Shown: one piece after another, positions 1-64,000 of the stretch
How positions within the stretch are numbered: the first letter of the stretch is position 1
How the letters are laid out: each line of letters begins with the position of its first letter
From: Planctomycetia bacterium
Lineage (GTDB): Bacteria > Planctomycetota > Phycisphaerae > Phycisphaerales > SM1A02
Assembly: GCA_005787685.1 (NCBI GenBank)
Contig: SYAC01000048.1
Location: 1 to 64,000 of the forward strand
Length of the DNA stretch: 64,000 bases
Direction: 5' to 3'
Notes under the pieces: generated by a model
The model's input: the letters and a program-made list of their open reading frames with translations, nothing else
What the model was told of the DNA's origin: nothing
Database searches by the model: none
Made by a program: the position numbers and the translations under genes

Positions 1-39
1 GTTGCCGCGGGCGTTGCCGTTGCCGCGGGCGTTGCTGTT
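1..39. repeat. 18-nt tandem repeat at the window edge
   Basis: Two copies of an 18-nt unit (1-18 and 19-36, one mismatch) plus three bases of a third. On the minus strand the repeat lies in an open frame starting at an ATG at 99-97 and leaving the window after 33 codons, giving Asn-Ala-Arg-Gly-Asn-Gly repeats. On the plus strand it reads Val-Ala-Ala-Gly up to a TGA at 46-48. Either could be the end of a real low-complexity gene and the visible piece is too short to decide. The minus-strand ATG has no clear Shine-Dalgarno sequence. Nothing else is recognisable in 100-222. Confidence 0.45.
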
Positions 40-222
40 TGCGCCTGACAAAACATCAACTGTGTCAACATTACGCACACGGTGAGTCGGACTACACATG
101 AAATATTTTGGCGCAAGGCGCCATAAAGCGCCAGAGATATCAAAGCGAACATAAATAAAATCCTTTCGGGTATTTCGGCGCGTCACAGAAATAAGATTGC
201 AATAAAAAATGCCACATGAAAA

Positions 223-840
223 TCAGCGCCGAGCCTTCAAAGCCATGACCGCGTCCGTGACTTCTTTGACTAAGGCTGAATCCTCGGGCAAATTATGCTT
301 TCCATAGGCGTCGCGTGGCGGAATAATTCGCACTCCAATGCCGTGCAATTCTTGAAGCGCCTTGACCAAAATAGAATTGTGCATGCTGCCGTGCATGGTT
401 GGGGCAACCAACACCTTGGCTCTGCCTTGCTCCATTCGACCAATCGCCGCGGCCAGTGTTGCGCCGACCGCGCCCTCGGCTATGCCATGCGCCATGCGTC
501 CAATGCTGGCGGCGGTGGCGGGCGCAACCAAGTACACATCAAATGGAGCATTGTCGCTGAGATGCTCCGCGCTGGCGGAAAGTTTGGTGATGACAGGCGA
601 AGTTGTGCTCCACGCCAAGGCGTCAAGCGCCACATAGCGCAGCGCTTCCTCCGTGCAAAATGCGGTCACGCTGGCTCCATGGCGGCGAAGCGCGCGCGCC
701 AGAAACGGCGTCTTCATGGCGGCTATTCCGCCAGTCACAAGCAACGCAACGCGCACGCCATCCAGTGCGTCGCTTTCGCGCTCAATTTCTCGGTCGCCCA
801 AATCGCTGGGCGTTGGCGGTAAAAATTCAAATGCGTCCAT
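223..840 (-). CDS. CoaC-like flavoprotein (phosphopantothenoylcysteine decarboxylase family)
   Basis: A 205-residue stand-alone member of the HFCD flavoprotein family, which binds FMN and in CoaC decarboxylates phosphopantothenoylcysteine during coenzyme A synthesis. Visible marks are the FMN-loop VTGGIA (35-40), a histidine at 93 placed like the catalytic His of CoaC, APATAAS (106-112) in place of the usual PATANT, and APTMHGSMHNS (146-156) in place of the substrate loop PAMN..M. There is no CoaB ligase domain, unlike common bacterial Dfp. The motif changes mean the substrate may not be the CoA intermediate; the family also contains lantibiotic decarboxylases and prenyl-FMN synthases. The first 28 residues are an acidic, probably disordered extension. 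It is a single gene, divergent from the metal ATPase. Confidence 0.75.
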   Translation of the reverse strand: MDAFEFLPPTPSDLGDREIERESDALDGVRVALLVTGGIAAMKTPFLARALRRHGASVTAFCTEEALRYVALDALAWSTTSPVITKLSASAEHLSDNAPFDVYLVAPATAASIGRMAHGIAEGAVGATLAAAIGRMEQGRAKVLVAPTMHGSMHNSILVKALQELHGIGVRIIPPRDAYGKHNLPEDSALVKEVTDAVMALKARR

Positions 841-1007
841 GTGATCATTCTAACCAAACACTTGCTTCTTTCACGGGCTTTGTCAAAAAATTTTGAGCGC
901 TCTATGGATTGCATGATCCACGCGCACAACAAAAATAGTTTTCATTTTTCGAGAGGCTTTGCACGGCGAGCGCGGACTATGGAAACATTCGCGGCTATCT
1001 TCATGTC

Positions 1008-3002
1008 ATGAGCGACGCGCAATCATCCAAGGTCGACCAAGTGAATGCATTGGAGGTCGAGCCAGCGTGGTGGCGTAATCAATTATTGATTCCATGTGTT
1101 GCTGGGATTTTTTTAATACTTGCATGGAGTTTGCAGCGTGGCTGGATTGTGGTCAATGACAATGCGTTGTTGCGTTGGTGCCTGCCAAGCAAATGGAGCG
1201 TGACCAATGATGGCGTGGCGCTTGTGTGCTTGACGGTGGTGTATGTGGTGGCCGGCTGGAACGCGTTTCTGGATGGCTTGCGCATGGCATTCAAAGCGCG
1301 GCTGGATATTGACTTTCTCATGGTGGTGGCCGCGATCGCCGCTGCGTGGATTGGCGAGGGCATTGACGGCGGGCTTTTGCTCTTTCTTTTTTCGCTGGGA
1401 AATGCGCTTGAACATTACGCCATGGGCCAGTCGCGCAAGGCCATACGCGCACTTGGCAAGTTGGCTCCAAAGTTTGCAAATGTAAAGCGCGGCGCGCAAG
1501 AAATTGAAATTGCGGTTGATCAACTTGTAGTGGGCGATGTCGTGGTGGTGCGCCCTGGCGAGCGACTGCCCGCTGATGGAAATATTTTGGCGGGTAGCGG
1601 CAGTATCGATCAAAGTCCCATCACTGGTGAAAGCGTGCCAGTTGCAAAAGAAGTGAGCGATGAAGTCTTCGCCGGAACCGTGAATGGCGACGGCAGCCTG
1701 GAGATTTGCGTATCGCGGCCAAGTTCCCAATCCACCATGGCGCGGATGATTCTTTTGGTGGAGGAGGCGCAGCAACAGAAGGGACACACACAGCGCGCCG
1801 CCGAGGCGTTTACACGCATCTATGTTCCTTGCGTGGTTGTGGGCACTATTTTGGCGCTTGTTGTTCCATATTATTTTGGCTGGCTGACATTTGATGAATC
1901 ACTTTTGCGCGCTATTGCCATGCTTGTGGGCGCAAGTCCGTGTGCGCTTGCCATTAGCACCCCCGCCGCTGTTCTTTCTGGCGTGGCGCGCGCGGCGCGA
2001 TCGGGTGTGCTGATCAAGGGAGGACTGCACTTGGAGGGGCTGGCCATTATTCGCGCGATCGCCATGGATAAAACCGGCACGCTCACCAATGGCCGTCCGC
2101 AGATTGTTGGCATTTTCACGGCGGATGGCGTGAGCGAGCGCCAACTTTTTAAAACCGCCAGCGCCATTGAGCAACGCAGCGAACATCCAATTGCCAAGGC
2201 GATTGTGCGCGCCGCGCAGGCGAAAGACATTCATGTTGCGGCGGCCGAGAATGTAAGTGCCATTCAAGGCAAGGGCGTTACGGGCACCGTGAACGGAAAG
2301 ACCATAGAGGTTGGTTCTGCGCGCCTTATGCGCGAACGAGGCGCCATACTCAATGAAAAAATGGAAACCGCTTTGGCGCAACACGATGCCAGTGGCAACA
2401 CGGTTGTCGTATTGAGTTCCCAAGAAAAAGTGCTGGGCTTTATTGCGCTGACGGATCGCCCACGCGCCGAGGCTGCCCAAGCCATCCGCTCGTTGCATGC
2501 GCTGAATGTGCGCCCCGTGATCATGCTCACGGGTGATCGCGAAGGGGTGGCGCAAGCCATAGCTAACGATGTAGGCGTAGACGAAATAGAGGCTGAACTT
2601 TTACCGCAGGATAAAATCGAGCGCGTGAAATCGCTGCTTGAAAAATATCATGCGATTGCAATGGTGGGCGACGGCGTGAATGACGCGCCCGCGTTGGCTA
2701 TGGCCACGGTTGGAATTGCAATGGGCCGCGGCGGCACGGATGTAGCGCTTGAGGCCGCTGACATTGCGCTTATGGCCGATGATTTACAGCGCATACCATT
2801 TACGATTCGTCTGGCCCGATTTGCCCGCAAGGTGATCCGTCAAAATGTGGCTGTCAGTATGGGCATGGTTTTTATTCTGATCCCACTTACTTTAAGCGGC
2901 CTGATTGGCACCACACTTGCCGTGATCATGCACGAAGGCAGCACTGTTGCGGTGGTCATCAATGGCTTGCGTTTACTGGCGTTTCGCGAGCCTCAAAAGT
3001 AA
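1008..3002 (+). CDS. P1B-4-type heavy-metal-transporting ATPase
   Basis: A 664-residue P-type ATPase expected to export a transition metal across the cytoplasmic membrane using ATP. All core motifs are present: actuator TGES (206-209), the membrane metal site Ser310-Pro-Cys312, phosphorylated Asp354 in DKTGT, a Ser-Glu-His-Pro nucleotide-domain motif near 391, and GDGVND (554-559). The SPC motif together with HEGST at 642-646 in the last helix is the signature of subgroup P1B-4 (CoaT, CtpD, CzcP), which moves Co, Zn, Cd or Fe. There is no N-terminal CxxC metal-binding domain, as usual in this subgroup. The first 100 residues hold two hydrophobic helices. No metalloregulator gene lies next to it, so the metal cannot be read from context. 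Confidence 0.93.
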   Translation: MSDAQSSKVDQVNALEVEPAWWRNQLLIPCVAGIFLILAWSLQRGWIVVNDNALLRWCLPSKWSVTNDGVALVCLTVVYVVAGWNAFLDGLRMAFKARLDIDFLMVVAAIAAAWIGEGIDGGLLLFLFSLGNALEHYAMGQSRKAIRALGKLAPKFANVKRGAQEIEIAVDQLVVGDVVVVRPGERLPADGNILAGSGSIDQSPITGESVPVAKEVSDEVFAGTVNGDGSLEICVSRPSSQSTMARMILLVEEAQQQKGHTQRAAEAFTRIYVPCVVVGTILALVVPYYFGWLTFDESLLRAIAMLVGASPCALAISTPAAVLSGVARAARSGVLIKGGLHLEGLAIIRAIAMDKTGTLTNGRPQIVGIFTADGVSERQLFKTASAIEQRSEHPIAKAIVRAAQAKDIHVAAAENVSAIQGKGVTGTVNGKTIEVGSARLMRERGAILNEKMETALAQHDASGNTVVVLSSQEKVLGFIALTDRPRAEAAQAIRSLHALNVRPVIMLTGDREGVAQAIANDVGVDEIEAELLPQDKIERVKSLLEKYHAIAMVGDGVNDAPALAMATVGIAMGRGGTDVALEAADIALMADDLQRIPFTIRLARFARKVIRQNVAVSMGMVFILIPLTLSGLIGTTLAVIMHEGSTVAVVINGLRLLAFREPQK

Positions 3003-3083
3003 TCAATTCTGTTCAAACGCTTCGGTTCTTTGCAATTGACAATGGATCAATTGCGCTCATCACGCGCACATGGCTCAGACAAT

Positions 3084-4694
3084 TTAATACGCGGGGTTGT
3101 AAATCTTGGCGCGCACAAACGCGTCAATATCGTTGGGCCTCGCCACGCCAGCCAGACCTTGTTCAAAAATCAAGGTGGCCACATCCACCGCCTCCTGAAT
3201 CAGCGTTGCATGAATTTCACCAATTGGCGGATAGATCAATCCAACATTTAAATCTTCCTCGGTCACTTGCGCCGCCAAACTTTCGGCGGCGCGCAGAAAC
3301 ATATCGTCGGTCACGCGCTTGGCCTCCGTGGCGTATACGGCCAACCCAACAGCTGGATAAATGTAAACATTGTTGCCCTGCCCCGGCACAAAGAGTTTGC
3401 CGTGATAATGCAATGGCGGAAATGGACTACCCGCAGCAAAAATCGCGCGGCCTTGAGAGTGTTCAATAGCGTCCTTGGCCGTGCACTCACTCTTGCTGGT
3501 GGGATTGGAATATGGAAATAAAATCGGCCGCGAATTTAATTTCGCCATGGCGGCGATAACGGCGGGCGTAAATGCGTTGGCGATGGTGCTCACACCAATC
3601 AACGCAGTTGGTTTCACCATGTCCACCACATGCAACAAATCTTTCGTGGGAGCATTGGCGTGCGCGTAACGCCGTTGCTGATCACTTAACCCCACGGAAT
3701 CCGCCGTGACAAGCCCCTTTGAGTTCATCAAGAAGCAGCGCCCGAGCGCCTGAGCCTCTGGCAAACCTTCGCGTGTCATTTGCAGCACGCACAAATCCGC
3801 AATGCCAATCGCAGCGCTGCCGGCTCCATAGAACAGCAGGCATTGATCGCGCACTTTGTTTTTCATAATGCGGCACGCGCCGAACAATCCAGCCACCGCC
3901 ACGGCGGCCGTGCCTTGAATGTCGTCGTTGAAACAACACACGCGGTTGCGATGGCGCTCCAGCAACGGAATGGCGGTCTTGTTGGTGAAATCCTCAAATT
4001 GAATGCAGCAATGCGGAAAGACTTCTTGCACCGCGTCAACAAATTCATCCACGAATGCCGTGTATTCATCGCCCGTGATTCTTCGTTGCCTTAACCCGGG
4101 ATACAACGGATCTTCCAGAAACGCCTCGTTGTTGGTTCCAACATCCAGGGTGACTGGCAGCGTGACACTGGGCGGTACGCCACCAAGGCCGGCATACAGC
4201 GCCAACTTTCCAATGGGAATTCCCATGCCGCACACGCCTTGATCACCCAGGCCATGAATGCGCTCGCCGTCGGTGACAACAATAAAGCGCACATCTTTTT
4301 CCGGCCAATTCCGCAAGACATCCTTTATTTTCCCGCGTCGCTTTAAACTGACATACAAGCCACGTGGCCTGCGCATGATGTGTCCAAATTGTTGACACGC
4401 TTCGCCCACGGTTGGCGTGTACACGATTGGCATCAACATTTCCGGCTCCGCGCGCAGCAGCATGTAGAACAGGCGCTCGTTGCGGTCGGCCAACTCGCTT
4501 AAATACACATATTTTTCCAACTGCGATGTGCAATGACTCAGTTGCATGTTCACGCGGTGAATATGGGTTGCGCTGGTCTCCACTCCATCGGGAAGCAATC
4601 CAATCAAGCCCAATTTTTCGCGCTCCGCCTCGTTAAATGCGGTGGCTTTGTTCAGCCGTGGATCTAGTAAAAGTGTGCGTCCTTGCATGTGCAA
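3084..4694 (-). CDS. maeA: malic enzyme (oxaloacetate-decarboxylating malate dehydrogenase)
   Basis: A 536-residue protein of the long, eukaryote-like malic enzyme class, which oxidatively decarboxylates malate to pyruvate and makes NAD(P)H. Evidence includes the substrate-site YTPTVGEAC, the GLGDQGVCGMGIPIGKL block carrying the catalytic lysine, the metal-binding QFEDF and CFNDDIQGT segments, and the Rossmann motif YGAGSAAIGIA. Length and block order match E. coli MaeA. The coenzyme cannot be settled by eye; the gene symbol assumes NAD. A second Met at residue 3 is an alternative start. It ends convergently with the metal ATPase, with 81 nt between the two stops. Confidence 0.93.
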   Translation of the reverse strand: MHMQGRTLLLDPRLNKATAFNEAEREKLGLIGLLPDGVETSATHIHRVNMQLSHCTSQLEKYVYLSELADRNERLFYMLLRAEPEMLMPIVYTPTVGEACQQFGHIMRRPRGLYVSLKRRGKIKDVLRNWPEKDVRFIVVTDGERIHGLGDQGVCGMGIPIGKLALYAGLGGVPPSVTLPVTLDVGTNNEAFLEDPLYPGLRQRRITGDEYTAFVDEFVDAVQEVFPHCCIQFEDFTNKTAIPLLERHRNRVCCFNDDIQGTAAVAVAGLFGACRIMKNKVRDQCLLFYGAGSAAIGIADLCVLQMTREGLPEAQALGRCFLMNSKGLVTADSVGLSDQQRRYAHANAPTKDLLHVVDMVKPTALIGVSTIANAFTPAVIAAMAKLNSRPILFPYSNPTSKSECTAKDAIEHSQGRAIFAAGSPFPPLHYHGKLFVPGQGNNVYIYPAVGLAVYATEAKRVTDDMFLRAAESLAAQVTEEDLNVGLIYPPIGEIHATLIQEAVDVATLIFEQGLAGVARPNDIDAFVRAKIYNPAY

Positions 4695-4801
4695 AGTCTA
4701 GCTTTGATTTTTAAGCAGCGGCGCGCAGACATAGGTGAAAAGTGGTCAAGGTATCGAACGCTTGTTGAATTTCTTGCGCCCATTGAAAGAGCCAAAAATT
4801 T

Positions 4802-5215
4802 TTACTTTGGCGCCGATGGAATGCCCAACGCGCCATCTCCCGCCGCTTTCACGCGCGTCCAAGAATAATCCATTTGCTTTTCACGCAACGGGCAAAAGTC
4901 TTTCACTTTGCGCGCGATGAACTGCGCGCCATTGATCTTAATTTCATACACGCCGGTTTCATCCACACATAATTTGGTCTCAGGGCGATTTCGAAACGTG
5001 ACTATTTTCCCATCGAAAGTGTAATCGCCCACAATGGCGCGGGTCTTGGGGCCAGTAAATGACAAAGTGAATAACCCTGTGTCCTCGCAAGTCAATGTGG
5101 TTGAGTCAAAATCACTTTTCCACGAACCAAGCAGTATGGTGCTAGAGACTTTTTCGGGCTCAGCGGCGCAACTTGCCACTAAAACGAAAGCCACAATGTG
5201 CAGTATTTTTTTCAC
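4802..5215 (-). CDS. small lipoprotein, translationally coupled to the upstream beta-barrel gene
   Basis: Predicted 137-residue lipoprotein of unknown function. The frame is open further upstream, but the natural start is the GTG at 5215-5213: it gives a Lys-Lys n-region, a hydrophobic stretch and the lipobox LVASC, and it sits one base after the TAG stop of the beta-barrel gene (TAG-T-GTG), so translation is probably coupled by re-initiation. The mature part contains several beta-like segments, a GSWKSD start and three further cysteines that might form a disulphide. I do not recognise a family. It is the last gene of the cupredoxin/cyclase/beta-barrel group and may be a periplasm-facing partner of the barrel. 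Confidence 0.7.
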   Translation of the reverse strand: MKKILHIVAFVLVASCAAEPEKVSSTILLGSWKSDFDSTTLTCEDTGLFTLSFTGPKTRAIVGDYTFDGKIVTFRNRPETKLCVDETGVYEIKINGAQFIARKVKDFCPLREKQMDYSWTRVKAAGDGALGIPSAPK

Positions 5216-5216
5216 A

Positions 5217-6662
5217 CTAGAACTGTATAACAAGTTCGACCGCGAAGAGGTTTTGTCCTGGATCAATTGTGCCCGCCTCCTCGGTGTAGCTGTACTGCAC
5301 CTTGAATTGCGTGAAGCGATTGATCTTGAAACCAAGACACGCGTCAACGCGCCACAAATTGTTGTACCAAGAGGTTTCAGAACCAGCTCCTGGACCAGTT
5401 GCTGGAGTGACATTGGAATACAACTGCTGATTCCAGCGCCCCGAAAGCCAAAATTGCGGCATAAACTTCCATTTGCTTTCTATGAAATAGCTGTACGCAC
5501 TAATGTTACCAACCGCCTTGCCAACACTCGCATCTGGAACCTCATATTGACTCCACGCAAATTCGCTCCAAAATTCAAGCGGTCCATGCGCATAGGAAAT
5601 ATCCGTGCCCACCACATTTTGACGCGATTCGCTAATGGAAGAACCCGCTTTGCTTGTGGTTGAAAAACGATCATACGCCGCCTGACTTATATATGAACCA
5701 CTGCTTCCACTCACTCCAATATTCCACGCGGCATCAGGACGAAATCCCGCGCGCCCCGTGAAGGTTGGATAATTAAATCCGCGGTTCCACAAGTCCCACT
5801 CTTGGGGCCGACTGGAAAGCGAGGCGTTCTTCATTTCAAATGCCCAATCAAGTTGTTGCAGAGTTCCCACCGTGCCGTTCAGTTGAAAGCCACTGGCGTA
5901 ACTTGGTCCCCACACAATTGGGATCCATTTCGTGACAGGAGGCGCTGAATTTTTTCTGGCCACCATGGATGTTGTGTTGGGCGCGATGCCCGCGCCGTCG
6001 TTGCCATCCGTAATGGAAGTCATTTGTCCATACATCACGGGGGCGTTGATAAGCGAGTTCTGCGTGGAGAAATGCCTGTTCGTCCATTGACCAAACGCGG
6101 TCTGGAACTTTCCGCCTTTGAAATTCAACACTGGAGTATCAAATGGCGTGACTTGCGCGTAATACTCCGCCGGTTGCGACTGAACGGATGTTTCGGTGGG
6201 ATCAAAGCCACGGTTGACCAATCCCAAGAACACAAATTCAAGGTGCTTGGAAATATCCAATGTGAACAACCCACTTAAAACTGGCGCAAAAATTTGCCCG
6301 TTGCTGGTCTGAATAAATCCGGGAGGCGGCGTACTGAACACCATGTAATCCAATGTCAACCACATCTCGGCGTTGAAACTAATTTGTCCATCCTCCGTGC
6401 CAAAGGATTGAAGCTCTCGCAAGCGCTCAATGAATGATTCCATAGGATCGCCCGTATCCGTAGGTGTGTTTATTTGCGCAACCGCCGACTCCGCCGCCAC
6501 AATTTGCGCGGTCGTTGAAGGGGTGCCAGTCAAAGTCGTTGGCGCAGCGGCAGATTGCGCGCTAGCAGTCTGCGAACTTGTTGGCGAGGGAACAACTGCC
6601 GCAACTTGCGCAGCGCGCGCGGAGCTTGCGCACAGAAGCAACGCGAGCACTTTCTGGTTCAT
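5217..6662 (-). CDS. outer-membrane beta-barrel (porin-like) protein
   Basis: A 481-residue exported protein. Residues 1-18 form a Sec signal peptide ending in an Ala-rich cleavage region, followed by a Thr/Ser/Ala/Pro-rich linker to about residue 70. The rest alternates polar and aromatic residues in many short strands and ends in Val-Ile-Gln-Phe; a terminal Phe is typical of outer-membrane barrels recognised by the BAM machinery. The start ATG overlaps the stop of the cyclase gene (ATGA), and its own stop is one base before the next start. It resembles generic porin-like barrels but no named family is recognised. By position it is part of the cupredoxin-cyclase operon. Confidence 0.75.
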   Translation of the reverse strand: MNQKVLALLLCASSARAAQVAAVVPSPTSSQTASAQSAAAPTTLTGTPSTTAQIVAAESAVAQINTPTDTGDPMESFIERLRELQSFGTEDGQISFNAEMWLTLDYMVFSTPPPGFIQTSNGQIFAPVLSGLFTLDISKHLEFVFLGLVNRGFDPTETSVQSQPAEYYAQVTPFDTPVLNFKGGKFQTAFGQWTNRHFSTQNSLINAPVMYGQMTSITDGNDGAGIAPNTTSMVARKNSAPPVTKWIPIVWGPSYASGFQLNGTVGTLQQLDWAFEMKNASLSSRPQEWDLWNRGFNYPTFTGRAGFRPDAAWNIGVSGSSGSYISQAAYDRFSTTSKAGSSISESRQNVVGTDISYAHGPLEFWSEFAWSQYEVPDASVGKAVGNISAYSYFIESKWKFMPQFWLSGRWNQQLYSNVTPATGPGAGSETSWYNNLWRVDACLGFKINRFTQFKVQYSYTEEAGTIDPGQNLFAVELVIQF

Positions 6663-8473
6663 ATTGGCGCTCCCACTGATTGATTTTTATCAACGCTCAA
6701 TTCAAACGCTTGCACTGGATTGTCAAAACCTTTGACTTTCAACGGCGGCAAATTTGTGACAATAAATGTGCTATCTAAATATTGCCGCACACCTTGATCA
6801 ATGTAAAGCGTATTCGCTGGCGCCATGGAACATAATCGGGCCGCAAGATTCACGCGCTCGCCAAGCACCGTGTAATTCAAGCGCTTCTTGGAACCCATGC
6901 AGCCCACAATGATCACCCCAAAGGCCACGCCAATTCCAATTTCAAATGGATGTTTGGAGTCTTGATTTAACTGTTGTCGCACTCGCAACATATCCAAGGC
7001 GCACGCGGCGGCGCGCGCGGCGTCATCGGGTTTGCTATTTGGCGCGCCAAAGATGGCCATGACCATGTCGCCCACAAATTTGTCCACCACTCCGCCGTGG
7101 CTATAAATCACATCGGTCATGGCGCTCATGTGGTCGTTTAAGACCGCCACAATTTCGTTTGGCGTAAGGCGATTAGTGAGCGGAGTGAAGCCACGAATAT
7201 CAGCGAATAACACGGCAACTGGCGCCGCCTTTGCGCTGACATCAAGCGTGCCAGATAACAATTGATCCGTCACGGTCCGATCTGTCACGGCGTCAAGCAC
7301 GCCGCGATATTTGTCACGCAGCGCAAGACCCTCGCACATATTGTTAAAGCGCTCGCCTAACACACCTAGTTCGTCGCGCCGATTCACGGTGATTCGCCCC
7401 GTATAGTCGCCGCCGGCAACCTTGCTTGATAAAATTGAAAGTTGTTTGATTGGTTTGGCTAACCCAAGCGCCACCAAATACGCCAACACAATGGAGCCGC
7501 ATGCGCCAATAAGCACGGCGCCTACATATTGAATGCCAAGTTGTCGTATTTCTTTCTGCAGTGGCGCCAAGCTTGCGGCCATCACAAAATATACTGGCGG
7601 GATTTGCTGACCTAAATTGTACGCATGGGTTAACCAATCCGAGTTTTCTATTGAGATTTCTAATTCCGTTTGTGCCGCTTGGTCAACGCCTGTATCGCCA
7701 GCGTGCTGTCCCTGCTCTAGCAAATTTGCGCCACTTGCTGAAGGTGTCTGGCCGATGCGATTGGCGTATGCGACAGCCATGGCGGCATTCAACTTAGCGG
7801 CGACCTTCTCCGGCTCCGTCATTTGCCCGCCATACAACTGCGCTCCCAGCAACAACCCATTTTTCATTTCTCCGCCATCCGCCATACGCATTGGCTTGGT
7901 TGCGGCGTAGTCAAAAATCAATGCGAGTGTTCCTAAAAAACCTTCGCCGTCTACATCGTCAATGGGCGTGCAGATCATTTCATAGGCTTGCTCCTCAAAG
8001 GCGAAATACACAATGCGCTGAGTTGGTGGGCCAGGCTGCGACTTGAACTGCTTCACGGCCACAACCACCGCGTCGTCAAGTTTGGGCTGGTCGGTTCCCG
8101 GAGCAATCACCTCATTGTTGGCGTTGAGAAATAAATATGAATCCGCCTGCCGCCTACCAACCGCGGTTTCGCCTTGCGCCAGGAAAAATTCGCGAAGCTC
8201 GTCGAAGGCCACGTCAGCCAGCAAGACGCGATCGTTTTGTTGTAGCGCCGCAAAAATCCTAGGAGTTCGCGCAAGCCGTGTGCACCTGGCTTGAATCACT
8301 CCAAGTTCCGCTTCACGAATTCCAATCATTCCCCTGATTGTGACACGAAATACATCATTCATTTTCTGCTTGTACAAGTCCTGCGCCGAAGTAATGCTGT
8401 ACACAGAAACAATCGATGTTGAAATCAACATAATTGCCAATATGGCTAAAGCAATGCGAGTAGAAAACTTCAA
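6659..8473 (-). CDS. membrane adenylyl cyclase with extracytoplasmic sensor and HAMP domain
   Basis: A 604-residue class III nucleotide cyclase. It has a transmembrane helix at about 6-26, a periplasmic Cache-like sensor at about 40-305, a second helix at about 315-340, a HAMP linker at about 340-395, and a catalytic domain at about 415-595. Metal-binding Asp425 (FADIRGFT) and Asp469 (FVGDM), the adenine-reading pair Lys465/Thr535 and transition-state Asn542/Arg546 are present, which points to ATP as substrate and cAMP as product. HAMP plus periplasmic sensor means the output depends on an extracytoplasmic signal. Its stop overlaps the start of the beta-barrel gene, so the two are co-translated. 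The cupredoxin-like gene lies 176 nt upstream on the same strand and is a plausible ligand or redox partner. Confidence 0.9.
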   Translation of the reverse strand: MKFSTRIALAILAIMLISTSIVSVYSITSAQDLYKQKMNDVFRVTIRGMIGIREAELGVIQARCTRLARTPRIFAALQQNDRVLLADVAFDELREFFLAQGETAVGRRQADSYLFLNANNEVIAPGTDQPKLDDAVVVAVKQFKSQPGPPTQRIVYFAFEEQAYEMICTPIDDVDGEGFLGTLALIFDYAATKPMRMADGGEMKNGLLLGAQLYGGQMTEPEKVAAKLNAAMAVAYANRIGQTPSASGANLLEQGQHAGDTGVDQAAQTELEISIENSDWLTHAYNLGQQIPPVYFVMAASLAPLQKEIRQLGIQYVGAVLIGACGSIVLAYLVALGLAKPIKQLSILSSKVAGGDYTGRITVNRRDELGVLGERFNNMCEGLALRDKYRGVLDAVTDRTVTDQLLSGTLDVSAKAAPVAVLFADIRGFTPLTNRLTPNEIVAVLNDHMSAMTDVIYSHGGVVDKFVGDMVMAIFGAPNSKPDDAARAAACALDMLRVRQQLNQDSKHPFEIGIGVAFGVIIVGCMGSKKRLNYTVLGERVNLAARLCSMAPANTLYIDQGVRQYLDSTFIVTNLPPLKVKGFDNPVQAFELSVDKNQSVGAPI

Positions 8474-8649
8474 GCGTATTTACCGAACAGGGTTGCTGGT
8501 GACAGAATGAACACTTTTATTCCTTGCAAACGAAATTGCGTACTCGAACTATCAGGGAACTCAACATCAATGGTACAACATGGGTTCCCATATTTTCATG
8601 CAGTTCAAATTTCTGATCGTAGTTGGTTGTTGCCTGGCTGAAGGAAAGT

Positions 8650-9540
8650 TTATTTTGCGCGCGCGCTTTGTTGCGCATGATTAGACCAATCCACTTTTAC
8701 CGTGGCGCCTTCTGTTAAGTCGACCTTCATTTCAAAAGATTCCCTAGGGCCAAGCCACACGTGGAATGTGTGCGCCCCGGCGGGTAAGTAGGGCAACTTA
8801 AAGTTGCCTTTGGCGTCGGTCACCACAAAGAACGGCGTATCCACAACCACAATTTGCGCGCGCATGTGCTCGTGAATTTCACAAAACAAACTCACCGTGC
8901 CCGGTTTGTCAAACACCACGGCGTCAGGCTCCTCGCCTGCGCGGTAGCGCCCCAAATCAAATTTGCGCGCCGCGGAATAACTAAATACCGAGTGGTACAT
9001 GGGGTCCTTGTTTGGAAACGCAACCGGCGTTCCTGTTTGCACCGCCATCACGCAGGGACGAAATTGAAATCCGCGCTGATCCATGGTTGGCGCTTTCGCT
9101 ATTGGCACGGACTTGGAATCAAGCGGCGGGAAAGAACCCACCATCCACACCACGCTTGTTGGCGGATCTGGTGGATCGACAACTGTTGTGGTGCGCGCGC
9201 CATATTTTTCTTTGGTACGGGGCGCGGCTTTCAAAGGTCGCACGGGTACAACGCCTTCAAGAGTTGCCGTGCCGGCGGGCTTTGCCGCACTGACCGCGGG
9301 CTCAGTTGGCGTGCTTGTTGTCGCTGACATTGCAGTTGCTGGCGCCGTCTGCGCCGCGGATGTTTGCTCTGAAGATTGTTGATTTATTTCTTGCGATTGC
9401 GGCCGTTCTTCAACACTTGCAATTGCGCCGTTGAACAAGGTATTTGAGGAATTCGAGCCAGCCGCCACAACATTTTTTGTGGCAAATAGAAACGCCACAA
9501 TAATTCCTAGCCTGCTTATGAATAGACACTTATGAACCAC
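8650..9540 (-). CDS. exported cupredoxin-like protein with a carboxypeptidase-regulatory-like domain
   Basis: A 296-residue secreted protein, GTG start. Residues 1-27 form a signal peptide, about 28-90 a Gln/Ser/Thr/Ala-rich linker, about 95-235 a cupredoxin-like fold, and about 236-285 a beta-sandwich of the carboxypeptidase-regulatory type (TDAKGNFKLPYLPAGAHTFHVW). Type 1 copper ligands can be proposed: His183 (HSVFS), Cys220, His223 and Met226 in CEIHEHM. This matches proteins often annotated as methylamine-utilisation or plastocyanin-like. Probable role: periplasmic copper or electron-carrier protein, perhaps a sensor partner of the downstream cyclase. No Mau pathway genes are nearby, so methylamine metabolism is not supported. 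Confidence 0.8.
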   Translation of the reverse strand: MVHKCLFISRLGIIVAFLFATKNVVAAGSNSSNTLFNGAIASVEERPQSQEINQQSSEQTSAAQTAPATAMSATTSTPTEPAVSAAKPAGTATLEGVVPVRPLKAAPRTKEKYGARTTTVVDPPDPPTSVVWMVGSFPPLDSKSVPIAKAPTMDQRGFQFRPCVMAVQTGTPVAFPNKDPMYHSVFSYSAARKFDLGRYRAGEEPDAVVFDKPGTVSLFCEIHEHMRAQIVVVDTPFFVVTDAKGNFKLPYLPAGAHTFHVWLGPRESFEMKVDLTEGATVKVDWSNHAQQSARAK

Positions 9541-9631
9541 TGTGCATAAAGCCTACACAACTTTTACCTAAATAACTTGGGTTTGACACTTATGTGCTTG
9601 CATTTTGTTTTTTGTATTGGATAGTAAAAGT

Positions 9632-9650
9632 GTTGAGTGAGTCACTCAAC
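9632..9650. promoter_or_regulatory. 19-bp perfect palindrome, probable operator
   Basis: GTTGAGTGA-G-TCACTCAAC is a perfect 9-1-9 inverted repeat. The size and single-base centre are typical of operators for dimeric helix-turn-helix repressors such as TetR-family proteins. It lies about 92 bp upstream of the cupredoxin-like gene start and just after a possible plus-strand -10 element, so it could control either the cupredoxin-cyclase operon or the candidate small RNA. No regulator gene is adjacent. Confidence 0.55.
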
Positions 9651-9696
9651 CCTGGCTTGGCGATGCAACGTATTTCAAAGCATCCAACCGAGCCTG

Positions 9697-9735
9697 AAGG
9701 ATCCAGCTCGAGGTGAGCTGGATCCTTTCATTTTT
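9697..9735 (+). terminator. strong intrinsic terminator, plus strand
   Basis: A 13-bp perfect stem (9697-9709 with 9715-9727), 5-nt loop, then TCATTTTTATT. The T-rich side is on the plus strand, so it ends a plus-strand transcript. It may also stabilise the 3' end of the minus-strand gene whose TAA is at 9736-9734, but on that side no T-tract follows the stem. Confidence 0.8.
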
Positions 9736-10342
9736 ATTCTGCCTCTTTCATTTCGCCACCTTCTGGTTTGGGCAAGAAGCGATCTCGATCAACTTTCTTA
9801 GGGCTTTCAGTTGCATTTCCTTCATCGTGCGCCCGCGCCGCGCCACCAAGCAAATCAATGAATTCACTCACGCCTTCGGTTGGTGGCAAATCACGTACGG
9901 GCTCTGTCAAGATTTCGTGAAACAGCCTGGAATACAATTCACGATCACTCAAACCGTTCGTATGCAAAAGGAACACGCCCAAGTCCCCAAGCGACTCCAC
10001 CACCTCCCACAATTTCTCATGCAACTCGCGCTCATCAAGATCATCAGGCGCCGGTACAGCAAGGCCCAAATCAGTGAGTTGTTTCATGTTGCTGGTCATG
10101 GGCGCGATTTCCAGGTCGTACACCAACATCCAGTAAAAGCGATCCACACAATCGCCGCGCTCCGTAGCGTCTTTTACTAATTGATCAATGGCTTGCTCGC
10201 GTTGCAATGAAACATCCGCCCGTAGTCCCCGCTTGCGTGGCCGCGCGGACGGCAATGAATGACCCCCATCTTGAGCGAGATTCCTTGCACCCTCTTGCAT
10301 TTGAACCTCCGTGCCCGAGCCTAATGACTTGATTGCGACCAT
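9734..10342 (-). CDS. conserved-looking hypothetical protein, 202 residues
   Basis: I do not recognise this protein. The start is well supported: GAAAGGAGG sits 8 nt before the ATG. Residues 1-45 are polar and basic and probably disordered. About 46-165 is a helical, acidic domain (DERELHEKLWEVVESLGDLG, then SDRELYSRLFHEIL) with no signal peptide or membrane segment. The C-terminal 35 residues are charged. It is probably cytosolic. The gene is monocistronic, between the candidate small RNA and the PEP-CTERM gene. Confidence 0.7.
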   Translation of the reverse strand: MVAIKSLGSGTEVQMQEGARNLAQDGGHSLPSARPRKRGLRADVSLQREQAIDQLVKDATERGDCVDRFYWMLVYDLEIAPMTSNMKQLTDLGLAVPAPDDLDERELHEKLWEVVESLGDLGVFLLHTNGLSDRELYSRLFHEILTEPVRDLPPTEGVSEFIDLLGGAARAHDEGNATESPKKVDRDRFLPKPEGGEMKEAE

Positions 10343-10429
10343 TTTTGGCCTCCTTTCAAAGAAGTCACACCATAAATGGATTCACAACGATAAAAACTTT
10401 TACTCCCACTTTTCCGCAACTAATTTTTG

Positions 10430-10449
10430 CGCGTGCGAAAGCGCACGCG
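10430..10449. repeat. GC-rich inverted repeat in a long intergenic region
   Basis: CGCGTGCG-AAAG-CGCACGCG forms a perfect 8-bp stem with a 4-nt loop. Neither side has a T-tract directly after the stem, so it is not a standard terminator. It lies 88 bp upstream of the minus-strand hypothetical gene and 290 bp upstream of the PEP-CTERM gene, in the 397-nt gap 10343-10739. The rest of that gap is AT-rich and I see no gene in it. Confidence 0.5.
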
Positions 10450-10739
10450 ACTGCACTTTATGACTCGCCACCTCTGGTTTCATTGAAATATGCTTGAATG
10501 CAGAACCAAGTTCATGTCATAAACTATGCCCCAGACTGAGTTTGGCGCACGCGTCGTACTAGGGTCTTATAACAATATTTCCCGCAAATGCCTCGTCGCT
10601 ATTTATGAATTAAAAATGTACTATTTTCGGACAATTTATTTGCCTCACCGATTTCTTGAGGCAAGTTAAAGGTGAAGCGCGCCCTTTAACCGCCTTTCAA
10701 ATTCCTTTCTCTTCCCTTTTCACGAACAAGGATTACACA

Positions 10740-11477
10740 ATGATCAAAGCAAGTCTATTTGTAGCAGGTTTATCCAGCGTGCTAGCGTCAACAGTTTCTG
10801 CTGGCATGATTGCGCAGTGGGACTTCCAAACAACGACAAATGGCGGAACGGCTGTTGTAGCCGCGCCACTAACACCAAAATTGTTTGTAGCCAACTTTGG
10901 ATCTGGAACTTTGTATCTGGACGGTACCAATGGTTCGAGCAATTTCTTTCAGCCAACCACTGGCGTAATTGCCACAGAAATCAACGCATTCGGTGGAACA
11001 GCCTTGAATGCGACAGGTGGAATGTCAACAGTAACAACCTCTCCATCCTCCCTTGCGATAGTTGGTGGCGCAGCGAATGTTCCATCCAATACTTACGCAG
11101 CCAACGGCAAAGCCATGGTGTTTAAATTCAGCATGTCTGGCTTGTCAAATTTGGCTATTTCCTACGCTGTGCAAAGAACCTCAACAGGTTTCACAACTCA
11201 ACAATGGGATTACAGCACTGATGGAACGACCTGGAGTTCGGCGGCAACAATCACTGGAATCCAGGCCAGCTTTGCTTCTAATGGTGTCACAACCCTCAAT
11301 GTTGTCACTTTAGACAATGCGGCAAACGCATACATGCGCGTCACCTTTACGGGTGCTACTTCCTCAACGGGTAATAACCGCATGGACAACTTCCAATTCA
11401 ATGCTGATGCAATTCCTGCCCCAGGCGCCATCGCCTTGATCGGCTTGGCTGGCTTGGTAAGCCGTCGTCGACGCTAA
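10740..11477 (+). CDS. secreted PEP-CTERM sorting-domain protein
   Basis: A 245-residue exported protein. The frame is open earlier, but the ATG at 10740, preceded by AAGGA about 8 nt upstream, gives a clean signal peptide (residues 1-21, ending Ser-Ala-Gly). The body is a Thr/Ser/Asn-rich beta-type domain. It ends with AIPAPGAIALIGLAGLVSR followed by RRR: a Pro-Ala-Pro motif, hydrophobic helix and Arg cluster, which is the PEP-CTERM/exosortase sorting signal in the form common in Phycisphaerae. It is therefore predicted to be sorted by an exosortase to the surface or matrix. The ligand or function of the body is unknown. A strong terminator follows, so it is monocistronic. Confidence 0.88.
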   Translation: MIKASLFVAGLSSVLASTVSAGMIAQWDFQTTTNGGTAVVAAPLTPKLFVANFGSGTLYLDGTNGSSNFFQPTTGVIATEINAFGGTALNATGGMSTVTTSPSSLAIVGGAANVPSNTYAANGKAMVFKFSMSGLSNLAISYAVQRTSTGFTTQQWDYSTDGTTWSSAATITGIQASFASNGVTTLNVVTLDNAANAYMRVTFTGATSSTGNNRMDNFQFNADAIPAPGAIALIGLAGLVSRRRR

Positions 11478-11520
11478 AAACAATAGTTTGCCAATATCCG
11501 CTTACTGATATGACCTAATG

Positions 11521-11556
11521 ACAACGCCGCCTTCAACGGGCGGCGTTGTTGTTTTT
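11521..11556 (+). terminator. intrinsic terminator after the PEP-CTERM gene
   Basis: Perfect 11-bp stem ACAACGCCGCC / GGCGGCGTTGT (11521-11531 with 11539-11549), 7-nt loop, followed by TGTTTTT. It is 44 nt after the stop codon. Confidence 0.92.
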
Positions 11557-11658
11557 GCCGCGCATTGCTAGAGACAATTTCATTTTGATGTGCAATGTTT
11601 GTGAAATGCCGCAAGCAAAGTTCTGAATGAAGGCGGCTCTTCGGATACCTTGGTTGCC

Positions 11659-11910
11659 ATGTCTTTTACCGTAATCGCTTTCACCTTTCTTAGCATGGGC
11701 GCCTTTGCATTTTTAATGTGGACAATGGTGCAAAGGCAGGAAAAAAACGATCCCAAATTTGAGGAGAAATTGGCCGCCGATGACCGCCGCGCCAAGGCGA
11801 ATAGGCAGGCGGCTGGCATGGAATCTTCGCAATCGTCTGGGCAAGTTGGGGCTACTTCTAAACCAGTTCAGCAGCAATTATCGCAAGAACCTCCAAAACC
11901 CACCTTGTAG
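11659..11910 (+). CDS. small single-helix membrane protein, hypothetical
   Basis: An 83-residue protein from the ATG at 11659; a TTG three codons earlier is possible. Residues 1-24 form one hydrophobic helix (FTVIAFTFLSMGAFAFLMW). A charged segment (QRQEKNDPKFEEKLAADDRR) and a Gln/Ser/Pro-rich tail follow. The architecture suggests a small inner-membrane protein with a cytoplasmic tail. No family is recognised and no strong ribosome binding site is visible, so the gene call is moderate. It ends convergently with the amidase gene. Confidence 0.5.
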   Translation: MSFTVIAFTFLSMGAFAFLMWTMVQRQEKNDPKFEEKLAADDRRAKANRQAAGMESSQSSGQVGATSKPVQQQLSQEPPKPTL

Positions 11911-11940
11911 CTTGTTTAGCAAGGTGCAATGGTTCATTGC
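11901..11940. terminator. hairpins between convergent genes
   Basis: Two adjacent inverted repeats fill the junction: CACCTTG / CAAGGTG (11901-11907 with 11920-11926, enclosing the TAG stop) and GCAATG-GTT-CATTGC (11926-11940). Neither has a T-tract. They may stop transcription from both sides, or simply reflect the junction. Confidence 0.35.
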
Positions 11941-11945
11941 GCCGC

Positions 11946-12746
11946 TTACGCCATGGTCTTGGCTTTACCATCTCGCAAAGCAAGACGCTTCATGCGCATT
12001 TGGCGCATTTCACTTTGCAAACTGCGCCCTGGGCAAGCTGTACGCGCAGTGGCCCATTCCTGATGAGTCTTTACGCGCGAGACGGACACGCCATACTTGT
12101 TCATTAAGACATTCAGAAGTTTTTCAAGCGCCGCAACTTGCTCGGGGCTTGGGCTTTGCTCGTCAAAATTGCCAAGACAGCAAACGCCCAAATTGCCTTC
12201 ATTGCACTCTTTGACATGCGCGCCCTGATACTTCAGATCGCGGCCTTCCCAAACACGACCGCCACGATCAATAACAAAGTGATAACCAATATCCCCCCAG
12301 CCCTTGCCGCGATGACCCGTTCGAATAAGTTCCACGCGCGAGGCGCTTGAGCTTTCATCTTTGGCTAAAAATGGGCTCATTCCATCATGATGCACGGTGA
12401 TGTATTTCACCGGAAGCATGGGATTGAGCAGCGCCACGGAAGGACTTCCAGACACTGGACACCAACTTTCCCGATCAAGAACGAACGCCAAATCCTTTGA
12501 TTTAGGTGTTTTCGCCTTAGTCATTGCGGACTTTGGATTAGTGGGCGCGGGTGTGGGATTTTTGAGATCGGGCCACACGGGATCGGGAATTCGTGAAGAT
12601 TTGTTGTTGGAAACACAACCCGCGGCGAACAATAAAACAAGCGACAGAAAGCCACGACGATTTTTGATCGCTGATTGAGGCGGGCAAACCTGCTCGTTGT
12701 GGGAAGCGGAATTTGCGGTCTTTAAATTGTGGTCGAGATTGCTCAT
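11946..12746 (-). CDS. lipoprotein N-acetylmuramoyl-L-alanine amidase (PGRP/amidase_2 family)
   Basis: A 266-residue envelope amidase from the ATG at 12746; the frame opens 28 codons earlier without a better start. Residues 29-44 read NRRGFLSLVLLFAAGC: a twin-arginine motif and a lipobox ending at Cys44, so it looks like a Tat-exported lipoprotein. A Pro/Lys/Thr-rich linker follows, then a PGRP-type zinc amidase domain (about 115-255) with ITVHHDG (zinc His), GYHFVIDRGGRVWEGRD, a His in VKTHQEW and the Cys ligand in TACPGR. The predicted reaction is cleavage of the bond between muramic acid and L-Ala of peptidoglycan. This fits a planctomycete that keeps peptidoglycan, or a role in recycling. 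Confidence 0.87.
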   Translation of the reverse strand: MSNLDHNLKTANSASHNEQVCPPQSAIKNRRGFLSLVLLFAAGCVSNNKSSRIPDPVWPDLKNPTPAPTNPKSAMTKAKTPKSKDLAFVLDRESWCPVSGSPSVALLNPMLPVKYITVHHDGMSPFLAKDESSSASRVELIRTGHRGKGWGDIGYHFVIDRGGRVWEGRDLKYQGAHVKECNEGNLGVCCLGNFDEQSPSPEQVAALEKLLNVLMNKYGVSVSRVKTHQEWATARTACPGRSLQSEMRQMRMKRLALRDGKAKTMA

Positions 12747-13077
12747 GCACAAGTGCCTGCTTTCAATCGGTCGAAAGTAAATAAATGCAATAGACTTTAC
12801 GCAACAAACTTGCATTCGTGGAAGTGGCATCGAAATTTTACTTCAATTCTTGCCTAAATAGAACATGTTTACGGGACAACATTTGGCGCATTCGGCTTTA
12901 TTTTTTAAAGATTTTTTGAATAAAAATCATGGGATTGCCACCAGAAAAACCGTCAAATTTCTCACCTAAATTTGGTGTTTCGCATAGAATGAAACATCAC
13001 AAAAATACGCCATTGCACGCGAACTTTTTCGCCTTGCATTCATCGTTATTTTTGCGTAAACGAAAGCCTTTTTCATC

Positions 13078-15627
13078 GTGCCCAGTATGACCAAACAAGA
13101 CCAGACCCCAACCATTTCAGATGCCTCCAACGGCTCTTACAACTCCGAATCAATTCAAGTGCTTGAGGGGCTTGACGCCATTCGCAAGCGCCCAGGCATG
13201 TATGTGGGCGGAACGGGCTTGGAAGGCTTGCACCACTTGGTGTACGAGTGTGTGGATAACGCAATCGATGAGGCCATGGCTGGCTACGCAAGCCATATCA
13301 CCGTACTGCTGAGCGTGGACGGCAGTTGCACAGTTGGCGATGACGGCCGCGGCATGCCCGTGGACCCCATGAAGCATGAGAATCCTGCCATCAATGGTCG
13401 CCCCGCAGTCGAAGTAATTTTAACGGAGGTGCACGCAGGCGGAAAGTTTGACAGCGGCGCGTACAAAGTTTCCGGCGGTCTACACGGCGTGGGTGTGAAG
13501 TGCGTGAACGCGCTGAGCGAGTGGACGGAAGTTGAAGTGTCCAAGGACAAGGCGCTTTACAAAATTACTTTTGCGCGCGGTGAATTGGCCGAAGCGCTGC
13601 ATGTGGTTGAAAAGCGCACGGGCGGCCGCACAGGTACGCGTATTTCGTTCAAGCCCGATCCAACTATTTTTCCTGACACCACATTGCGCTACGAACTTTT
13701 GCAGCATCGATTGCGCGAGTTGGCGTTTCTAAATCCAGGCGTGCACATTCGCTTGATCGACGAGCGCGTGGACGCGCAAGGTCAGCAACGCGATGAAACC
13801 TTCCACGACGGAACTGGCATTGGCGGCTATGTGAAGTTCATCAACACCAGCAAGACCACCATGAGTTCGGTCATGGTGGTGCGCCGCGAGGACGCGGAAA
13901 ATGGCATGAGCTGCGAATTAGCGCTGCAATACACCGACGGAATTCCCGAGATTTTACTGGCATTCGGCAATAATATTCCAAACCGCGACGGCGGCACGCA
14001 TGTCACGGCGTTCCGCAAATCGCTGACGACGGTCATTAACAATTATGGTCGGCGCATGGGCTTGTTCAAGGAAAAGGATTTCATTCCAACTGGTGAAGAT
14101 TTGCGCGAGGGCTTGACGGCCGTGGTCAGCGTGAAGTTGCCCAATCCAACATTCAATAATCAGACCAAGGAAAAATTATTGAATCCAGAGGTGGAAACAT
14201 TTGTCAGCGCCGCGGTGACAGAGCAACTTGGCGCGTGGCTGGAGGAGAACCCCGCCGAAGCCAAGGTGATTGTGAACCGCGCCAAGTTGGCGGCCGAGGC
14301 GCGTGAGGCGGCGCGTAAGGCGCGTGATTTAATCAAGCGCAAAGGCGCGCTTGATTCTGGCGGCATGCCACACAAGTTGTCGGATTGCTCAAGCAACGAT
14401 GTGGAGCGAACCGAACTGTTCATTGTTGAAGGCGACTCCGCAGGTGGAAGCGCCAAGGGCGGACGCGACCATGTGCTGCAAGCCATTTTACCGCTACGTG
14501 GAAAGTTGCTCAATGTGGAGAAGGCACGCCTAGACAAGGTGTTGGGCTTTGAGGAAATTCGCACGCTGATTCAAGCGCTGCAATGCGGCATTCGCGAGGA
14601 CTTTGACGCGTCCAAAATCCGCTACGGCCGCATCATCATCATGACGGACGCCGATGTCGACGGAAGTCATAGTCGCACGCTTTTGCTCACGTTTTTCTTC
14701 CGTCAAATTCCAGAGTTGGTGCGTCTAGGCAGAATTTATATCGCGCAGCCGCCGCTGTACCAAGTGGCGCGCGGCAAGAGCGTTGAATATGTGTTGAACG
14801 ACCACCGTATGAACGAGGTGCTTGTGAGTTTGGCCATGCGCAGCAACGCCGCGCTTATTCTTCGTGACAGCAAAGGCAAAGAAACCAGCCGCGTTGACGG
14901 CGAGGCGCTGCGGCGAGTGATCCGCGAGTTGACGCGCTTGGAGGAGTTGTGCCTGGTCAGTCAATATCGCGGACTGCAATTCACTCGACTACTTGAGTCA
15001 CGCGCCAAGGACCCTGAAGGCAAGAACCGATTGCCAAGTTTTATTCTTGCCTGGCGCGGTGGCGACGCGCTGTTTCACCGCGAAGCCGACGCCATGGCGG
15101 AGTTGGCGGCGCACAAATTAAAGTTGATCGAGGTTGGTGCAAGCACAGAGGGCGAGGACTTGACCAAGCTGGCAACACTTCGGCCGTTGCATGAGAACCG
15201 CGAGATTGACAAGATCTTTGAGTCCCTGCAGAAGACCGGCATGGACATGAATCACTGGGCGCTTGTGCAAGAGGAGGGCGTGACCGGCGAGCGGTTGCCA
15301 ACGCGCTACGGCTGGCTTGTGCAGAATGAAAAATCCAAAGAGACCGAAATGGTGGAAGTGGCAAATATCCCTTCAATCCTGCAGAAATTGCATGAAGTTG
15401 GCCGCCGCGGCATAGAAGTGAAGCGCTTCAAAGGTCTGGGCGAAATGGAGGCTATTCAACTGTGGGACACCACCATGGATCCAGCGCGGCGCACGCTGCT
15501 GAAGGTGTCATGGGATCAAGCCAGCAACGCCGACAATCTCTTTTCCATTCTCATGGGCGAGGATGTTGAACAACGGCGTAACTACATAGAAAAGCACGCG
15601 CTTGAAGTGAAGAACTTGGATATTTAA
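13078..15627 (+). CDS. gyrB: DNA gyrase subunit B
   Basis: An 849-residue ATPase subunit of type IIA topoisomerase. The GHKL ATPase domain shows IRKRPGMYVG, DDGRGMPV and GLHGVGVKCVNALSEW. The TOPRIM domain shows EGDSAGGSAKGGRD and the metal-binding DADVDGSH. The C-terminus has the GLGEM motif and ends near MDPARRTLLKV. The insert between TOPRIM and the C-terminal tail makes it longer than Gram-positive GyrB and similar to the long proteobacterial form. Start codons: GTG at 13078 or ATG at 13087; neither has a strong Shine-Dalgarno. No gyrA, recF or dnaN is adjacent. The 247-nt upstream gap is AT-rich with no gene. Confidence 0.96.
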   Translation: MPSMTKQDQTPTISDASNGSYNSESIQVLEGLDAIRKRPGMYVGGTGLEGLHHLVYECVDNAIDEAMAGYASHITVLLSVDGSCTVGDDGRGMPVDPMKHENPAINGRPAVEVILTEVHAGGKFDSGAYKVSGGLHGVGVKCVNALSEWTEVEVSKDKALYKITFARGELAEALHVVEKRTGGRTGTRISFKPDPTIFPDTTLRYELLQHRLRELAFLNPGVHIRLIDERVDAQGQQRDETFHDGTGIGGYVKFINTSKTTMSSVMVVRREDAENGMSCELALQYTDGIPEILLAFGNNIPNRDGGTHVTAFRKSLTTVINNYGRRMGLFKEKDFIPTGEDLREGLTAVVSVKLPNPTFNNQTKEKLLNPEVETFVSAAVTEQLGAWLEENPAEAKVIVNRAKLAAEAREAARKARDLIKRKGALDSGGMPHKLSDCSSNDVERTELFIVEGDSAGGSAKGGRDHVLQAILPLRGKLLNVEKARLDKVLGFEEIRTLIQALQCGIREDFDASKIRYGRIIIMTDADVDGSHSRTLLLTFFFRQIPELVRLGRIYIAQPPLYQVARGKSVEYVLNDHRMNEVLVSLAMRSNAALILRDSKGKETSRVDGEALRRVIRELTRLEELCLVSQYRGLQFTRLLESRAKDPEGKNRLPSFILAWRGGDALFHREADAMAELAAHKLKLIEVGASTEGEDLTKLATLRPLHENREIDKIFESLQKTGMDMNHWALVQEEGVTGERLPTRYGWLVQNEKSKETEMVEVANIPSILQKLHEVGRRGIEVKRFKGLGEMEAIQLWDTTMDPARRTLLKVSWDQASNADNLFSILMGEDVEQRRNYIEKHALEVKNLDI

Positions 15628-15651
15628 CGCACGATTATTTGGCGCTTATAT

Positions 15652-15674
15652 TTTGCGTGGGCGTTGCACGCAAA
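15652..15674. terminator. hairpin between convergent gyrB and queC
   Basis: TTTGCGTG / CACGCAAA, 8-bp perfect stem (15652-15659 with 15667-15674), 7-nt loop, with T/A-rich flanks on both sides. It is placed exactly between the two stop codons, so it is probably a bidirectional terminator. Confidence 0.55.
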
Positions 15675-15676
15675 CT

Positions 15677-16393
15677 TTACATAACTCGCGGATCAATCAC
15701 GCCGGCTTGCGTAAAACCTTTGGCGCGCAAGCGGCATGAATCGCATTGACCACATGGTTTGGCGTTTGCGCCCGGGTCGTAGCAGCTGGTTGTCAGCGCA
15801 AAGTCCACGCCAAGTTTTTTTCCTGTCAACACAATCTGCGCCTTGGTCATGCGCAGCAGCGGCGCATGCACTTGAAACCACGCCTGCCCCGCCGCCGCAG
15901 CTTGCACTCCGTCCCTTGTGGCAACATTGGCAAGGCGTTGAAATGCCTCAATAAAATCGGGGCGGCAATCTGGATAGCCGGAATAATCTAGGGCGTTGGC
16001 GCCAAACGCAATGTGACGCGCGCCCACCGATTCGGCAAAACCAAGTGCCATGGAAAGAAAAATAGTGTTGCGCGCGGGAACATAGGTCACGGGAATATCG
16101 CCAGCCGCAAGATCGCGGTCCTTGGGAACTGCAATGTCCGCGGTGAGCGCGCTGCCACCCAGAGCGCGCAAATCCACCGTGACTTGGCGATGCTCGACTG
16201 CGCCAAGCGCGCGCGAGACACGCTGGGCAAATTCCAATTCCACGCCGTGGCGCTGGCCATAATCAATAGCTAATGTGGAACATTGAAATCCATCCGCATG
16301 CAGAACCGCCAACGTGACGGCGCTATCTAGCCCGCCAGAAAGCAGCACAATAGCCTTGCGATTATCCAAATTATTGTGCGTGGCGTGGTTCAT
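15677..16393 (-). CDS. queC: 7-cyano-7-deazaguanine synthase QueC
   Basis: A 238-residue ATP-dependent enzyme converting 7-carboxy-7-deazaguanine and ammonia to preQ0, in the pathway to queuosine in tRNA. It has the PP-loop SGGLDS (19-24) and the C-terminal zinc-binding cysteines in CYDPGANAKPCGQCDSC. VTYVPARNTIFLSMALGFAE is a characteristic family block. Length is normal. No queD, queE or queF is adjacent. Confidence 0.95.
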   Translation of the reverse strand: MNHATHNNLDNRKAIVLLSGGLDSAVTLAVLHADGFQCSTLAIDYGQRHGVELEFAQRVSRALGAVEHRQVTVDLRALGGSALTADIAVPKDRDLAAGDIPVTYVPARNTIFLSMALGFAESVGARHIAFGANALDYSGYPDCRPDFIEAFQRLANVATRDGVQAAAAGQAWFQVHAPLLRMTKAQIVLTGKKLGVDFALTTSCYDPGANAKPCGQCDSCRLRAKGFTQAGVIDPRVM

Positions 16394-16432
16394 GGCGATG
16401 CGATGGCTTGAATCAGTATAACTTTCAATCTC

Positions 16433-17287
16433 ATGCCCAAACTTGCCTCACATATTCGCTGCGACCGATGCAAATATAATTTGTACGGACTGGAGCTATT
16501 GGATGTATGTCCCGAGTGCGGGTTGGCCGTGGCCACCACGTTGGCAAGCAATTCCAATTTACAAATTCGCGCATTAGTTGCGCTGCAACGACCGGCGCGC
16601 GTGGCGCTATTGTTGGTCAGTATTCCGTTGGCGTGCATGTTGGCCGCGGTGTTGCAGTCGGCGGGACCAATGATTGCGCTCCTTGATTCGCTATCAGGTC
16701 AAAACACCAAATTGTCCGAGCAAATTCGCTTGTTTGGGTGGGTGGCCTCGTGGGCGCTGCTGGCTTTGGCGTGCGTGATCGCAATCATGGGATTGTTGGC
16801 CAGTGAATATTGCCTGCGAGCAGAAATGCGCAAGTGGCGTATGTGGCTCAATGGCGGCTTGGCGTTGTGGTTGGTCACGCTGATCGTGATTATTGGGTGC
16901 GCCTTCAATTTCCGTTCGCAAACTTGGATCATGGACTGGCTCACAATGTCCGCGCCCGTCATGCAACTTCCCGCATTTGCGATAGTGTTGATCAGTTATC
17001 GAAGATTGCTTGTGGTGTGCGGTCGGCGCTCGCAAGCATTTCGCGAAGCTGGCACCGCGCGGCAAAATATAAATTTACTTATTTACACTTTGGGGCTAGT
17101 CGCGCTGGGTGCGTTTGCCTCACCGATTTTGCGCACTAGATTGGGTTGGGAAATTGCTGCCTTGGTGAGCGACTCTTTGGTGGCCGTTGAAAGTGGCGTA
17201 CTTCTATTTGGGTTGGCGTATTTGGTTGCCAACGCCTGGTGGATCGCCAAAAGTTTGCTGCTGCCACCCATGAAATTTCAGGCGTGA
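16433..17287 (+). CDS. polytopic membrane protein with N-terminal zinc ribbon
   Basis: A 284-residue protein whose first 30 residues form a rubredoxin-like zinc ribbon, CDRCKYNLYGL...CPECG. About six or seven hydrophobic helices follow between residues 55 and 280. This ribbon-plus-membrane layout is a recurrent, uncharacterised type in planctomycete genomes. A cytoplasmic metal-binding knuckle on a membrane protein suggests a regulatory or assembly role, but no function can be assigned. It is divergent from queC, with 39 nt between the starts. Confidence 0.7.
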   Translation: MPKLASHIRCDRCKYNLYGLELLDVCPECGLAVATTLASNSNLQIRALVALQRPARVALLLVSIPLACMLAAVLQSAGPMIALLDSLSGQNTKLSEQIRLFGWVASWALLALACVIAIMGLLASEYCLRAEMRKWRMWLNGGLALWLVTLIVIIGCAFNFRSQTWIMDWLTMSAPVMQLPAFAIVLISYRRLLVVCGRRSQAFREAGTARQNINLLIYTLGLVALGAFASPILRTRLGWEIAALVSDSLVAVESGVLLFGLAYLVANAWWIAKSLLLPPMKFQA

Positions 17288-17352
17288 ATTGCGCCTTCGC
17301 TCCCCCAAGCCACGGTTGGAATGAATTGTGTGCGGCCAAGCGTTGGGCAGGG

Positions 17353-17394
17353 CAATGTGGTGGTGACCACCCGAAATCCCACACACCCACATTG
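17353..17394. other. nested inverted repeats upstream of groEL
   Basis: CAATGTGG (17353-17360) pairs with CCACATTG (17387-17394), and GGTGGT-G-ACCACC (17359-17371) forms an inner palindrome that partly competes with it. It lies in the 419-nt gap 17288-17706, about 310 nt before groEL. It could be a structured RNA element or protein site. I see no credible gene in this gap. Confidence 0.35.
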
Positions 17395-17477
17395 GTGCTG
17401 TCAGGTTGGCAGACCGCCTGGAATTAGTGCGCGAATGAGTCCAATTCATGATCCAGTAGTGATTCATTTATGCTTTG

Positions 17478-17522
17478 AAAGGGTTCATTTTGAATGCGTC
17501 TGGTCTTGCAGAGCGACCCTTT
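17478..17522 (+). terminator. long-loop hairpin with T-run, terminator-like or leader element
   Basis: AAAGGGT (17478-17484) pairs with ACCCTTT (17516-17522). Inside is a second small stem TCTG...CAGA. Four T bases end the outer arm and are followed by TTGATG. It could end transcription from the zinc-ribbon gene or be a leader structure for the groEL operon. No CIRCE element (TTAGCACTC-N9-GAGTGCTAA) is present in the region. Confidence 0.35.
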
Positions 17523-17706
17523 TTGATGATTAAACTCATGTTTTACAGTTACTTACATATCAATCGGCCATGATTTGCGCGTTCAGGGCCTATCCGTAGC
17601 GCTTTGGCATCCCATTTGTATCTACAGATTGGCTCCCTCAATTTGAGGATGTCGAGCCTTTTGACTTGTTCGCCAACTTTCCAAACTCTCTCGGAGAAAT
17701 AATCCA

Positions 17707-19335
17707 ATGTCCGTCAAGCAACTCTCCTTCGATATTGAAGCTCGCAAATCACTTTTAGCTGGCGTAGAAAAGCTGGCGGCGGCCGTGAAGAGCACGCTTG
17801 GCCCACGCGGACGCAACGCGGTGCTGGATAAAAGTTGGGGCGGTCCAACCGTGACCAAGGACGGCGTAAGCGTTGCCGAAGAAATTGAGCTTTCCAACAA
17901 GGCTGAAAACATGGGTGCCAAGCTTGTGAAGGAAGCCGCAAGTAAGACCAGCGATGACGCCGGCGACGGAACCACAACCGCAACCGTGCTTGCCGAAGCC
18001 ATCTTTCGAAGCGGCTTGAAGTTTATCGCCAGTGGCGCCGAAGCCAACGCATTAGTGCGCGGCATTCGCAAAGCCGTTGCCGTTGTGACAAAGAATATTG
18101 AGTCGCTGGCCAAGCCAGTGGCAAGCGTAAACGGTGGCATTGCCGCCGTGGCCAGCATTTCCGCCAACAATGACGAGGAGGTTGGCGCCATGATGGCCAA
18201 AGCTTTCGAGAAAGTCGGCAAGGATGGCGTCATCACCGTTGAAGAAGGCAAGGGCTTGGAAACAATCGTTGATGTGGTCGAAGGAATGCAATTTGATCGC
18301 GGCTACCTCAGCGCAAACTTCATCACCGACACCGACGAAATGACGGTTGAATTCAGCAAAGCCTTGGTTTTGATTTACGAGGACAAGATTGATTCCATCA
18401 CAAAACTGGTGCCTTTCCTGGAGAAAGTCATGGATGTGAAGAAGCCGTTGCTGATCATTGCCGAGGATGTTTCTGGCGAGGCGCTCAGCACCCTTGTGAT
18501 TAACAAGATGCGCGGCGTATTGAATGTGTGCGCGGTCAAGGCGCCCGGATATGGCGATCGCCGCAAGGCCATGCTTGAAGATTTGGCCATTCTGACCGGC
18601 GGACAAGCCATCATGAAGGATCTTGGAATTGATTTGGACAAGATCACCATCGCACAACTTGGACAAGTGAAGAAGATCACCGTTGACGCCGACAACACAA
18701 CCATTGTTGAGGGCGCTGGCAGCACCAAGACCATCAAGGATCGTTGCGAGCAAATTCGTGGCGAGATGGACAAGACCGACAGCGACTATGACCGCGAGAA
18801 GTTGCAGGAGCGTTTGGCCAAGCTGGCTGGCGGCGTGGCGCAAATTAAAATTGGCGCGAGCAGCGAAACCGAACTGAAAGAAAAGAAGAGTCGCGTGGAA
18901 GACGCGCTGCACGCCACACGCGCAGCTGTCGCTGAAGGCGTGGTGGCTGGCGGCGGCGTGAGCTTTGTGCGCAGTATTGCCGCCGTGAAAAAGGCGCGCG
19001 CAACAGTTGAGGGCGACGAGGCCTTTGGCTTTGATGTCATCGCCGAGGCGCTGGCGGTTCCATTGCGAGTCATCGCTGAAAATGCGGGCGAAAAAGGCAC
19101 AGTTGTGGTGTCCAAGGTTGCGGGTATGACCGGCAACAATGGCTTCAACGCCTTAACCAGAACATACGGCGACTTGATCAAGGATGGTGTGATTACGCCA
19201 GCCAAGGTTGATCGCTGCGCTTTGCAAAATGCGGCCAGCGTGGCTGGTCTTCTGTTAAGCGCTGACTGCGTCATTACCGAGGCTCCAAAGGCCAAGGACG
19301 CGCCAGCGGCTCATGATCATGCACACGCACACTAA
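17707..19335 (+). CDS. groEL1: chaperonin GroEL, first copy
   Basis: A 542-residue 60-kDa chaperonin subunit that refolds proteins in an ATP-driven double ring with GroES. The ATP-site TKDGVSV and AGDGTTTATVLA, the hinge RVEDALHATRAAVAEGVVAGGG carrying the catalytic Asp, and apical-domain blocks [10 protein letters not shown] and [13 protein letters not shown] are intact. The start has GGAG about 11 nt upstream. The tail ends DHAHAH, histidine-rich, in place of the usual Gly-Gly-Met repeats that line the cavity floor. It is first in groEL1-groES-groEL2. It looks like the more conventional of the two copies. The cavity tail change may alter substrate range. Confidence 0.97.
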   Translation: MSVKQLSFDIEARKSLLAGVEKLAAAVKSTLGPRGRNAVLDKSWGGPTVTKDGVSVAEEIELSNKAENMGAKLVKEAASKTSDDAGDGTTTATVLAEAIFRSGLKFIASGAEANALVRGIRKAVAVVTKNIESLAKPVASVNGGIAAVASISANNDEEVGAMMAKAFEKVGKDGVITVEEGKGLETIVDVVEGMQFDRGYLSANFITDTDEMTVEFSKALVLIYEDKIDSITKLVPFLEKVMDVKKPLLIIAEDVSGEALSTLVINKMRGVLNVCAVKAPGYGDRRKAMLEDLAILTGGQAIMKDLGIDLDKITIAQLGQVKKITVDADNTTIVEGAGSTKTIKDRCEQIRGEMDKTDSDYDREKLQERLAKLAGGVAQIKIGASSETELKEKKSRVEDALHATRAAVAEGVVAGGGVSFVRSIAAVKKARATVEGDEAFGFDVIAEALAVPLRVIAENAGEKGTVVVSKVAGMTGNNGFNALTRTYGDLIKDGVITPAKVDRCALQNAASVAGLLLSADCVITEAPKAKDAPAAHDHAHAH

Positions 19336-19383
19336 ATTCATTCCATTCATCCAAACTTAAAAAACTTTTACGGAGAACACACC

Positions 19384-19677
19384 ATGTCAAACATTCGTCC
19401 TTTAGAAGATCGCATCCTTGTGAAGCCACTTGATCCAGAAACCAAAACCGCCTCCGGACTTTTTCTGCCAGAGAGCGCCAAGGAAAAACCAATGCAAGGC
19501 AAAGTGCTGGCCACTGGTCCAGGCAAATTGCTGGATAACGGCACTCGTCAAACACCGCTTGTAAAAAAGGGTGACACCGTTGTGTACGGAAAATATTCCG
19601 GTACCGAAATTGAAATCAAGAACACCAAGCATCTCATTGTTCGTGAGAGTGAGCTTCTGGGAATTATTGAAGGCTAA
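19384..19677 (+). CDS. groES: co-chaperonin GroES
   Basis: A 97-residue lid protein for GroEL. It starts RPLEDRILVKPLDPETKT and carries the GLFLPESAKEKPMQGKVLATGPG mobile-loop region, KKGDTVVYGKYSGTEI and a C-terminal ESELLGIIEG. Shine-Dalgarno CGGAG lies 8 nt before the ATG. It sits between two groEL genes, 48 nt after the first and 24 nt before the second. In most bacteria groES comes first, so the order here is unusual. One GroES presumably serves both rings. Confidence 0.97.
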   Translation: MSNIRPLEDRILVKPLDPETKTASGLFLPESAKEKPMQGKVLATGPGKLLDNGTRQTPLVKKGDTVVYGKYSGTEIEIKNTKHLIVRESELLGIIEG

Positions 19678-19701
19678 GTCGCACTCTGAAAGGAAACAAC
19701 A

Positions 19702-21315
19702 ATGAGCAATAAACAAATGAAATTTAAGGCCTTGGCGCATTCGGAACTGAAGCGTGGCGTCGATCAAATCGCGCGCGCCGTAGCCGTGACCATGGGTCCA
19801 ACTGGCCGCAATGTCATCGTGCAAAAGTCATTCGGCAATCCAGGCGTCACCAAAGACGGCGTCAGTGTTGCCAAGGAAGTTGAGTTGCCTTGCCCGTTTG
19901 AGAACATGGGCGCAAAGCTTGTGCATCAAGTGGCTAAGAAGACCGCCGATGTCGCTGGTGATGGCACCACCGCCGCTACGGTTCTTGCCGCGGCCATCTT
20001 TAACGGTGGATTGAAATTTGTCGCGGGCGCGGTGAACGCCGTGGCTTTGCAACGCGGAATTAATCTTGCGGCAACCGCCGCCAGCGCCGCGCTGATGGAG
20101 ATGGCGCAGAAGTGCAAGGGCCGCGCCGATCTTGAGAAGATTGCCACCGTGAGCGCCAATCATGACGGGCACCTTGGAAAGTTGATCGCCGAAGCCATTG
20201 ACCGAGTTGGTGCCGACGGCGTTGTCGAAGTTGAAGAAGGCAAGACCGCTGACACCACGCTTGAATATGTCGAGGGCATGAGCTTTGACAAGGGCTACCT
20301 GTCGCCTTACTTCATGACGGATCCAAAGAAGGCCGAGTGCGTTCTGGAAAATCCGCAAATTCTGATCCACGAGAAGAAGATTTCAAATTTGGCTGATTTA
20401 CTGCCACTCTTGAACAAGATTGCGCAAGCTGGCAAGCCTCTGCTCATCATCGCGGAAGAAGTTGAGAACGAGGCACTTGCCGCTCTTGTGGTCAATCGCT
20501 TGCGTGGCGTGTTGCAGGTGTGCGCCGTGAAGGCTCCAGGATTTGGCGATCGTCGCAAGGCCATGCTTGGTGATATTGCCACTCTGACTGGCGGAACATT
20601 TATCGCCGAAGACCTTGGCCGCAACCTGGAAGATGTGGCGCTGAGCGAGCTTGGCACAGCCAAACGCGTTGTGATTAGCAAGGAAGAAACTGTGATCGTG
20701 CAAGGCGCCGGCAAAAAGAGCGATGTCACCGCGCGCGCCGAGCAAATTAAATCCATGCATGACAAGAGCACCAGCGAGTACGACCGCGAGAAGTTGATGG
20801 AGCGTTACGCCAAACTCACCAGCGGCGTGGCCGTGATCAATGTTGGCGGCGCGACTGAAATTGCGCTGAAGGAAACCAAGGATCGCGTTGATGACGCCAT
20901 TCACGCCACTCGCGCTGCGGCCAAGGAAGGCTATGTTCCTGGCGGCGGCGTGGCGTATCTGCGCGCCATTGATGCCGTGACCAAGGCGCGAGCAAAGGCC
21001 GAGGGCGATGAGAAGTTTGGCTTTGACATTGTCATAAGCGCCATGCGCATGCCGTGCTGGCAAATTGCCCAGAATTCCGGCATTGACGGCGATATCACAG
21101 TGGAGAATATTCTTGAAGGCAAGGGCGCGTACGGCTACAACGCCGGCAGTGGCGAGTATGAGGATCTAGTCAAAGCGGGAATTATTGATCCTGTTTTGGT
21201 GTCGCGCACCGCCTTGCAAAATGCGGCCAGCGTGGCTGGTCTTATGCTGACCACTGATGTGTTGGTGACGGATTTAAAGGACGACGCTGATCCAGTAGAG
21301 GACAGCATTCACTAA
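19702..21315 (+). CDS. groEL2: chaperonin GroEL, second, divergent copy
   Basis: A 537-residue GroEL paralogue. The core motifs [42 protein letters not shown] and [12 protein letters not shown] are kept. It differs from the first copy throughout, for example [12 protein letters not shown] where the first copy and E. coli have [14 protein letters not shown], and an acidic tail ([11 protein letters not shown]) without Gly-Gly-Met repeats. AAAGGAAAC lies before the ATG. The difference in ATP-site wording and tail suggests specialised substrates or kinetics rather than a recent duplication. A strong terminator follows. Confidence 0.96.
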
Positions 21316-21372
21316 CAATCCATGCGTGATGCATTGTGCAACATGCGAACGGATTTGATTCGGTCTTGACCC

Positions 21373-21415
21373 AGGGACCGAGTCGGCAATAAAACCGGCT
21401 CGGTCCCTATTTCTT
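21373..21415 (+). terminator. intrinsic terminator of the groEL-groES-groEL operon
   Basis: 14-bp stem (21373-21386 with 21395-21408, one G-T wobble), 8-nt loop, followed by ATTTCTTT. It separates the chaperonin operon from dnaJ. Confidence 0.85.
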
Positions 21416-21436
21416 TCCAACAACAGCGGAGCCCCC

Positions 21437-22600
21437 GTGGCGCAACCTCGCGACTACTACGAACTTTTGGGAATTGCCAAAGATGCTTCCACTGAGGACA
21501 TCAAGCGCGCTTACCGCCGCCAAGCGATGAAGTATCACCCCGACCGTAATCCCGGCGACACCGCGGCGGAGACGGAATTCAAAGCGTGCGCCGAGGCGTA
21601 TGAAGTCTTGTGCGACAGCGAGAAGCGCCAGTTGTATGACCGACATGGCCATGCGGGTCTGCGCGGAAATCCCCACCATGATTTTCGGTCCATGCATGTG
21701 GAGGACATTTTCTCCATGTTCAACGATATTTTTGGTGGCTCTGGTGGTGGTGGCGGCGGCGGAGCGCGTCAACGCGGCGTGGCGCGCGGATATGACTTGG
21801 AAACTGAAATTGAGCTTGAATTCAAGGAAGTGATCGATGGCTGTGACCGCGATGTGGAATTCACGCGCCAAGATGTGTGCACCGCGTGTTCGGGTAGCGG
21901 GGCGCGACCTGGATCATCGCCTGTGACATGCCCCACTTGCCAAGGACGCGGACAAGTTCAGCAATCTGGTTTGGGCGGAATGTTTCGCATGGTCACCACT
22001 TGCCCAAACTGCCAAGGCTCTGGAAAGATTGTGGTTGACAAATGCACCGCATGCCGCGGCAACGGGCGTGTACGGACAAATAAAAAATTGCGCGTGAAAG
22101 TGCCCGCAGGAATAGCCGACGGTCAAGTGATACGCGTGGCCGGAGAAGGCGAGCCACCACGGCGCGAACTCAGCCTAGACGGCAGCGGCGTGCGCGGCGA
22201 CTTGCACGCCGTGGTGCGGGTGAAGGAGCACAAGGATTTCGAGCGCGACGGCGACGACTTGGTCATGGCGCTCACGATTGGGTTTTCGCGCGCAGCCTTG
22301 GGCGGCGTGGTGGAAGTGAAATCCATTGACGGACCTGTCGCAATTGAGATTCCCCATGGCTCGCAACAAGGCGACACGGTGCGCGTGGATAGTCGCGGCG
22401 TACCTAATTTGCGCTCTAAGAAGCGCGGCGATTTGGTGGCGGTTTTGCTGCTGCAAGTACCACACAAACTCACGGATCGGCAGCGACAATTGCTTGAGGA
22501 ATTTGCCAAGACGGAAAAGATCGAGCCACGAAAAGGCGCTTCAAAGAGCGGCTTTTGGGACAAAATGAAGGACCTCAAAGATTCGATCACCGGCGGATGA
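21437..22600 (+). CDS. dnaJ: molecular chaperone DnaJ
   Basis: A 387-residue type I Hsp40 that delivers substrates to DnaK and stimulates its ATPase. It has a J domain at 5-70 with the HPD triad, a Gly-rich linker (SGGGGGGG) and four zinc repeats: CTACSGSG, CPTCQGRG, CPNCQGSG, CTACRGNG. The C-terminal substrate-binding domains follow. The start is GTG, with a weak GCGGAG upstream; no ATG fits the conserved N-terminus. It is followed by grpE; dnaK is not in the window. Confidence 0.96.
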   Translation: MAQPRDYYELLGIAKDASTEDIKRAYRRQAMKYHPDRNPGDTAAETEFKACAEAYEVLCDSEKRQLYDRHGHAGLRGNPHHDFRSMHVEDIFSMFNDIFGGSGGGGGGGARQRGVARGYDLETEIELEFKEVIDGCDRDVEFTRQDVCTACSGSGARPGSSPVTCPTCQGRGQVQQSGLGGMFRMVTTCPNCQGSGKIVVDKCTACRGNGRVRTNKKLRVKVPAGIADGQVIRVAGEGEPPRRELSLDGSGVRGDLHAVVRVKEHKDFERDGDDLVMALTIGFSRAALGGVVEVKSIDGPVAIEIPHGSQQGDTVRVDSRGVPNLRSKKRGDLVAVLLLQVPHKLTDRQRQLLEEFAKTEKIEPRKGASKSGFWDKMKDLKDSITGG

Positions 22601-22618
22601 ACGCATCATCAAATGATA

Positions 22619-22658
22619 TTGAATTGAATTGAATTGAATTGATTTGACTTGATTTGAA
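22619..22658. repeat. pentanucleotide microsatellite before grpE
   Basis: Eight tandem copies of TTGAA with three variants (TTGAT, TTGAC, TTGAT), ending 4 nt before the grpE Shine-Dalgarno AAAGAAGGA. Copy-number change would alter spacing upstream of the ribosome binding site but not the reading frame. Confidence 0.9.
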
Positions 22659-22676
22659 TTCAAAGAAGGAAACGCA

Positions 22677-23204
22677 ATGGATAATGAACAAAGCAACAAC
22701 ACGCAGGAACCCGAGATGGAAGGCAATGAGCAAGACGCGGCGTTGAACGCCGAAGATGCCATTCTGAAATTAGAACGCGAGATCACACAACTCAAGGATT
22801 CCAGATTGCGTGCAGTTGCCGACTTGCAGAATACGGCGCGTCGTGGCGTGGAAAATGAGGCGCGCGCGCGCACGCAAGGCATTATGGGCGTGGCGCGCGG
22901 CGTCATTCCCGTGTTGGATCAATTTGAGTTGGCGCTTTCGCAAAAGGGTTTGACCGCGGAGCAAGCTGCACAAGGCTTGCAATTGTTGCAAAGCGAACTT
23001 TGGAAATCTCTCACACGCGTAGGCGTTGAATTGATTGAGCCAAATGTGGGCGATGGTTTTGAACCAGGCAAGCACGAAGCGGTCATGCAACAGGCCGTTG
23101 ATGGCGTGGTGGCTGGCGCAGTCAGCATGAGAATGCAAAGCGGATATCGCATTGGGGACACGGTATTGCGCCCCGCAAAGGTGGCCATTCAACCGAGCGA
23201 GTAA
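22677..23204 (+). CDS. grpE: nucleotide exchange factor GrpE
   Basis: A 175-residue DnaK nucleotide-exchange factor. It has an acidic disordered start, a long coiled coil at about 30-80 (ILKLEREITQLKDSRLRAVADLQN) and a C-terminal beta domain with the family block PNVGDGFEPGKHEAVMQQ. AAAGAAGGA lies 6 nt before the ATG. It is co-directional with dnaJ after 76 nt that hold a microsatellite. Confidence 0.95.
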   Translation: MDNEQSNNTQEPEMEGNEQDAALNAEDAILKLEREITQLKDSRLRAVADLQNTARRGVENEARARTQGIMGVARGVIPVLDQFELALSQKGLTAEQAAQGLQLLQSELWKSLTRVGVELIEPNVGDGFEPGKHEAVMQQAVDGVVAGAVSMRMQSGYRIGDTVLRPAKVAIQPSE

Positions 23205-23252
23205 TTGCGCCAACTATCCGCGCGTAATTGGCGCAGGACTTTCCCCCCAATC

Positions 23253-23936
23253 ATGCCAACCTACGAATACATCTGCGACGCGTGCGCCAAGGAATATGAA
23301 AAGTTCCAGTCGATCATGTCCAAGCCGGACCGCGTGTGTCCCACCTGCAAAGCGCGTAAAGTGCGCCGTAAGTTGGGCATTGGCTCCGCTGTTATTTTTA
23401 AGGGCAGTGGTTTTTATGAAACCGATTACCGCAGCGAGGGCTACACCAAGGCCGCCGAGGCGGAGCGGCAGTCTTCGCTCAATAGCTCAGGTGCAAGCGC
23501 GGATGCAGGGCCCGCAACAAGCGCGGCCAATGGGCCAGCCAAGTCCGACCAAAAATCTAATTCAAAATTGGGGCAAGCAGGTGATGGCGCGCGTGGCGTA
23601 CAAGGTGGCGACTCTTCTAACGCGAAAAAAGATGGCGCATTAAATTCGACTTCAAGCGACGAATCCGCTTCGTCAACTCGGCGCGGCGGTCCTACAGGGA
23701 ATTCTGGCGGCGATTCCGGCGCAAAATCAAACGCAAATTCCCCCGCGCATTCTTCGGCGAATCCCTCAACGAATGCCACGACCAGTGGCGCGCAATCATC
23801 ATCCGCATCCAACGAAAGTTCAACCAGCAATACATCATCGAGCGCGGCAAAAACCAAACAACACATGGCAGCCAAAGCCGTACATCCTTCACGAGTGGGC
23901 CGCGGCCAGGGCAACTTGCGCCGTAAGAAAAAGTAG
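23253..23936 (+). CDS. FmdB-type zinc-ribbon protein with a long low-complexity tail
   Basis: The frame is open from 23205, but FmdB proteins begin MPTYEY, and that ATG is at 23253. This gives 227 residues. Residues 1-55 are the FmdB zinc ribbon (CDAC...CPTCK), followed by GSGFYETDY, typical of the family. The remaining 160 residues are almost only Ser, Asn, Gly, Ala, Thr and Lys, ending in a basic RRKKK. FmdB proteins are small regulators of unclear function, usually under 120 residues, so the tail is unusual. It follows grpE by 48 nt. Confidence 0.85.
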   Translation: MPTYEYICDACAKEYEKFQSIMSKPDRVCPTCKARKVRRKLGIGSAVIFKGSGFYETDYRSEGYTKAAEAERQSSLNSSGASADAGPATSAANGPAKSDQKSNSKLGQAGDGARGVQGGDSSNAKKDGALNSTSSDESASSTRRGGPTGNSGGDSGAKSNANSPAHSSANPSTNATTSGAQSSSASNESSTSNTSSSAAKTKQHMAAKAVHPSRVGRGQGNLRRKKK

Positions 23937-23966
23937 CGCTTGCACTTGTACTTGCGCTTGCCCTTC
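23937..23966. repeat. degenerate hexanucleotide repeat directly after the FmdB gene
   Basis: Five units: CGCTTG, CACTTG, TACTTG, CGCTTG, CCCTTC. The repeat begins at the base after the TAG stop codon. No function is evident. Confidence 0.7.
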
Positions 23967-24066
23967 TATAAATATCAACCTAACCCCATTCGTTTCACAA
24001 ACTCATACCTTCCCGCGCGCGCTCATACACCGCATGCGCAAACCATTTCACAGATAGACTCATACA

Positions 24067-26499
24067 ATGCCACGCAGATTTACTGATCGAATCATTCAAC
24101 ACCTGTCCCATGACGGCGAGCGCGCCCTAGAAGCTGATGTGGTGGCTCACCGCTTACGCATTGACGACAATGAGCGCGTTGCGTTTCACAAGGCCGTGGA
24201 ATTGCTGACACAAGACGGCCTGATTGAACTGGACGCCAAGGGTCGCTTACGCCTGCCAACCCATGAGGACGAAATTTGCGGACGGATATTTGTTACGCAA
24301 AAAGGACATGGATTTGTGCGGCCTGACCGCATCACGCGCGAAGGCGATTTATTCCTGCCCGCTGGCAATCTTGGCGACGCCATGAGCGGTGATCGAGTTC
24401 GCTGCTCGGTCAATCGCAAGCAGCGTGGTTGGACCGCGCCTGTGCGCGGCGGCGCGAGCGATACTGGAATAACTGGCCGCGTGGTTGAGGTGATTGAACG
24501 CGGGCGCACTCGCTTCACTGGAACACTCACGCAAGAAGGCAAGCGATGGCTTGTGCAACCAGACGGCAAGGCTTTTCGCGGCGAGCCCATTATGGTGCGC
24601 GATCCGCACGCCAAGGACGCTAAGGCCGGCGACAAAGTCACGCTTGATCTTGTGCGCTTTCCATCCGAAGGCGTGTACGCCGAAGGCGCGATTGTTGAAG
24701 TGCTTGGCATTGCCGGACAACCCGCGGTTGAAACCGCCGCTGTCATGCACACATTTCAGTTGCGCGAAGGCTTTCACGAAAAAGTTTCTTCCGAAGCCGC
24801 GTTAGCCGCAATTTCATTTGAGCGCGAAAGTTCCGGCCCTTGGGACAAGACCGAGCGTCTTGACCTTACAAAAACTTTGACATGGACCATTGATCCCCCG
24901 GACGCGCGTGATTACGACGACGCCTGCTCAGTGAGTTTTGATCCCAGCAACAGCACCTTTGAACTCATGGTGCACATTGCCGATGTCAGCCACTTTGTGA
25001 CGCAGGGATCGGAACTGGATCAAGAGGCCGCTGCCCGCGGAAACAGCACGTATTTGCCCCGCCGCGTGATCCCCATGCTTCCAGAAACACTTTCCAATGG
25101 CGTATGTAGTTTGCAAGAAGGTGTGCCGCGATTTTGCAAAACTTCCATTATGCGTTTTGATTCACGCGGCAAGCCGCTGGAGTCGCGCTTTGCCAGCACC
25201 GTGATTCAAAGCTCCAAGCGTCTTACCTATCTCGAGGCGCAACATCTCATTGATGGCCGCACCACGGAGGCCAAGTCTTATGCGCGCAACATCACCGAGC
25301 CAACTGACGCGCTTGTGGCCAATCTTCGTCTGGCCGATCAGCTTGCAAAAATTCTGAAGAAGCGCCGCATGGCGCAAGGACAACTTGTTCTTGATCTGCC
25401 AGTCTCGGTATTAGTATTTGACGAGGCTGGCCATGTGATTGACGCCGTTCCAGAGGACAACGCATTCACGCACACGCTGATTGAAATGTTCATGGTGGAA
25501 GCCAATGAATCCGTGGCGCGACTGTTCGCGGAACTTTCCATTCCTCTTATTCGCCGCATTCATCCGCCTCCAGCGTTCAAGACCATGGAGGAGTTGCGCA
25601 CATTCGCGCGTAGTGTTGGCTTTCGTCTGCCCGATGAACCGGAGCGCGAGGATTTGCTCACGCTGCTGGAAAAAACCCGCGGCACTGACTCTGCACGCGC
25701 TGTTCACATGGCCGTACTCAAGACGCTTTCCAAGGCCACGTATTCGCCGGCAATGATTGGGCATTACGCGCTGGCCAGCGAGCAATACACGCATTTCACA
25801 AGCCCCATTCGCCGCTATCCGGATTTACTTGTGCACCGCGCGTTGCAAGCGTGGCTGGATCTTTCAGCCAATGGGACCAAACTACCTGGCGGAAAAAAGT
25901 TCAAGGAATTTATCCATCAACTCGAGGGCGACTCGCGTTGCTTGGGCGAGGTCGCGCTTGCCGAAGCCGGGCGACATTGCTCCGAAACCGAAGTGAACAG
26001 CGAAAGCGCCGAGCGCGATCTGCGCGCTTTCTTGGTCCTGCAATTCTTGATGGAGAATCATCTCAGCGATGAGTTGGACGCGGTGGTCACCAATCTTGCT
26101 ACGCAAGGTGTTTGGGTGAGTATCAATCGATATCTGGCCGATGGCCTGGTGAAATTCAACGCCCTGCCTTCTAGCCGCGACCGCACCGATCGCTGGTTGC
26201 TCAATGAGCGCACAGGTCGTTTGGTCAGCGCACGCAGCGGCGCCACCATTGGTCTTGGCGATCCAGTGAAGGTGAAGATATTGGCGATCAATTTGGCGAG
26301 TCGATCCATGGACCTTGCCATCACGCAACTTGGCCGTAAAAAAGAAAGCATCACGACCTCCCCAATCACCATGCAAAATGTTCCACGCGCGGCTGGCGGG
26401 CGTGATGCACGGCGTGATTTGCTGACACGTGGCGATGTGGCCAATGTCAAAGGCCATAAGCGCGGATTTAAGCGTGGTCGACGCAGCCAACGGCCGTAA
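24067..26499 (+). CDS. rnr: ribonuclease R (RNase II family exoribonuclease)
   Basis: An 810-residue 3'-5' exoribonuclease that degrades structured RNA. It has an N-terminal winged-helix-like region (about 1-65), cold-shock OB domains (about 75-215), the RNB catalytic domain beginning IDPPDARDYDDACSVSF with its metal-binding Asp cluster, YLPRRVIPMLPE, and HFTSPIRRYPDLLVHRAL. An S1 domain lies near 700-765, and a basic Arg/Lys/Gly tail may bind RNA. It follows the chaperone cluster on the same strand after 130 nt. Confidence 0.95.
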   Translation: MPRRFTDRIIQHLSHDGERALEADVVAHRLRIDDNERVAFHKAVELLTQDGLIELDAKGRLRLPTHEDEICGRIFVTQKGHGFVRPDRITREGDLFLPAGNLGDAMSGDRVRCSVNRKQRGWTAPVRGGASDTGITGRVVEVIERGRTRFTGTLTQEGKRWLVQPDGKAFRGEPIMVRDPHAKDAKAGDKVTLDLVRFPSEGVYAEGAIVEVLGIAGQPAVETAAVMHTFQLREGFHEKVSSEAALAAISFERESSGPWDKTERLDLTKTLTWTIDPPDARDYDDACSVSFDPSNSTFELMVHIADVSHFVTQGSELDQEAAARGNSTYLPRRVIPMLPETLSNGVCSLQEGVPRFCKTSIMRFDSRGKPLESRFASTVIQSSKRLTYLEAQHLIDGRTTEAKSYARNITEPTDALVANLRLADQLAKILKKRRMAQGQLVLDLPVSVLVFDEAGHVIDAVPEDNAFTHTLIEMFMVEANESVARLFAELSIPLIRRIHPPPAFKTMEELRTFARSVGFRLPDEPEREDLLTLLEKTRGTDSARAVHMAVLKTLSKATYSPAMIGHYALASEQYTHFTSPIRRYPDLLVHRALQAWLDLSANGTKLPGGKKFKEFIHQLEGDSRCLGEVALAEAGRHCSETEVNSESAERDLRAFLVLQFLMENHLSDELDAVVTNLATQGVWVSINRYLADGLVKFNALPSSRDRTDRWLLNERTGRLVSARSGATIGLGDPVKVKILAINLASRSMDLAITQLGRKKESITTSPITMQNVPRAAGGRDARRDLLTRGDVANVKGHKRGFKRGRRSQRP

Positions 26500-26565
26500 T
26501 GCGCGGCCGTGGCAGACGCACGCTTGGAACTGGAAATTAAAATACCGTTGAATATTTTTTGAAAC

Positions 26566-27330
26566 TTACGCCGGCGTTGGACACGCGCCCATGTGGGCCG
26601 CGGGCGCGCCAGACAAAGTCTCGTGTAAAAAATCTTCCATAGCCGCAAAGGCGCGGCGATTGGCTAGCGCACAGAATTGCATTCCGCCCGCGGCCTCGGC
26701 GGCTTGTGGATTGGTGAATGCGTGGCCACGGTGGCCAAACGCTTCAAGCGTCCAATCGCAACCTAGCAAGGTCAGTTCATTTGCCCATGCCAAAACATCA
26801 GTGGGCTTTGCCATTGGATCGTTCCAACCATGCAGCGCCAGAATTTTTGTCTGAATCGGATTTGCCCCAGCGACAACGCCCACAGGCGCGCCAAGTAAAC
26901 CGTGAAAACTGACGGCGCCGCGCACCCCTTCAAGCCCTGCCCGCGCCAAATCCATGGCGCACAAACCACCAAAGCAAAAACCAATCGCGCCAATGCGATG
27001 GCGATTCACTTGTGGGTGATGTTGCAATGTATTCAGCGCGCACTTGACGCGCGCAAGCAACATGGCGCGGTCCTGCATAAACGGCTGCATAAGCGCATTA
27101 TTCTGCTCTGCGGAATTTCCACGACGTCCCTTGCCGTACATATCAACAGCAAAGCCAACATAGCCCAGCGCCGCCATTTTTTCGGCCTGCACACGCGCAA
27201 ATTCATCCTGACCTGACCATGCGTGAAAGACCAATACTCCAGGGCGCGGCGTTGTGATGGATCCATCCCATGCGGCGTAGCCCTCATATTCCATTTGCGA
27301 ATCGGCGTAAGAAATAAATTCAGTTTGCAT
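26566..27330 (-). CDS. dienelactone hydrolase family protein
   Basis: A 254-residue alpha/beta hydrolase. The triad can be placed at Cys119 (GFCFGG), Asp171 (HGWNDPM) and His203 (GHRGHAF), which is the dienelactone-hydrolase arrangement with a cysteine nucleophile. The family hydrolyses lactones and related esters; many members outside aromatic degradation have unknown substrates, and no such pathway is nearby. No signal peptide, so cytosolic. It is convergent with rnr. Confidence 0.88.
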   Translation of the reverse strand: MQTEFISYADSQMEYEGYAAWDGSITTPRPGVLVFHAWSGQDEFARVQAEKMAALGYVGFAVDMYGKGRRGNSAEQNNALMQPFMQDRAMLLARVKCALNTLQHHPQVNRHRIGAIGFCFGGLCAMDLARAGLEGVRGAVSFHGLLGAPVGVVAGANPIQTKILALHGWNDPMAKPTDVLAWANELTLLGCDWTLEAFGHRGHAFTNPQAAEAAGGMQFCALANRRAFAAMEDFLHETLSGAPAAHMGACPTPA

Positions 27331-27475
27331 TTTTTAATATTAACGCAAGAAAAAAGGTACGACATTTCAAAGATGTCTATTCGCACTTGTAATGTGTCTT
27401 TCATCAAGGACGAGCCGCGCAAGGCGGCGCAATGTGCAAGGAAAAACAACCGTATGTGCGGTTAGGGAGGTAGCC

Positions 27476-28981
27476 ATGGACGGCTTTCGGGTATTCATCA
27501 ACTTTGTGTGCATATGCATTTTCGCCACCGGCCCAATGCGGCTTAGCGATTTCATAACGCTTGGGAACACAATGGGCGGGGGCGGTGCCGTGGCAACACT
27601 GGTTCATGGCGATCTTGTGACCTCGGTCATTGCCTCCGCCCGCGCTGGTATAGCCAACACCGCACATGGAGAACCAACGCATACCAGCGCCGCCATGTCC
27701 AGCCTGGCTGCTTCTTCCAACATGAATAATGCCGCGACCGCGGACAGCGCGTCGGCGTTGTGGCGCTGGCAAAGCACGATCACGCCCGACTCCAATACGG
27801 ATGATTGGAAATTAGGCTCCGCGGTTTCTATTCATCAACGAACGCTTGCGGTTGGTCCCGCGCGCGATTGGGATATTGGCGTCGATCAAGGCGGCGTTCA
27901 ACTGTACACGCGTAGTGGCTTGAATTGGCTTCAAAGCACGGGACTTGCGCATCCAAGCAGAGACATTCACGCCCAGTATGGTTCGAGTGTTTGCCTACAA
28001 AATAAAATATTGTTGGTGGGCGCGCCGCGTGACAGCCAAGACGCTTGTGAAAGTGGCGCGGCATATGTGTATGAACAAGTTGATGATCAGTGGCATCTTG
28101 GCGACACACTGTTGCGCTTACCACCTAACGAGGGTGATCAGTTTGGCGCGGCGGTGGCGTGCAATACAAACACGCTTGTCATTGGTGCGCCCAAGGCGAA
28201 TCAGGGCGCGGAAGATTCTGGAGCCGTGGAGGTTTTTGAGCGCGGCGCGCATGGCTGGCTCCATGTGGCCACGCTGGTTGCAAATCCACCAACGGCTGGT
28301 GCATTATTTGGGCTTTCAGTTGCAATCGACGGTGATCACATTATTGTTGGTGCCCCTGGCGATCGAACCGATGGAACTTTTTCTGGACGCGCATCCATTT
28401 TCACGCGCACGCCCAATGGTTGGACACGGCAAACCACTCTATCTTGTCCTGTTGGAGGTCGTGGATGGTTCGGCCATGCCGTGGCTACAAGCCAGGGGCG
28501 TGTTCTTGTGGGCGCGCCGCGACTCACCCGCGCGAATCAAACGGACTTTGACGCACGCGGAGCTGCCTTTGAGTTTCAATACACAAGCGCTGGTTGGCAA
28601 CATGTCGCAACCATCACGCCAGCCAACACATTGGAGGGCGATTCATTTGCCTGCTCCCTTGCGCTTCATCAACAGCGCGCGGTGTTTGGTGCAAGCAGCG
28701 ACTCGCTCGCAGGTCGGCTTGCGGGGGCCGCATTTGCGGGCGCAAGAATGGGTGACGGTGTTTGGAATGTGCAACGACTTCGCGCCCCAGATTGCGCGCA
28801 AGAGCAGTTGGCTGGCCATGCGGTTGCCATCTTTGGATCAAGCATTGCGGTCGGTCGATTGGGCAACCCCGAAGAGGACCCAGCGCCCGGCGCAGTTTCG
28901 CTTTTCTCACTTATTCAGCCACAAGTGACTCAAGAAGATTTGCTCACCACATCATCCATGGGCCGCAAAGCAGCCCCATAA
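27476..28981 (+). CDS. exported FG-GAP repeat (integrin-like beta-propeller) protein
   Basis: A 501-residue protein starting at the ATG at 27476 behind AGGGAGGT. The N-terminus has a hydrophobic segment (residues 5-20) consistent with a signal peptide, then a variable Ala/Thr/Ser-rich stretch to about 100. From there come seven or so repeats of the form DxFGxSVAxxxxxLVVGAPxxxxxxxxGAVYVF, for example QFGAAVACNTNTLVIGAPKA and ALFGLSVAIDGDHIIVGAPG, the FG-GAP beta-propeller also seen in integrin alpha chains. Probable role: surface adhesion or binding. Its last 52 bases overlap the convergent dus gene. It is related in its propeller to the 801-residue protein at 34192. Confidence 0.82.
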   Translation: MDGFRVFINFVCICIFATGPMRLSDFITLGNTMGGGGAVATLVHGDLVTSVIASARAGIANTAHGEPTHTSAAMSSLAASSNMNNAATADSASALWRWQSTITPDSNTDDWKLGSAVSIHQRTLAVGPARDWDIGVDQGGVQLYTRSGLNWLQSTGLAHPSRDIHAQYGSSVCLQNKILLVGAPRDSQDACESGAAYVYEQVDDQWHLGDTLLRLPPNEGDQFGAAVACNTNTLVIGAPKANQGAEDSGAVEVFERGAHGWLHVATLVANPPTAGALFGLSVAIDGDHIIVGAPGDRTDGTFSGRASIFTRTPNGWTRQTTLSCPVGGRGWFGHAVATSQGRVLVGAPRLTRANQTDFDARGAAFEFQYTSAGWQHVATITPANTLEGDSFACSLALHQQRAVFGASSDSLAGRLAGAAFAGARMGDGVWNVQRLRAPDCAQEQLAGHAVAIFGSSIAVGRLGNPEEDPAPGAVSLFSLIQPQVTQEDLLTTSSMGRKAAP

Positions 28982-30099
28982 AATTGCTCGATCACATTGC
29001 GCCAATCATCCATGGTCACGCATTCAATAAATGCGCTCTTCACTGCCAGTTCTTGCGGATGATGCGCGGCGAATTTAATTCCAAACTTGCGCATACGACG
29101 CCCAGCGTTGCGCTCTCCATGAATGGTTTGCGCAAATTGACAGTGCTGAAGAAGAGCGGCGCGTTGTTGCGCCAATGTGGGAAGTTGCGGGGACTTTCCC
29201 GCCATCAAGTCGCGTGCCTGGGTGAATATCCAGGGATTTCCAATGCAACCACGGGCCACGCTGACGGCATGAACTTGGCAAACATGCAACATATGAAAAA
29301 TATCCGCTGCGGTCCAAATGTCGCCAGAGCCCATGATAATTCGATCAGATCGACGCGCCACAAGGTCGGTCAGCACCTCCCACTTCGCAAAGCCCTGATA
29401 TTTCTGCAGAACAGTGCGCGCATGCACCACCGCCCATGCGTATCCAATTTCATACGCGGCGTCGAACACGCTTTCAAAGTTGCGCGCCATCTCAGGCGTG
29501 TCATCCCACGCGCGGCGCATTTTCACCGTACATGGAATATTGGCTGGCACGGCGGCGCGCACAGCTTTTAACACAGCAGCAGCCTCTTGCGGATGCGCTA
29601 GAAAATGTCCGCCCCGATTTGATTTCTGAATTTTCTTCACCGGGCACGCCAAGTTCACATCAATCACGTCGTAGCCCATCTTCACCAAAATCAGCGCGGC
29701 CTTGGCCATCTCATCGGGGTGCGTACCCATCACTTGCCCCGCGATCGGATGATCATCAAGCCCAGCCACAACATTGTCCTCCACTTCGCCAAGTCCACAT
29801 TCACTGGCGATCAAATCCGGATCTTCTTTGCGCCGACCCTTGCCACCGTTGATCAATGTTCGATCAAGCAATGCCTCGGTGATGCAAAACGGCGCGCCAT
29901 GACGCCGCGCAATTAAGCGCATGGCACCATCGCTGTATCCGGCCAGGCCCGCCTGAAAAAATGGAGCGTCAAAGCCAGCAACCGTGGCTGGGATACGAGG
30001 GTCAATTGAATAATTGCGCGCAAATTCAGCCGCCATGTCAAAGGGGGCGCGCGGCATCTGTCCTTCTGGTTCTAGGGAAACACTCACAGCGACAAGCAT
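28930..30099 (-). CDS. dus: tRNA-dihydrouridine synthase (DusB-like)
   Basis: A 389-residue flavoenzyme that reduces uridine to dihydrouridine in tRNA loops. It has the start of the FMN barrel (FQAGLAGYSDGAMRLIARR), PIAGQVMGTHP, the catalytic cysteine in DVNLACPVKK, TVKMRRAWDD, and the phosphate-binding IMGSGDIWTA and VARGCIGNPWIF. A second Met at residue 15 or 22 may be the true start. It shares its 3' end with the propeller gene. Confidence 0.92.
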   Translation of the reverse strand: MLVAVSVSLEPEGQMPRAPFDMAAEFARNYSIDPRIPATVAGFDAPFFQAGLAGYSDGAMRLIARRHGAPFCITEALLDRTLINGGKGRRKEDPDLIASECGLGEVEDNVVAGLDDHPIAGQVMGTHPDEMAKAALILVKMGYDVIDVNLACPVKKIQKSNRGGHFLAHPQEAAAVLKAVRAAVPANIPCTVKMRRAWDDTPEMARNFESVFDAAYEIGYAWAVVHARTVLQKYQGFAKWEVLTDLVARRSDRIIMGSGDIWTAADIFHMLHVCQVHAVSVARGCIGNPWIFTQARDLMAGKSPQLPTLAQQRAALLQHCQFAQTIHGERNAGRRMRKFGIKFAAHHPQELAVKSAFIECVTMDDWRNVIEQFYGAALRPMDDVVSKSS

Positions 30100-30111
30100 A
30101 TTGCAGCCGCT

Positions 30112-30579
30112 ATGCTTTCCAATGTCATGATTCGCCCATTTCTAAAAAAGTTTCAGCGCCTTGTCCTGGCGCCGGCGCTGCTGAGTCTGACCGTGTCATG
30201 CACCTTAGTTCCTTACAAACCTGAAAAGGCTACTCGCCCCTACCCATTTGATCTCCCTCAAGGCAGCGTGGCGCAAATTCAAGTGATTCCAGAAACGGAC
30301 TCGTTGAAAATTATCAACTCAACCGCGGTCAATTACAAGAATTTTGATCTGTGGCTCAACCAACGCTATGTGGTCCATGTCCCTGAGCTCCTATCAGGTC
30401 AAACCGTGAACATCGCGCTTGATTCCATGTGGGACCAAAATGGAGGAACGCCTTTCAGCGGAGGACTGCTCCGCTATTTTCAACCCACTCCGCTTGTGCT
30501 GGTGCAAATTCAAACGGATGAAAAAAGTCCACTGGTTGGATTGGTGCCAACGCTGCCCGAAACTGTGCGCGAGCGTTAA
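30112..30579 (+). CDS. small lipoprotein, hypothetical
   Basis: A 155-residue predicted lipoprotein: basic n-region (RPFLKKFQR), hydrophobic stretch and lipobox LTVSC near residue 30. Starting at the second Met (30127) would shorten it by five residues. The mature part is a compact beta-rich domain with NYKNFDLWLNQRYV and no recognised family. It is divergent from dus, with only 12 nt between the two starts, so each promoter must lie inside the other gene. Confidence 0.65.
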   Translation: MLSNVMIRPFLKKFQRLVLAPALLSLTVSCTLVPYKPEKATRPYPFDLPQGSVAQIQVIPETDSLKIINSTAVNYKNFDLWLNQRYVVHVPELLSGQTVNIALDSMWDQNGGTPFSGGLLRYFQPTPLVLVQIQTDEKSPLVGLVPTLPETVRER

Positions 30580-30614
30580 AGCAGACGCAAGTGACGCTTG
30601 TCATTGTGGCGAAC

Positions 30615-32069
30615 TTATGAAAGTCCCTTGACGCTCCAGCCATCGCGGTACTTAGTCTTTAAATATTGCGCGCCATTGGATTCGTTTGTAAATGTGAAAT
30701 TTTTTGAGTCGTACAGTAAATCGCGATTGGCAAAGTGGCTTGCTGCCGCGCCCACGCTCAGGCTTTCGCATAACAATCCAGCAAATGGAAAGTTGGCCTC
30801 GGGAGTTGTCTTGCCAAAGCATCCATCAACCCAATGGAACCAATGATTTCGCCGTTGCAATTGTGGTAAATCCAATTTGATAGATTTCTTTGCGTTGTCC
30901 CAAACTTGCGGCGCGTCCGACAGAGTGACTTGACCGCTGTCTTTGTCGTATTCGGGATCGAGGGGGCACAACATCACCCCTTTCTCGCCAATCACAACGC
31001 TGGCATTGCCGCGAATATCAACGCCGTCTGGGATTCCAAGCAAGGCGTTGGCGGGACGCAAACCTCCGTCATACCACATGACGGTCACGCCTTCGGCAAC
31101 GGTGCGATCCGAGGCCGCGTATTTCAGCGTGATTGTTTCCTTGGTGGGAAATTGGTCATTCGTGGCGTCGGAACAATCGCAGCGCACTGATATTGGCAAA
31201 CCCAAATGTGCAGCCATAAATGCGTTATCCAAAATGTGGCAACCCATGTCACCTAGCGCGCCGCACCCAAAGTCGTAGGTGCCGCGCCACATAAATGGCG
31301 CATACGCCTTGTCAACATACGGCCGCGTTGGCGCAACACCTAGCCACAAATCCCAAGCCAACCATTGCGGAGGTTTAACCCCGCCAGTTGGCATTGGATT
31401 TCCCTGCGGCCACCAACCCATTGGTCGATCGCTCCATGCATGTATGGATTTTATTTTTCCAATAAGCCCGTCATTCAATAATTGCAATTGTTGTCTACGA
31501 CCAATCATGGCGGAGCGCTGCGTTCCCATTTGTGTGACAAGTTTTGAATGTCCCTTGGCAAAATCGGCCAACATTCTGTTTTCATACGCCGAGTGCGCCA
31601 ATGGCTTCTGACAATACACATGCTTTCCGATATTCATTGCACTCATGGCAACGGGCGCGTGCATATGATCGGGAGTTGATACGCACACGGCGTCAAATTT
31701 ATTTCCCAGTTTGTCAAACATTTCGCGCCAATCGTTGAACCACTGTGCCTTTGGAAATTGCGCCGCGTATTTTTCCTTGCCACGTCCATCCACATCGCAT
31801 AACGCGACAATGTCCACGTTTGGATGCTTGGCCAAGGCCTCTAAATCGGACTCGCCCATTCCGCCAACGGCAACCTTGGCAAGTTGCAGTCGTTGATTTG
31901 GCCCAAGTTGAAATCGCGGGTAAGAGCGCGCGGAAATAATTGGCAGCAATGGAAACGCCGCGAAGGCTGCGGCTCCGCGGATGAAGGTGCGGCGCGACGG
32001 ATTCATATTTGTTAATGGGGATGGCTGGGTTGATTGCGCATTTACAATTGGCTTGGATGATGTGCTCAT
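30615..32069 (-). CDS. Tat-exported Gfo/Idh/MocA family oxidoreductase
   Basis: A 484-residue NAD(P)-dependent sugar-type dehydrogenase. The twin-arginine signal is SRRTFIRGAAAFAAFP; an internal ATG at 32006 that gives MNPSRRTFIRG is the likelier start. A Rossmann domain follows, with VGGMGESDLEALAKHPNVD, VSTPDHMHAP and the catalytic-lysine motif KHVYCQKPLAHS. The C-terminal domain binds the sugar-like substrate. Exported family members are abundant in planctomycetes and are linked to carbohydrate breakdown in the periplasm; the substrate is unknown. Confidence 0.88.
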   Translation of the reverse strand: MSTSSKPIVNAQSTQPSPLTNMNPSRRTFIRGAAAFAAFPLLPIISARSYPRFQLGPNQRLQLAKVAVGGMGESDLEALAKHPNVDIVALCDVDGRGKEKYAAQFPKAQWFNDWREMFDKLGNKFDAVCVSTPDHMHAPVAMSAMNIGKHVYCQKPLAHSAYENRMLADFAKGHSKLVTQMGTQRSAMIGRRQQLQLLNDGLIGKIKSIHAWSDRPMGWWPQGNPMPTGGVKPPQWLAWDLWLGVAPTRPYVDKAYAPFMWRGTYDFGCGALGDMGCHILDNAFMAAHLGLPISVRCDCSDATNDQFPTKETITLKYAASDRTVAEGVTVMWYDGGLRPANALLGIPDGVDIRGNASVVIGEKGVMLCPLDPEYDKDSGQVTLSDAPQVWDNAKKSIKLDLPQLQRRNHWFHWVDGCFGKTTPEANFPFAGLLCESLSVGAAASHFANRDLLYDSKNFTFTNESNGAQYLKTKYRDGWSVKGLS

Positions 32070-32143
32070 GCAAAGATGCTACAAGCGCAACGAGCTCCTT
32101 CAATGCAGCGGCACAAGTTGTGCGCTCATAATTTCAAAAAAAC

Positions 32144-32162
32144 CGGCGCCAAGCGTGCGCCG
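32144..32162 (-). terminator. hairpin terminator, minus strand
   Basis: CGGCGC / GCGCCG (32144-32149 with 32157-32162). Read on the minus strand the stem is followed by a run of T (complement of the A-run 32136-32142), and it lies 30 nt after the stop of the EF-hand protein gene. On the plus strand ATTTTTG follows, so it may work in both directions. Confidence 0.7.
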
Positions 32163-32192
32163 ATTTTTGTTCCATAAATAGGTCTTGAAAAT

Positions 32193-33929
32193 TTATCCGC
32201 CAGTGCTCGCAGGTGCGGTTGCGGAGCGATTGCCGCCACCCTGACTGGCTCCTTGACCGCCGCGTTGTCCGCCGTCATCGGCTGGTCTCATCGAACGAAA
32301 CATTTCGCCGCGCTCATCGCCCTCAATAATTCCATTGCCATCTTTATCCGCGGACTTGGCCATGGCGCGATTTTCTTCGGGCATATTGGCGATGGTCCAG
32401 GATCCGAACGGTCCCTGGTTGCGTCCGTCATCTCGGCCTGTTCCCTGAGGCAACATGGCAATTTGCTCCACTGTCAGCAAGGCTTTCAAGCGCTCTACAT
32501 ATTTATCAGTCATGTCGCCACGCTTGGAGAGCAAGTCGTCGGCGACATCGGGATCGTTGCGTCCAAACATGCGGCCGGCTCCGCCATTCAGCAAGCCCGC
32601 AGCACGCACCGCTTGTTCTTTGAGTTGCATGGGCTCGGCTTTGCGAATGGTCTGCGCAATTTTTTCATTCATGCCAATCAATTCCGCCATCATTGCGATT
32701 TGCATTTCGTTGATTGCCGTCAGTGTTTCTGGGGACAACCCCTCTAAAGAAAGCGCCTTTTCAAACGCACGTTGGGCGCGTGTGGGTCTATAGACGCGTG
32801 CAAAACCACTGGCCAACGCGGCTTGAGTGAAACGTGCGGCCTCTTGGGAAGGAAGCAAGCCAGCGATTGCGACTCGATATTGTTCGTTCACGTTGCGCAC
32901 TGAATTGCGCAGATCAATGCCTTTGGATGCAAGTTCCTCCAAATTTTTTGCGTCGCTGTTCTGAATGGCTGTCATGACCTTGCCCTCATTTTGCGCCAAA
33001 AATTCGCTGCGCTTTTTCAAAGCCTCATCTAGGCGCAGTTCATATTCATCAAACATAGTGGCGGCGGCGGCAATTTGCTCCTTGCTTAGTCCAGCTTCAT
33101 CAAGCACCGCGAACAAATTCACATTCTCGCCGCTCAAGCGGCCGCGACCCAGTAATTTTTCACGGCGCATGAATCGTTCGAATGATTCCCACATACCAAC
33201 CTGATCAGGCTTTAGGGTCGTTTTGATTTCATCCATGATCTGTCGATCCAAACCTGCTTTTTGTTTGCGCCACGTTTCCGAGAGTTCATTCATTTCACCG
33301 ACAATCTTGCGGGTTTGCTCGGCTTCGCCACTCGCTTCACGCTCGGCGGCCATTTGCTGTCCCATTTTATCCATCTGTTCGCGAAAAAATTGCGAACGCG
33401 CCTCGGGCGACATTTCGGTGCCGGTCTCTTTTTCAATTTGCTCTATTTCTTTTTGCATGTTCTCGCCAAAGCTTTGATAACGCTCACGCATATTTCCGCC
33501 CATAAAACTTTGGAACATGGAACGCATCAGATCTTGCTGGGACGCAGACGCTTTGTCACTGGCCTCAGTAAAGACCTCCTCATAATCCGTGATAAAAGTT
33601 TCCACCACCGTGGTTTGCGTGTCATCCAGTTTCAATTGCTGTTTGATCATCGGAACATCGCGTTTGACAATGAAAGCTTGAAATTGCTCTCGCATTTCAG
33701 TGACCGCGCCCAACGATCGACCAATACCGCCACCCATTGCACCACCCCACCGCCCACCTTGGCGACCTCCACCTTCTCTACCCTGACCTTGCTGACGATC
33801 AGGCCTTGCCTCGGCGCCAGTCGCTGGCGCACTTGACGGTGGCGAAGTTGTGGGCGGTGTTTGAGCGCTGGCAATACATGAAAATAGTATTGGAGCAACG
33901 ACGAATTGAATTTTATTCATAATATTCAA
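32193..33929 (-). CDS. secreted helical protein with C-terminal EF-hand, hypothetical
   Basis: A 578-residue exported protein. It has a signal peptide (1-22), then a Gln/Gly/Arg-rich disordered segment (to about 75), a long run of amphipathic helices with many Met, Gln and Glu (about 75-510), and one canonical EF-hand loop DKDGNGIIEGDE at 528-539 with ligands at positions 1, 3, 5, 7, 9 and 12. A Gly-rich tail follows. The helical part recalls periplasmic Spy/LTxxQ-like proteins in composition but no motif proves it. Calcium binding is the only supportable prediction. A terminator follows, so it is monocistronic. Confidence 0.75.
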   Translation of the reverse strand: MNIMNKIQFVVAPILFSCIASAQTPPTTSPPSSAPATGAEARPDRQQGQGREGGGRQGGRWGGAMGGGIGRSLGAVTEMREQFQAFIVKRDVPMIKQQLKLDDTQTTVVETFITDYEEVFTEASDKASASQQDLMRSMFQSFMGGNMRERYQSFGENMQKEIEQIEKETGTEMSPEARSQFFREQMDKMGQQMAAEREASGEAEQTRKIVGEMNELSETWRKQKAGLDRQIMDEIKTTLKPDQVGMWESFERFMRREKLLGRGRLSGENVNLFAVLDEAGLSKEQIAAAATMFDEYELRLDEALKKRSEFLAQNEGKVMTAIQNSDAKNLEELASKGIDLRNSVRNVNEQYRVAIAGLLPSQEAARFTQAALASGFARVYRPTRAQRAFEKALSLEGLSPETLTAINEMQIAMMAELIGMNEKIAQTIRKAEPMQLKEQAVRAAGLLNGGAGRMFGRNDPDVADDLLSKRGDMTDKYVERLKALLTVEQIAMLPQGTGRDDGRNQGPFGSWTIANMPEENRAMAKSADKDGNGIIEGDERGEMFRSMRPADDGGQRGGQGASQGGGNRSATAPASTGG

Positions 33930-34042
33930 ACGATTGTAAGAGTTATGTATTTGCTTTATTCATGAAGTTTGAGACGATTCATGAAAAAAATCTGGAATTG
34001 GTGTGGGGGAATATTGAATCTGAAGCACGCTCAATGCAAGGA

Positions 34043-34062
34043 ATTTGGTCTTATAACCAAAT
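34043..34062. promoter_or_regulatory. 7-bp inverted repeat and orphan Shine-Dalgarno upstream of the propeller gene
   Basis: ATTTGGT-CTTATA-ACCAAAT, directly followed by AAGGAGGG (34063-34070). The nearest ATG (34088) opens an 8-codon frame ending TAA at 34114, with an 17-nt gap from the AAGGAGGG. The palindrome may be an operator, and the mini-frame a leader peptide for the gene that starts at 34192. Confidence 0.35.
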
Positions 34063-34191
34063 AAGGAGGGATACAAGCACTTACCTCATGATTATTAATG
34101 GTCGCTTGAAGTAAATTACAACCATTATTTGAAATCTTTAGATTATTCAATCAATACCGAACTATTTGATCGGATATTCATTGAGCGACAA

Positions 34192-36597
34192 ATGCGGATC
34201 ACCCACACAAAATTCTTGCCGTTGGTCATTATCTGCATTGTTTGCATTGTTTCTGTGTCGCACGCGGGCTGGGTAGTCAAAGACAAACTCAATACGTTTC
34301 CCGCACTTGCGAAGGAGAAATTTGGATGCTCGGTTGCCACTGATGGAAACTGGCTTGCTGTTGGTGCGACAGACACCGCTATTGTTGGATTTCGCTCCAC
34401 TGGCGCAGTGCATTTATTTGAAAGGGTTGGTGACCAATGGTATTTGCGACAAACACTATTTCATCCAGTTCCTAGCGCCTTTCAAGCGTTTGGAAATTCA
34501 ATCGCCTTGCGAAACAATCATCTTGTCGTTGGATCGTGGGGTAGTAACAATTTTGCAGGGCGCGTATTTGTGTTCACGCTTGACGCGAATAATCGCTGGA
34601 TACTTGCAACAACATTGGAAGCGAGCGACCCACAACCTAGAAAGGCCGCGTTGTTTGGCTGGAGCGTTTCACTGGATATATCCGTGGCGGGCGACGGAGT
34701 GATTGCCGTTGGACGAGTCAATGATGGAACGCTGAGCACAGGAGCTGTATATGTATTCGAAGGACGCGACGCCTCGTGGAACCAGATTGCGAAACTGGTT
34801 GTGAGCGATGGCGCCCGATCTGATCAACTTGGAACATCGGTTTCAATCCGCAACGGGACCATTGTGGCTGGAGTTCCAAGAAGGCGCGTGGCTTATATCT
34901 TCACGCGCTCGATGTCCGGGGCAACACCATCCTGGAGTCAATCTGCCAAGCTTACGCCTTCGTTTGCGGCTATCGGGGACAATTTTGGATTCAGCGTTGC
35001 GTGCGCGGGAAATTTTGTTGCCGTTGGCGCGCCCAATCGCGCAGGACCATCCAACGAGAATCGCGCGGGTGCCGTCACCATCTTTTATAACAATGGTGGC
35101 AATGGAACCATTTGGTTGGAAGGCTCAACATTGACCGCGCGCACAATTGTGGCAAATGATTTATTTGGTTATTCAATTGGCGTTGCCCCAATTCCAAATT
35201 CATCCAGTGGAATTTTAGTTGCTGCTGCGCCCTCATGTGAAACACCAACCCAAAATGCAGGCGCCGCATTTTCGTTTCGGGGTTCTCAAAATTCTTGGTC
35301 AATGGACAGCTCCGATCTTTGGACAACTGCCGCAATTGCAAACCAAAACATGGGCAAGTCATTAGCTATTTCCGCCGATGGTTCGGTTGTGGCATTAGCC
35401 ACCGATGGCCCACTCAATTCGATTGGTGGAGCATTTCCGTTTCAATTTGATTTAAATTCATCGATTGGAAACGGAACTATTGGCAACTCAACCAGTGGTG
35501 GTTCTTCAAGTGGTTCTTCTGGTGGTTCTTCTGGTGGTTCTTCTGGTGGTTCTTCTGGTGGTTCTTCTGGTGGAGACTCGGGCGGTGGTCCATCGGAAGA
35601 ACCTTCTGGTGGAGATTTTGGGGCAGGTGGAAGCGTGAGATCGCTGAACTCTCTCCTGCCTTTATACAACGAAACGGGAATTGTGATCGACACTTTGGTT
35701 GTTGATAATCAAGTCAGCAGGGCTATTCATGGAATGCAAATTGCTTATGACAATACTCTTGATTCCAGTATCACAGCCACAAGCGTGCTGCTTGCCACTT
35801 ATTCCGACAACTTGCGATTGTTCGCGGTGGCGGACAGCAATGGTGACGGTGGCAGCGATTTGTTATGGCAAGATAGAACCACCAACGAAATTATTTTGTG
35901 GACACGCGATGGCACGACCATAAAAACAAGAGCCGTTGTTTCATCCCCTGCCGTTGGCTTCAGCGCCGTTGCCTCATACGATGTTGAGAACGATGGAAGT
36001 GCCGCGGATATTGTGCTTGTGAATCCAGCGACCGCCACCGTGCGCGTGTTGACTATGGACGGCACCGTGGTGTTGTCCACAACGGATTTAGCGATGCCAA
36101 GTGGCTTGTGGCGTCCCGTTCCGTTTGCTTTCATTGCCGATTCTGTTTTAATTCGCCATACCCAAACGGGCGAACTTATGCGCATCACCATGCCGACTCG
36201 TGGCGTTGCGCAGCGCTTGATATCGGTGAGTTCGCCACCGGCAAATTATGAAATTCAAGCGATTGGCGATCTCGACGCCGATGGCCAACCCGATATCGTG
36301 GCACGCAGTAGTAGCGAAGATCAAGTTCGATTTTATATAATGAATGGAAATAACATTGCGCATACATGGACAGGAATGTTAAACGCCCAGTGGAATATTC
36401 AAGGCATTCACGACTACAACGAAGACGGCGTCAATGATTTATTGATCACTGAAAATGGGGGCAACCAAAGGGTGATTGTTCTGTATATGGCAATAAAATT
36501 ATATGCCAATGATTCCATTGCAATTCCACAAATTGAAAGCAACCAATTACTTGGCCGAATGGGAATTGGTTCAGTTGCGGGGCTAGGCGTTCGTTGA
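34192..36597 (+). CDS. exported FG-GAP propeller protein with Gly/Ser linker and VCBS-like C-terminal repeats
   Basis: An 801-residue protein. The frame opens with TTG at 34129, but the ATG at 34192 gives a good signal peptide (residues 1-25, ending VSHA). Residues about 30-410 form an FG-GAP propeller (KFGCSVATDGNWLAVGA, NFGFSVACAGNFVAVGAP). At about 425-480 lies a Gly/Ser linker with GGSS repeats. The remainder has FG-GAP/VCBS units with calcium-type DSNGDGGSDLLW and DYNEDGVNDLLITE loops. Probably a surface-exposed binding protein, a longer relative of the protein at 27476. It ends 15 nt inside the convergent metallohydrolase gene. Confidence 0.82.
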   Translation: MRITHTKFLPLVIICIVCIVSVSHAGWVVKDKLNTFPALAKEKFGCSVATDGNWLAVGATDTAIVGFRSTGAVHLFERVGDQWYLRQTLFHPVPSAFQAFGNSIALRNNHLVVGSWGSNNFAGRVFVFTLDANNRWILATTLEASDPQPRKAALFGWSVSLDISVAGDGVIAVGRVNDGTLSTGAVYVFEGRDASWNQIAKLVVSDGARSDQLGTSVSIRNGTIVAGVPRRRVAYIFTRSMSGATPSWSQSAKLTPSFAAIGDNFGFSVACAGNFVAVGAPNRAGPSNENRAGAVTIFYNNGGNGTIWLEGSTLTARTIVANDLFGYSIGVAPIPNSSSGILVAAAPSCETPTQNAGAAFSFRGSQNSWSMDSSDLWTTAAIANQNMGKSLAISADGSVVALATDGPLNSIGGAFPFQFDLNSSIGNGTIGNSTSGGSSSGSSGGSSGGSSGGSSGGSSGGDSGGGPSEEPSGGDFGAGGSVRSLNSLLPLYNETGIVIDTLVVDNQVSRAIHGMQIAYDNTLDSSITATSVLLATYSDNLRLFAVADSNGDGGSDLLWQDRTTNEIILWTRDGTTIKTRAVVSSPAVGFSAVASYDVENDGSAADIVLVNPATATVRVLTMDGTVVLSTTDLAMPSGLWRPVPFAFIADSVLIRHTQTGELMRITMPTRGVAQRLISVSSPPANYEIQAIGDLDADGQPDIVARSSSEDQVRFYIMNGNNIAHTWTGMLNAQWNIQGIHDYNEDGVNDLLITENGGNQRVIVLYMAIKLYANDSIAIPQIESNQLLGRMGIGSVAGLGVR
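35509..35568 (+). repeat. 12-nt coding tandem repeat (Gly-Gly-Ser-Ser linker)
   Basis: Five units of GGTGGTTCTTCT, the first with one change, in frame, encoding the Gly/Ser linker of the propeller protein. Near-identical DNA units, not just similar residues, point to slippage expansion; copy number may vary between strains without a frameshift. Confidence 0.92.
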
Positions 36598-37536
36598 TGC
36601 CTGGCGCAAAGCGCCTTGCAGATTCATGCGTAAAAAATATTCGCCCAAGAATTGCGCGATGTGCCGCGAAGAAACCCCAGCCGATGCGGCTTTTGTATGC
36701 AGCCAGTCTTTGTAGACAAGCATCGCTTGCGACAGCGCTTGCTGGTATGCGTCGCTTTCATGCCTGCCTTGGCGCAGAATTGCGGCCGATTGAACCTGCA
36801 AAAACGCACTCTCTTGCTCCAAGCGCTCTTGAACACGGTCAATAAATTTTCTTGCATTGGCGGCGTCGCTGCATTGGAGCCCGCCATGCGTGAGCCACAG
36901 ATGGGTTGGGGACGCGTCGCGCAAGCGCCGCACACTGTGCATCCACGCGCTTGGATCAAATTCGGGTGGCGGGGTTGGAATTGAAATAAAATCACTGTCG
37001 GGCACAACAATTCCAAGCGCGTCGCCAGCAAAAATATGGCGTTCATCCGCGTTCTGTAGCAACCACGCGTGGTGATGGCGAGCATGTCCGACAGTTTCAA
37101 TGGCGCGAAATGAAAAACCGGCCGCAGAAATAATTTGGTCGTCCACAACAGCAAGCGCCTGCGGTTCTGGCGTTGGCCAAAGATCGCCATAGAGGCGATC
37201 AAACATTTCACCGTGTACGCGTCGGCTGCTGGCAAGCAGTTTGGTGGGATCGACCAAATGCGCCACGCCAAATGGATGAACCCACACGCGCGAATTACCC
37301 GCCGCAAAGTGACCAGCCGCGCCCGCGTGATCCAAATGGATGTGCGTGAGCAAGAGGTCCATGATTTGAGTTGGATGCACTCCACGCTGCTCAAGTTGCG
37401 TTTCAAGAGCGGGCCATGTGGCGGCTGTGCCTGATTCAACCATGGCGAAACCCGTGGGCCCCTCCACCAGAAAAACATTCGCCGCGCCAGAAAGATTGAG
37501 GTATCCAACATCAATGGCTTGAATGTGGAAAGTCAC
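36583..37536 (-). CDS. MBL-fold metallohydrolase (glyoxalase II-like)
   Basis: A 317-residue metallo-beta-lactamase-fold protein. The metal motif HxHxDH is at 65-70 (THIHLDHAG). A further His in VGHARHHHAW, the bridging Asp in FAGDAL and a late His in LTHGG complete the site. The substrate is unknown; glyoxalase II or other thioester/phosphodiester hydrolases are possible. It lies 22 nt after glpD on the same strand and is probably the third gene of the glpK-glpD operon. Confidence 0.88.
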   Translation of the reverse strand: MTFHIQAIDVGYLNLSGAANVFLVEGPTGFAMVESGTAATWPALETQLEQRGVHPTQIMDLLLTHIHLDHAGAAGHFAAGNSRVWVHPFGVAHLVDPTKLLASSRRVHGEMFDRLYGDLWPTPEPQALAVVDDQIISAAGFSFRAIETVGHARHHHAWLLQNADERHIFAGDALGIVVPDSDFISIPTPPPEFDPSAWMHSVRRLRDASPTHLWLTHGGLQCSDAANARKFIDRVQERLEQESAFLQVQSAAILRQGRHESDAYQQALSQAMLVYKDWLHTKAASAGVSSRHIAQFLGEYFLRMNLQGALRQASTNA

Positions 37537-37558
37537 TGGACCTCCATGAAGAATGATT

Positions 37559-39151
37559 TCATGTCAACAAGTAATGCCGCGCGAGTTGCGCAAAGTACGC
37601 GGTTTGCTGCGCGGCCCATGCGCGGTCGTGGCCAAGTTCATCAGCCAACACTTGCGCCACCTCGGCGGAACACTCCATCGCGGCCTTGGCATCCAGCAAT
37701 AACGAACGCGTACGGCGAGAAAGAACATCCTCAAGCGTGCGCGCCTGCTCCATGCGCGCCGCCCACGCCACCACCACCATGGCGTAGGGCAAACGCGGAT
37801 GCATGGGTGCGGCAAGATTTGGCTGGGCCTTCATCAGTGCCACCAAGGCGTCGGCGTCACTGCCATAGCAACGCAACCACTCCGGATGATGCGCGAAGGC
37901 GTCCGCATTGTGCGAGGCGCCATGCACAAGTAAATTCTCTGTTTGACACTCAGCGGTCACAAGCGCACCGGATTTTATGGCCGCATCAATCGCATCCTCA
38001 GCCATTTTTCGATATGTGGTCCACTTGCCACCCATCACGCTGATCAAACCACTGGCGCTAGTTTGCACAACATGTTCACGGCTTACTTTTTTGCTGGCTC
38101 CACCATCTGTTCCACCAGCGTGCACCAACGGACGTTGACCCGCGAACACGCTTAACACGTCGGCGCGGGTTGGCTCGCCTTGCAAATAGCGCGCGGCGTT
38201 ACGAAGAATGAACCCAATTTCCTCCTCCATTGGTTTTGGCTCAATCTCAGCCACTTTCATGGGGGTATCCGTTGTGCCCACAATCACGCGCCCGTGCCAC
38301 GGTATTACAAACAGCACGCGTCCATCATCGGTGTGGGGAACCATGATGGCCGTGTCGCCGGCAAGAAAAGATTGTGGCAACACCAAATGCACGCCTTGCG
38401 CGGGCTCAATCATGGGGGTGGCGTTGGGGTCATCCATGCGGCGAATGCTGTCGGCGAAGATACCGGTGGCGTTCACCACCACTTTGGCGCGGATACAAAT
38501 ATCTTGTTGGGTTTCTTCACAGCGGCACATGGCACCAGTGGCGCGCGCGCCTTCATGAATTACTTTTGTAACCGCCATGCGATTGGCCGCCACGGTGCCA
38601 AACTGCTGCGCGGTTTGCAGCAAGTTCACGGCCAATCGCGCGTCGTCAAACTGTCCATCGTAATACTCAATGCCACCCTGCAAATCCTGGCGCTGCACAT
38701 TAGGAATTTTCTCTATGGTCTGCGCCGCTGAAAGCGTACTGCTTGCTTTCAAATTTAATTTGCCAGCCAGCGCGTCGTACAGTTTCAAGCCGGTTCCATA
38801 AAACGGGCCCTCCCACCAGGTGTAACGGGGCACAATAAAGGCCAACGGATGTACCAAGTGCGAGGCGTTCTTATGCAACAATCCCCTTTCGCGCAGCGCC
38901 TCCATGACCAAGGCAAAATCCATTTGCTCCAAATAGCGCACGCCGCCGTGCACCAACTTGGTGCTGCGGCTACTGGTTCCCTTGGCCCAATCATGCGCCT
39001 CCACCAGCGCAGTTTTGTAACCGCGATGAGCCGCATCCACCGCCGTGCCCAACCCAGTTGCACCGCCGCCAATCACAAGCACATCAAATTGTTCGCCGCC
39101 AAGTTTGCGCAGCGTGTCCATGCGTTGCTGTTGAATATTCGCCGCGCTCAT
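37559..39151 (-). CDS. glpD: aerobic glycerol-3-phosphate dehydrogenase GlpD
   Basis: A 530-residue FAD enzyme that oxidises glycerol-3-phosphate to dihydroxyacetone phosphate at the membrane and feeds electrons to quinone. It has the FAD-binding DVLVIGGGATGLGTAVDAA, SSRSTKLVHGGVRYLE, VVNATGIFAD and a late GGKWTTYRKMAEDA. The frame is open 11 codons further, but the ATG at 39151 overlaps the glpK stop (ATGA) and gives a normal N-terminus. It acts directly after GlpK. Confidence 0.95.
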   Translation of the reverse strand: MSAANIQQQRMDTLRKLGGEQFDVLVIGGGATGLGTAVDAAHRGYKTALVEAHDWAKGTSSRSTKLVHGGVRYLEQMDFALVMEALRERGLLHKNASHLVHPLAFIVPRYTWWEGPFYGTGLKLYDALAGKLNLKASSTLSAAQTIEKIPNVQRQDLQGGIEYYDGQFDDARLAVNLLQTAQQFGTVAANRMAVTKVIHEGARATGAMCRCEETQQDICIRAKVVVNATGIFADSIRRMDDPNATPMIEPAQGVHLVLPQSFLAGDTAIMVPHTDDGRVLFVIPWHGRVIVGTTDTPMKVAEIEPKPMEEEIGFILRNAARYLQGEPTRADVLSVFAGQRPLVHAGGTDGGASKKVSREHVVQTSASGLISVMGGKWTTYRKMAEDAIDAAIKSGALVTAECQTENLLVHGASHNADAFAHHPEWLRCYGSDADALVALMKAQPNLAAPMHPRLPYAMVVVAWAARMEQARTLEDVLSRRTRSLLLDAKAAMECSAEVAQVLADELGHDRAWAAQQTAYFAQLARHYLLT

Positions 39152-40668
39152 GAAGTCGCTCCTTTGGATTCGTCTTGCGCCCATTCACTGGATCGCGCAA
39201 GAGCACGCTTCCAGTTGGAGCGCTGAGAAAGCCTTTGATCATCAGAAATTTTTGGTGTAAACACACGGTCCACAATTCTGTTCTTGGAAAGTTCATCGAT
39301 ATTTTTCCACAGACCGCAGCCAATACCCGCCATGAATGCAGCGCCCTGCGCGGTCGTTTCAATTAACTTGGGGCGCTCCACCGGAGCGTTTAAAAAGTTA
39401 GCTTGCGTTTGCATAAGCAAGTCGCTGGCACTCGCACCGCCATCCACGCGCAAAATTCCAACCGTCGCGCCGGCATCATTGGTCATGGCCGTAAGAACAT
39501 CCGCCACTTGATGCGCGATGCCCTCCAGTGTTGCGCGCGCAATATGTGCCGCGGTGCTTCCACGCGTGAGCCCAAGTATGCAGCCACGCGCGCGCGGATC
39601 CCATGTTGGCGCTCCAAGCCCGGTGAAAGCTGGAACCACAAACACGCCGTCGGAATCTGGCACGGACTCCGCCAGTTTATTTACATCGGAACTCTTGCGA
39701 ATAATGCCAAGGCCATCGCGCAGCCACTGCACCGCGCTGCCACCAACAAACACGCTGCCTTCAAGCGCGTACTGCGCCGCTTGATTTTGCATGCGCCATG
39801 CCACCGTGGTCAGCAACCTATTTTTACTGATGGCGGGTTGCGCGCCCGTATGCATGAGCATAAAACACCCAGTTCCATAGGTGTTTTTAGCCATTCCCGT
39901 GTCCAGACACAGTTGGGCAAAGAGCGCCGATTGTTGATCGCCAATCATGGCGCGAATTGGAATCTCGCTGCCAAAAAGTGCTGGATCGCTCACGCCAAAT
40001 TCGCTATCACACGAAACAACCTTGGGAAGAATTTCCGCGGGCACATTAAAAGTGGAAAGCATCTCCGGGCTCCATGCCAATGTTTGAAGGTCCAGCAAAC
40101 TTGTGCGGCTGGCGTTGGTGACATCGGTCATGTGCGCGCGACCGCCAGTGAGTTTCCACAACAACCAACTATCAATCGTGCCCGCCGCCAATTCGCCCTT
40201 GGCCGCGCGCGTACGCGCGTTTGGAACATGATCCAATATCCACGCCATCTTGGACGCGCTGAAATATGGATCAAGCAACAATCCCGTCACTTGGGCAACG
40301 CGCGGCCCAACACCCGCCGCGCGAAGTTTGTCCATGACCGTTGCCGTGCGCCGGTCTTGCCAAACAATCGCTGGGGCAATCGGACGTCCAGTGGCGCGCT
40401 CCCAAATCACCGTGGTTTCACGCTGATTTGTAATACCAATGGCGGCTATATCGCGCGGGCCAATCTTGGCGCGCTTCATGCATTCGCGCGCCGTTTCTAA
40501 TTGCGTGTTCCAAATTTCCTGCGCATCATGCTCCACCCAACCAGCATTTGGAAATGATTGATGGAACTCCTGCTGCGCCACGGATCGCAACTGACCCTTG
40601 TGGTCAAAGACAATAGAGCGCGAACTTGTGGTGCCTTGATCAAGGGCAAGAATGTGCGACTTGTGCAT
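39148..40668 (-). CDS. glpK: glycerol kinase GlpK
   Basis: A 506-residue FGGY-family kinase that phosphorylates glycerol. It has LALDQGTTSSRSIVFD at the start, WVEHDAQEIW, NQRETTVIWERATGRPI, VWQDRRTA, TYGTGCFMLMHTG and VPAFTGLGAPTWDPRARG. Length is normal. Its stop overlaps the glpD start, so the two are coupled. No glycerol facilitator gene (glpF) lies nearby. Confidence 0.96.
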   Translation of the reverse strand: MHKSHILALDQGTTSSRSIVFDHKGQLRSVAQQEFHQSFPNAGWVEHDAQEIWNTQLETARECMKRAKIGPRDIAAIGITNQRETTVIWERATGRPIAPAIVWQDRRTATVMDKLRAAGVGPRVAQVTGLLLDPYFSASKMAWILDHVPNARTRAAKGELAAGTIDSWLLWKLTGGRAHMTDVTNASRTSLLDLQTLAWSPEMLSTFNVPAEILPKVVSCDSEFGVSDPALFGSEIPIRAMIGDQQSALFAQLCLDTGMAKNTYGTGCFMLMHTGAQPAISKNRLLTTVAWRMQNQAAQYALEGSVFVGGSAVQWLRDGLGIIRKSSDVNKLAESVPDSDGVFVVPAFTGLGAPTWDPRARGCILGLTRGSTAAHIARATLEGIAHQVADVLTAMTNDAGATVGILRVDGGASASDLLMQTQANFLNAPVERPKLIETTAQGAAFMAGIGCGLWKNIDELSKNRIVDRVFTPKISDDQRLSQRSNWKRALARSSEWAQDESKGATS

Positions 40669-40700
40669 GGCGTGCCTTTAGATTGCGCGCAAGGCAAACA

Positions 40701-41228
40701 TTACTTGCAACTGCCCATGCCCATCACTCGGCGCCATGTGCTGATTTGTCCAAGATGCATTTGAATATGGCTGCCGCACATGAACATGATTACCGCGCCA
40801 AGTGTTGGAAACATTTCGCTCATGCCTCCCCCCATCGGATTGGCTTTCAAGAATGTTTCATCGGACACGCCTGGCAACGCGGTGGCCAACACCTTGTAGC
40901 GCTCCAGGAAATTTTTCAACACCACATCTTTGTTTGGATACTGACCAGTTTGCTCCAGGCACGGCGCGCCGTTTTTAAACAATTCTTCATGTTTGGGATC
41001 GATTGGCTTGGCCAAATCCTTGCGGCCAATCATTTCCAAAATGCGCTCGGCGTACAAACCTAAATGCGCAATATAAAACAGCGGATGACTAACATCCTTC
41101 ATAGGACAATGACCAAACTTGTCAGCGGGAATATCTTTGCAAAGTTTTTCCGCATAGCTAATGCCATACACAAGGCCTGGGGCAATCATGGATCCAATTC
41201 CTACGCTGGTGGTGGTTACTGTAGTCAT
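40701..41228 (-). CDS. DinB-like four-helix metal-binding protein
   Basis: A 175-residue all-helical protein. HPLFYIAHL near 48-56 and HIQMHLGQISTWRRVMGM at the C-terminus give the spaced histidines of the DinB/YfiT superfamily metal site. The family includes thiol-dependent S-transferases and DNA-damage-induced proteins of unknown role. No signal peptide. It lies 32 nt upstream of glpK on the same strand and 51 nt after the ThiF-like gene, so it may belong to the same transcript. Confidence 0.78.
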   Translation of the reverse strand: MTTVTTTSVGIGSMIAPGLVYGISYAEKLCKDIPADKFGHCPMKDVSHPLFYIAHLGLYAERILEMIGRKDLAKPIDPKHEELFKNGAPCLEQTGQYPNKDVVLKNFLERYKVLATALPGVSDETFLKANPMGGGMSEMFPTLGAVIMFMCGSHIQMHLGQISTWRRVMGMGSCK

Positions 41229-41278
41229 GGAGGAATCCTATACCGTTTTCCCAACTCAAACAAAGTGAGAATTATTTT

Positions 41279-42472
41279 TTAGCCGCCGATAAAGCGATCG
41301 TAAATAGAGCGCGCCAAAGTTTCGTCACTGCAATGGCCCACAATGGCGCGACCGTCGGCGAACACCGTTAATTCAATGGGTTCACCGCCAAGCCCCGCAA
41401 TATTGCGCAACTGCCCATGCAATGAACCACCACGCATGGCAAACTGACCGTGGGTAAGCAATTGTTTTTGTAGCGCTGGCAAATCCATGTTCAAGAGTGG
41501 GACGTCCACGTTCTGCCTACGCGTGGGCAGAACCTGAATAGCGCCGCGACCGCACAAGTGCGCCACGCGCGGAGTTTCATTGGCTGGTTCAAGAAATGAA
41601 AATTCCTTGCGGGCGCAACATGCGCAGCGCTGATCAATTGAAACAGCTATGGACGCTCGCCGGTGCGCGGTCAAATCTACGCTCCATAATTTTCGCTCCA
41701 GTAAATCCGGTCGACCCGCTAGCAAGAACAACGCCTGACTTGCGGCGAAGGCCCCGACCATTCCAACGAGCGGTCCAAGCACCCCCGCGCGATCACATGT
41801 TGGCAACACTCCTGGATCGGGCATATCGGGATACACACAGCGCAAACACGCGCCACGCTGCGCAAAGGGAGAGGCGGGCGTGCCAGTTGCGGTATTTTTT
41901 GTTTGAAGGTTGGCATGCACATTGGCGGCGTGTGAAATGCCCTCACTCGAAGCAACTGCGTCCACATCAAACCGAATATCGCGCGGCAGCACCACCATGC
42001 ACCGGCCTTCCATGGCAACGGCCGCCGCATACACATATGGAATGGCATCGCGCACGGATAAATCATTCAACATAAAGCGCGTCTGCATGTTGTCCAGGCC
42101 ATCCACAATCACTTGCGCTCCGCGCGCCAAATCCGCCGCATTTTCCGCGTCCACATGCTCAACACAGGCGTGCACGCGAATAGTGGAATCGATCTCCTTC
42201 ACGCGTCGCGCCGCCGCCTCCGCTTTAGGAGCGCCCACTTGCGCGTCACGCTCGCTGAATAATTGTTGGCGCTGCAAGTTGGACCACTCCACAACATCGC
42301 GATCCACCAATGTCAACTCGCCAACGCCCGCGCGCGCCAACCACTCAATGGAGGCGCAGCCCAGCGCGCCGCACCCAACCACCAACACATGCGCCCCGCG
42401 GATGCGCTCCTGCCCCGCTTGCCCACACCAAGGCAAGATGATTTGTCGAATATGGCGTTGGCTTTGCGGCAT
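41279..42472 (-). CDS. ThiF/MoeB/HesA-family adenylyltransferase with C-terminal extension
   Basis: A 397-residue E1-like enzyme that adenylates the C-terminus of a ThiS/MoaD-type sulfur carrier. It has the nucleotide-binding VLVVGCGALGCASIEWLARAG, the Arg finger region NLQRQQLF, the QVIVDGLDNMQTRFMLND block, and zinc cysteines in CLRCVYP and CACC. The C-terminal 110 residues are not a complete rhodanese: no clear Cys active loop is seen, and the segment ends FADGRAIVGHCSDETLARSIYDRFIG, a form known in some ThiF-like proteins. No thiS or moaD is adjacent, so thiamine versus molybdopterin cannot be decided. Confidence 0.85.
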   Translation of the reverse strand: MPQSQRHIRQIILPWCGQAGQERIRGAHVLVVGCGALGCASIEWLARAGVGELTLVDRDVVEWSNLQRQQLFSERDAQVGAPKAEAAARRVKEIDSTIRVHACVEHVDAENAADLARGAQVIVDGLDNMQTRFMLNDLSVRDAIPYVYAAAVAMEGRCMVVLPRDIRFDVDAVASSEGISHAANVHANLQTKNTATGTPASPFAQRGACLRCVYPDMPDPGVLPTCDRAGVLGPLVGMVGAFAASQALFLLAGRPDLLERKLWSVDLTAHRRASIAVSIDQRCACCARKEFSFLEPANETPRVAHLCGRGAIQVLPTRRQNVDVPLLNMDLPALQKQLLTHGQFAMRGGSLHGQLRNIAGLGGEPIELTVFADGRAIVGHCSDETLARSIYDRFIGG

Positions 42473-42511
42473 GTTCTGAGTGTCCCACGACTGGACTAAA
42501 ACACAAAGTCT

Positions 42512-42541
42512 AAAAAAGCGGCGACCCCGAAGGATCGCCGC
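42512..42541 (-). terminator. intrinsic terminator of the rnhA-rpsL-rpsG unit
   Basis: On the minus strand GCGGCGATCC-TTCG-GGGTCGCCGC forms a 10-bp stem (one wobble) capped by a UUCG tetraloop and followed by six T. It lies just after the rpsG stop and before the ThiF-like gene. Confidence 0.95.
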
Positions 42542-42576
42542 GTGAATTCAAATAGAAAATAAATGAGTCGCCCACA

Positions 42577-43071
42577 TCACCAAGCAAAGTGAGCGAATGC
42601 CTTGTTCGCGTCCGCCATGCGATGCGTGTTCTCGCGCGTTGCAACAGCCTTGCCTTCATTCTTGCAAGCGCTAAACAATTCGTTGGCCAATTTAATGTGC
42701 ATTGGCCGGCCTTTTTCAGCGCGGGCCGCATCAATGATCCAGCGGAAAGTTAAACTTTGCGCGCGTCGACGATTGAGCTGCATAGGCACTTGATAATTGG
42801 CGCCTCCAACGCGCTTGGAACGCACTTCAACAATTGGCTTCACGTTTTCAATGGCCTTTTGAAATACTTCAATCGCCGTTCGAGGCAACGTGTCCAACTT
42901 TTCTTTTTCAAGGCGCGCTTGAATGGTGTCAAAGGCTTGATACACAACCTTTTGAGCTGTGGCTTTTTTGCCATCAAGCATGATGCAATTGACAAACTTG
43001 GCGACCAACTTGTCTTGGTAACGAGGATCTGGCTGCAGTTGCGCTTCGCTATGAGTAATTCTTCCGCCCAT
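42577..43071 (-). CDS. rpsG: 30S ribosomal protein S7
   Basis: A 164-residue primary 16S rRNA-binding protein of the small-subunit head. It has KLVAKFVNCIMLDGKKATAQ, ALENVKP-like AIENVKPIVEVRSKRVGGANYQVP and RRAQSLTFRWIIDAA, then KLANELFSAC and the C-terminal THRMADANKAFAH. It lies downstream of rpsL as in str operons, but fusA and tuf do not follow; a terminator does. Confidence 0.97.
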   Translation of the reverse strand: MGGRITHSEAQLQPDPRYQDKLVAKFVNCIMLDGKKATAQKVVYQAFDTIQARLEKEKLDTLPRTAIEVFQKAIENVKPIVEVRSKRVGGANYQVPMQLNRRRAQSLTFRWIIDAARAEKGRPMHIKLANELFSACKNEGKAVATRENTHRMADANKAFAHFAW

Positions 43072-43184
43072 TGGGGGATCTCCTGTGGCTCGGCATCCCG
43101 AAATGGGACGTCAGTTCACCAAGGCATGGGCAACGCGCCCTTAGAGTGGCTCCTTGATTACTTGCCGAAATTGTGCCGAAAAGA

Positions 43185-43218
43185 CTTCAAATCCAAACTT
43201 CAAATCCAAACTTCAAAT
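43185..43218. repeat. 13-nt tandem repeat between rpsL and rpsG
   Basis: CTTCAAATCCAAA occurs twice in tandem (43185-43197 and 43198-43210) followed by eight bases of a third copy, inside the 190-nt gap between the two ribosomal protein genes. The gap is long for this pair and holds no gene. Confidence 0.85.
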
Positions 43219-43261
43219 GTGTTCGCGCTACAAAATGCGCCAATACATTCTGAATTTCAAA

Positions 43262-43651
43262 TTACTTCTTCTTGGTCGAAGCGGCCTTCTTCTTCACGCC
43301 GTACAACGAACGACCCTTCTTGCGGCCATCTACACCAAGGCAATCCAAAATGCCGCGCACAACGTGGTAGCGAACACCTGGGAGATCGCGCACGCGGCCC
43401 CCGCGCACCAAGACAATTGAATGCTCCTGCAAATTGTGTCCTTCGCCGCCGATATATGCGGTGATTTCTTTCCCATTGCTCAAACGAATACGCGCCACCT
43501 TACGAAGCGCGGAGTTTGGCTTCTTTGGAGTCACAGTCTTCACTTGCAAGCACACGCCGCGCCGTTGTGGGCAACGGGCAAGATCTTTGACCTTGCTTTT
43601 GGCTGGCGGATTGCGTCGGGGATTTTTGATAAGTTGATTGATCGTTGGCAT
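43262..43651 (-). CDS. rpsL: 30S ribosomal protein S12
   Basis: A 129-residue decoding-site protein. [60 protein letters not shown] and [11 protein letters not shown] are all typical. Lys43 (E. coli numbering with Met) is kept, but position 88 is Arg (GGRVRDLPG) where most bacteria have Lys; that change gives streptomycin resistance in several species. The C-terminus is Lys-rich. The upstream gene is rnhA (51 nt), so the pair is not behind rpoC as usual. Confidence 0.97.
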
Positions 43652-43702
43652 AATGAAGTCACTTGTTGGTCGATAGACCGGGTCGAGAAGTGTAACGCAA
43701 GT

Positions 43703-44149
43703 TCACCGATTTCGCAGGGTCGCAATGGCAGCAACCGCCATTTCATCGCATTTTGTGTTCTCGGGGTGCTCGGCGTGGCCGCGAATCCACACTGGATTTA
43801 GTGTGTGAATGCCTTGGATTTGGTCCAATTGCTGCCACAAATCAAGGTTTTTTACCGGTTTTTTGGCGGCGGTGCGCCAACCTCTGGCCTTCCAAGCACT
43901 TAACCACTCCTTTAATCCCTTGACCACATATTCACTGTCGGAAATCACGCGCACATGCGAGGGCTTGGAAATTGAGTCAAATCCTCGAATCACAGCAGTT
44001 AATTCCATTCGATTATTCGTAGTTCCATGCTCCGCGCCTGACTGCAGTAATTCGTCAGAACCGCCAATCTCTCGCAAAATAAAGCCCCAACCGCCAGGCC
44101 CGGGGTTGCCTGAACACGCTCCATCGGTAAACAAATCATAGTGTGACAC
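43703..44149 (-). CDS. rnhA: ribonuclease HI
   Basis: A 148-residue endonuclease that cuts RNA in RNA-DNA hybrids. Catalytic residues Asp9 ([14 protein letters not shown]), Glu49 (NNRMELTAV), Asp71 (SDSEYVVKG), His125 and Asp135 are all present, and the length is standard. It has the basic handle region ([18 protein letters not shown]) of E. coli-type enzymes. It is the first gene of the minus-strand unit and is divergent from rpmF. Confidence 0.96.
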
Positions 44150-44205
44150 CCTCTCAATGTACGCTGAATTTCAACGCGCATCAGCGCACTCTTTGGAAAT
44201 GATGC

Positions 44206-44233
44206 TTGACAAAATTAGCCTTTCGACTACCTT
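44206..44233 (+). promoter_or_regulatory. candidate sigma-70 promoter of the fatty-acid operon
   Basis: A perfect -35 TTGACA (44206-44211), 16-nt spacer, then TACCTT (44228-44233) as a weak -10. Transcription would begin near 44240, about 20 nt before the rpmF start codon, which is correct for a short leader. It lies between divergent rnhA and rpmF. Confidence 0.55.
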
Positions 44234-44261
44234 TGACGATCCTCTCGAAGCGAGAAAAGCT

Positions 44262-44447
44262 ATGACACCAGCATTTAGACAATCCCCAGGCCGAACCCGA
44301 CGACGACGCTCCCACAACGCCATCAAGGCGGCTCACACCGTCTTGTGCCCAAACTGTGGTGCGGCGAAACGTCCACACACGGCTTGCTCTAGCTGCGGCT
44401 ATGTGCGACCTGGTCTGCAACTCAAGACCGGTCAGATAGGTCAATAA
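44262..44447 (+). CDS. rpmF: 50S ribosomal protein L32
   Basis: A 61-residue ribosomal protein. The frame is open earlier, but the ATG at 44262 gives the normal L32 start: [19 protein letters not shown], then zinc cysteines 29, 32, 42 and 45 (CPNCG...ACSSCGY). The three-base gap to plsX and the rpmF-plsX-fabH order is the conserved bacterial arrangement. The usual preceding yceD/DUF177 gene is missing. Confidence 0.93.
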
Positions 44448-44450
44448 TTC

Positions 44451-45476
44451 ATGCGCCTTGGTGTGGATGTCATGGGCGGCGACAATGCGCCCGACCAAAT
44501 CCTAAAAGGTTGCATTGCTGCTCTTCCAAAGCTTGCCGCGGATGATGAACTTGTTCTCTACGGCGACCAACGAGTCATTGAAGAAACATTGAATGAACGC
44601 GGAATTACCGACAAGCGCTTAAAAATTGTGAGCACCACCGAAGTGATTGGAATGGATGAGTCCCCAGTTGAGGCCATTCGATCCAAACGCGACGCGAGCA
44701 TGGTGGTGATGGCCAAAGACGCCAGTCCAAAATCCGAAAATCGTTTGCACGCCATTGTGAGCGCTGGCAACACTGGCGCCATGGTGAGCGCGGCTCAAAT
44801 GCACATGCGCCGCATTCCAAACGTGGTGCGGCCGGGCATTGCCGTGACGGTTCCAACCTTTGCGGGCGCCGTGGTGCTGATTGATGTTGGAGCCAATATC
44901 GAGCCAAAGCCAGTGCATTTGGCGCAGTATGGAGTCATGGGCGCCATCTATGCCAAGATCGCTTGCAACATTGCCAATCCGCGCGTGGCCATCATGAATG
45001 TGGGCGGCGAGGAAGCCAAGGGCACTGATGACATTCGCTTAGCGCGCGACTTGCTGCGCTCGGCAACGGGTTTGAATTTCACAGGCTTCGTAGAGGGCCG
45101 CGGCGTGTTTGACGGCGAAGCCGATGTGGTGATCACCGATGGCGTGGTTGGAAATGTCATGATCAAACTTGCGGAAGGTCTTTCCAGCGGAATCTTCAAG
45201 GCGCTAGCGCGTGAAGTGTTGGCGATTGATCCTGAACTTGCGGCGCGCCTAGAGCCCGTTGTGAAAAGTTTGTACGCCAAGCACGACTATCACGAATTTG
45301 GTGGAGCGCCACTACTTGGCGTGAACGGTATTGCGTTGATCTGCCACGGATCAAGCCATGCGCGCACCATTATGAACTCCATCACGCGCATGAAATTGTT
45401 TGCGACTTCTGACATCAACGCGCAGATGAGCGAGCGACTTGGGCATATGCGTATTTCCGACGAGGTTTCTGCGTGA
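44451..45476 (+). CDS. plsX: phosphate acyltransferase PlsX
   Basis: A 341-residue enzyme that converts acyl-ACP to acyl-phosphate for phospholipid synthesis. It has RLGVDVMGGDNAPDQILKG at the start, SAGNTGAMVSAAQ, RPGIAVTVPT, LIDVGANIEPKP and the C-terminal GAPLLGVNGIALICHGSS. Its stop overlaps the fabH GTG start, so the two are coupled. Confidence 0.97.
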   Translation: MRLGVDVMGGDNAPDQILKGCIAALPKLAADDELVLYGDQRVIEETLNERGITDKRLKIVSTTEVIGMDESPVEAIRSKRDASMVVMAKDASPKSENRLHAIVSAGNTGAMVSAAQMHMRRIPNVVRPGIAVTVPTFAGAVVLIDVGANIEPKPVHLAQYGVMGAIYAKIACNIANPRVAIMNVGGEEAKGTDDIRLARDLLRSATGLNFTGFVEGRGVFDGEADVVITDGVVGNVMIKLAEGLSSGIFKALAREVLAIDPELAARLEPVVKSLYAKHDYHEFGGAPLLGVNGIALICHGSSHARTIMNSITRMKLFATSDINAQMSERLGHMRISDEVSA

Positions 45477-46477
45477 TCAAGCCTTCCGGCGCGTGTGGCG
45501 TCCGGATGGCGGGCACTGGGTCCGCGGTTCCAGACACCATCCTGACCAACGCCGATTTATCGCGCATCATGGACACTACCGATGAGTGGATCACCCAGCG
45601 CACGGGCATTCGCTGCCGTCGCGTCAGTGATCAATCCAAAGAGGGCACATTTACGCTGTCGCGCGATGCTTTACGCCGCGCGCTCGATGCCGCTTCCATG
45701 AAGGCATCGGATTTGGATTTGCTGATCATTGGAACTTGCACGGCGGAAATGCGCTGCCCAAGTTTGGCCTGCCGAGTGGCCGGTGATGTTGGGGCAATCA
45801 ACGCTGGCGCGTTTGATGTCACGGCCGCCTGCAGCGGATTTGTCTACGCGCTGAATGTCGCTGAAACAATGGTGCGCTCGGGCCGCTACAAGAATGTTGG
45901 CGTGATTGGCGCCGATGCCATGAGCACCATGGTTGATTATCAAGATCGCTCCGTGAGTATCTTATTTGGTGACGCCGCGGGCGCCGCCATTCTTGTGCCC
46001 GATCCCGACTTGAATCGCGGTTGTATCTATCAAACGCTGGGCAGTGATGGGCGCGACTGGACTGGTTTGTACATTCCAAATCGTGCGCAAGAAGTTCCAG
46101 AGGCCGACAAGGACAATCCCATTCGTCTTGGCTATTTGCGCATGGATGGTCGCGAGATATTTAAGTTTGCAGTGACCAAGTTCCGCGAGGTGATCGCAGA
46201 CGCGCTTGAGAAAACCGGCTTGACGGCTGACGATATCAGCCAAATTGTGTGCCACCAAAGCAACGCGCGCATTATTGAGAACGCAATTGAAAAATTAAAA
46301 TTGCCGCGCGACAAGGTGCTGATCAACATTGATCAATTTGGAAACTCCAGCTCTGGAAGCGTTGGATTGTGCCTGGACCAAGTGTGGCGCGCCGGCAAAA
46401 TTCCAGCTGGAAAGCCCATGATTTTGGTGGCTTTTGGCGGAGGGGTCACTTGGGCTAGCAATGTGTGGAATGTGTAA
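45473..46477 (+). CDS. fabH: beta-ketoacyl-ACP synthase III (FabH)
   Basis: A 334-residue enzyme that starts fatty acid chains by condensing acetyl-CoA with malonyl-ACP. The catalytic triad is Cys120 (DVTAACSGF), His261 (CHQSNARI) and Asn291 (QFGNSSSGS). The GTG start at 45473 overlaps the plsX stop. The C-terminal VAFGGGVTWA is standard. Confidence 0.97.
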   Translation: MIKPSGACGVRMAGTGSAVPDTILTNADLSRIMDTTDEWITQRTGIRCRRVSDQSKEGTFTLSRDALRRALDAASMKASDLDLLIIGTCTAEMRCPSLACRVAGDVGAINAGAFDVTAACSGFVYALNVAETMVRSGRYKNVGVIGADAMSTMVDYQDRSVSILFGDAAGAAILVPDPDLNRGCIYQTLGSDGRDWTGLYIPNRAQEVPEADKDNPIRLGYLRMDGREIFKFAVTKFREVIADALEKTGLTADDISQIVCHQSNARIIENAIEKLKLPRDKVLINIDQFGNSSSGSVGLCLDQVWRAGKIPAGKPMILVAFGGGVTWASNVWNV

Positions 46478-46554
46478 TGTGTCAATGATCAAGCTGTTGG
46501 CATCGCTGATTTTTTGAGAAGTTGAATGGCGGAATTTAACCCTGGGAGCAATCA

Positions 46555-47523
46555 ATGAGTTTCAATGTAATTTTCTTGGCGCCAGGTCAAGGCGCGCAAA
46601 GCGTGGGTATGGGCAAGTGTTGGTTCGATGCAAGTCCAGCCGCGCGCGCCATCTTTGAGGAGGCCAATGACATTGCCCACTTCGATGGCGGCCACACGCT
46701 CAGCCAACTTTGCTTTGCGGGTCCAGCCGAGCGCTTGAACCAAACTGATGTCAGCCAACCCGCACTATTGGTGTGCGGCATTGCCTGCCACGCCGCGTTG
46801 GTGGAGCAACACGGCGAGATTCAAATTTCTGGAGCGCTTGGACTTTCACTTGGCGAATACACGGCGCTGACATTGGCGGGCGCGTTCTCGTGGCAAGACG
46901 CGCTGCGGCTTGTTCTTATTCGCGGTCGACTCATGCAACAAGCCGCGGTTGCCAGTCAAGGTGGCATGGTGGCGCTGATTGGCGCCGACGAGGACAAAGC
47001 CAACGCGGTGTGCCGATCTGCTGCACAAGGTGGAGTGCTTGTACCCGCCAACTTCAACGCTCCTGGACAAATTGTCCTGAGTGGCGACGCCGCGGCCTGC
47101 GATCGTGCCTGCAGCGAAGCCAGCGCCATGGGTCTGCGCGCCAGCAAGCTCACTGTGGCGGGAGCGTTTCATAGCCCGCTTATGGCCCCCGCCGCGCAAG
47201 AAATGGCTAAGGCTTTGGCGAATGTGGAACTCAAACCGCTGAATTGCCCGGTTTGGAGCAATGTGACCGGTAAACCGCACGCCATGAATGACGCGGCCAG
47301 CGTGCGCCGATTGCTGGTGGATCAACTGGTTCAACCCGTTCGTTGGGACGCTTGTTGCGCCGATATGATCGCGTGGCGCGCATCCAAGGAACTGGACGGT
47401 ATTTGCAAGGTGTATGAACTTGCACCAGGCACCGTGCTGCGCGGCTTGATGCGGCGTATTCACAAAGGCACTGAGGTCATCACCCATGATTCAATTGCGG
47501 AAACTCAAAATGCAAAATCTTAA
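46555..47523 (+). CDS. fabD: malonyl-CoA:ACP transacylase (FabD)
   Basis: A 322-residue enzyme that loads malonyl groups onto ACP. It has the oxyanion FLAPGQGAQSVGMG, nucleophile Ser98 in GLSLGEYTAL and His206 in VAGAFHSPLM. The C-terminal 13 codons overlap the next gene, a lipoprotein, by 38 nt in another frame. The C-terminus (to NAKS) runs a little past the usual end. Confidence 0.96.
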   Translation: MSFNVIFLAPGQGAQSVGMGKCWFDASPAARAIFEEANDIAHFDGGHTLSQLCFAGPAERLNQTDVSQPALLVCGIACHAALVEQHGEIQISGALGLSLGEYTALTLAGAFSWQDALRLVLIRGRLMQQAAVASQGGMVALIGADEDKANAVCRSAAQGGVLVPANFNAPGQIVLSGDAAACDRACSEASAMGLRASKLTVAGAFHSPLMAPAAQEMAKALANVELKPLNCPVWSNVTGKPHAMNDAASVRRLLVDQLVQPVRWDACCADMIAWRASKELDGICKVYELAPGTVLRGLMRRIHKGTEVITHDSIAETQNAKS

Positions 47524-48292
47524 TTTCATTGCAACCACGCGCGCCATACTTTTATTGACTGCTCTCCTTTGCGTGGTCATTGCATGCGGCAAGACCGAGG
47601 AGCCCCAGCAACAAACAGAATCAGAGCAAGCGCAACCCGTCGCCCAAGTGGAACAGGCACCAACGGAAACGCTCAATGACATCATGAAGCGCCTTGGCAT
47701 TGATAAAAGAATTCGCGTGGACGACGGGGACAAGCCGCCAAGTAATATGAAGCAAGCCGAAGCCATTGTGGTTTTTTTTGACGCCATGGTGCGCGGCAAC
47801 GCGGCAAAGTTGAGGCCGCTGTTAAGCCCCCAGGATCAAAATGTTTTGGACGACATGGAGAAAAGTGGTCAATGGAAATTGGCCACGCAAAATATCGGCC
47901 GGGTAAATGTGGGTTGGACTCCCGGCAACGAGCCTGACACGCTTACGGTGCTTGGTTTTTACACTGTGGGCGACGACTTCGCCGCTCAATTATGGTCGCT
48001 TGGTTCGCTCGAGGGCGACAAGCCAGCCATCATGACCGCGCTGCCAGCTCCGCAAAAAATCGTTGAAAGACTGCAGGGGAACAAGACGGATGTCCGTATT
48101 AAACAATGGCTTGCCATTAATAAAGAAGAATTGGTTTCGGCCAAAGCTCCTGACGAAGTGATTGAAATTCCCCAGCAAGATCGATCAGTCAAAGGGGACT
48201 CTTCAAGTGAATCTAGTGAAAGCGAGCCAAGCAAGCCATCGGGTCCCGGGCGCAGAAAGCCCAGCAGCGAACCAGTTGATAAACCGAAGTAA
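47486..48292 (+). CDS. lipoprotein of unknown function inside the fatty-acid operon
   Basis: A 268-residue predicted lipoprotein whose ATG lies inside fabD; a second ATG at 47510 would still overlap it. It has a hydrophobic stretch and lipobox CVVIACG at about 33-34, then a Gln/Glu-rich spacer (to about 70), a globular domain (about 75-210) with MKQAEAIVVFFDAMVRGNAAKLRPLL, which resembles the fold of small periplasmic NTF2-like domains in pattern only, and a Ser/Pro/Lys tail. Its place between fabD and fabG is not part of the conserved order, so it is an insertion specific to this lineage. The 129 nt before fabG may hold an internal promoter. Confidence 0.75.
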   Translation: MIQLRKLKMQNLNFIATTRAILLLTALLCVVIACGKTEEPQQQTESEQAQPVAQVEQAPTETLNDIMKRLGIDKRIRVDDGDKPPSNMKQAEAIVVFFDAMVRGNAAKLRPLLSPQDQNVLDDMEKSGQWKLATQNIGRVNVGWTPGNEPDTLTVLGFYTVGDDFAAQLWSLGSLEGDKPAIMTALPAPQKIVERLQGNKTDVRIKQWLAINKEELVSAKAPDEVIEIPQQDRSVKGDSSSESSESEPSKPSGPGRRKPSSEPVDKPK

Positions 48293-48421
48293 TTCGAATT
48301 AGGCAAATTGTATTTCAAGCGCGTCGTATGTTTCACTGATTCAGCCTCCATGCCTGAATAAAGTCATTGTGTTGGTTACACTTGTTTGTGATTTGAGAAT
48401 CATTCAACAGGAGATTGCATC

Positions 48422-49156
48422 ATCGAAAAGCGAGTAGCGATTGTGACTGGCGCAAGCCGCGGAATTGGAAGAGCGATTGCGGAGCGCCTGGCAAAAGATG
48501 GTCGGCACATTGTTGGCGTGGCGCGCACAGATGCCAACCTTGCCGAGGTGATTCAATCCGTTCATGCCGCGGGAGGCTCCATGGAAGGCATGGCTTGCGA
48601 TGTAGCCGATGGCGTGGCTTTGGCCGCGCTAGTTGAGGCTGTCGCCGAAAAGCACGGTCGCTTGGATATTGTTGTGAACAACGCCGGCATTACCCGCGAC
48701 GGATTGCTGCTGCGCATGAGCGATCAAGATTTTGACGAGGTGATTCAGGTGAACTTACGCAGCGCCTTTGTCACCTGCCGCGCCGCCGCTCGCCCCATGA
48801 TGCGCGGCCGTTGGGGTCGCATTGTGAATGTGGGTAGCGTGAGCGGATTAATGGGAAATGCGGGACAAGTGAACTATTCCGCCGCCAAAGCCGCGCTGGT
48901 TGGAATGACCAAATCAATCGCCCGCGAACTTGGCTCCAAGGGCTTGACCGCCAATCTCATCGCGCCTGGCTTTATTGAAACCGACATGACCGCTAGCCTT
49001 GCGCCACAAGTGAAAGAGATGGCCCTGCCAAGCATTCCGCTTCGACGCTTTGGCCTACCCGCGGACATTGCCGCTGCGGTAGCGTTTTTGACCAGTGAAG
49101 AAGCAAGTTACATTACGGGGCAAGTGCTTGCCGTTGATGGCGGGATGTCCATGTGA
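48422..49156 (+). CDS. fabG: 3-oxoacyl-ACP reductase FabG, apparent ATC start
   Basis: A 244-residue short-chain dehydrogenase reducing 3-oxoacyl-ACP with NADPH. The NADPH loop TGASRGIG, NNAGITRDGLLLRM, catalytic Ser (VGSVSGLMGNAG) and Tyr-x-x-x-Lys (YSAAKAAL) and the C-terminal GQVLAVDGGMSM are intact. No ATG, GTG or TTG lies in frame between the upstream TGA (48389) and the GTG at 48443, and that GTG would remove the first beta strand. AGGAG (48409-48413) sits 8 nt before ATC at 48422 (and 5 nt before an ATC at 48419), which restores the normal N-terminus EKRVAIVTGAS. An ATC start, or a sequencing or real mutation from ATG, is inferred. Confidence 0.9.
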   Translation: MEKRVAIVTGASRGIGRAIAERLAKDGRHIVGVARTDANLAEVIQSVHAAGGSMEGMACDVADGVALAALVEAVAEKHGRLDIVVNNAGITRDGLLLRMSDQDFDEVIQVNLRSAFVTCRAAARPMMRGRWGRIVNVGSVSGLMGNAGQVNYSAAKAALVGMTKSIARELGSKGLTANLIAPGFIETDMTASLAPQVKEMALPSIPLRRFGLPADIAAAVAFLTSEEASYITGQVLAVDGGMSM

Positions 49157-49250
49157 CTTAAAATTTTTGCCTGCGCGTGCCATGCATGAATTTCTATTTT
49201 CCGCTAACATTCAACCTTCAGACATGTTCATTTTGATCTAGGAGAAGACC

Positions 49251-49508
49251 GTGACCGAGCAAGAGATTGAAACAAAAGTAATTGGAATCGTCGCCGAACA
49301 AATGGGTGTTGATAAAGATCAAATTACCCGCGACACCAGTTTCACCAATGACCTCAACGCTGACAGTCTTGACACGGTCGAACTGGTCATGGAGCTTGAG
49401 GAAGAATTTGATACCCAAATTCCAGACGAACAAGCGGAGAAGATCCACACTGTTGGTCAAGCCGTTGATTTCATCAATAAGAACCTAGCTAGCAGCAAGG
49501 ATAAATGA
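49251..49508 (+). CDS. acpP: acyl carrier protein
   Basis: An 85-residue acyl carrier for fatty acid synthesis, modified with phosphopantetheine on Ser39 in [18 protein letters not shown]. It is acidic and helical, as expected. The GTG start is preceded by AGGAGAAGAC. It lies between fabG and fabF as usual. Confidence 0.97.
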
Positions 49509-49512
49509 CGCG

Positions 49513-49532
49513 CGAGACTTCCTAAGGTCTCG
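49513..49532 (+). other. hairpin between acpP and fabF
   Basis: CGAGAC / GTCTCG (49513-49518 with 49527-49532), 8-nt loop, without a T-tract. It sits 5 nt after the acpP stop and may protect the abundant acpP message from 3' decay or reduce read-through into fabF. Confidence 0.4.
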
Positions 49533-49550
49533 TTCGCCTAAATAATTCCT

Positions 49551-50813
49551 ATGCGAACCATCACGCTTCGCCGCGTCGTGGTCACTGGACTCGGCGCAAT
49601 TACCGATGTCGGTCTCTGTGTTGAATCCTTTTGGGCTTCGCTTTTGGCGGGCCAGTCTGGGATTGGTCCCATCACCAATTTTCCGCAAAATGACGAATGG
49701 ACAACTCGCTTTGGTGGCGAAGTCCGCGGCTTTGATATAGAAAAACACGCCGGCATTGATGTGCGCGAATCCAGGCGTATGGATAATTTCGCCATCTATG
49801 GTTTGGGCGCGGCCAATGAGGCCGTCCGTGACTGTGGAATGGATTTCACAACTGGCGATCATGATCGCCGCGGGATCGCCGTTGGCAGCGGCGTTGGTGG
49901 CATCAACACAATTGAAACTGGCTTGTACAAACTGATGGAAAGCGGTCCGCGCAAAGTGAGTCCATTTACCGTGCCACGACTCATGGTCAACGCGTGCGCT
50001 GGGCAAATCAGCATTCGCTACAACTTGCGCGGCTTTAACATTGCCACTGCAACAGCCTGCGCCTCGGGCTCGCATTCCATTGGCGCCGCATATCAAGCCA
50101 TTCAACGCAATGACGCCGACCTTATGTTGGCGGGCGGGGCTGAAAGTGGAATTGGCCCCGTGTGCGTGGCGGCTTTTAGCGCCATGAAAGCGCTGAGCAC
50201 GCGCAATGATGAGCCAGCAAAGGCCAGCCGCCCTTTTGACAAGGACCGCGATGGATTTGTGCTGGCTGACGGCGCTGCCATTTTGGTTTTGGAGGAATTG
50301 GAGCACGCCAAAAAACGTGGAGCAAAAATATACGCCGAAGTGATTGGCTACGGTTCGAGCGGCGACGCGTTTCATATTGCCGCTCCCGATGAGCAAGGCT
50401 CTGGCGCCAAACGTTCCATGTCATGGGCTCTGCGCGACGCTCAAATCAATCCCGATCAAATTGGCTACATCAATGCGCATGGCACCAGCACTCCGCTGGG
50501 CGACCGCGCCGAAGTCAACGCGGTCAAGCAACTCTTTGGCGCGCACGCCTACAAGTTGGCCATGAGCAGCACCAAGGGGGTCACGGGTCACGCTCTTGGC
50601 GCAGCGGGCGGTATTGAAAGCTTGGCCACTATCTTGGCTATTCATAAAGGTGTCATGCCCCCCACCATCAACTTGGATAACCCCGACGAGGGAATGGATT
50701 TGAATTTTGTGGCGCACACTCCCCAAGAACGCAAACTTGATTTCGCCATCAATAATTCATTTGGCTTTGGTGGACACAATACAAGCCTCATCTTCAGCCG
50801 CTTCAACGGATAA
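49551..50813 (+). CDS. fabF: beta-ketoacyl-ACP synthase II (FabF)
   Basis: A 420-residue chain-elongating condensing enzyme. Its triad is Cys170 (ATACASGSH), His310 (NAHGTSTPLGD) and His347 (KGVTGHALGAAGG), with Lys342 nearby. The C-terminal FGFGGHNTSLIF is standard. It is the last gene of the fatty-acid block; the glycosidase follows after 27 nt. Confidence 0.97.
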   Translation: MRTITLRRVVVTGLGAITDVGLCVESFWASLLAGQSGIGPITNFPQNDEWTTRFGGEVRGFDIEKHAGIDVRESRRMDNFAIYGLGAANEAVRDCGMDFTTGDHDRRGIAVGSGVGGINTIETGLYKLMESGPRKVSPFTVPRLMVNACAGQISIRYNLRGFNIATATACASGSHSIGAAYQAIQRNDADLMLAGGAESGIGPVCVAAFSAMKALSTRNDEPAKASRPFDKDRDGFVLADGAAILVLEELEHAKKRGAKIYAEVIGYGSSGDAFHIAAPDEQGSGAKRSMSWALRDAQINPDQIGYINAHGTSTPLGDRAEVNAVKQLFGAHAYKLAMSSTKGVTGHALGAAGGIESLATILAIHKGVMPPTINLDNPDEGMDLNFVAHTPQERKLDFAINNSFGFGGHNTSLIFSRFNG

Positions 50814-50840
50814 TTGTGTTGCAATTATTGGTGACAATTC

Positions 50841-52841
50841 ATGCCGCGTAATATTCCAGTTGGCAACGGCGACATGTTGGTCGCCTTTGACGATCTGTAT
50901 CGCATTCGCGATTTGTATTGGCCGCATGTTGGCCAGCCCAACCACACCTGCGGACACTTGCAACGATTTGGCGTTTGGGCCGACGGGCAATTTGCCTGGA
51001 TGGATAGCCCAGGTTGGTCGCGCAACTTTTCCTACAAGCACAACACATTGCTGACCGAGGTGCGCTTGCGCAACGAACGGCTTGGCTTGGAGTTGGTGTG
51101 CCACGATGCGGTGGATTATTGGAGCCCAGTCTATTTTCGCAAAGTGATCGTCACGGATCTGTGGAATCGTCCGCGGGATGTGCGCGTGTTTTTTCATGCG
51201 GATTTAAGCGTGAATGAAAGTCCCGTGGGTGACACCGTTGCCTTTGATCCGCAAACTGGCGGCTTGATCCACTACAAAAGTGATTTCTACTTTCTCTTCA
51301 ACGGTAGCCATCCGGCTGGTATTGGCGTGACCACCTACGCCACGGGCGCCAAACGAATTGGTGAGGCGGAAGGAACTTGGCGCGACGCCGAGGATGGCAT
51401 GTTGAGCCGCAACAGCATCGCGCAAGGCAGCGTGGACAGCGCGGTTGGATTTCAACTTACGCTTGCGCCACAAGGCAGCGAAACATGTGTGTATTGGATT
51501 GCGGCGGGCAAAAGTTACGATGAAGTGCATCAACTCAACCAGAAGGTGTGCGATAAAACTCCGCAGCGCATGCTGGATCGCACTGAGGCCTATTGGCGTT
51601 TGTGGTCGCAACAGGAATTTTCTGGAGTGGATCCGCTCCCCAAACATTTACAACAATTACAGACGCGCAGCTTGCTGATCGCGCGCACGCAAATTGATAA
51701 TGACGGCGCAATTATTGCCGCCAACGATTACGACATCACCCATTTCGCCGGCGACACCTATTCCTATATGTGGCCGCGCGATGGAGCGTTGGTTGCGCAA
51801 TCGCTGGTGCTTGCCGGTCAAAGCGAACTGAGCCGAAACTTTTTCCGCTTCTGCGAGCGCGTGCGCCACCCCGACGGATATTTCCACCACAAGTACAACC
51901 CCAATGGAACGGTGGCTTCAAGTTGGCATCCTTGGCTCACGGAAAAACCATCGCTGCTGCCCATTCAACAAGATGAAACCGCGCTTATTCCATGGGCTTT
52001 GCGCCAACATTTCGTCAAGTTTCGCGATGTTGAATTCATCAAGTCGCTGTACAACCCGCTGATTGTTGACACCGCGAACTGGATGATTTCCTACCGCGAC
52101 CACCATGGGTTGCCGCTGCCAAGTTGGGACCTGTGGGAGGAGCGACGCGGCGTGCACTTATTCACCGTGTGCGCCACCATTGGCGGCTTGCTTGCGGCAA
52201 GTCAATTTGCGCAGGACATGGGCGCATTTGATCGCGCGACTGATTTCAGCGAGGCAGCGGATCGCATGCGATTGGCCATGTTGAAACACATGTGGGATCC
52301 AGAGCGCCGCTTATTCGCGCGCACGGCAATTGCCGCCGAGGATGGCTCATATCGTTTGGACTTCACGCTGGACGCGTCGGCCTACGCTCTGTTTGCGTTT
52401 GATGTGCTGCCCGCACATGACGCGCGTGTATGCGACCATATGCGCGCCATCCGCGATCGACTGTGGGTACGCACCGAAATTGGCGGCATAGCGCGCTATG
52501 AGCGTGATCCGTACCAGCGAGCTGAGCACATGGACTTTGTCAATGTTCCAGGTAATCCGTGGGTGATTTGCACGCTGTGGTTCGCGCAGTGGCTGATTGC
52601 CAAGGCGTCAACCATCGCCGAACTTGAAGAGGCGCTTCCTTATCTTGAATGGACCAATTGGCGCGCCTCATCCAGTGGCGTGTTGGCGGAGCAATACCAT
52701 CCCTATACTGGGGCGCAAATTTCCGTGAGCCCACTGACCTGGAGTCACGCCACGCTCATCACTACATCCATGCAATTCCGATTGCGATTTGCGGAATTAT
52801 CCGCGGCGCAAGCCTTGACCCCGAAAAGCGCCGGCACATAA
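50841..52841 (+). CDS. glycoside hydrolase family 15 (glucoamylase-like)
   Basis: A 666-residue cytosolic enzyme of the GH15 glucoamylase/trehalase class. It has an N-terminal beta-sandwich domain (about 1-260; starts RNIPVGNGDMLVAFDD) and a catalytic alpha6/alpha6 barrel with YMWPRDGALVAQSL, LWEERRGVHLFT (candidate general acid Glu) and LAEQYHPYTGAQISV-SPLTWSHA near the end, where the general base Glu lies. It probably releases glucose from alpha-glucans such as glycogen, or splits trehalose. No signal peptide. It follows fabF by 27 nt. Confidence 0.9.
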   Translation: MPRNIPVGNGDMLVAFDDLYRIRDLYWPHVGQPNHTCGHLQRFGVWADGQFAWMDSPGWSRNFSYKHNTLLTEVRLRNERLGLELVCHDAVDYWSPVYFRKVIVTDLWNRPRDVRVFFHADLSVNESPVGDTVAFDPQTGGLIHYKSDFYFLFNGSHPAGIGVTTYATGAKRIGEAEGTWRDAEDGMLSRNSIAQGSVDSAVGFQLTLAPQGSETCVYWIAAGKSYDEVHQLNQKVCDKTPQRMLDRTEAYWRLWSQQEFSGVDPLPKHLQQLQTRSLLIARTQIDNDGAIIAANDYDITHFAGDTYSYMWPRDGALVAQSLVLAGQSELSRNFFRFCERVRHPDGYFHHKYNPNGTVASSWHPWLTEKPSLLPIQQDETALIPWALRQHFVKFRDVEFIKSLYNPLIVDTANWMISYRDHHGLPLPSWDLWEERRGVHLFTVCATIGGLLAASQFAQDMGAFDRATDFSEAADRMRLAMLKHMWDPERRLFARTAIAAEDGSYRLDFTLDASAYALFAFDVLPAHDARVCDHMRAIRDRLWVRTEIGGIARYERDPYQRAEHMDFVNVPGNPWVICTLWFAQWLIAKASTIAELEEALPYLEWTNWRASSSGVLAEQYHPYTGAQISVSPLTWSHATLITTSMQFRLRFAELSAAQALTPKSAGT

Positions 52842-52947
52842 AAATTCAGATTATCCTATGAAAGAGTCATAAATCCAATTTCAAGTCCTTCTTTGCCGCA
52901 TCCATGAATCCGTGAATCCGTGCCCTAAAATAAGCGAACAACTCTAA

Positions 52948-54048
52948 GTGAAATCATCCTCTCTTGAAGTTGCAGAGATTCTTGAATCTTCCAGTCGCGC
53001 CATTGCCACTTGGACGATTGATCAACAATATCGAGATGACGACACCATGGAAGCGCGTTACGGTTCATCTGGTCGGCGCATGTGGAATCAAGAAGTGGTG
53101 ACACGACTGGCGTACCTCACGGAGGCGGTGGCTCTGAACTACGAGCAAATATTGATTGACAACGCGCTGTGGGCCAAGACTGCGTTCACTGCGCGTGAAT
53201 TAAATTTGGATGATCTGTACAAAAATTTAGATTGCATGAAGAGCGTCTTGGTTGAGCAACTTCCAAAATCAATTTCGAATGTCACCACTCCAATAATCAC
53301 CAAGGCGCTGGAATGCCTGCTGCAAAATTCGACTCATTTAGAAAATCCAATTTCGCATGCCGGAGCTTCTTCTGATTTTGCGCGCATGTACCTCATGCAT
53401 TTGCTGAAGCGGGATCAAATGGAGGCGGAGCGCCTGATTACGGAACTGACCAAAAATGGACTGACTTTTTCGCAAATTTGCGAGGGAGTGCTTGTGCCCG
53501 CCATGGCTGAGATTGGATATCTCTGGCAGATACAAGAAGCCAGTATTGCGGATGAACATTATTGCACGAATGCCACGCATCGCATTTTAGAGGGGCTTCG
53601 GGGCAAGACACCCCGCAAAGAGCTGAACGGATATCTCATGGTTTCCGCTTCCGTTTGCGGTGACATGCATGATCTTGGAATTAAAATTATGTCCGCCATT
53701 TATGAAATGCAAGGCTGGACCGTGGAGTGCCTGGGATCAAATACGCCCACGCAAGAAATCGTGAACAGCGTTGCCCCGCAAATCTATCGCGGCGGCGCCA
53801 ACCTTTTGGCGCTCAGCGCATCAACCAGTTTGCGCATTCGGGCCGTTCAATCTGTCATCGCATGCGTGCGTGCCACGGACGCTGGAAAGAACATACCTAT
53901 TTTAGTGGGTGGACCCCCATTCCAAAATAGGAATGATCTTTGGCGACTTGTGGGCGCGAGCGCCCAATCATCCTCCGCGTCGGCATCGCTTGAAACAGCG
54001 CTTGCGCTCGTGGCGCACTCCAATCACGCAAATCGTCGTGCCACATAG
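52948..54048 (+). CDS. cobalamin-binding, CarH-like photosensor domain protein
   Basis: A 366-residue protein, GTG start. Residues 1-140 are a helical domain of unknown function without MerR features. Residues about 140-215 match the helical cap of B12-dependent sensors: Trp193 followed after nine residues by Glu203-His204, the W-x9-EH signature of the CarH photoreceptor. Residues 225-350 are a Rossmann B12-binding domain with Asp239-x-His241-x-x-Gly244 (CGDMHDLGIK), whose His ligates cobalt. It could sense light through adenosylcobalamin, or simply bind B12. Output is unclear, as no DNA-binding or enzymatic domain is present. It stands alone between GH15 and phoH. Confidence 0.85.
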   Translation: MKSSSLEVAEILESSSRAIATWTIDQQYRDDDTMEARYGSSGRRMWNQEVVTRLAYLTEAVALNYEQILIDNALWAKTAFTARELNLDDLYKNLDCMKSVLVEQLPKSISNVTTPIITKALECLLQNSTHLENPISHAGASSDFARMYLMHLLKRDQMEAERLITELTKNGLTFSQICEGVLVPAMAEIGYLWQIQEASIADEHYCTNATHRILEGLRGKTPRKELNGYLMVSASVCGDMHDLGIKIMSAIYEMQGWTVECLGSNTPTQEIVNSVAPQIYRGGANLLALSASTSLRIRAVQSVIACVRATDAGKNIPILVGGPPFQNRNDLWRLVGASAQSSSASASLETALALVAHSNHANRRAT

Positions 54049-54091
54049 CGCGTATCTCGTGCGCTTCACGCAGCGCGTTATGTATGGGGTA

Positions 54092-55639
54092 TCACAACAT
54101 ATCCGCGGCCAAGCTTGCCAATTCACTACGCTCGGTGCGACTCAGTGTGACATGTCCCGCGATGCGTTGGCCCTTCATGCGCTCAATCAAGTGCGATAGA
54201 CCGTTGCTTGCCGCGTCCAGATATGGATTGTCTATTTGTCCAATATCGCCAGCGAGCACAATCTTAGTGCCTTCACCAACTCGACTGACAATAGTCTTCA
54301 CTTCGTGCGGAGAAAGATTTTGGGCCTCATCCACAATAATAAATTGATGCGGAATGCTGCGACCGCGGATGTACGTGAGCGGTTCCATGACCAATTTACC
54401 GCCAGCCACAAGTTGATCCATGCGCTGCTCGGCGGTTTTACTGTCAGCTTCGCTACTGCTGCCGCCGCGCGTTGAAAGCAAGTAAGACACATTGTCAAAC
54501 ACGGGCTGCATCCACAACGCGAGTTTTTCATCTTTATCGCCTGGTAAAAAGCCAATGTCGCGGCCCATGGGCATGATTGGTCTGGCCACCAGCAATTTGT
54601 CAAAGCGCTCCTCACGCAGCACTTTGTGCATGCCCGCGGCAATCGCGAGCAATGTTTTTCCGGTGCCCGCCGCGCCAATCAGCGAGACCAGGCGAACTTC
54701 ATCGTCCAGCAATAAATCCATGGCCATGGTTTGCTGCACATTGCGCGCAAGAATTCCGTAAATGGGTTTGCGGGGACCGGTGACTGGAATTAAGTGGCCC
54801 GTATCGGCAAGCACACGTCCCAAGCCAGTGTGACTTTCGTCGGCGTCGTCTTGCAACACCACAAATTGATTAGCCACCAAGTCGTGGGCTTTCAATTCGC
54901 CGCCTTCAATTGTGCGGAAGATTAAACCCTCCAATTGCTCAATGCTCAATTGACGCTCTTGATACAACTCATCAATGGTGGCGCTGGGACAACTCAACAT
55001 GGCGTAACCGCCATAGAGCCAGTCAGCGTCAACGCGATCGGCCTCGAAGTCCTCACTTGGAATATCCAGCGCGTCGCACTTCACGCGGGCGTTGATGTCC
55101 TTGGAGATAAAAATAGTCCGCAGACCGCTGGCGTGTAGCCGATGCGCCACGCCAAGAATTTTATTGTCGGCCACATCGAGATCTAGGGCGAACGGGGTCT
55201 TCACATCGCAACGCTCAATGCGAATGGAGCCGCCCTGCTCATTCCACACCACGCCTTCAAAGAGTCGCCCAATGGAACGCATCTTGTCCAAGCGGCGAAT
55301 CACGCTGCGGGCATTCCGCCCCGTTTCATCATTGTTTTTCTTGAAATGATCAAGCTCCTCAATCACTTGAAGCGGAATGACAACCTCGTGTTCCTCAAAC
55401 TTAAAGAGCGCGTTGGGATTATGCAGCAACACATTTGTGTCAACCACAAAGTGCTTGCGCAGATCGGCGGCAGCGCCAGACCCCACTTGAATTTTTGTTG
55501 TCGGCGCAACCACGGATTCCGCGGATGGCTTGGATTTGTCGGACTTGGTTTCAGACGGCGTCCGCGATGCGGAAGACGAAGAATTCTTCAAGAGGCAAAG
55601 TCCCTTCATAAAATGCGAATTGGAAACACCACAAGTCAA
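54092..55639 (-). CDS. PhoH family ATPase with N-terminal PIN domain
   Basis: A 515-residue protein of the PhoH2 type. It has a disordered Ser/Lys start (to about 55), then a PIN ribonuclease domain (VVDTNVLLHNPNALF at about 65-80, with acidic residues along KNNDETGRNARSVIRRLD), and a PhoH ATPase with Walker A GAAGTGKTLLA and Walker B FIIVDEAQNLS. PhoH2 proteins unwind and cleave RNA and are often linked to toxin-antitoxin systems, but no antitoxin gene is adjacent. An internal Met at residue 11 is an alternative start. It is convergent with the B12 gene. Confidence 0.93.
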   Translation of the reverse strand: MTCGVSNSHFMKGLCLLKNSSSSASRTPSETKSDKSKPSAESVVAPTTKIQVGSGAAADLRKHFVVDTNVLLHNPNALFKFEEHEVVIPLQVIEELDHFKKNNDETGRNARSVIRRLDKMRSIGRLFEGVVWNEQGGSIRIERCDVKTPFALDLDVADNKILGVAHRLHASGLRTIFISKDINARVKCDALDIPSEDFEADRVDADWLYGGYAMLSCPSATIDELYQERQLSIEQLEGLIFRTIEGGELKAHDLVANQFVVLQDDADESHTGLGRVLADTGHLIPVTGPRKPIYGILARNVQQTMAMDLLLDDEVRLVSLIGAAGTGKTLLAIAAGMHKVLREERFDKLLVARPIMPMGRDIGFLPGDKDEKLALWMQPVFDNVSYLLSTRGGSSSEADSKTAEQRMDQLVAGGKLVMEPLTYIRGRSIPHQFIIVDEAQNLSPHEVKTIVSRVGEGTKIVLAGDIGQIDNPYLDAASNGLSHLIERMKGQRIAGHVTLSRTERSELASLAADML

Positions 55640-55675
55640 TCAACCACTCACAATAGAGTGGGTTCGAATTGCCTG

Positions 55676-55697
55676 CGAGTCAAGTTCGAGTCAAGTT
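55676..55697. repeat. 11-nt tandem duplication in the phoH/BI-1 intergenic region
   Basis: CGAGTCAAGTT occurs twice in tandem. Just before it lies CCACTC-ACAATA-GAGTGG (6-bp stem). Confidence 0.8.
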
Positions 55698-55716
55698 TAT
55701 ATTTTAAAAAATATAA
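55697..55716. promoter_or_regulatory. AT-rich 9-bp palindrome upstream of the BI-1 gene
   Basis: TTATATTTT-AA-AAAATATAA is a perfect 9-2-9 inverted repeat in the 162-nt divergent promoter region of phoH and the Bax-inhibitor-like gene. It may be an operator or an easily melted promoter element. Confidence 0.4.
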
Positions 55717-55801
55717 CTTTGTTGGCGCCCCTGATCAAAATTATGCCTTGAAGGACACCCTTGCGAGAATTTCAAGGCTAGAATGCCCCCAAGGAGAAAC
55801 T

Positions 55802-56617
55802 ATGTCCATTTTATCATCATCCAATCCAATTCTTGCCCAAGGTCGCCTGGAAGAAGCTTTACGAAGCACTCCAAGTTCCCAAAGCACCGTCACGGTTGCC
55901 GGAGTTGTGAACAAGACCACGCTGTGTTTGGCTGTTGCTGTTGTCTTTGGAGCACTGGGAAACGCATTTGTCACAAAAAATCCCGGTTCAATATTCATGG
56001 TGAATGTGGCGGCTTTTGTAGTTTCGTTGGGTGTTGGATTCGCCTTGTTTGGCCGCCCGAACTGGGCCATATTTTTAGCGCCAATCTACGCGGCGGTACA
56101 AGGGTTCTTTATGGGCGCAGTTGGAGTTGTGCTTGACAACATTTTACTTTCCAAGGGCATCGCTCTCACTGGAGGTCTTGCGATGCAAGCCTTCATTATG
56201 ACCGCAGGCGTGGCATTGACCTGCCTCATTCTGTATCGAAGTGGCGCGGTACGCATCACGCAACGCGGCGCATTTATTTTATGGGCGTGCGTGCTTGGTA
56301 TTGGCGTGACCTATTTGATTTCATTTGTGTTGTCATTGTTTGGCGTTGCCACTCCATTCGTGTCACTGCCAAATCAAACTGGTGGTTCAACAGGCGCCTA
56401 TATTGGCTTGGCGATCAATGGACTTATTCTGGTGGTGGCGGCCTTCACGCTTATTGCGGACATTCAACAAGTGGATCAAGCCGCCAAAGAGGGCGCGCCA
56501 GCGAGTAGCGAGTGGTATTTGGCCTACGGACTCACCGTGAGTTTGGTGTGGATTTACTTTGAGTCCATGAAAATTATCTTTCGACTTGCAATGATTTTCG
56601 GTGGCAAGCGCGATTGA
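55802..56617 (+). CDS. Bax inhibitor-1/YccA family membrane protein
   Basis: A 271-residue integral membrane protein. The frame is open far upstream, but AAGGAGAAAC directly before the ATG at 55802 fixes the start. Residues 1-45 are soluble; then come about seven helices. FLAPIYAAVQGFFMGAVGV, GLAINGLILVVAAFTLIADIQQVDQAAKEGAP and WYLAYGLTVSLVWIYFESM are typical of YccA-like members. E. coli YccA modulates the FtsH protease; other family members leak calcium. The role here is not determined by context. nif3 follows after 33 nt. Confidence 0.9.
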   Translation: MSILSSSNPILAQGRLEEALRSTPSSQSTVTVAGVVNKTTLCLAVAVVFGALGNAFVTKNPGSIFMVNVAAFVVSLGVGFALFGRPNWAIFLAPIYAAVQGFFMGAVGVVLDNILLSKGIALTGGLAMQAFIMTAGVALTCLILYRSGAVRITQRGAFILWACVLGIGVTYLISFVLSLFGVATPFVSLPNQTGGSTGAYIGLAINGLILVVAAFTLIADIQQVDQAAKEGAPASSEWYLAYGLTVSLVWIYFESMKIIFRLAMIFGGKRD

Positions 56618-56650
56618 TGACAGGCGCACCTTCCGCATGAAAGTTGATCC

Positions 56651-57502
56651 ATGATTGGTGAACTTGTGTTGGCCATGCAAGCTGTCGCTCCGCGAAGTTT
56701 GGCGGCAACTTGGGACAACACTGGTTTACTGCTTGGTGATCCAGCGCAGGCGCTGCGACGCGCGTTGCTGACCATTGACCTTACCCCCGCCGTCCTCGAT
56801 GAGGCGATTACGGCCAAGTGCGAGGCGATTATTGCCTACCACCCGCCCCTCTTTGAGCCGCTGAAAAAACTCACGACCATGCATGCGCACGAACACATTG
56901 TGCTGCGTTGCGCGGAGCACAAAATTGCCATTTTGTCGCCACACACAGCGCTTGACGCCGTGCATGGTGGAATGACCGATTGGTTGGCGGATTTTCTTGG
57001 AGCGGGCACGCGCGTGGCGTTGGAACCAGCCATATTTGCCAGCGCGCCTGTTAAATCTGCGCCGCGCGCAAAGACGCAAGAACCAGTACAAACCCCACTC
57101 CAAACGCATGGCCAGGGCCGAGCGCTCACGCTTCTTAAGCCACGGACATGCAACGCCATGGCGAAGCAGCTTCGAATTTCGTTGCGCCTGGGCGCTGGCG
57201 ATGTTTCATATTGCGAATTGAAAAAGTCGCGCCGTCACGAACGCGTGGCGGTAGTTCCTGGTTCGGGCGCCAGTTTGCTGGCGTTAGCGCTGGAGGCGGG
57301 CTGCACGCTTATGGTCACCGGCGAGGCGAAACATCATGACGTGCTGCGCGCCAAAGAAAATGGCTGCGACATGATCTTGCTTGGCCATACCAATTCCGAA
57401 CGCGGATTTCTTCCTCACTTTGCCAAGCAATTGCAGCCACATGTGCCTCGGATTCGTTTGTTGGTAAGCAAACGCGATCGTCACCCGCTTCAGTGCACCT
57501 GA
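56651..57502 (+). CDS. Nif3-like dinuclear metal centre protein
   Basis: A 283-residue member of the NIF3/YbgI family (GTP cyclohydrolase I type 2-like). The dinuclear metal site is marked by IIAYHPPLFEP near 60-70, SPHTALDAVHGGMTDWLA, and the late GHTNSERGFLPHFAKQL. A lineage-specific insert of about 50 residues lies near 120-170. Function of the family is unsettled. The gene ends exactly where the convergent ROK kinase gene ends: the two stops are back to back. Confidence 0.9.
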   Translation: MIGELVLAMQAVAPRSLAATWDNTGLLLGDPAQALRRALLTIDLTPAVLDEAITAKCEAIIAYHPPLFEPLKKLTTMHAHEHIVLRCAEHKIAILSPHTALDAVHGGMTDWLADFLGAGTRVALEPAIFASAPVKSAPRAKTQEPVQTPLQTHGQGRALTLLKPRTCNAMAKQLRISLRLGAGDVSYCELKKSRRHERVAVVPGSGASLLALALEAGCTLMVTGEAKHHDVLRAKENGCDMILLGHTNSERGFLPHFAKQLQPHVPRIRLLVSKRDRHPLQCT

Positions 57503-58510
57503 TTATTTTTCTTCATTTAATGTCTCGCGCGCCAACAATGCCGCGCCCAACATGCCTGCGTCATCGCCTAATTGACTTGGAACAATTTCGCAACGCTGCA
57601 AAGTTTGCGGAAACACCGCGCGCTCAAAGCTTTCGCGAACGCGATAAAGGTATGGCTTTCCCAGTGCCTCGGAAACACCGCCGCCGAGCACCACGGTTTG
57701 CAAACTCATGACCGTAATCAGATTGGCAATGGTCAAACCAAGCAATTCCGCCGAAGCGTCCACAACCTTGCGTACCAATGGATCACCCTTGGAATAGCAC
57801 TCTGCCAGAACGCTGCTTCCAATCGCCGAGGGATCGGGCTTGCCGTCGTCGTCTTTTTCCTTGTTCAAAAATTCGCACAACATGCTGTCTGGATAGTGCC
57901 CAAGCAACATCATCATGCTGCGCACCAAGGCGGTGCGACTGCAATGATCCTCGAGGGTTCGGTGGCCAGGACCCGCGCCTGGAAAAAGTACAACATGCCC
58001 AACTTCACCCGCGGTATGAAATGGTCCGCGCCACAATTTTCCATTGAGAATCATTCCACCACCAATGCCAGTACCAATCCACATGGCTAACAAGTCCCCG
58101 CGACTTTTACCGGCGCCCAAACGGCTTTCACCAAAGGCGGCCACATTGACATCGTTGTCCACCACCACGGGTATATCCAACTTTTTAGACATAATGTCGC
58201 GCAGCGGAACTTTTTTCCATCCAAGATTGCCCGCGTGAATCACGCTGCCCTTGTCCCAATCCACGGCGCTTGGCGCGCCAACGCCAGCGGCCTGAATGTC
58301 CTTCATGGAAAGTTTGGCGTCCTCGCAAGCGCGCTCAATGCCCTCCACCATTCGAGTAATGACTCTCTCACGGCCCTCGACGGCCTTGGTCTTGCGGCGC
58401 GCGCGCCCTACAATTTTTCCCTTTTCATCGATCACACCAATGCTCATGTTGGTGCCGCCTAAATCCACACCAACAATCGGACCGGTGAATCGTTGCTTGC
58501 GTTCTGCCAT
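57503..58510 (-). CDS. ROK family glucokinase
   Basis: A 335-residue sugar kinase. It has the phosphate-binding VGVDLGGTNMSIGVIDEKG near residues 13-31, PVVVDNDVNVAAFGE with the catalytic Asp, WIGTGIGGGMILNG, and a GHRTLEDHCSR segment in place of the usual Cys-rich zinc motif of many ROK proteins. The likely substrate is glucose, in line with the GH15 glycosidase 5 kb away; other hexoses cannot be excluded. No DNA-binding domain, so an enzyme rather than a repressor. Confidence 0.9.
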   Translation of the reverse strand: MAERKQRFTGPIVGVDLGGTNMSIGVIDEKGKIVGRARRKTKAVEGRERVITRMVEGIERACEDAKLSMKDIQAAGVGAPSAVDWDKGSVIHAGNLGWKKVPLRDIMSKKLDIPVVVDNDVNVAAFGESRLGAGKSRGDLLAMWIGTGIGGGMILNGKLWRGPFHTAGEVGHVVLFPGAGPGHRTLEDHCSRTALVRSMMMLLGHYPDSMLCEFLNKEKDDDGKPDPSAIGSSVLAECYSKGDPLVRKVVDASAELLGLTIANLITVMSLQTVVLGGGVSEALGKPYLYRVRESFERAVFPQTLQRCEIVPSQLGDDAGMLGAALLARETLNEEK

Positions 58511-58558
58511 GTCAGGAATCTAACCGACCTTGAGCCGAGCTTGGTTACACTCAATCGC

Positions 58559-58870
58559 GTGACAGAGAAACACACACTTTCGATCGCGGAAACAGCGCAT
58601 GTCGCCAAATTGGCGCGACTGGAAATCACGCCCGACAAACTAGAGAAATATTGCGGCGAACTAGCCAATGTCCTAAGCCATGTGGCCAAGTTGAAGGCCA
58701 TCAATGTGGATGGCATTGAGCCGCTCACAAGCCCAGTAGATGCCACCAATCGGCTTGCGGCCGACCAACCAGGCCCCACGCTTGCGCTGGACAAATTGTT
58801 AATCAACGCCCCCGCTGTTGAGGGTCGCTTTATCGCGGTGCCAAAAGTGCTTGCAGAGGAAAATGAATGA
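58559..58870 (+). CDS. gatC: Asp/Glu-tRNA amidotransferase subunit C
   Basis: A 103-residue subunit that stabilises GatA in the GatCAB complex. The frame opens at 58493 inside the divergent ROK gene, but the GTG at 58559 gives the normal GatC start: KHTLSIAETAHVAKLARLEI. The C-terminal PAVEGRFIAVPKVL is standard. Its stop overlaps the gatA ATG (ATGA). Confidence 0.93.
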   Translation: MTEKHTLSIAETAHVAKLARLEITPDKLEKYCGELANVLSHVAKLKAINVDGIEPLTSPVDATNRLAADQPGPTLALDKLLINAPAVEGRFIAVPKVLAEENE

Positions 58871-60345
58871 GCGCACCATTCACCGACGCTTTTTCTATTG
58901 GAGAGGCGGTTCGTTCCGGCGCCACTACCGCCGAGCGCGTGGCGAAAGAATTTGTGCGTCGCGCGCAAACCGCCAATCAGTCGCTGAATGCGTTTCATGA
59001 AATTTTTGAAAGCGATGCCCTTGAAGCCGCGCGCGCCGTGGACGCAAAAGTTACATCTGGAATCGATGCTGGTCCACTTGCCGGTGTCCCCGTAGCCGTG
59101 AAAGATAATTTGGCAACCACGGTTGGACGAACAACTTGCTCAAGCAAGATGCTGGCGAACTATCGCTCACCTTTCACCGCGACTTGTGTGCAGCGCCTGC
59201 AAGCCGCGGGCGCGGTGGTGATTGGAAAAACAAACATGGATGAATTCGCCATGGGCTCCAGTACCGAGCATTGCGCATGGGGCGCCGTAAAGAATCCATG
59301 GGACGCCACGCGTGTTTCTGGCGGCTCCAGCGGCGGCAGCGCTGTGGCCGCGGCCGCTGGTTTATGCGGCTTTTCATTAGGAAGCGACACTGGTGGCAGT
59401 ATTCGCCAACCCGCTTCGCTGTGTGGTTGCGTTGGCTTTAAACCAACCTACGGCCGCATCAGCCGCTACGGTTTGGTCGCCTTTGGAAGCAGCCTTGATC
59501 AAGTCGGTCCGCTCACCCGCAGCATACGCGACGCGGCATTGGCCTATCAAGTGATGGCTGGAGTGGATGATCGCGACAGCACCACGGCCAATCTGAAAGT
59601 GGAAGACGCAATGAAAGAATTGGAAACCCCAATCGCGGGTCTGCGCGTTGGCGTTCCCAAACAATATTTAAGCGACGCCAATGACGCCGCGGTGAACGCA
59701 TGCGTGAACGACGCGCTGCAACGTCTGCAAAAAATGGGCGCGACACTTGTTGAAGTGGATCTGCCGTTGACGGATATTGGCATTAGCACCTACTACGTCA
59801 TTGCACCGGCGGAAGCCAGTGCAAACTTGGCTCGCTTTGATGGCATTCGATATGGCCACCGCGCCGCGCTCAAGACTGGCGAAAGTTTGGACACGCTCTA
59901 TGCGCGCAGTCGCGCCGAGGGATTTGGTCCCGAAGTGCAGCGGCGTATTATGCTTGGAACCTATGTGTTGAGTTCTGGTTATTACGACGCCTATTACGGC
60001 CGCGCCTTGCGCGTGCGCCGTCTGATCAAGGCGGAGTTTGACAACGCATTCACCAAATGCGATGTCATTGCGGGGCCAGCAAGTCCCTCGCCCGCGTTTG
60101 CGTTTGGCGGCATGGGTGACCCACTCAAAATGTATCTGTGCGATGTCTATACCGTGAACACAAATATCGCTGGTTTACCCGCTATTTCCTTACCGATTGG
60201 CTTTGCCAGCGAAGGAGGGAGTTCGCTTCCAATTGGACTTCACCTGCAAGCGCCGGCCTTTGCTGACGCAAAGTTGCTGCGCGCCGCACGCATGGTTGAG
60301 AAACTATTTCCTGACTTGGCGCGACAAGCCCCGCAAGGATCATAG
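58867..60345 (+). CDS. gatA: Asp/Glu-tRNA amidotransferase subunit A
   Basis: A 492-residue amidase that releases ammonia from glutamine for conversion of Glu-tRNA(Gln) or Asp-tRNA(Asn). The Ser-cis-Ser-Lys triad is at Lys79, Ser154 and Ser178, the same numbers as in the well-studied S. aureus enzyme (SGGSSGGSAVAAAAG and GSDTGGSIRQPA). YGRISRYGLVAFGSSLDQVG is a family block. gatB is not the next gene; a minus-strand lipoprotein follows. Confidence 0.97.
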   Translation: MSAPFTDAFSIGEAVRSGATTAERVAKEFVRRAQTANQSLNAFHEIFESDALEAARAVDAKVTSGIDAGPLAGVPVAVKDNLATTVGRTTCSSKMLANYRSPFTATCVQRLQAAGAVVIGKTNMDEFAMGSSTEHCAWGAVKNPWDATRVSGGSSGGSAVAAAAGLCGFSLGSDTGGSIRQPASLCGCVGFKPTYGRISRYGLVAFGSSLDQVGPLTRSIRDAALAYQVMAGVDDRDSTTANLKVEDAMKELETPIAGLRVGVPKQYLSDANDAAVNACVNDALQRLQKMGATLVEVDLPLTDIGISTYYVIAPAEASANLARFDGIRYGHRAALKTGESLDTLYARSRAEGFGPEVQRRIMLGTYVLSSGYYDAYYGRALRVRRLIKAEFDNAFTKCDVIAGPASPSPAFAFGGMGDPLKMYLCDVYTVNTNIAGLPAISLPIGFASEGGSSLPIGLHLQAPAFADAKLLRAARMVEKLFPDLARQAPQGS

Positions 60346-60363
60346 GCCACGCACGCTCAGCGT

Positions 60364-60936
60364 TCACTGAATTGACGCCGGAGTTGATGGGTCGTCTGCC
60401 TCAGTGATGGTAGGAGCGTATTCACGCGGGCGCGGGATTGATCCTAGCTCATGAAGCTGCGAATAAAAGGAATGGACAAGTTGGTCCGCGGCCTCCGTGC
60501 GCTCACCAAACAATCCCAAAGTGGCCGTGGCGCTGGTCACACCTTGCTCCGCATTACCCTTGATCACAAGTTCGCCTGAATCATTATTCAGCGTAATAAT
60601 GGTGAAACGCATTCCATCAGGCAGCACAAAGTCCATCACCACAGCCATTTCTACTTTTCGAGACGCAATCAGCGCGGCCTGATACACATCTGACCAACGA
60701 CCTTGGGGGCATTTCTCAAGCGGTTGCGTGTTATCAATGTTTTGTTGGGTGCGAGTGTCGGCCATGACTTGAAGCACTCGCTGGGATTGCGCCTGGGTCA
60801 ATTCACGATTCACACAGGCAAGATCACCGACAAAAACCTCGTTGGAATTCACAATTGGCGGTGGCGATTCGCATGCACCACACAACAGCGATGCCATGAA
60901 TGCGCCGCGGCTCAACCATGTCTTGATTGCCTTCAT
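60364..60936 (-). CDS. lipoprotein, hypothetical
   Basis: A 190-residue predicted lipoprotein with lipobox LLCGAC at about 18-22. The mature domain has DLACVNRELTQAQSQRVLQVMAD and a beta-rich second half (MRFTIITLNNDSGELVIKGN), without a recognised family. Three further cysteines are spread through it. It lies 9 nt after mutY on the same strand and is probably co-transcribed with it. Confidence 0.65.
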   Translation of the reverse strand: MKAIKTWLSRGAFMASLLCGACESPPPIVNSNEVFVGDLACVNRELTQAQSQRVLQVMADTRTQQNIDNTQPLEKCPQGRWSDVYQAALIASRKVEMAVVMDFVLPDGMRFTIITLNNDSGELVIKGNAEQGVTSATATLGLFGERTEAADQLVHSFYSQLHELGSIPRPREYAPTITEADDPSTPASIQ

Positions 60937-60945
60937 TCCTGCACT

Positions 60946-61995
60946 TTAGCAGTCCCCGCCATGCAGTTGCGTGGCGAGGTCCGCTATGCGTAAAACCGCG
61001 TTGCTGACCCCGTATTTCTTCAGGTTTGCAACGTCAATCCAGCGTAATTTCGCCTGGCAATCAAACTTCACCATGTATACACGGATTCGAATTACCCGAT
61101 GTGTGGTGAGAAATTCAAACTCGCCACGGAATTTTTCAATGTGCTGCACATCGCCACATTCACCAAGCAACTTCGCGGCGCTCAATACGGTTTTGGATTC
61201 AACCACTGGAGGCGACAACAACCCCGCCCACAATCCCGTCGCAGGCCGTACTTGCACGCCAATTTTTGCTCCGCGCAGTTCTACGAATGCGTGATGCACA
61301 ACTTTACGCCTATGCGCGGCTGATTCTTTCATGGGAACAACATCTTGCGAATTGGCTTTGAACGAAGCGCAACAAGCCCGCACTGGGCACTCCGCACAAC
61401 GGGGATTTTTTGGCGTACAAAGAGTCGCGCCGAACTCCATCAAAGCCTCATTCAACACCGCCGGAGATTTTGCGGCGCGCACAAATTGCTCCGCCGTGCT
61501 CCACAACCACTCATCAGCGATCTTTCCTTTGGTGGATTCCCGTCGATCAAACAAGCGCGATAAGACACGCGCCACATTTCCATCAACGATGGGCGCCGCC
61601 TGCCCAAACGCAATACTGGCAATAGCCCCCGCCGAGTAACGGCCAATTCCTGGCAGCGATCGCAACGCTTCTAGGGCATGCGGGACGCGCCCGCCATATT
61701 GCGCCACGATCATTTGCGCGGCGGCGCGCATATTTTTGGCGCGCCGGTAGTACCCCAAACCCTGCCAGAGTGAAAACACATCTTGCTGGGCGCTGTGCGC
61801 CAAGCTCCGCGGAGTTGGAAACCTTCGCATAAATGCTGGAAATTTTTCCGCAACTCGGCTTGCTTGTGTCTGTTGCAGCATGACTTCGCTCACAAAGACC
61901 CGCCACGGACTACGCCGTTTTCTCCAAGGTAAATCGCGTGAAACTGTGGGAAACCACGCTTCTATCCTCAAAACGATCGCGTTTACTTTGCGCAC
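60946..61995 (-). CDS. mutY: A/G-specific adenine glycosylase MutY
   Basis: A 349-residue DNA repair enzyme that removes adenine opposite 8-oxoguanine. It has SEVMLQQTQASRV with the catalytic Glu, helix-hairpin-helix LPGIGRYSAGAIASIAFG, catalytic Asp in PIVDGNVARVLSRLF, and a 4Fe-4S cluster C-x6-C-x2-C-x5-C (CTPKNPRCAECPVRACC). The C-terminal Nudix-like domain recognises oxoguanine. Confidence 0.95.
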   Translation of the reverse strand: MRKVNAIVLRIEAWFPTVSRDLPWRKRRSPWRVFVSEVMLQQTQASRVAEKFPAFMRRFPTPRSLAHSAQQDVFSLWQGLGYYRRAKNMRAAAQMIVAQYGGRVPHALEALRSLPGIGRYSAGAIASIAFGQAAPIVDGNVARVLSRLFDRRESTKGKIADEWLWSTAEQFVRAAKSPAVLNEALMEFGATLCTPKNPRCAECPVRACCASFKANSQDVVPMKESAAHRRKVVHHAFVELRGAKIGVQVRPATGLWAGLLSPPVVESKTVLSAAKLLGECGDVQHIEKFRGEFEFLTTHRVIRIRVYMVKFDCQAKLRWIDVANLKKYGVSNAVLRIADLATQLHGGDC

Positions 61996-62104
61996 TTGTT
62001 TGGCAACCTTTCTTATGACTTTGACGAATAGTCGCTTGCGACTCTGTGAGCGCCCCTTTACCCTATCCGACCATCTCGCTCATTTCTGACCCCCCCACAC
62101 TGAT

Positions 62105-63361
62105 ATGGCAAAAATTTTCTACACAATTGAAGAAGCCTGCGCCAAACTTTCCAAAAGCGAGGCTGATCTTATGGATCTCATTAAAAGTGGCAAGCTTCGC
62201 GAGTTCCGCGACCAAGACCAACTCAAATTGAAGGTTGAGGATGTCCACAGCCTGTTTGATAGTGGATTGGAAATGAAATTAGATTCGTCCATAATCAATG
62301 TGTCCACAGTAAGTGGAAACCTTGAACTTGATCTCAGCGACTCCATGTCGCCAGCTATGGCTTCCGATCCAAACAGCGCCAGTCCCGTTGGCATGGCTGC
62401 CCCTGCAGCCATCGAAGATGAGCTCTCGCTTGAAATTGGTTCCATGGCAAGCGGTGAAAGCCCTGCGCTTGCGCAAGACGCTGGCGCTGATGGAAGTGAC
62501 ATGACATTGGAGCTTGATTTTGACTCATCTCCACAAATCGCTGAGCCTACTCACGCGGCTGCGCCCATTTCAAATGCCCCAGCGCTTGATGACGAACTCA
62601 CCATTGGGCTTGATTTGGATGATGAACCAGCCGCTGCCCCAACTCCCGCCAAATCCCCCGCGGCCAAGGCGCCAACAATGGCGTCGGCTGTGCCTCAATC
62701 CAACACGGACGAACTTTTACTTGACGATGATTTAGGCGGCAATCTGGCTCCAAACGCCCCCAAAAGCGCGGTTCAACCCGCCATCCAATTTGATGAACCT
62801 CTGGCGGATGCCCGAGAAGACAGCGCCATTGGTTTTGGCAGCAGTGCTGACAGTGCGATTGATTCCGCGGTGGGCTTGGATACGAACGACCTGACTTTGG
62901 ATCAACCTGGTTCTGGAAGCGGACTTTTGGATCTCACTCAAGAAGGTGATGACAGCCAAATGGGCGCGGCCATGATGGATGAATCCTTTGAAAACGAAGA
63001 TGAAGCACCTAAAAATGCAAGCGGTATTTTTGGTGGAGCGACAAGTGAAAGTGAAATCAACGAGGCGGCTGCCAGTGGAGCAGCGGCGATTGGTTCCCCC
63101 GCTCTAGCATTCGCTGGCGCAGGCATGGCTGCAAGTGAAATATATGATGGCTCATGGAGCGGTCTCACCATTGGATTGCTTGTCCCAAGCCTCATTGGAC
63201 TTTGCGCGACTGCTGCAATGCTTGTCATTAAAACCATTGGTGGCACACCTGATCTTGCAATCATGTTCGCAAGCGATTGGATTATGTGGACTGGCGCATA
63301 CGCCGGCGCGATTGCGGTCTGCGGTGGCATTGGGTTCTTTGTCGGAAAAGCAACCGAGTAA
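62105..63361 (+). CDS. excisionase-like helix / acidic linker / membrane protein, hypothetical
   Basis: A 418-residue protein. Residues 1-55 are a MerR/excisionase-type winged helix (KIFYTIEEACAKLSKSEADLMDLIKSGKLREFRDQDQLKLKVEDV). Residues 60-320 are a highly acidic Ala/Asp/Ser/Pro region with a repeated D-E-L-x-L-x-L-D pattern. The last 80 residues contain two or three membrane helices. This planctomycete-type architecture has no known function: it could tether DNA or a partner to the membrane. It is followed 15 nt later by psd, so it may be co-transcribed with phospholipid synthesis. Confidence 0.75.
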   Translation: MAKIFYTIEEACAKLSKSEADLMDLIKSGKLREFRDQDQLKLKVEDVHSLFDSGLEMKLDSSIINVSTVSGNLELDLSDSMSPAMASDPNSASPVGMAAPAAIEDELSLEIGSMASGESPALAQDAGADGSDMTLELDFDSSPQIAEPTHAAAPISNAPALDDELTIGLDLDDEPAAAPTPAKSPAAKAPTMASAVPQSNTDELLLDDDLGGNLAPNAPKSAVQPAIQFDEPLADAREDSAIGFGSSADSAIDSAVGLDTNDLTLDQPGSGSGLLDLTQEGDDSQMGAAMMDESFENEDEAPKNASGIFGGATSESEINEAAASGAAAIGSPALAFAGAGMAASEIYDGSWSGLTIGLLVPSLIGLCATAAMLVIKTIGGTPDLAIMFASDWIMWTGAYAGAIAVCGGIGFFVGKATE

Positions 63362-63376
63362 GCGGACATTGTTTCA

Positions 63377-64000
63377 ATGTTGACCAAATACGGAATGAAT
63401 CAGTGGCTACCGGCCGCTGTGGTAGTGTTGCCCATTGCCGGAGCTTGCGCGTGGCTGGCGCAAATCGGCGAACCAATTTGGTGGATACCCGCCGTGGGAC
63501 TCTGCGTGATTTGGCTTGGTTTTGCAGCGTTTTTTCGTGATCCCGTGCGCCGGCCCGAGTCCGATGATCCGCAAGCCTTTGTCAGTCCCGCCGACGGCAC
63601 CATCAGCGCTGTCATTCGGGTGGGTCATCATGAAGCGACCAATGGTCCCGCGTTGATCATTCGAATTTTTCTGAGCGTGTTGGATGTGCATATCAATCGC
63701 GCGGCGCAAGCAGCCACGGTGGTCAAGATTCGGCATGAACCCGGTCGCTATCTTGATGCGCGCATGGCAGCGGGAGCGCGGGTAAATGAAAATCTTTTGC
63801 TCACGCTTCGCCTTCCCGACGGACGCAACTACGGCATCCGACAAATCTCGGGGGCCATTGCGCGGCGCATTGTGTGCCGCGTGAAAGTCGAGGAGCATCT
63901 GCTACGCGGACAGCGGTACGGCATGATTCAATTTGGGTCCACGACTGAGTTAATTCTTCCGCAACCAGAACAAGTCACGGCGTTGGTCAGTGAGGGCGCT
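63377..64000 (+). CDS. psd: phosphatidylserine decarboxylase, 3' end cut by the window
   Basis: 208 residues of a short (archaeal-like) Psd, which makes phosphatidylethanolamine. One or two membrane helices near the N-terminus (about 12-50), then FFRDPVR (52-58), VSPADG (69-74) and FLSVLDVHINR (98-108), ending with the self-cleavage motif GMIQFGS at Gly187-Ser188, where Ser becomes the pyruvoyl group. TELILP follows. Such enzymes are usually only slightly longer, so little is missing. It starts 15 nt after the previous gene. Confidence 0.9.
   Translation, partial: MLTKYGMNQWLPAAVVVLPIAGACAWLAQIGEPIWWIPAVGLCVIWLGFAAFFRDPVRRPESDDPQAFVSPADGTISAVIRVGHHEATNGPALIIRIFLSVLDVHINRAAQAATVVKIRHEPGRYLDARMAAGARVNENLLLTLRLPDGRNYGIRQISGAIARRIVCRVKVEEHLLRGQRYGMIQFGSTTELILPQPEQVTALVSEGA

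Follow-up and report, generated by a model that had tools for sequence, protein, structure and literature searches.

Chains in which an outer-membrane part, a periplasmic regulator and an inner-membrane messenger enzyme follow one another are described for YfiBNR of Pseudomonas aeruginosa and HmsCDE of Yersinia in three papers, where the periplasmic redox state is given as one input of HmsC (PMC4655355, PMC3375315, PMC5550408). The locus analysed here resembles these systems in the chain from the outer membrane through the periplasm to the inner membrane and onto a nucleotide enzyme. It differs from them in that their periplasmic part is not a copper protein, their outer-membrane part is a lipoprotein (YfiB) and not a porin, and their messenger is c-di-GMP only; the periplasmic component of our module is a cupredoxin, not a YfiR-family repressor. 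Another comparable case is LuxP-LuxQ of Vibrio, in which a soluble protein of the periplasm is read by a periplasmic domain of the tandem-PAS or dCache type. LuxP, however, is of the sugar-binding type, recognises AI-2 and has no copper, the output of LuxQ is a histidine kinase, and the set includes no porin. In RegB/PrrB with SenC/PrrC of Rhodobacter, a periplasmic copper protein influences a membrane signalling enzyme, as is proposed here; SenC/PrrC, however, has a Sco-type thioredoxin fold and not that of a cupredoxin, and the output of RegB/PrrB is a histidine kinase only. To our knowledge, the roles established for cupredoxins are electron transfer and copper handling, and none is that of a co-receptor. 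The CHASE4-GGDEF-EAL protein PA14_37690 of P. aeruginosa is like our module in that periplasmic copper recognition is tied to a c-di-GMP-type protein, and unlike it in that copper binds the sensor domain itself; a cupredoxin is not mentioned in the text of that paper (PMC13277305). Our literature search found no description of a set composed of a cupredoxin, a signalling enzyme and a porin.

The locus lies in a stretch of 64,000 nucleotides (the window) from a lake planctomycete. The original prediction had placed four minus-strand genes here, two of them overlapping by 4 nt and two separated by 1 nt, and this layout was confirmed to the base. The features are as follows.

8650-9540, minus strand: cupredoxin gene, GTG start, 296 aa
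Within it, about residues 153-232: type 1 copper domain
Within it, residues 228-284: carboxypeptidase-regulatory-like domain
8992-8994, minus strand: codon of the predicted copper ligand His183, FPNKDPMYHSVF
8863-8883, minus strand: predicted copper loop C220-E-I-H223-E-H-M226 (C-X2-H-X2-M, the amicyanin spacing)
6659-8473, minus strand: gene of the class III adenylyl cyclase (by catalytic residues), a membrane protein, TTG start, 604 aa
7540-8390 (approximate limits), minus strand: periplasmic dCache-type sensor domain, from the AlphaFold2 model, PDB fold matches and homologues
7337-7474, minus strand: HAMP linker, residues 334-379 (Pfam, 1.6e-10)
6722-7228, minus strand: class III cyclase catalytic domain, residues 416-584 (Guanylate_cyc, 6.9e-29)
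5217-6662, minus strand: gene of the predicted outer-membrane barrel (porin), ATG start, 481 aa, C-terminal Phe
4802-5215, minus strand: gene of a small lipoprotein, GTG start, 137 aa, lipobox VASC
9696-9728, no strand assigned: near-perfect hairpin of 15 pairs between the upstream ORF (9734-10342) and the cupredoxin gene

The cyclase and porin genes overlap in the 4 nt ATGA, and the lipoprotein gene starts 1 nt past the porin stop. The TTG start of the cyclase is supported by an N-terminus, MKFSTR, that is common to its relatives. The gap between the cupredoxin and cyclase genes is 176 nt in the window and 191 nt in the nearest relative, while it ranges from -17 to +42 nt in all the other relatives; a scan of the 176 nt found no promoter-like site. 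The hairpin, which comes from a consensus scan only and has its T-rich tail on the plus strand, is likely to be the upstream boundary of the operon. Synteny in the window's genus extends over the entire block of flavoprotein, P-type ATPase, malic enzyme, module and gyrB. The P-type ATPase at 1008-3002 is a P1B-type metal ATPase that adjoins the module by synteny only. We had considered it as a copper exporter; it carries an SPC motif (GASPCALAISTP) and not CPC, is absent from the module in other genera, and is probably a zinc, cobalt or cadmium transporter rather than a copper transporter.

The original prediction had further named a possible type 1 copper site, a Cache-like sensor with HAMP and a porin-like barrel, and all of these reappeared in the present analysis. 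The cupredoxin comprises, in this order, a signal peptide, an Ala/Pro/Thr-rich linker, the type 1 copper domain and the C-terminal carboxypeptidase-regulatory-like domain. Its predicted copper ligands are His183, Cys220, His223 and Met226, and the profile of the family matched PDB chains of amicyanin and of copper nitrite reductase, four of four ligands being aligned. In Pfam, the window protein matched Copper-bind weakly (0.0084) and CarboxypepD_reg (4e-5), both below the cut-off, and against the amicyanin equivalog of NCBIfam (TIGR02657) it scored 16.7 bits, the cut-off being 110.2. From the ligands and their spacing, we infer that it is a type 1 (blue) copper protein, with copper binding as the prediction. 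It is like amicyanin and the small cupredoxins in the cupredoxin profile match and the C-X2-H-X2-M loop, but adds to them an N-terminal segment and the C-terminal regulatory-like domain. No methylamine dehydrogenase was seen beside the cupredoxin gene. The proteobacterial homologues bear the RefSeq name 'methylamine utilization protein', which looks misleading.

The catalytic domain of the cyclase scored 101 bits against Guanylate_cyc (cut-off 21.9) and has the active-site residues D425, K465, D469, T535, N542 and R546: the two Asp are metal-binding, Lys and Thr are characteristic of enzymes specific for ATP, and Asn and Arg serve the transition state. Of the 46 catalytic domains in the alignment, 45 keep all six residues; the exception is truncated and lacks the first. 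Judged by these residues, the enzyme is a class III adenylyl cyclase that is predicted to produce cAMP. HAMP was found by Pfam, and the sensor was assigned by other means: no Cache model of Pfam matched the window protein directly, whereas its homologues match dCache_3 or dCache_1. The AlphaFold2 model of the sensor (mean pLDDT 77) has a dCache topology, in which two transmembrane helices enclose a long N-terminal helix followed by a pair of PAS-like lobes, and its Foldseek matches in the PDB include dCache chemoreceptors, histidine kinases and LuxQ. By hhalign, the planctomycete sensor aligned with the proteobacterial dCache-HAMP region at 98.5%, a value to which the HAMP part contributes. 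In the periplasmic part of the sensor alignment, no position holds a conserved His, Cys or Met in the majority of rows. On this ground we rejected the idea that the sensor domain binds the metal itself, and the pattern fits a protein partner instead. Because the ligands are all kept in the cupredoxin while the sensor has no conserved residue of these kinds, the cupredoxin is likely to be the part that reads the metal.

The barrel model (AlphaFold2, pTM 0.75) matches porins, and OprP comes first among the PDB folds (2o4v, E 1.7e-14, TM about 0.5). No Pfam family matched the window barrel, and only a distant relative (L090) passes Porin_O_P. The structural model points to a porin-type barrel, possibly OprP/OprO-like. 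Its alignment contains no universally conserved His, Cys or Met.

The occurrence of the genes in other genomes clarified which of them belong together. Among the 151 genomes of the window's own family that were searched, 30 have a relative of the cupredoxin. In 18 genomes, a close cupredoxin copy lies on a contig that extends past it; 17 of these have the cyclase (in G147 only part of the gene, where the contig ends), and the barrel is present in 17 of the 17 where it was checkable. The genes around the module are different in the family's other genera. The order cupredoxin, cyclase, porin recurs in several families of Planctomycetota and in Verrucomicrobiota; the trios of the latter came from a DNA scan of about 85,000 species (L074, L077, L084, L085 and L087) and, in one case, from a record title (L075). 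With the barrel alone as bait, the trio came up in additional families of Planctomycetota (L146, L149, L150 and L151), and the copper ligands there are intact. The gene junctions in the relatives lie mostly between -4 and +42 nt and are very often 4-nt overlaps (ATGA). Among 49 flanking proteins scanned, no two matched the same one of the 25 Pfam families listed; the flanks are therefore unrelated, and the module ends sharply at three genes. Loss of the neighbourhood in related genomes had been set beforehand as a refutation of the proposed linkage, and the linkage came through it. Of the four-gene unit, the association of cupredoxin, cyclase and barrel stands. The lipoprotein was dropped as a fourth part: it is a lineage-specific neighbour, restricted to the window's genus and its near kin, and stays in place where the cyclase and the porin are gone. 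The scope first given, planctomycetes, proved too narrow, the linkage being much wider.

Apart from L057 and L058, all copies of the family that cover the site have the ligand set HCHM, a conservation that is partly by construction for the DNA-scan matches, whose search patterns hold part of the copper motif. It was therefore judged from the whole-protein and barrel-bait searches and from the proteobacterial copies, whose loop, CNIHD, falls outside the ligand pattern of the scan. Since the loci found with the barrel alone are also ligand-intact, the conservation is not a product of the search pattern. In one genus (L042-L048), the TAG stop of the cupredoxin gene and the ATG of the cyclase gene share a reading frame and are separated by 3 nt; a single read-through would thus yield a fusion of about 830 aa.

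The cupredoxin family is also present in Proteobacteria, where the enzyme beside it changes. In Burkholderiales, the cupredoxin is followed by a dCache_3-HAMP-GGDEF-EAL protein, and the proteobacterial loci of this kind usually include DUF3034 along with a truncated globin of group 1. A class III cyclase with dCache_3 and HAMP takes the place of this enzyme in one betaproteobacterium (L108) and in Methylovulum (L123). At two Opitutae loci (L088 and L093), the enzyme is a histidine kinase whose sensor is related; a response regulator comes before it, and after it a barrel of the family seen in the window. In total, a dCache-type enzyme stands beside the cupredoxin in 42 of the 54 loci with enough sequence; the rest show the cupredoxin with a barrel or DUF3034 only, or with no recognised partner. 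On the cupredoxin tree, which was built by a quick method and has some long branches, parsimony requires at least eight changes of output state, and the strongly supported branches force three changes of the cyclase label. As the output is swapped while the cupredoxin and the sensor are retained, these two form a constant core around which the output domain and the outer-membrane partner are exchanged. DUF3034 may itself be an outer-membrane barrel; a comparison of the porin with DUF3034 gave no signal of homology (hhalign E 0.52). The truncated globin gene adjoins the cupredoxin gene in many Burkholderiales (L059-L062 and L098-L118), which hints at a connection with oxygen or nitric oxide. 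In one of the Opitutae kinase loci (L088:12661-14869), a DUF3570 gene and an ORF that is ApbE-like by eye come next.

The enzyme is missing at some loci. In G123, the one genome of the 18 above that lacks it, the cyclase has been lost while the cupredoxin ligands and the barrel remain, and a search of that genome found only catalytic-domain matches and no full-length cyclase elsewhere. Pairs of cupredoxin and barrel without an adjacent enzyme occur at further loci (L091, L094 and L032 are evaluable; L090 and L095 are on shorter contigs), and several Verrucomicrobiales have such a pair. Because the pair persists in these Verrucomicrobiales and in G123, it has some function without the cyclase. 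Aquabacterium and its relatives have DUF3034, globin and cupredoxin without the enzyme, and four proteobacterial loci (L109, L113, L119 and L122) have neither the enzyme nor DUF3034 near the cupredoxin. In genus g16 (G015 and G052; L057:7889-9131 and L058:1365-2976), the orthologous chromosomal slot keeps a relative of the cupredoxin and the lipoprotein, and in these relatives all four copper ligands are replaced. Searches of the two genomes found no porin, and the cyclase appeared only as partial domain or linker matches. This single event in one genus suggests that a cupredoxin without its partners no longer needs the copper site.

As a module, the gene set is solid, and a copper- or redox-dependent co-receptor role is what we best infer for its cupredoxin. 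We consider it somewhat probable that the module is an envelope-spanning signalling device in which the cupredoxin would be the periplasmic co-receptor and the output domain is interchangeable; by analogy, this co-receptor would most likely be comparable to the periplasmic parts of YfiBNR or LuxPQ. In this mechanism, the porin would let a signal into the periplasm, be it copper ions or a small compound with redox activity, and the cupredoxin would change its copper or redox state. The altered protein would dock on, or leave, the dCache domain of the cyclase, and HAMP would pass the change to the dimeric catalytic domain, altering cAMP; an adenylyl cyclase, a GGDEF-EAL protein or a histidine kinase could serve as the exchangeable output. 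Both copper or redox state as the signal and the contact between cupredoxin and dCache domain are putative. Regarding the route from outer membrane through periplasm to cAMP that had been postulated, the linkage holds and the direction is the most economical reading, but cAMP is not its only end, as the output may also be GGDEF-EAL or a histidine kinase.

The same genes could instead combine uptake with separate sensing: the porin and the cupredoxin would transport, store or detoxify copper or some other substrate, and the dCache cyclase would on its own sense a small molecule related to this substrate without touching the cupredoxin. The dCache domains usually bind small molecules directly, small ligands are common in most of the fold matches of the sensor, and the cupredoxin-barrel and DUF3034-globin-cupredoxin loci without an adjacent enzyme agree with such a division of labour. 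On the other hand, the dCache-type enzyme has stayed by the cupredoxin at those 42 loci in spite of the output swaps, and the barrel lacks universally conserved residues of the metal-binding kinds noted above; we regard this explanation as rather unlikely. A conduit, in which the barrel and the blue-copper protein exchange electrons with the outside or within the periplasm while its redox poise is signalled by the enzyme, would suit the usual role of cupredoxins as electron carriers, the electron-transfer type of the ligand set and the DUF3570 gene after the one Opitutae locus. No cytochrome or haem-protein family, however, recurs among the flanking proteins scanned, and the barrel is like ordinary porins and not like a porin-cytochrome, so that the conduit is improbable. 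Clustering by chance or mere history, with no common function, had to be considered, as the block-wide synteny in the window's genus meant that the window alone could not exclude it. It is scarcely tenable, being already refuted by the pairing of cupredoxin and enzyme in three phyla with differing flanks, the repeated 4-nt overlaps and the output swaps.

We see an even chance that the signalling module represents an undescribed class of receptor, in which dCache receptors would have a soluble blue-copper protein as their sensory subunit, a paired barrel and no fewer than three interchangeable outputs, in Planctomycetota, Verrucomicrobiota and Proteobacteria. If confirmed, it would provide a general Gram-negative route from extracytoplasmic copper or redox state to cAMP, c-di-GMP or a phosphorelay, would give a function to the RefSeq 'methylamine utilization protein' proteins and a lead for DUF3034, and predicts testable partners in the culturable Herbaspirillum and Caballeronia. 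As to the target of cAMP, CRP was not found in the window's genome (91% complete), and no cNMP-binding protein was found in the genomes of three module-bearing relatives. The sole cNMP-binding protein found in the window's genome is an MscS-like channel that carries a cNMP domain at its C-terminus (L155:3767-5302, contig 35), which makes channel gating, rather than CRP-type transcription, the leading guess. Elsewhere in the window, an exported protein is encoded at 10656-11477, and its terminus, IPAPGAIALIGLAGLVSRRRR, is a PEP-CTERM-like sorting signal.

Follow-up and report, generated by a model that had tools for sequence, protein, structure and literature searches.

Which kind of light sensor, and with what output, is encoded by a gene that joins the adenosylcobalamin (AdoCbl) signature of CarH photoreceptors to an N-terminal region other than MerR? 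The question is raised by one locus of a Planctomycetia bacterium (GenBank assembly GCA_005787685.1; 2.37 Mb, 91% complete), situated in the window, i.e., the whole stretch of 64,000 nucleotides analyzed here (SYAC01000048.1, positions 1 to 64,000, forward strand; contig C42 in our numbering). The encoded protein is probably a stand-alone photocobilin-type photoreceptor with permuted domains, an N-terminal globin preceding a C-terminal CarH-like AdoCbl domain. The gene and its AdoCbl-binding part comprise:

52948..54048, + strand: photocobilin-type protein gene (bilin-type globin plus AdoCbl-binding domain), 366 aa, GTG start, stop codon at 54046-54048
53389..53592, + strand: B12-binding_2 four-helix bundle (PF02607), residues 148-215, Pfam E 6.6e-12
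53524..53559, + strand: W193-x9-E203-H204, adenosyl-pocket/dimer-interface motif, the Trp followed by Q194; from sequence and 71-row conservation
53641..53946, + strand: B12-binding Rossmann domain (PF02310), residues 232-333, Pfam E 7.5e-12 and conservation

The GTG start is kept in same-genus relatives.

The AdoCbl-binding domain

The W-x9-EH motif occurs once in the window protein (Trp193, Glu203, His204), and the Rossmann domain holds D239-x-H241-x-x-G (DMHDLG from residue 239) and G263xxxP267. Since W-x9-EH arises in 173 of 20,000 shuffles of the protein (0.9%), the match alone is mild evidence; it is the conservation of these residues that argues strongly for a light-sensor signature. 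In an alignment of 71 sequences (67 taken from 66 of the order's genomes and four plasmid-borne; left out were G291 and G313, where the gene is split over contigs, and eight of the 12 plasmid matches), W193, E203, H241, and G263 are invariant, and H204 and P267 are each present in 70 sequences. Position 194 is occupied by His in 54/71 and by Gln in 10/71, the window protein belonging to the latter group. The combination of W-x9-EH with DxHxxG, on which the original prediction was built, is thus real.

By itself, W-x9-EH does not set photoreceptors apart. In two further genomes of the order, the MerR-type proteins L036 (frame at 1113, - strand) and L040 (frame at 1242, + strand) have W-x9-EH, but carry GDPYALA and GDAGALS, respectively, where DxHxxG is expected, and so miss the cobalt-ligand histidine; judged by these sequences, they are probably B12-independent CarA-like regulators. 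Hence, the motif has to be judged jointly with the cobalt ligand. In the frames scanned, W-x9-EH is missing from the three remaining B12-binding proteins of the window genome (L001, L002, and L004). L004 (1309-2154, - strand, of G000:C25) is a second B12-domain protein of this genome, without the cobalt-ligand His, and proteins similar to it are present in same-genus relatives. A further protein with the AdoCbl signature, L035 (frame at 843, + strand, 426 aa), has at its N-terminus a long helical stretch which, by eye, resembles a globin.

The signature can be placed on solved photocobilins. The phmmer alignment with SasPcob (Saccharothrix syringae, stand-alone; PDB 8J2W, dark, and 8J2X, light) pairs residue 152 of the query with chain position 14 and is gap-free up to Trp193; Trp193, Glu203, His204, and His241 correspond to chain positions 55, 65, 66, and 102, numbered W61, E71, H72, and H108 (a constant offset of 6) in PMC10979010, whose crystal structure shows these residues around the adenosyl group or, in the case of the His, as the lower ligand of cobalt. 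By homology, therefore, Trp193 and His204 would lie at the adenosyl group of 8J2W, and not away from the upper face of the cobalamin. This geometry is taken from homology since the AlphaFold model of the AdoCbl domain alone has a mean pLDDT of 47.6.

A corrinoid protein that carries methyl groups for a methyltransferase system rather than sensing light would share such a domain, and the NCBIfam models MtgC and MtbC do match (E 2.8e-15 and 3.3e-11). However, the scores fall far under the curated cut-offs (56.4 vs. 370 bits and 43.1 vs. 350 bits), photocobilins and CtMerR rank above corrinoid proteins in the profile search, Trp193 and Glu203 are invariant, and no corrinoid methyltransferase was noticed among the neighbor genes examined, which leaves this reading very improbable.

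The N-terminal domain

The original prediction described the first 140 residues as a helical domain different from MerR. The absence of MerR is borne out, as Pfam yields no MerR or HTH match in the window protein; the domain itself turns out to be a known one:

52948..53337, + strand: photoglobin/phycobiliprotein-type globin domain, residues 1-130; from profile matches and model superposition

The N-terminal sequence alone retrieves nothing usable from the PDB, and from Pfam only a sub-threshold DUF5844 match. A profile of the N-terminal domain from 35 relatives (A2) matches the globins of SasPcob (8j2w/8j2x, E 6.5e-8) and AbPcob (8j2y, E 0.005), after which the PDB yields designed helical proteins (E of 0.01 or higher) and allophycocyanin (0.97). 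With the full-length profile of 35 family sequences (A3), the photocobilins 8j2w (9e-44) and 8j2y (4.6e-40) come out ahead of all CarH and enzyme chains in the PDB, and 8j2w is aligned in two blocks of swapped order, query residues 148-349 with chain positions 10-202, and 52-104 with 267-319.

Structure prediction of the N-terminal residues, suggested along with the original prediction, gave a model of the bilin-type globin fold and not a novel one. AlphaFold models were built on six to seven close sequences; for the whole protein (six sequences) the mean pLDDT is 54.4, with ten-residue blocks at 65-87 within residues 1-130. Residues 1-126 of the model superimpose on allophycocyanin (Z 17.0; 125 residues, 2.2 Å), SasPcob (Z 16.8; 121 residues, 2.8 Å), smURFP (Z 16.7), and AbPcob (Z 15.5), these Z scores exceeding the tool's chance level for helical models; in Foldseek, the best E-value for the globin fold (0.039, at probability 1.00) falls short of significance. 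No phytochrome PHY domain is found in the genome. With a photoglobin-type globin at the N-terminus, the architecture is therefore a known one, that of photocobilins.

Comparison with known photoreceptors

SasPcob shares with the window protein the AdoCbl domain with its W, EH, and His residues, the bilin-type globin, the globin pocket Trp and Arg, and the lack of a fused enzyme; according to PMC11796333, Gln follows the motif Trp in SasPcob as well. The differences are the swapped domain order, with the globin first in the window protein; the replacement of Asp270 by Glu49, with W46 beside it; and a planctomycete host with no canonical heme oxygenase found. The globin-CBD order is also mentioned for photocobilins in PMC10979010. 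AbDPcob, a photocobilin-diguanylate cyclase from Acidimicrobiaceae (PDB 8J2Y), has the same two sensory domains with a fused GGDEF domain, whereas the window protein is separate; in some distant relatives a separate GGDEF gene adjoins.

CarH/LitR proteins (TtCarH, CtMerR) have in common with the window protein the light-sensing AdoCbl domain, W-x9-EH, and the lower His ligand, but carry a MerR DNA-binding domain in the place of the globin, and His132 of TtCarH, the bis-His ligand, corresponds to Gln194. Phycobiliproteins, BBAG globins, and photoglobins share the globin fold of the N-terminus, the first of these binding bilins in cyanobacterial light antennae, and Schneider et al. (2022) reportedly deal with this group; the phycobiliprotein-type attachment motif CxRD/CxQD is replaced here by W-x-x-E. 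Photoglobins are described as globin-B12 fusions in PMC10151467.

The photocobilin kind is thus already known, in print since 2022-2024. New relative to the literature examined are the planctomycete clade, Trp at the bilin-attachment position, and the lack of a matching heme oxygenase; for planctomycetes with small genomes and kinship to lake bacteria, our literature search found no report of AdoCbl-based light sensing.

Bilin binding and heme oxygenase

If the architecture is that of photocobilins, does the globin still hold a bilin? Four positions bear on this question:

53083..53085, + strand: Trp46, in place of the bilin-attachment Cys; W in 63/71, C in 5/71
53092..53094, + strand: Glu49, at the position of SasPcob Asp270 (biliverdin contact) and of the AbPcob His; E in 29/71, D in 12/71
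53170..53172, + strand: Trp75, at SasPcob Trp296/AbPcob Trp289 (biliverdin pocket); 71/71
53194..53196, + strand: Arg83, at AbPcob Arg297 (biliverdin pocket); 65/71

Trp75, Phe80, Arg83, and Leu85 align with AbPcob Trp289, Leu294, Arg297, and Val299, all named as pocket residues in PMC10979010. The assignment of Glu49 to Asp270 requires a four-residue gap-free extension of the SasPcob alignment, at the same offset of 6; the AbPcob alignment spans this position and pairs Glu49 with His, in line with the replacement of Asp270 by His described for AbPcob in the same text (PMC10979010). That substitution goes with a weakened bilin site, the biliverdin occupancy in AbDPcob being ~20% (PMC10979010).

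Cys-x-x-Asp is seen at the attachment site in Azospirillum, Skermanella, and two Phycisphaerales copies, and 63/71 sequences have Trp-x-x-(Glu, Asp, Asn, His, Ala, or others) instead. The 63 sequences with Trp46 are set apart by a branch of 100/99 support (the root is unplaced, and one Leu row lies on their side), and the Asp270-equivalent position is highly variable inside this clade. As SasPcob and AbPcob likewise have no attachment Cys (PMC10979010), its loss alone decides nothing.

No canonical heme oxygenase (PF01126) is found in the window genome (91% complete), which need not mean that biliverdin is absent, and Trp75 and Arg83 are kept. Among 181 genomes of the family, seven have both the gene and heme oxygenase, 55 the gene only, 39 the enzyme only, and 80 neither; hence, the enzyme is present in 7/62 genomes with the gene vs. 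39/119 without it (Fisher p 0.002), a difference shaped by relatedness, since it vanishes at the genus level (9/16 vs. 15/29, p 1.0). The order-wide sample of 301 genomes shows no association either way (24/68 vs. 103/233, p 0.21). The two genes thus show none of the co-inheritance expected if biliverdin were an obligate cofactor. An acid at residue 49 is seen in 32/43 sequences from genomes without heme oxygenase and in 6/24 from genomes with it, opposite to the expectation under bilin use; as this pattern follows the tree, it is not counted as evidence.

Two readings have to be weighed here. A dual-chromophore photocobilin, binding biliverdin too and responding to both red and green light like SasPcob, would agree with the globin fold of the bilin-binding kind (biliverdin-binding smURFP included), with the conserved Trp75 and Arg83, and with the acid retained at the Asp270 position; given the Trp at the attachment position, the variability at the Asp270 position in the Trp46 clade, and the heme oxygenase data above, we consider it conceivable but doubtful. 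Bilin use by the window protein is accordingly doubtful; a red-light input through a bilin is an uncertain possibility. In another reading, plausible though short of probable, a large clade of Phycisphaerales-type planctomycetes would have made the photocobilin a light sensor that depends on B12 alone, its globin fold being kept as a lid or output surface that holds no bilin. This reading is suggested by the near-invariant Trp at the attachment position, the drifted bilin-contact Asp, and the lack of canonical heme oxygenase in most gene-bearing genomes of the family.

Distribution and selection

Full- or near full-length relatives (E <= 1e-20) are present in 68/301 genomes of the order and 62/181 of the family; database matches show 68-69% identity over the gene, one of them from deep Lake Baikal. 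Beyond the phylum, matches come from 12 of 72,556 plasmid records: ten, from Azospirillum and Skermanella, extend over 80% or more of the query, and two have weaker coverage (Ilyobacter, 77%; Nonomuraea, 49%). A scan of viral contigs for further relatives found none. One apparent long fusion (L025, 851 aa) was rejected since its open frame merely runs back through an out-of-frame gatA; two others, L026 and L054, were rejected likewise, from the sequence or the neighbor pattern.

The gene is fast-evolving. Its identity to same-genus genomes is 67-69%, vs. 94-98% for the flanks (50841-52841 and 54092-55639), and dN/dS between the window copy and six same-genus copies is 0.19-0.25 (synonymous sites near saturation), vs. 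0.046-0.061 for the neighboring GH15 gene and 0.025-0.039 for PhoH. These rates, the absence of the gene from 3/16 genomes of the genus examined, and the deviation of the window copy at otherwise common positions (Gln194, Cys237, Ser264) might point to a decaying gene with the motif retained by descent; however, the frame is open throughout, every motif residue is intact, and dN/dS is far under 1, so that decay is hardly credible. Judged by its substitution pattern, the gene is under purifying selection and functional.

Gene neighborhood

The gene immediately upstream is:

50841..52841, + strand: glycoside hydrolase family 15 (GH15) gene (PF00723)

GH15 is directly upstream on the same strand in 23/45 loci examined; it is syntenic in many relatives, has a purely putative role in a light-sensor system, and is not an obvious output in the window genome. 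Genes for FabF, PhoH, BaxI-like, NIF3, and GatA proteins (named from our reading of the sequences) also recur in the 45 loci. We read these recurrent neighbors as inherited synteny more than function. Rfam gives no match, and hence no upstream riboswitch, between 50 and 56 kb of the window, and promoter and terminator scans are at chance level. Two SQS_PSY genes stand side by side; they are more probably hopanoid than carotenoid genes, and a carotenoid link is not claimed.

The neighborhood comparison in relatives proposed with the original prediction provides the best hints to outputs, all from distant relatives. A GGDEF gene is directly downstream in 3/49 loci (Ilyobacter, L087, and L106); a histidine kinase is downstream and a response regulator upstream in 2/49, both Azospirillum; and an ECF sigma factor is 0.2-1.2 kb away in 5/49 (L100, L105, L107, L113, and L115), in genomes of four different families. 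On the Ilyobacter polytropus plasmid pILYOP01 the homologue (L079, 8914-9855) overlaps the GGDEF gene; Ilyobacter is an anaerobe, where an oxygen-dependent heme oxygenase would be unexpected. The window genome has four GGDEF domains elsewhere, and a PF01923 cobalamin adenosyltransferase, the supply of AdoCbl.

The ECF loci, with fasciclin near all five and an RskA anti-sigma factor near three, would suit a CarH-type B12 photoreceptor that regulates genes via a contacted DNA-binding protein or an ECF sigma/anti-sigma pair. We regard this as unlikely for the window protein: no ECF/RskA pair is found at its locus, the larger fasciclin gene of the genome has no homologue of the pair within ~6 kb, and the association is limited to five of 49 loci in two parts of the tree.

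Proposed mechanism

As a stand-alone photocobilin-type photoreceptor, the protein would work as follows. In the dark, AdoCbl would be bound base-off with His241 as the lower ligand, and the adenosyl group would pack on Trp193 and be linked through Glu203-His204 to the partner subunit, AdoCbl thus holding a head-to-tail dimer. Green light would break the Co-C bond and the adenosyl group would depart; the Glu203-His204 helix would then move and the dimer open. The light state is probably aquo- or hydroxocobalamin, as in SasPcob, because Gln194 occupies the place of the bis-His histidine of TtCarH.

The altered dimer or globin surface may control a partner protein by contact, most plausibly a signaling enzyme (e.g., a diguanylate cyclase) or else a regulator whose target is a sigma factor. 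In PMC10979010, photocobilins are reported to influence a cyclase both when fused to it and, in vitro, when added to it and acting by contact. By analogy, the light-controlled protein-protein switch originally proposed for this gene is plausible.

Implications

With this protein, light sensing by AdoCbl would extend to planctomycetes that have small genomes and are related to lake bacteria. If the B12-only reading is true, a bilin antenna globin would have been re-used as a plain signaling module. A dead bilin site would provide a natural test of the role of the globin without pigment, and would bear on the origin of phycobiliproteins from signaling globins and on the design of B12-only green-light switches.
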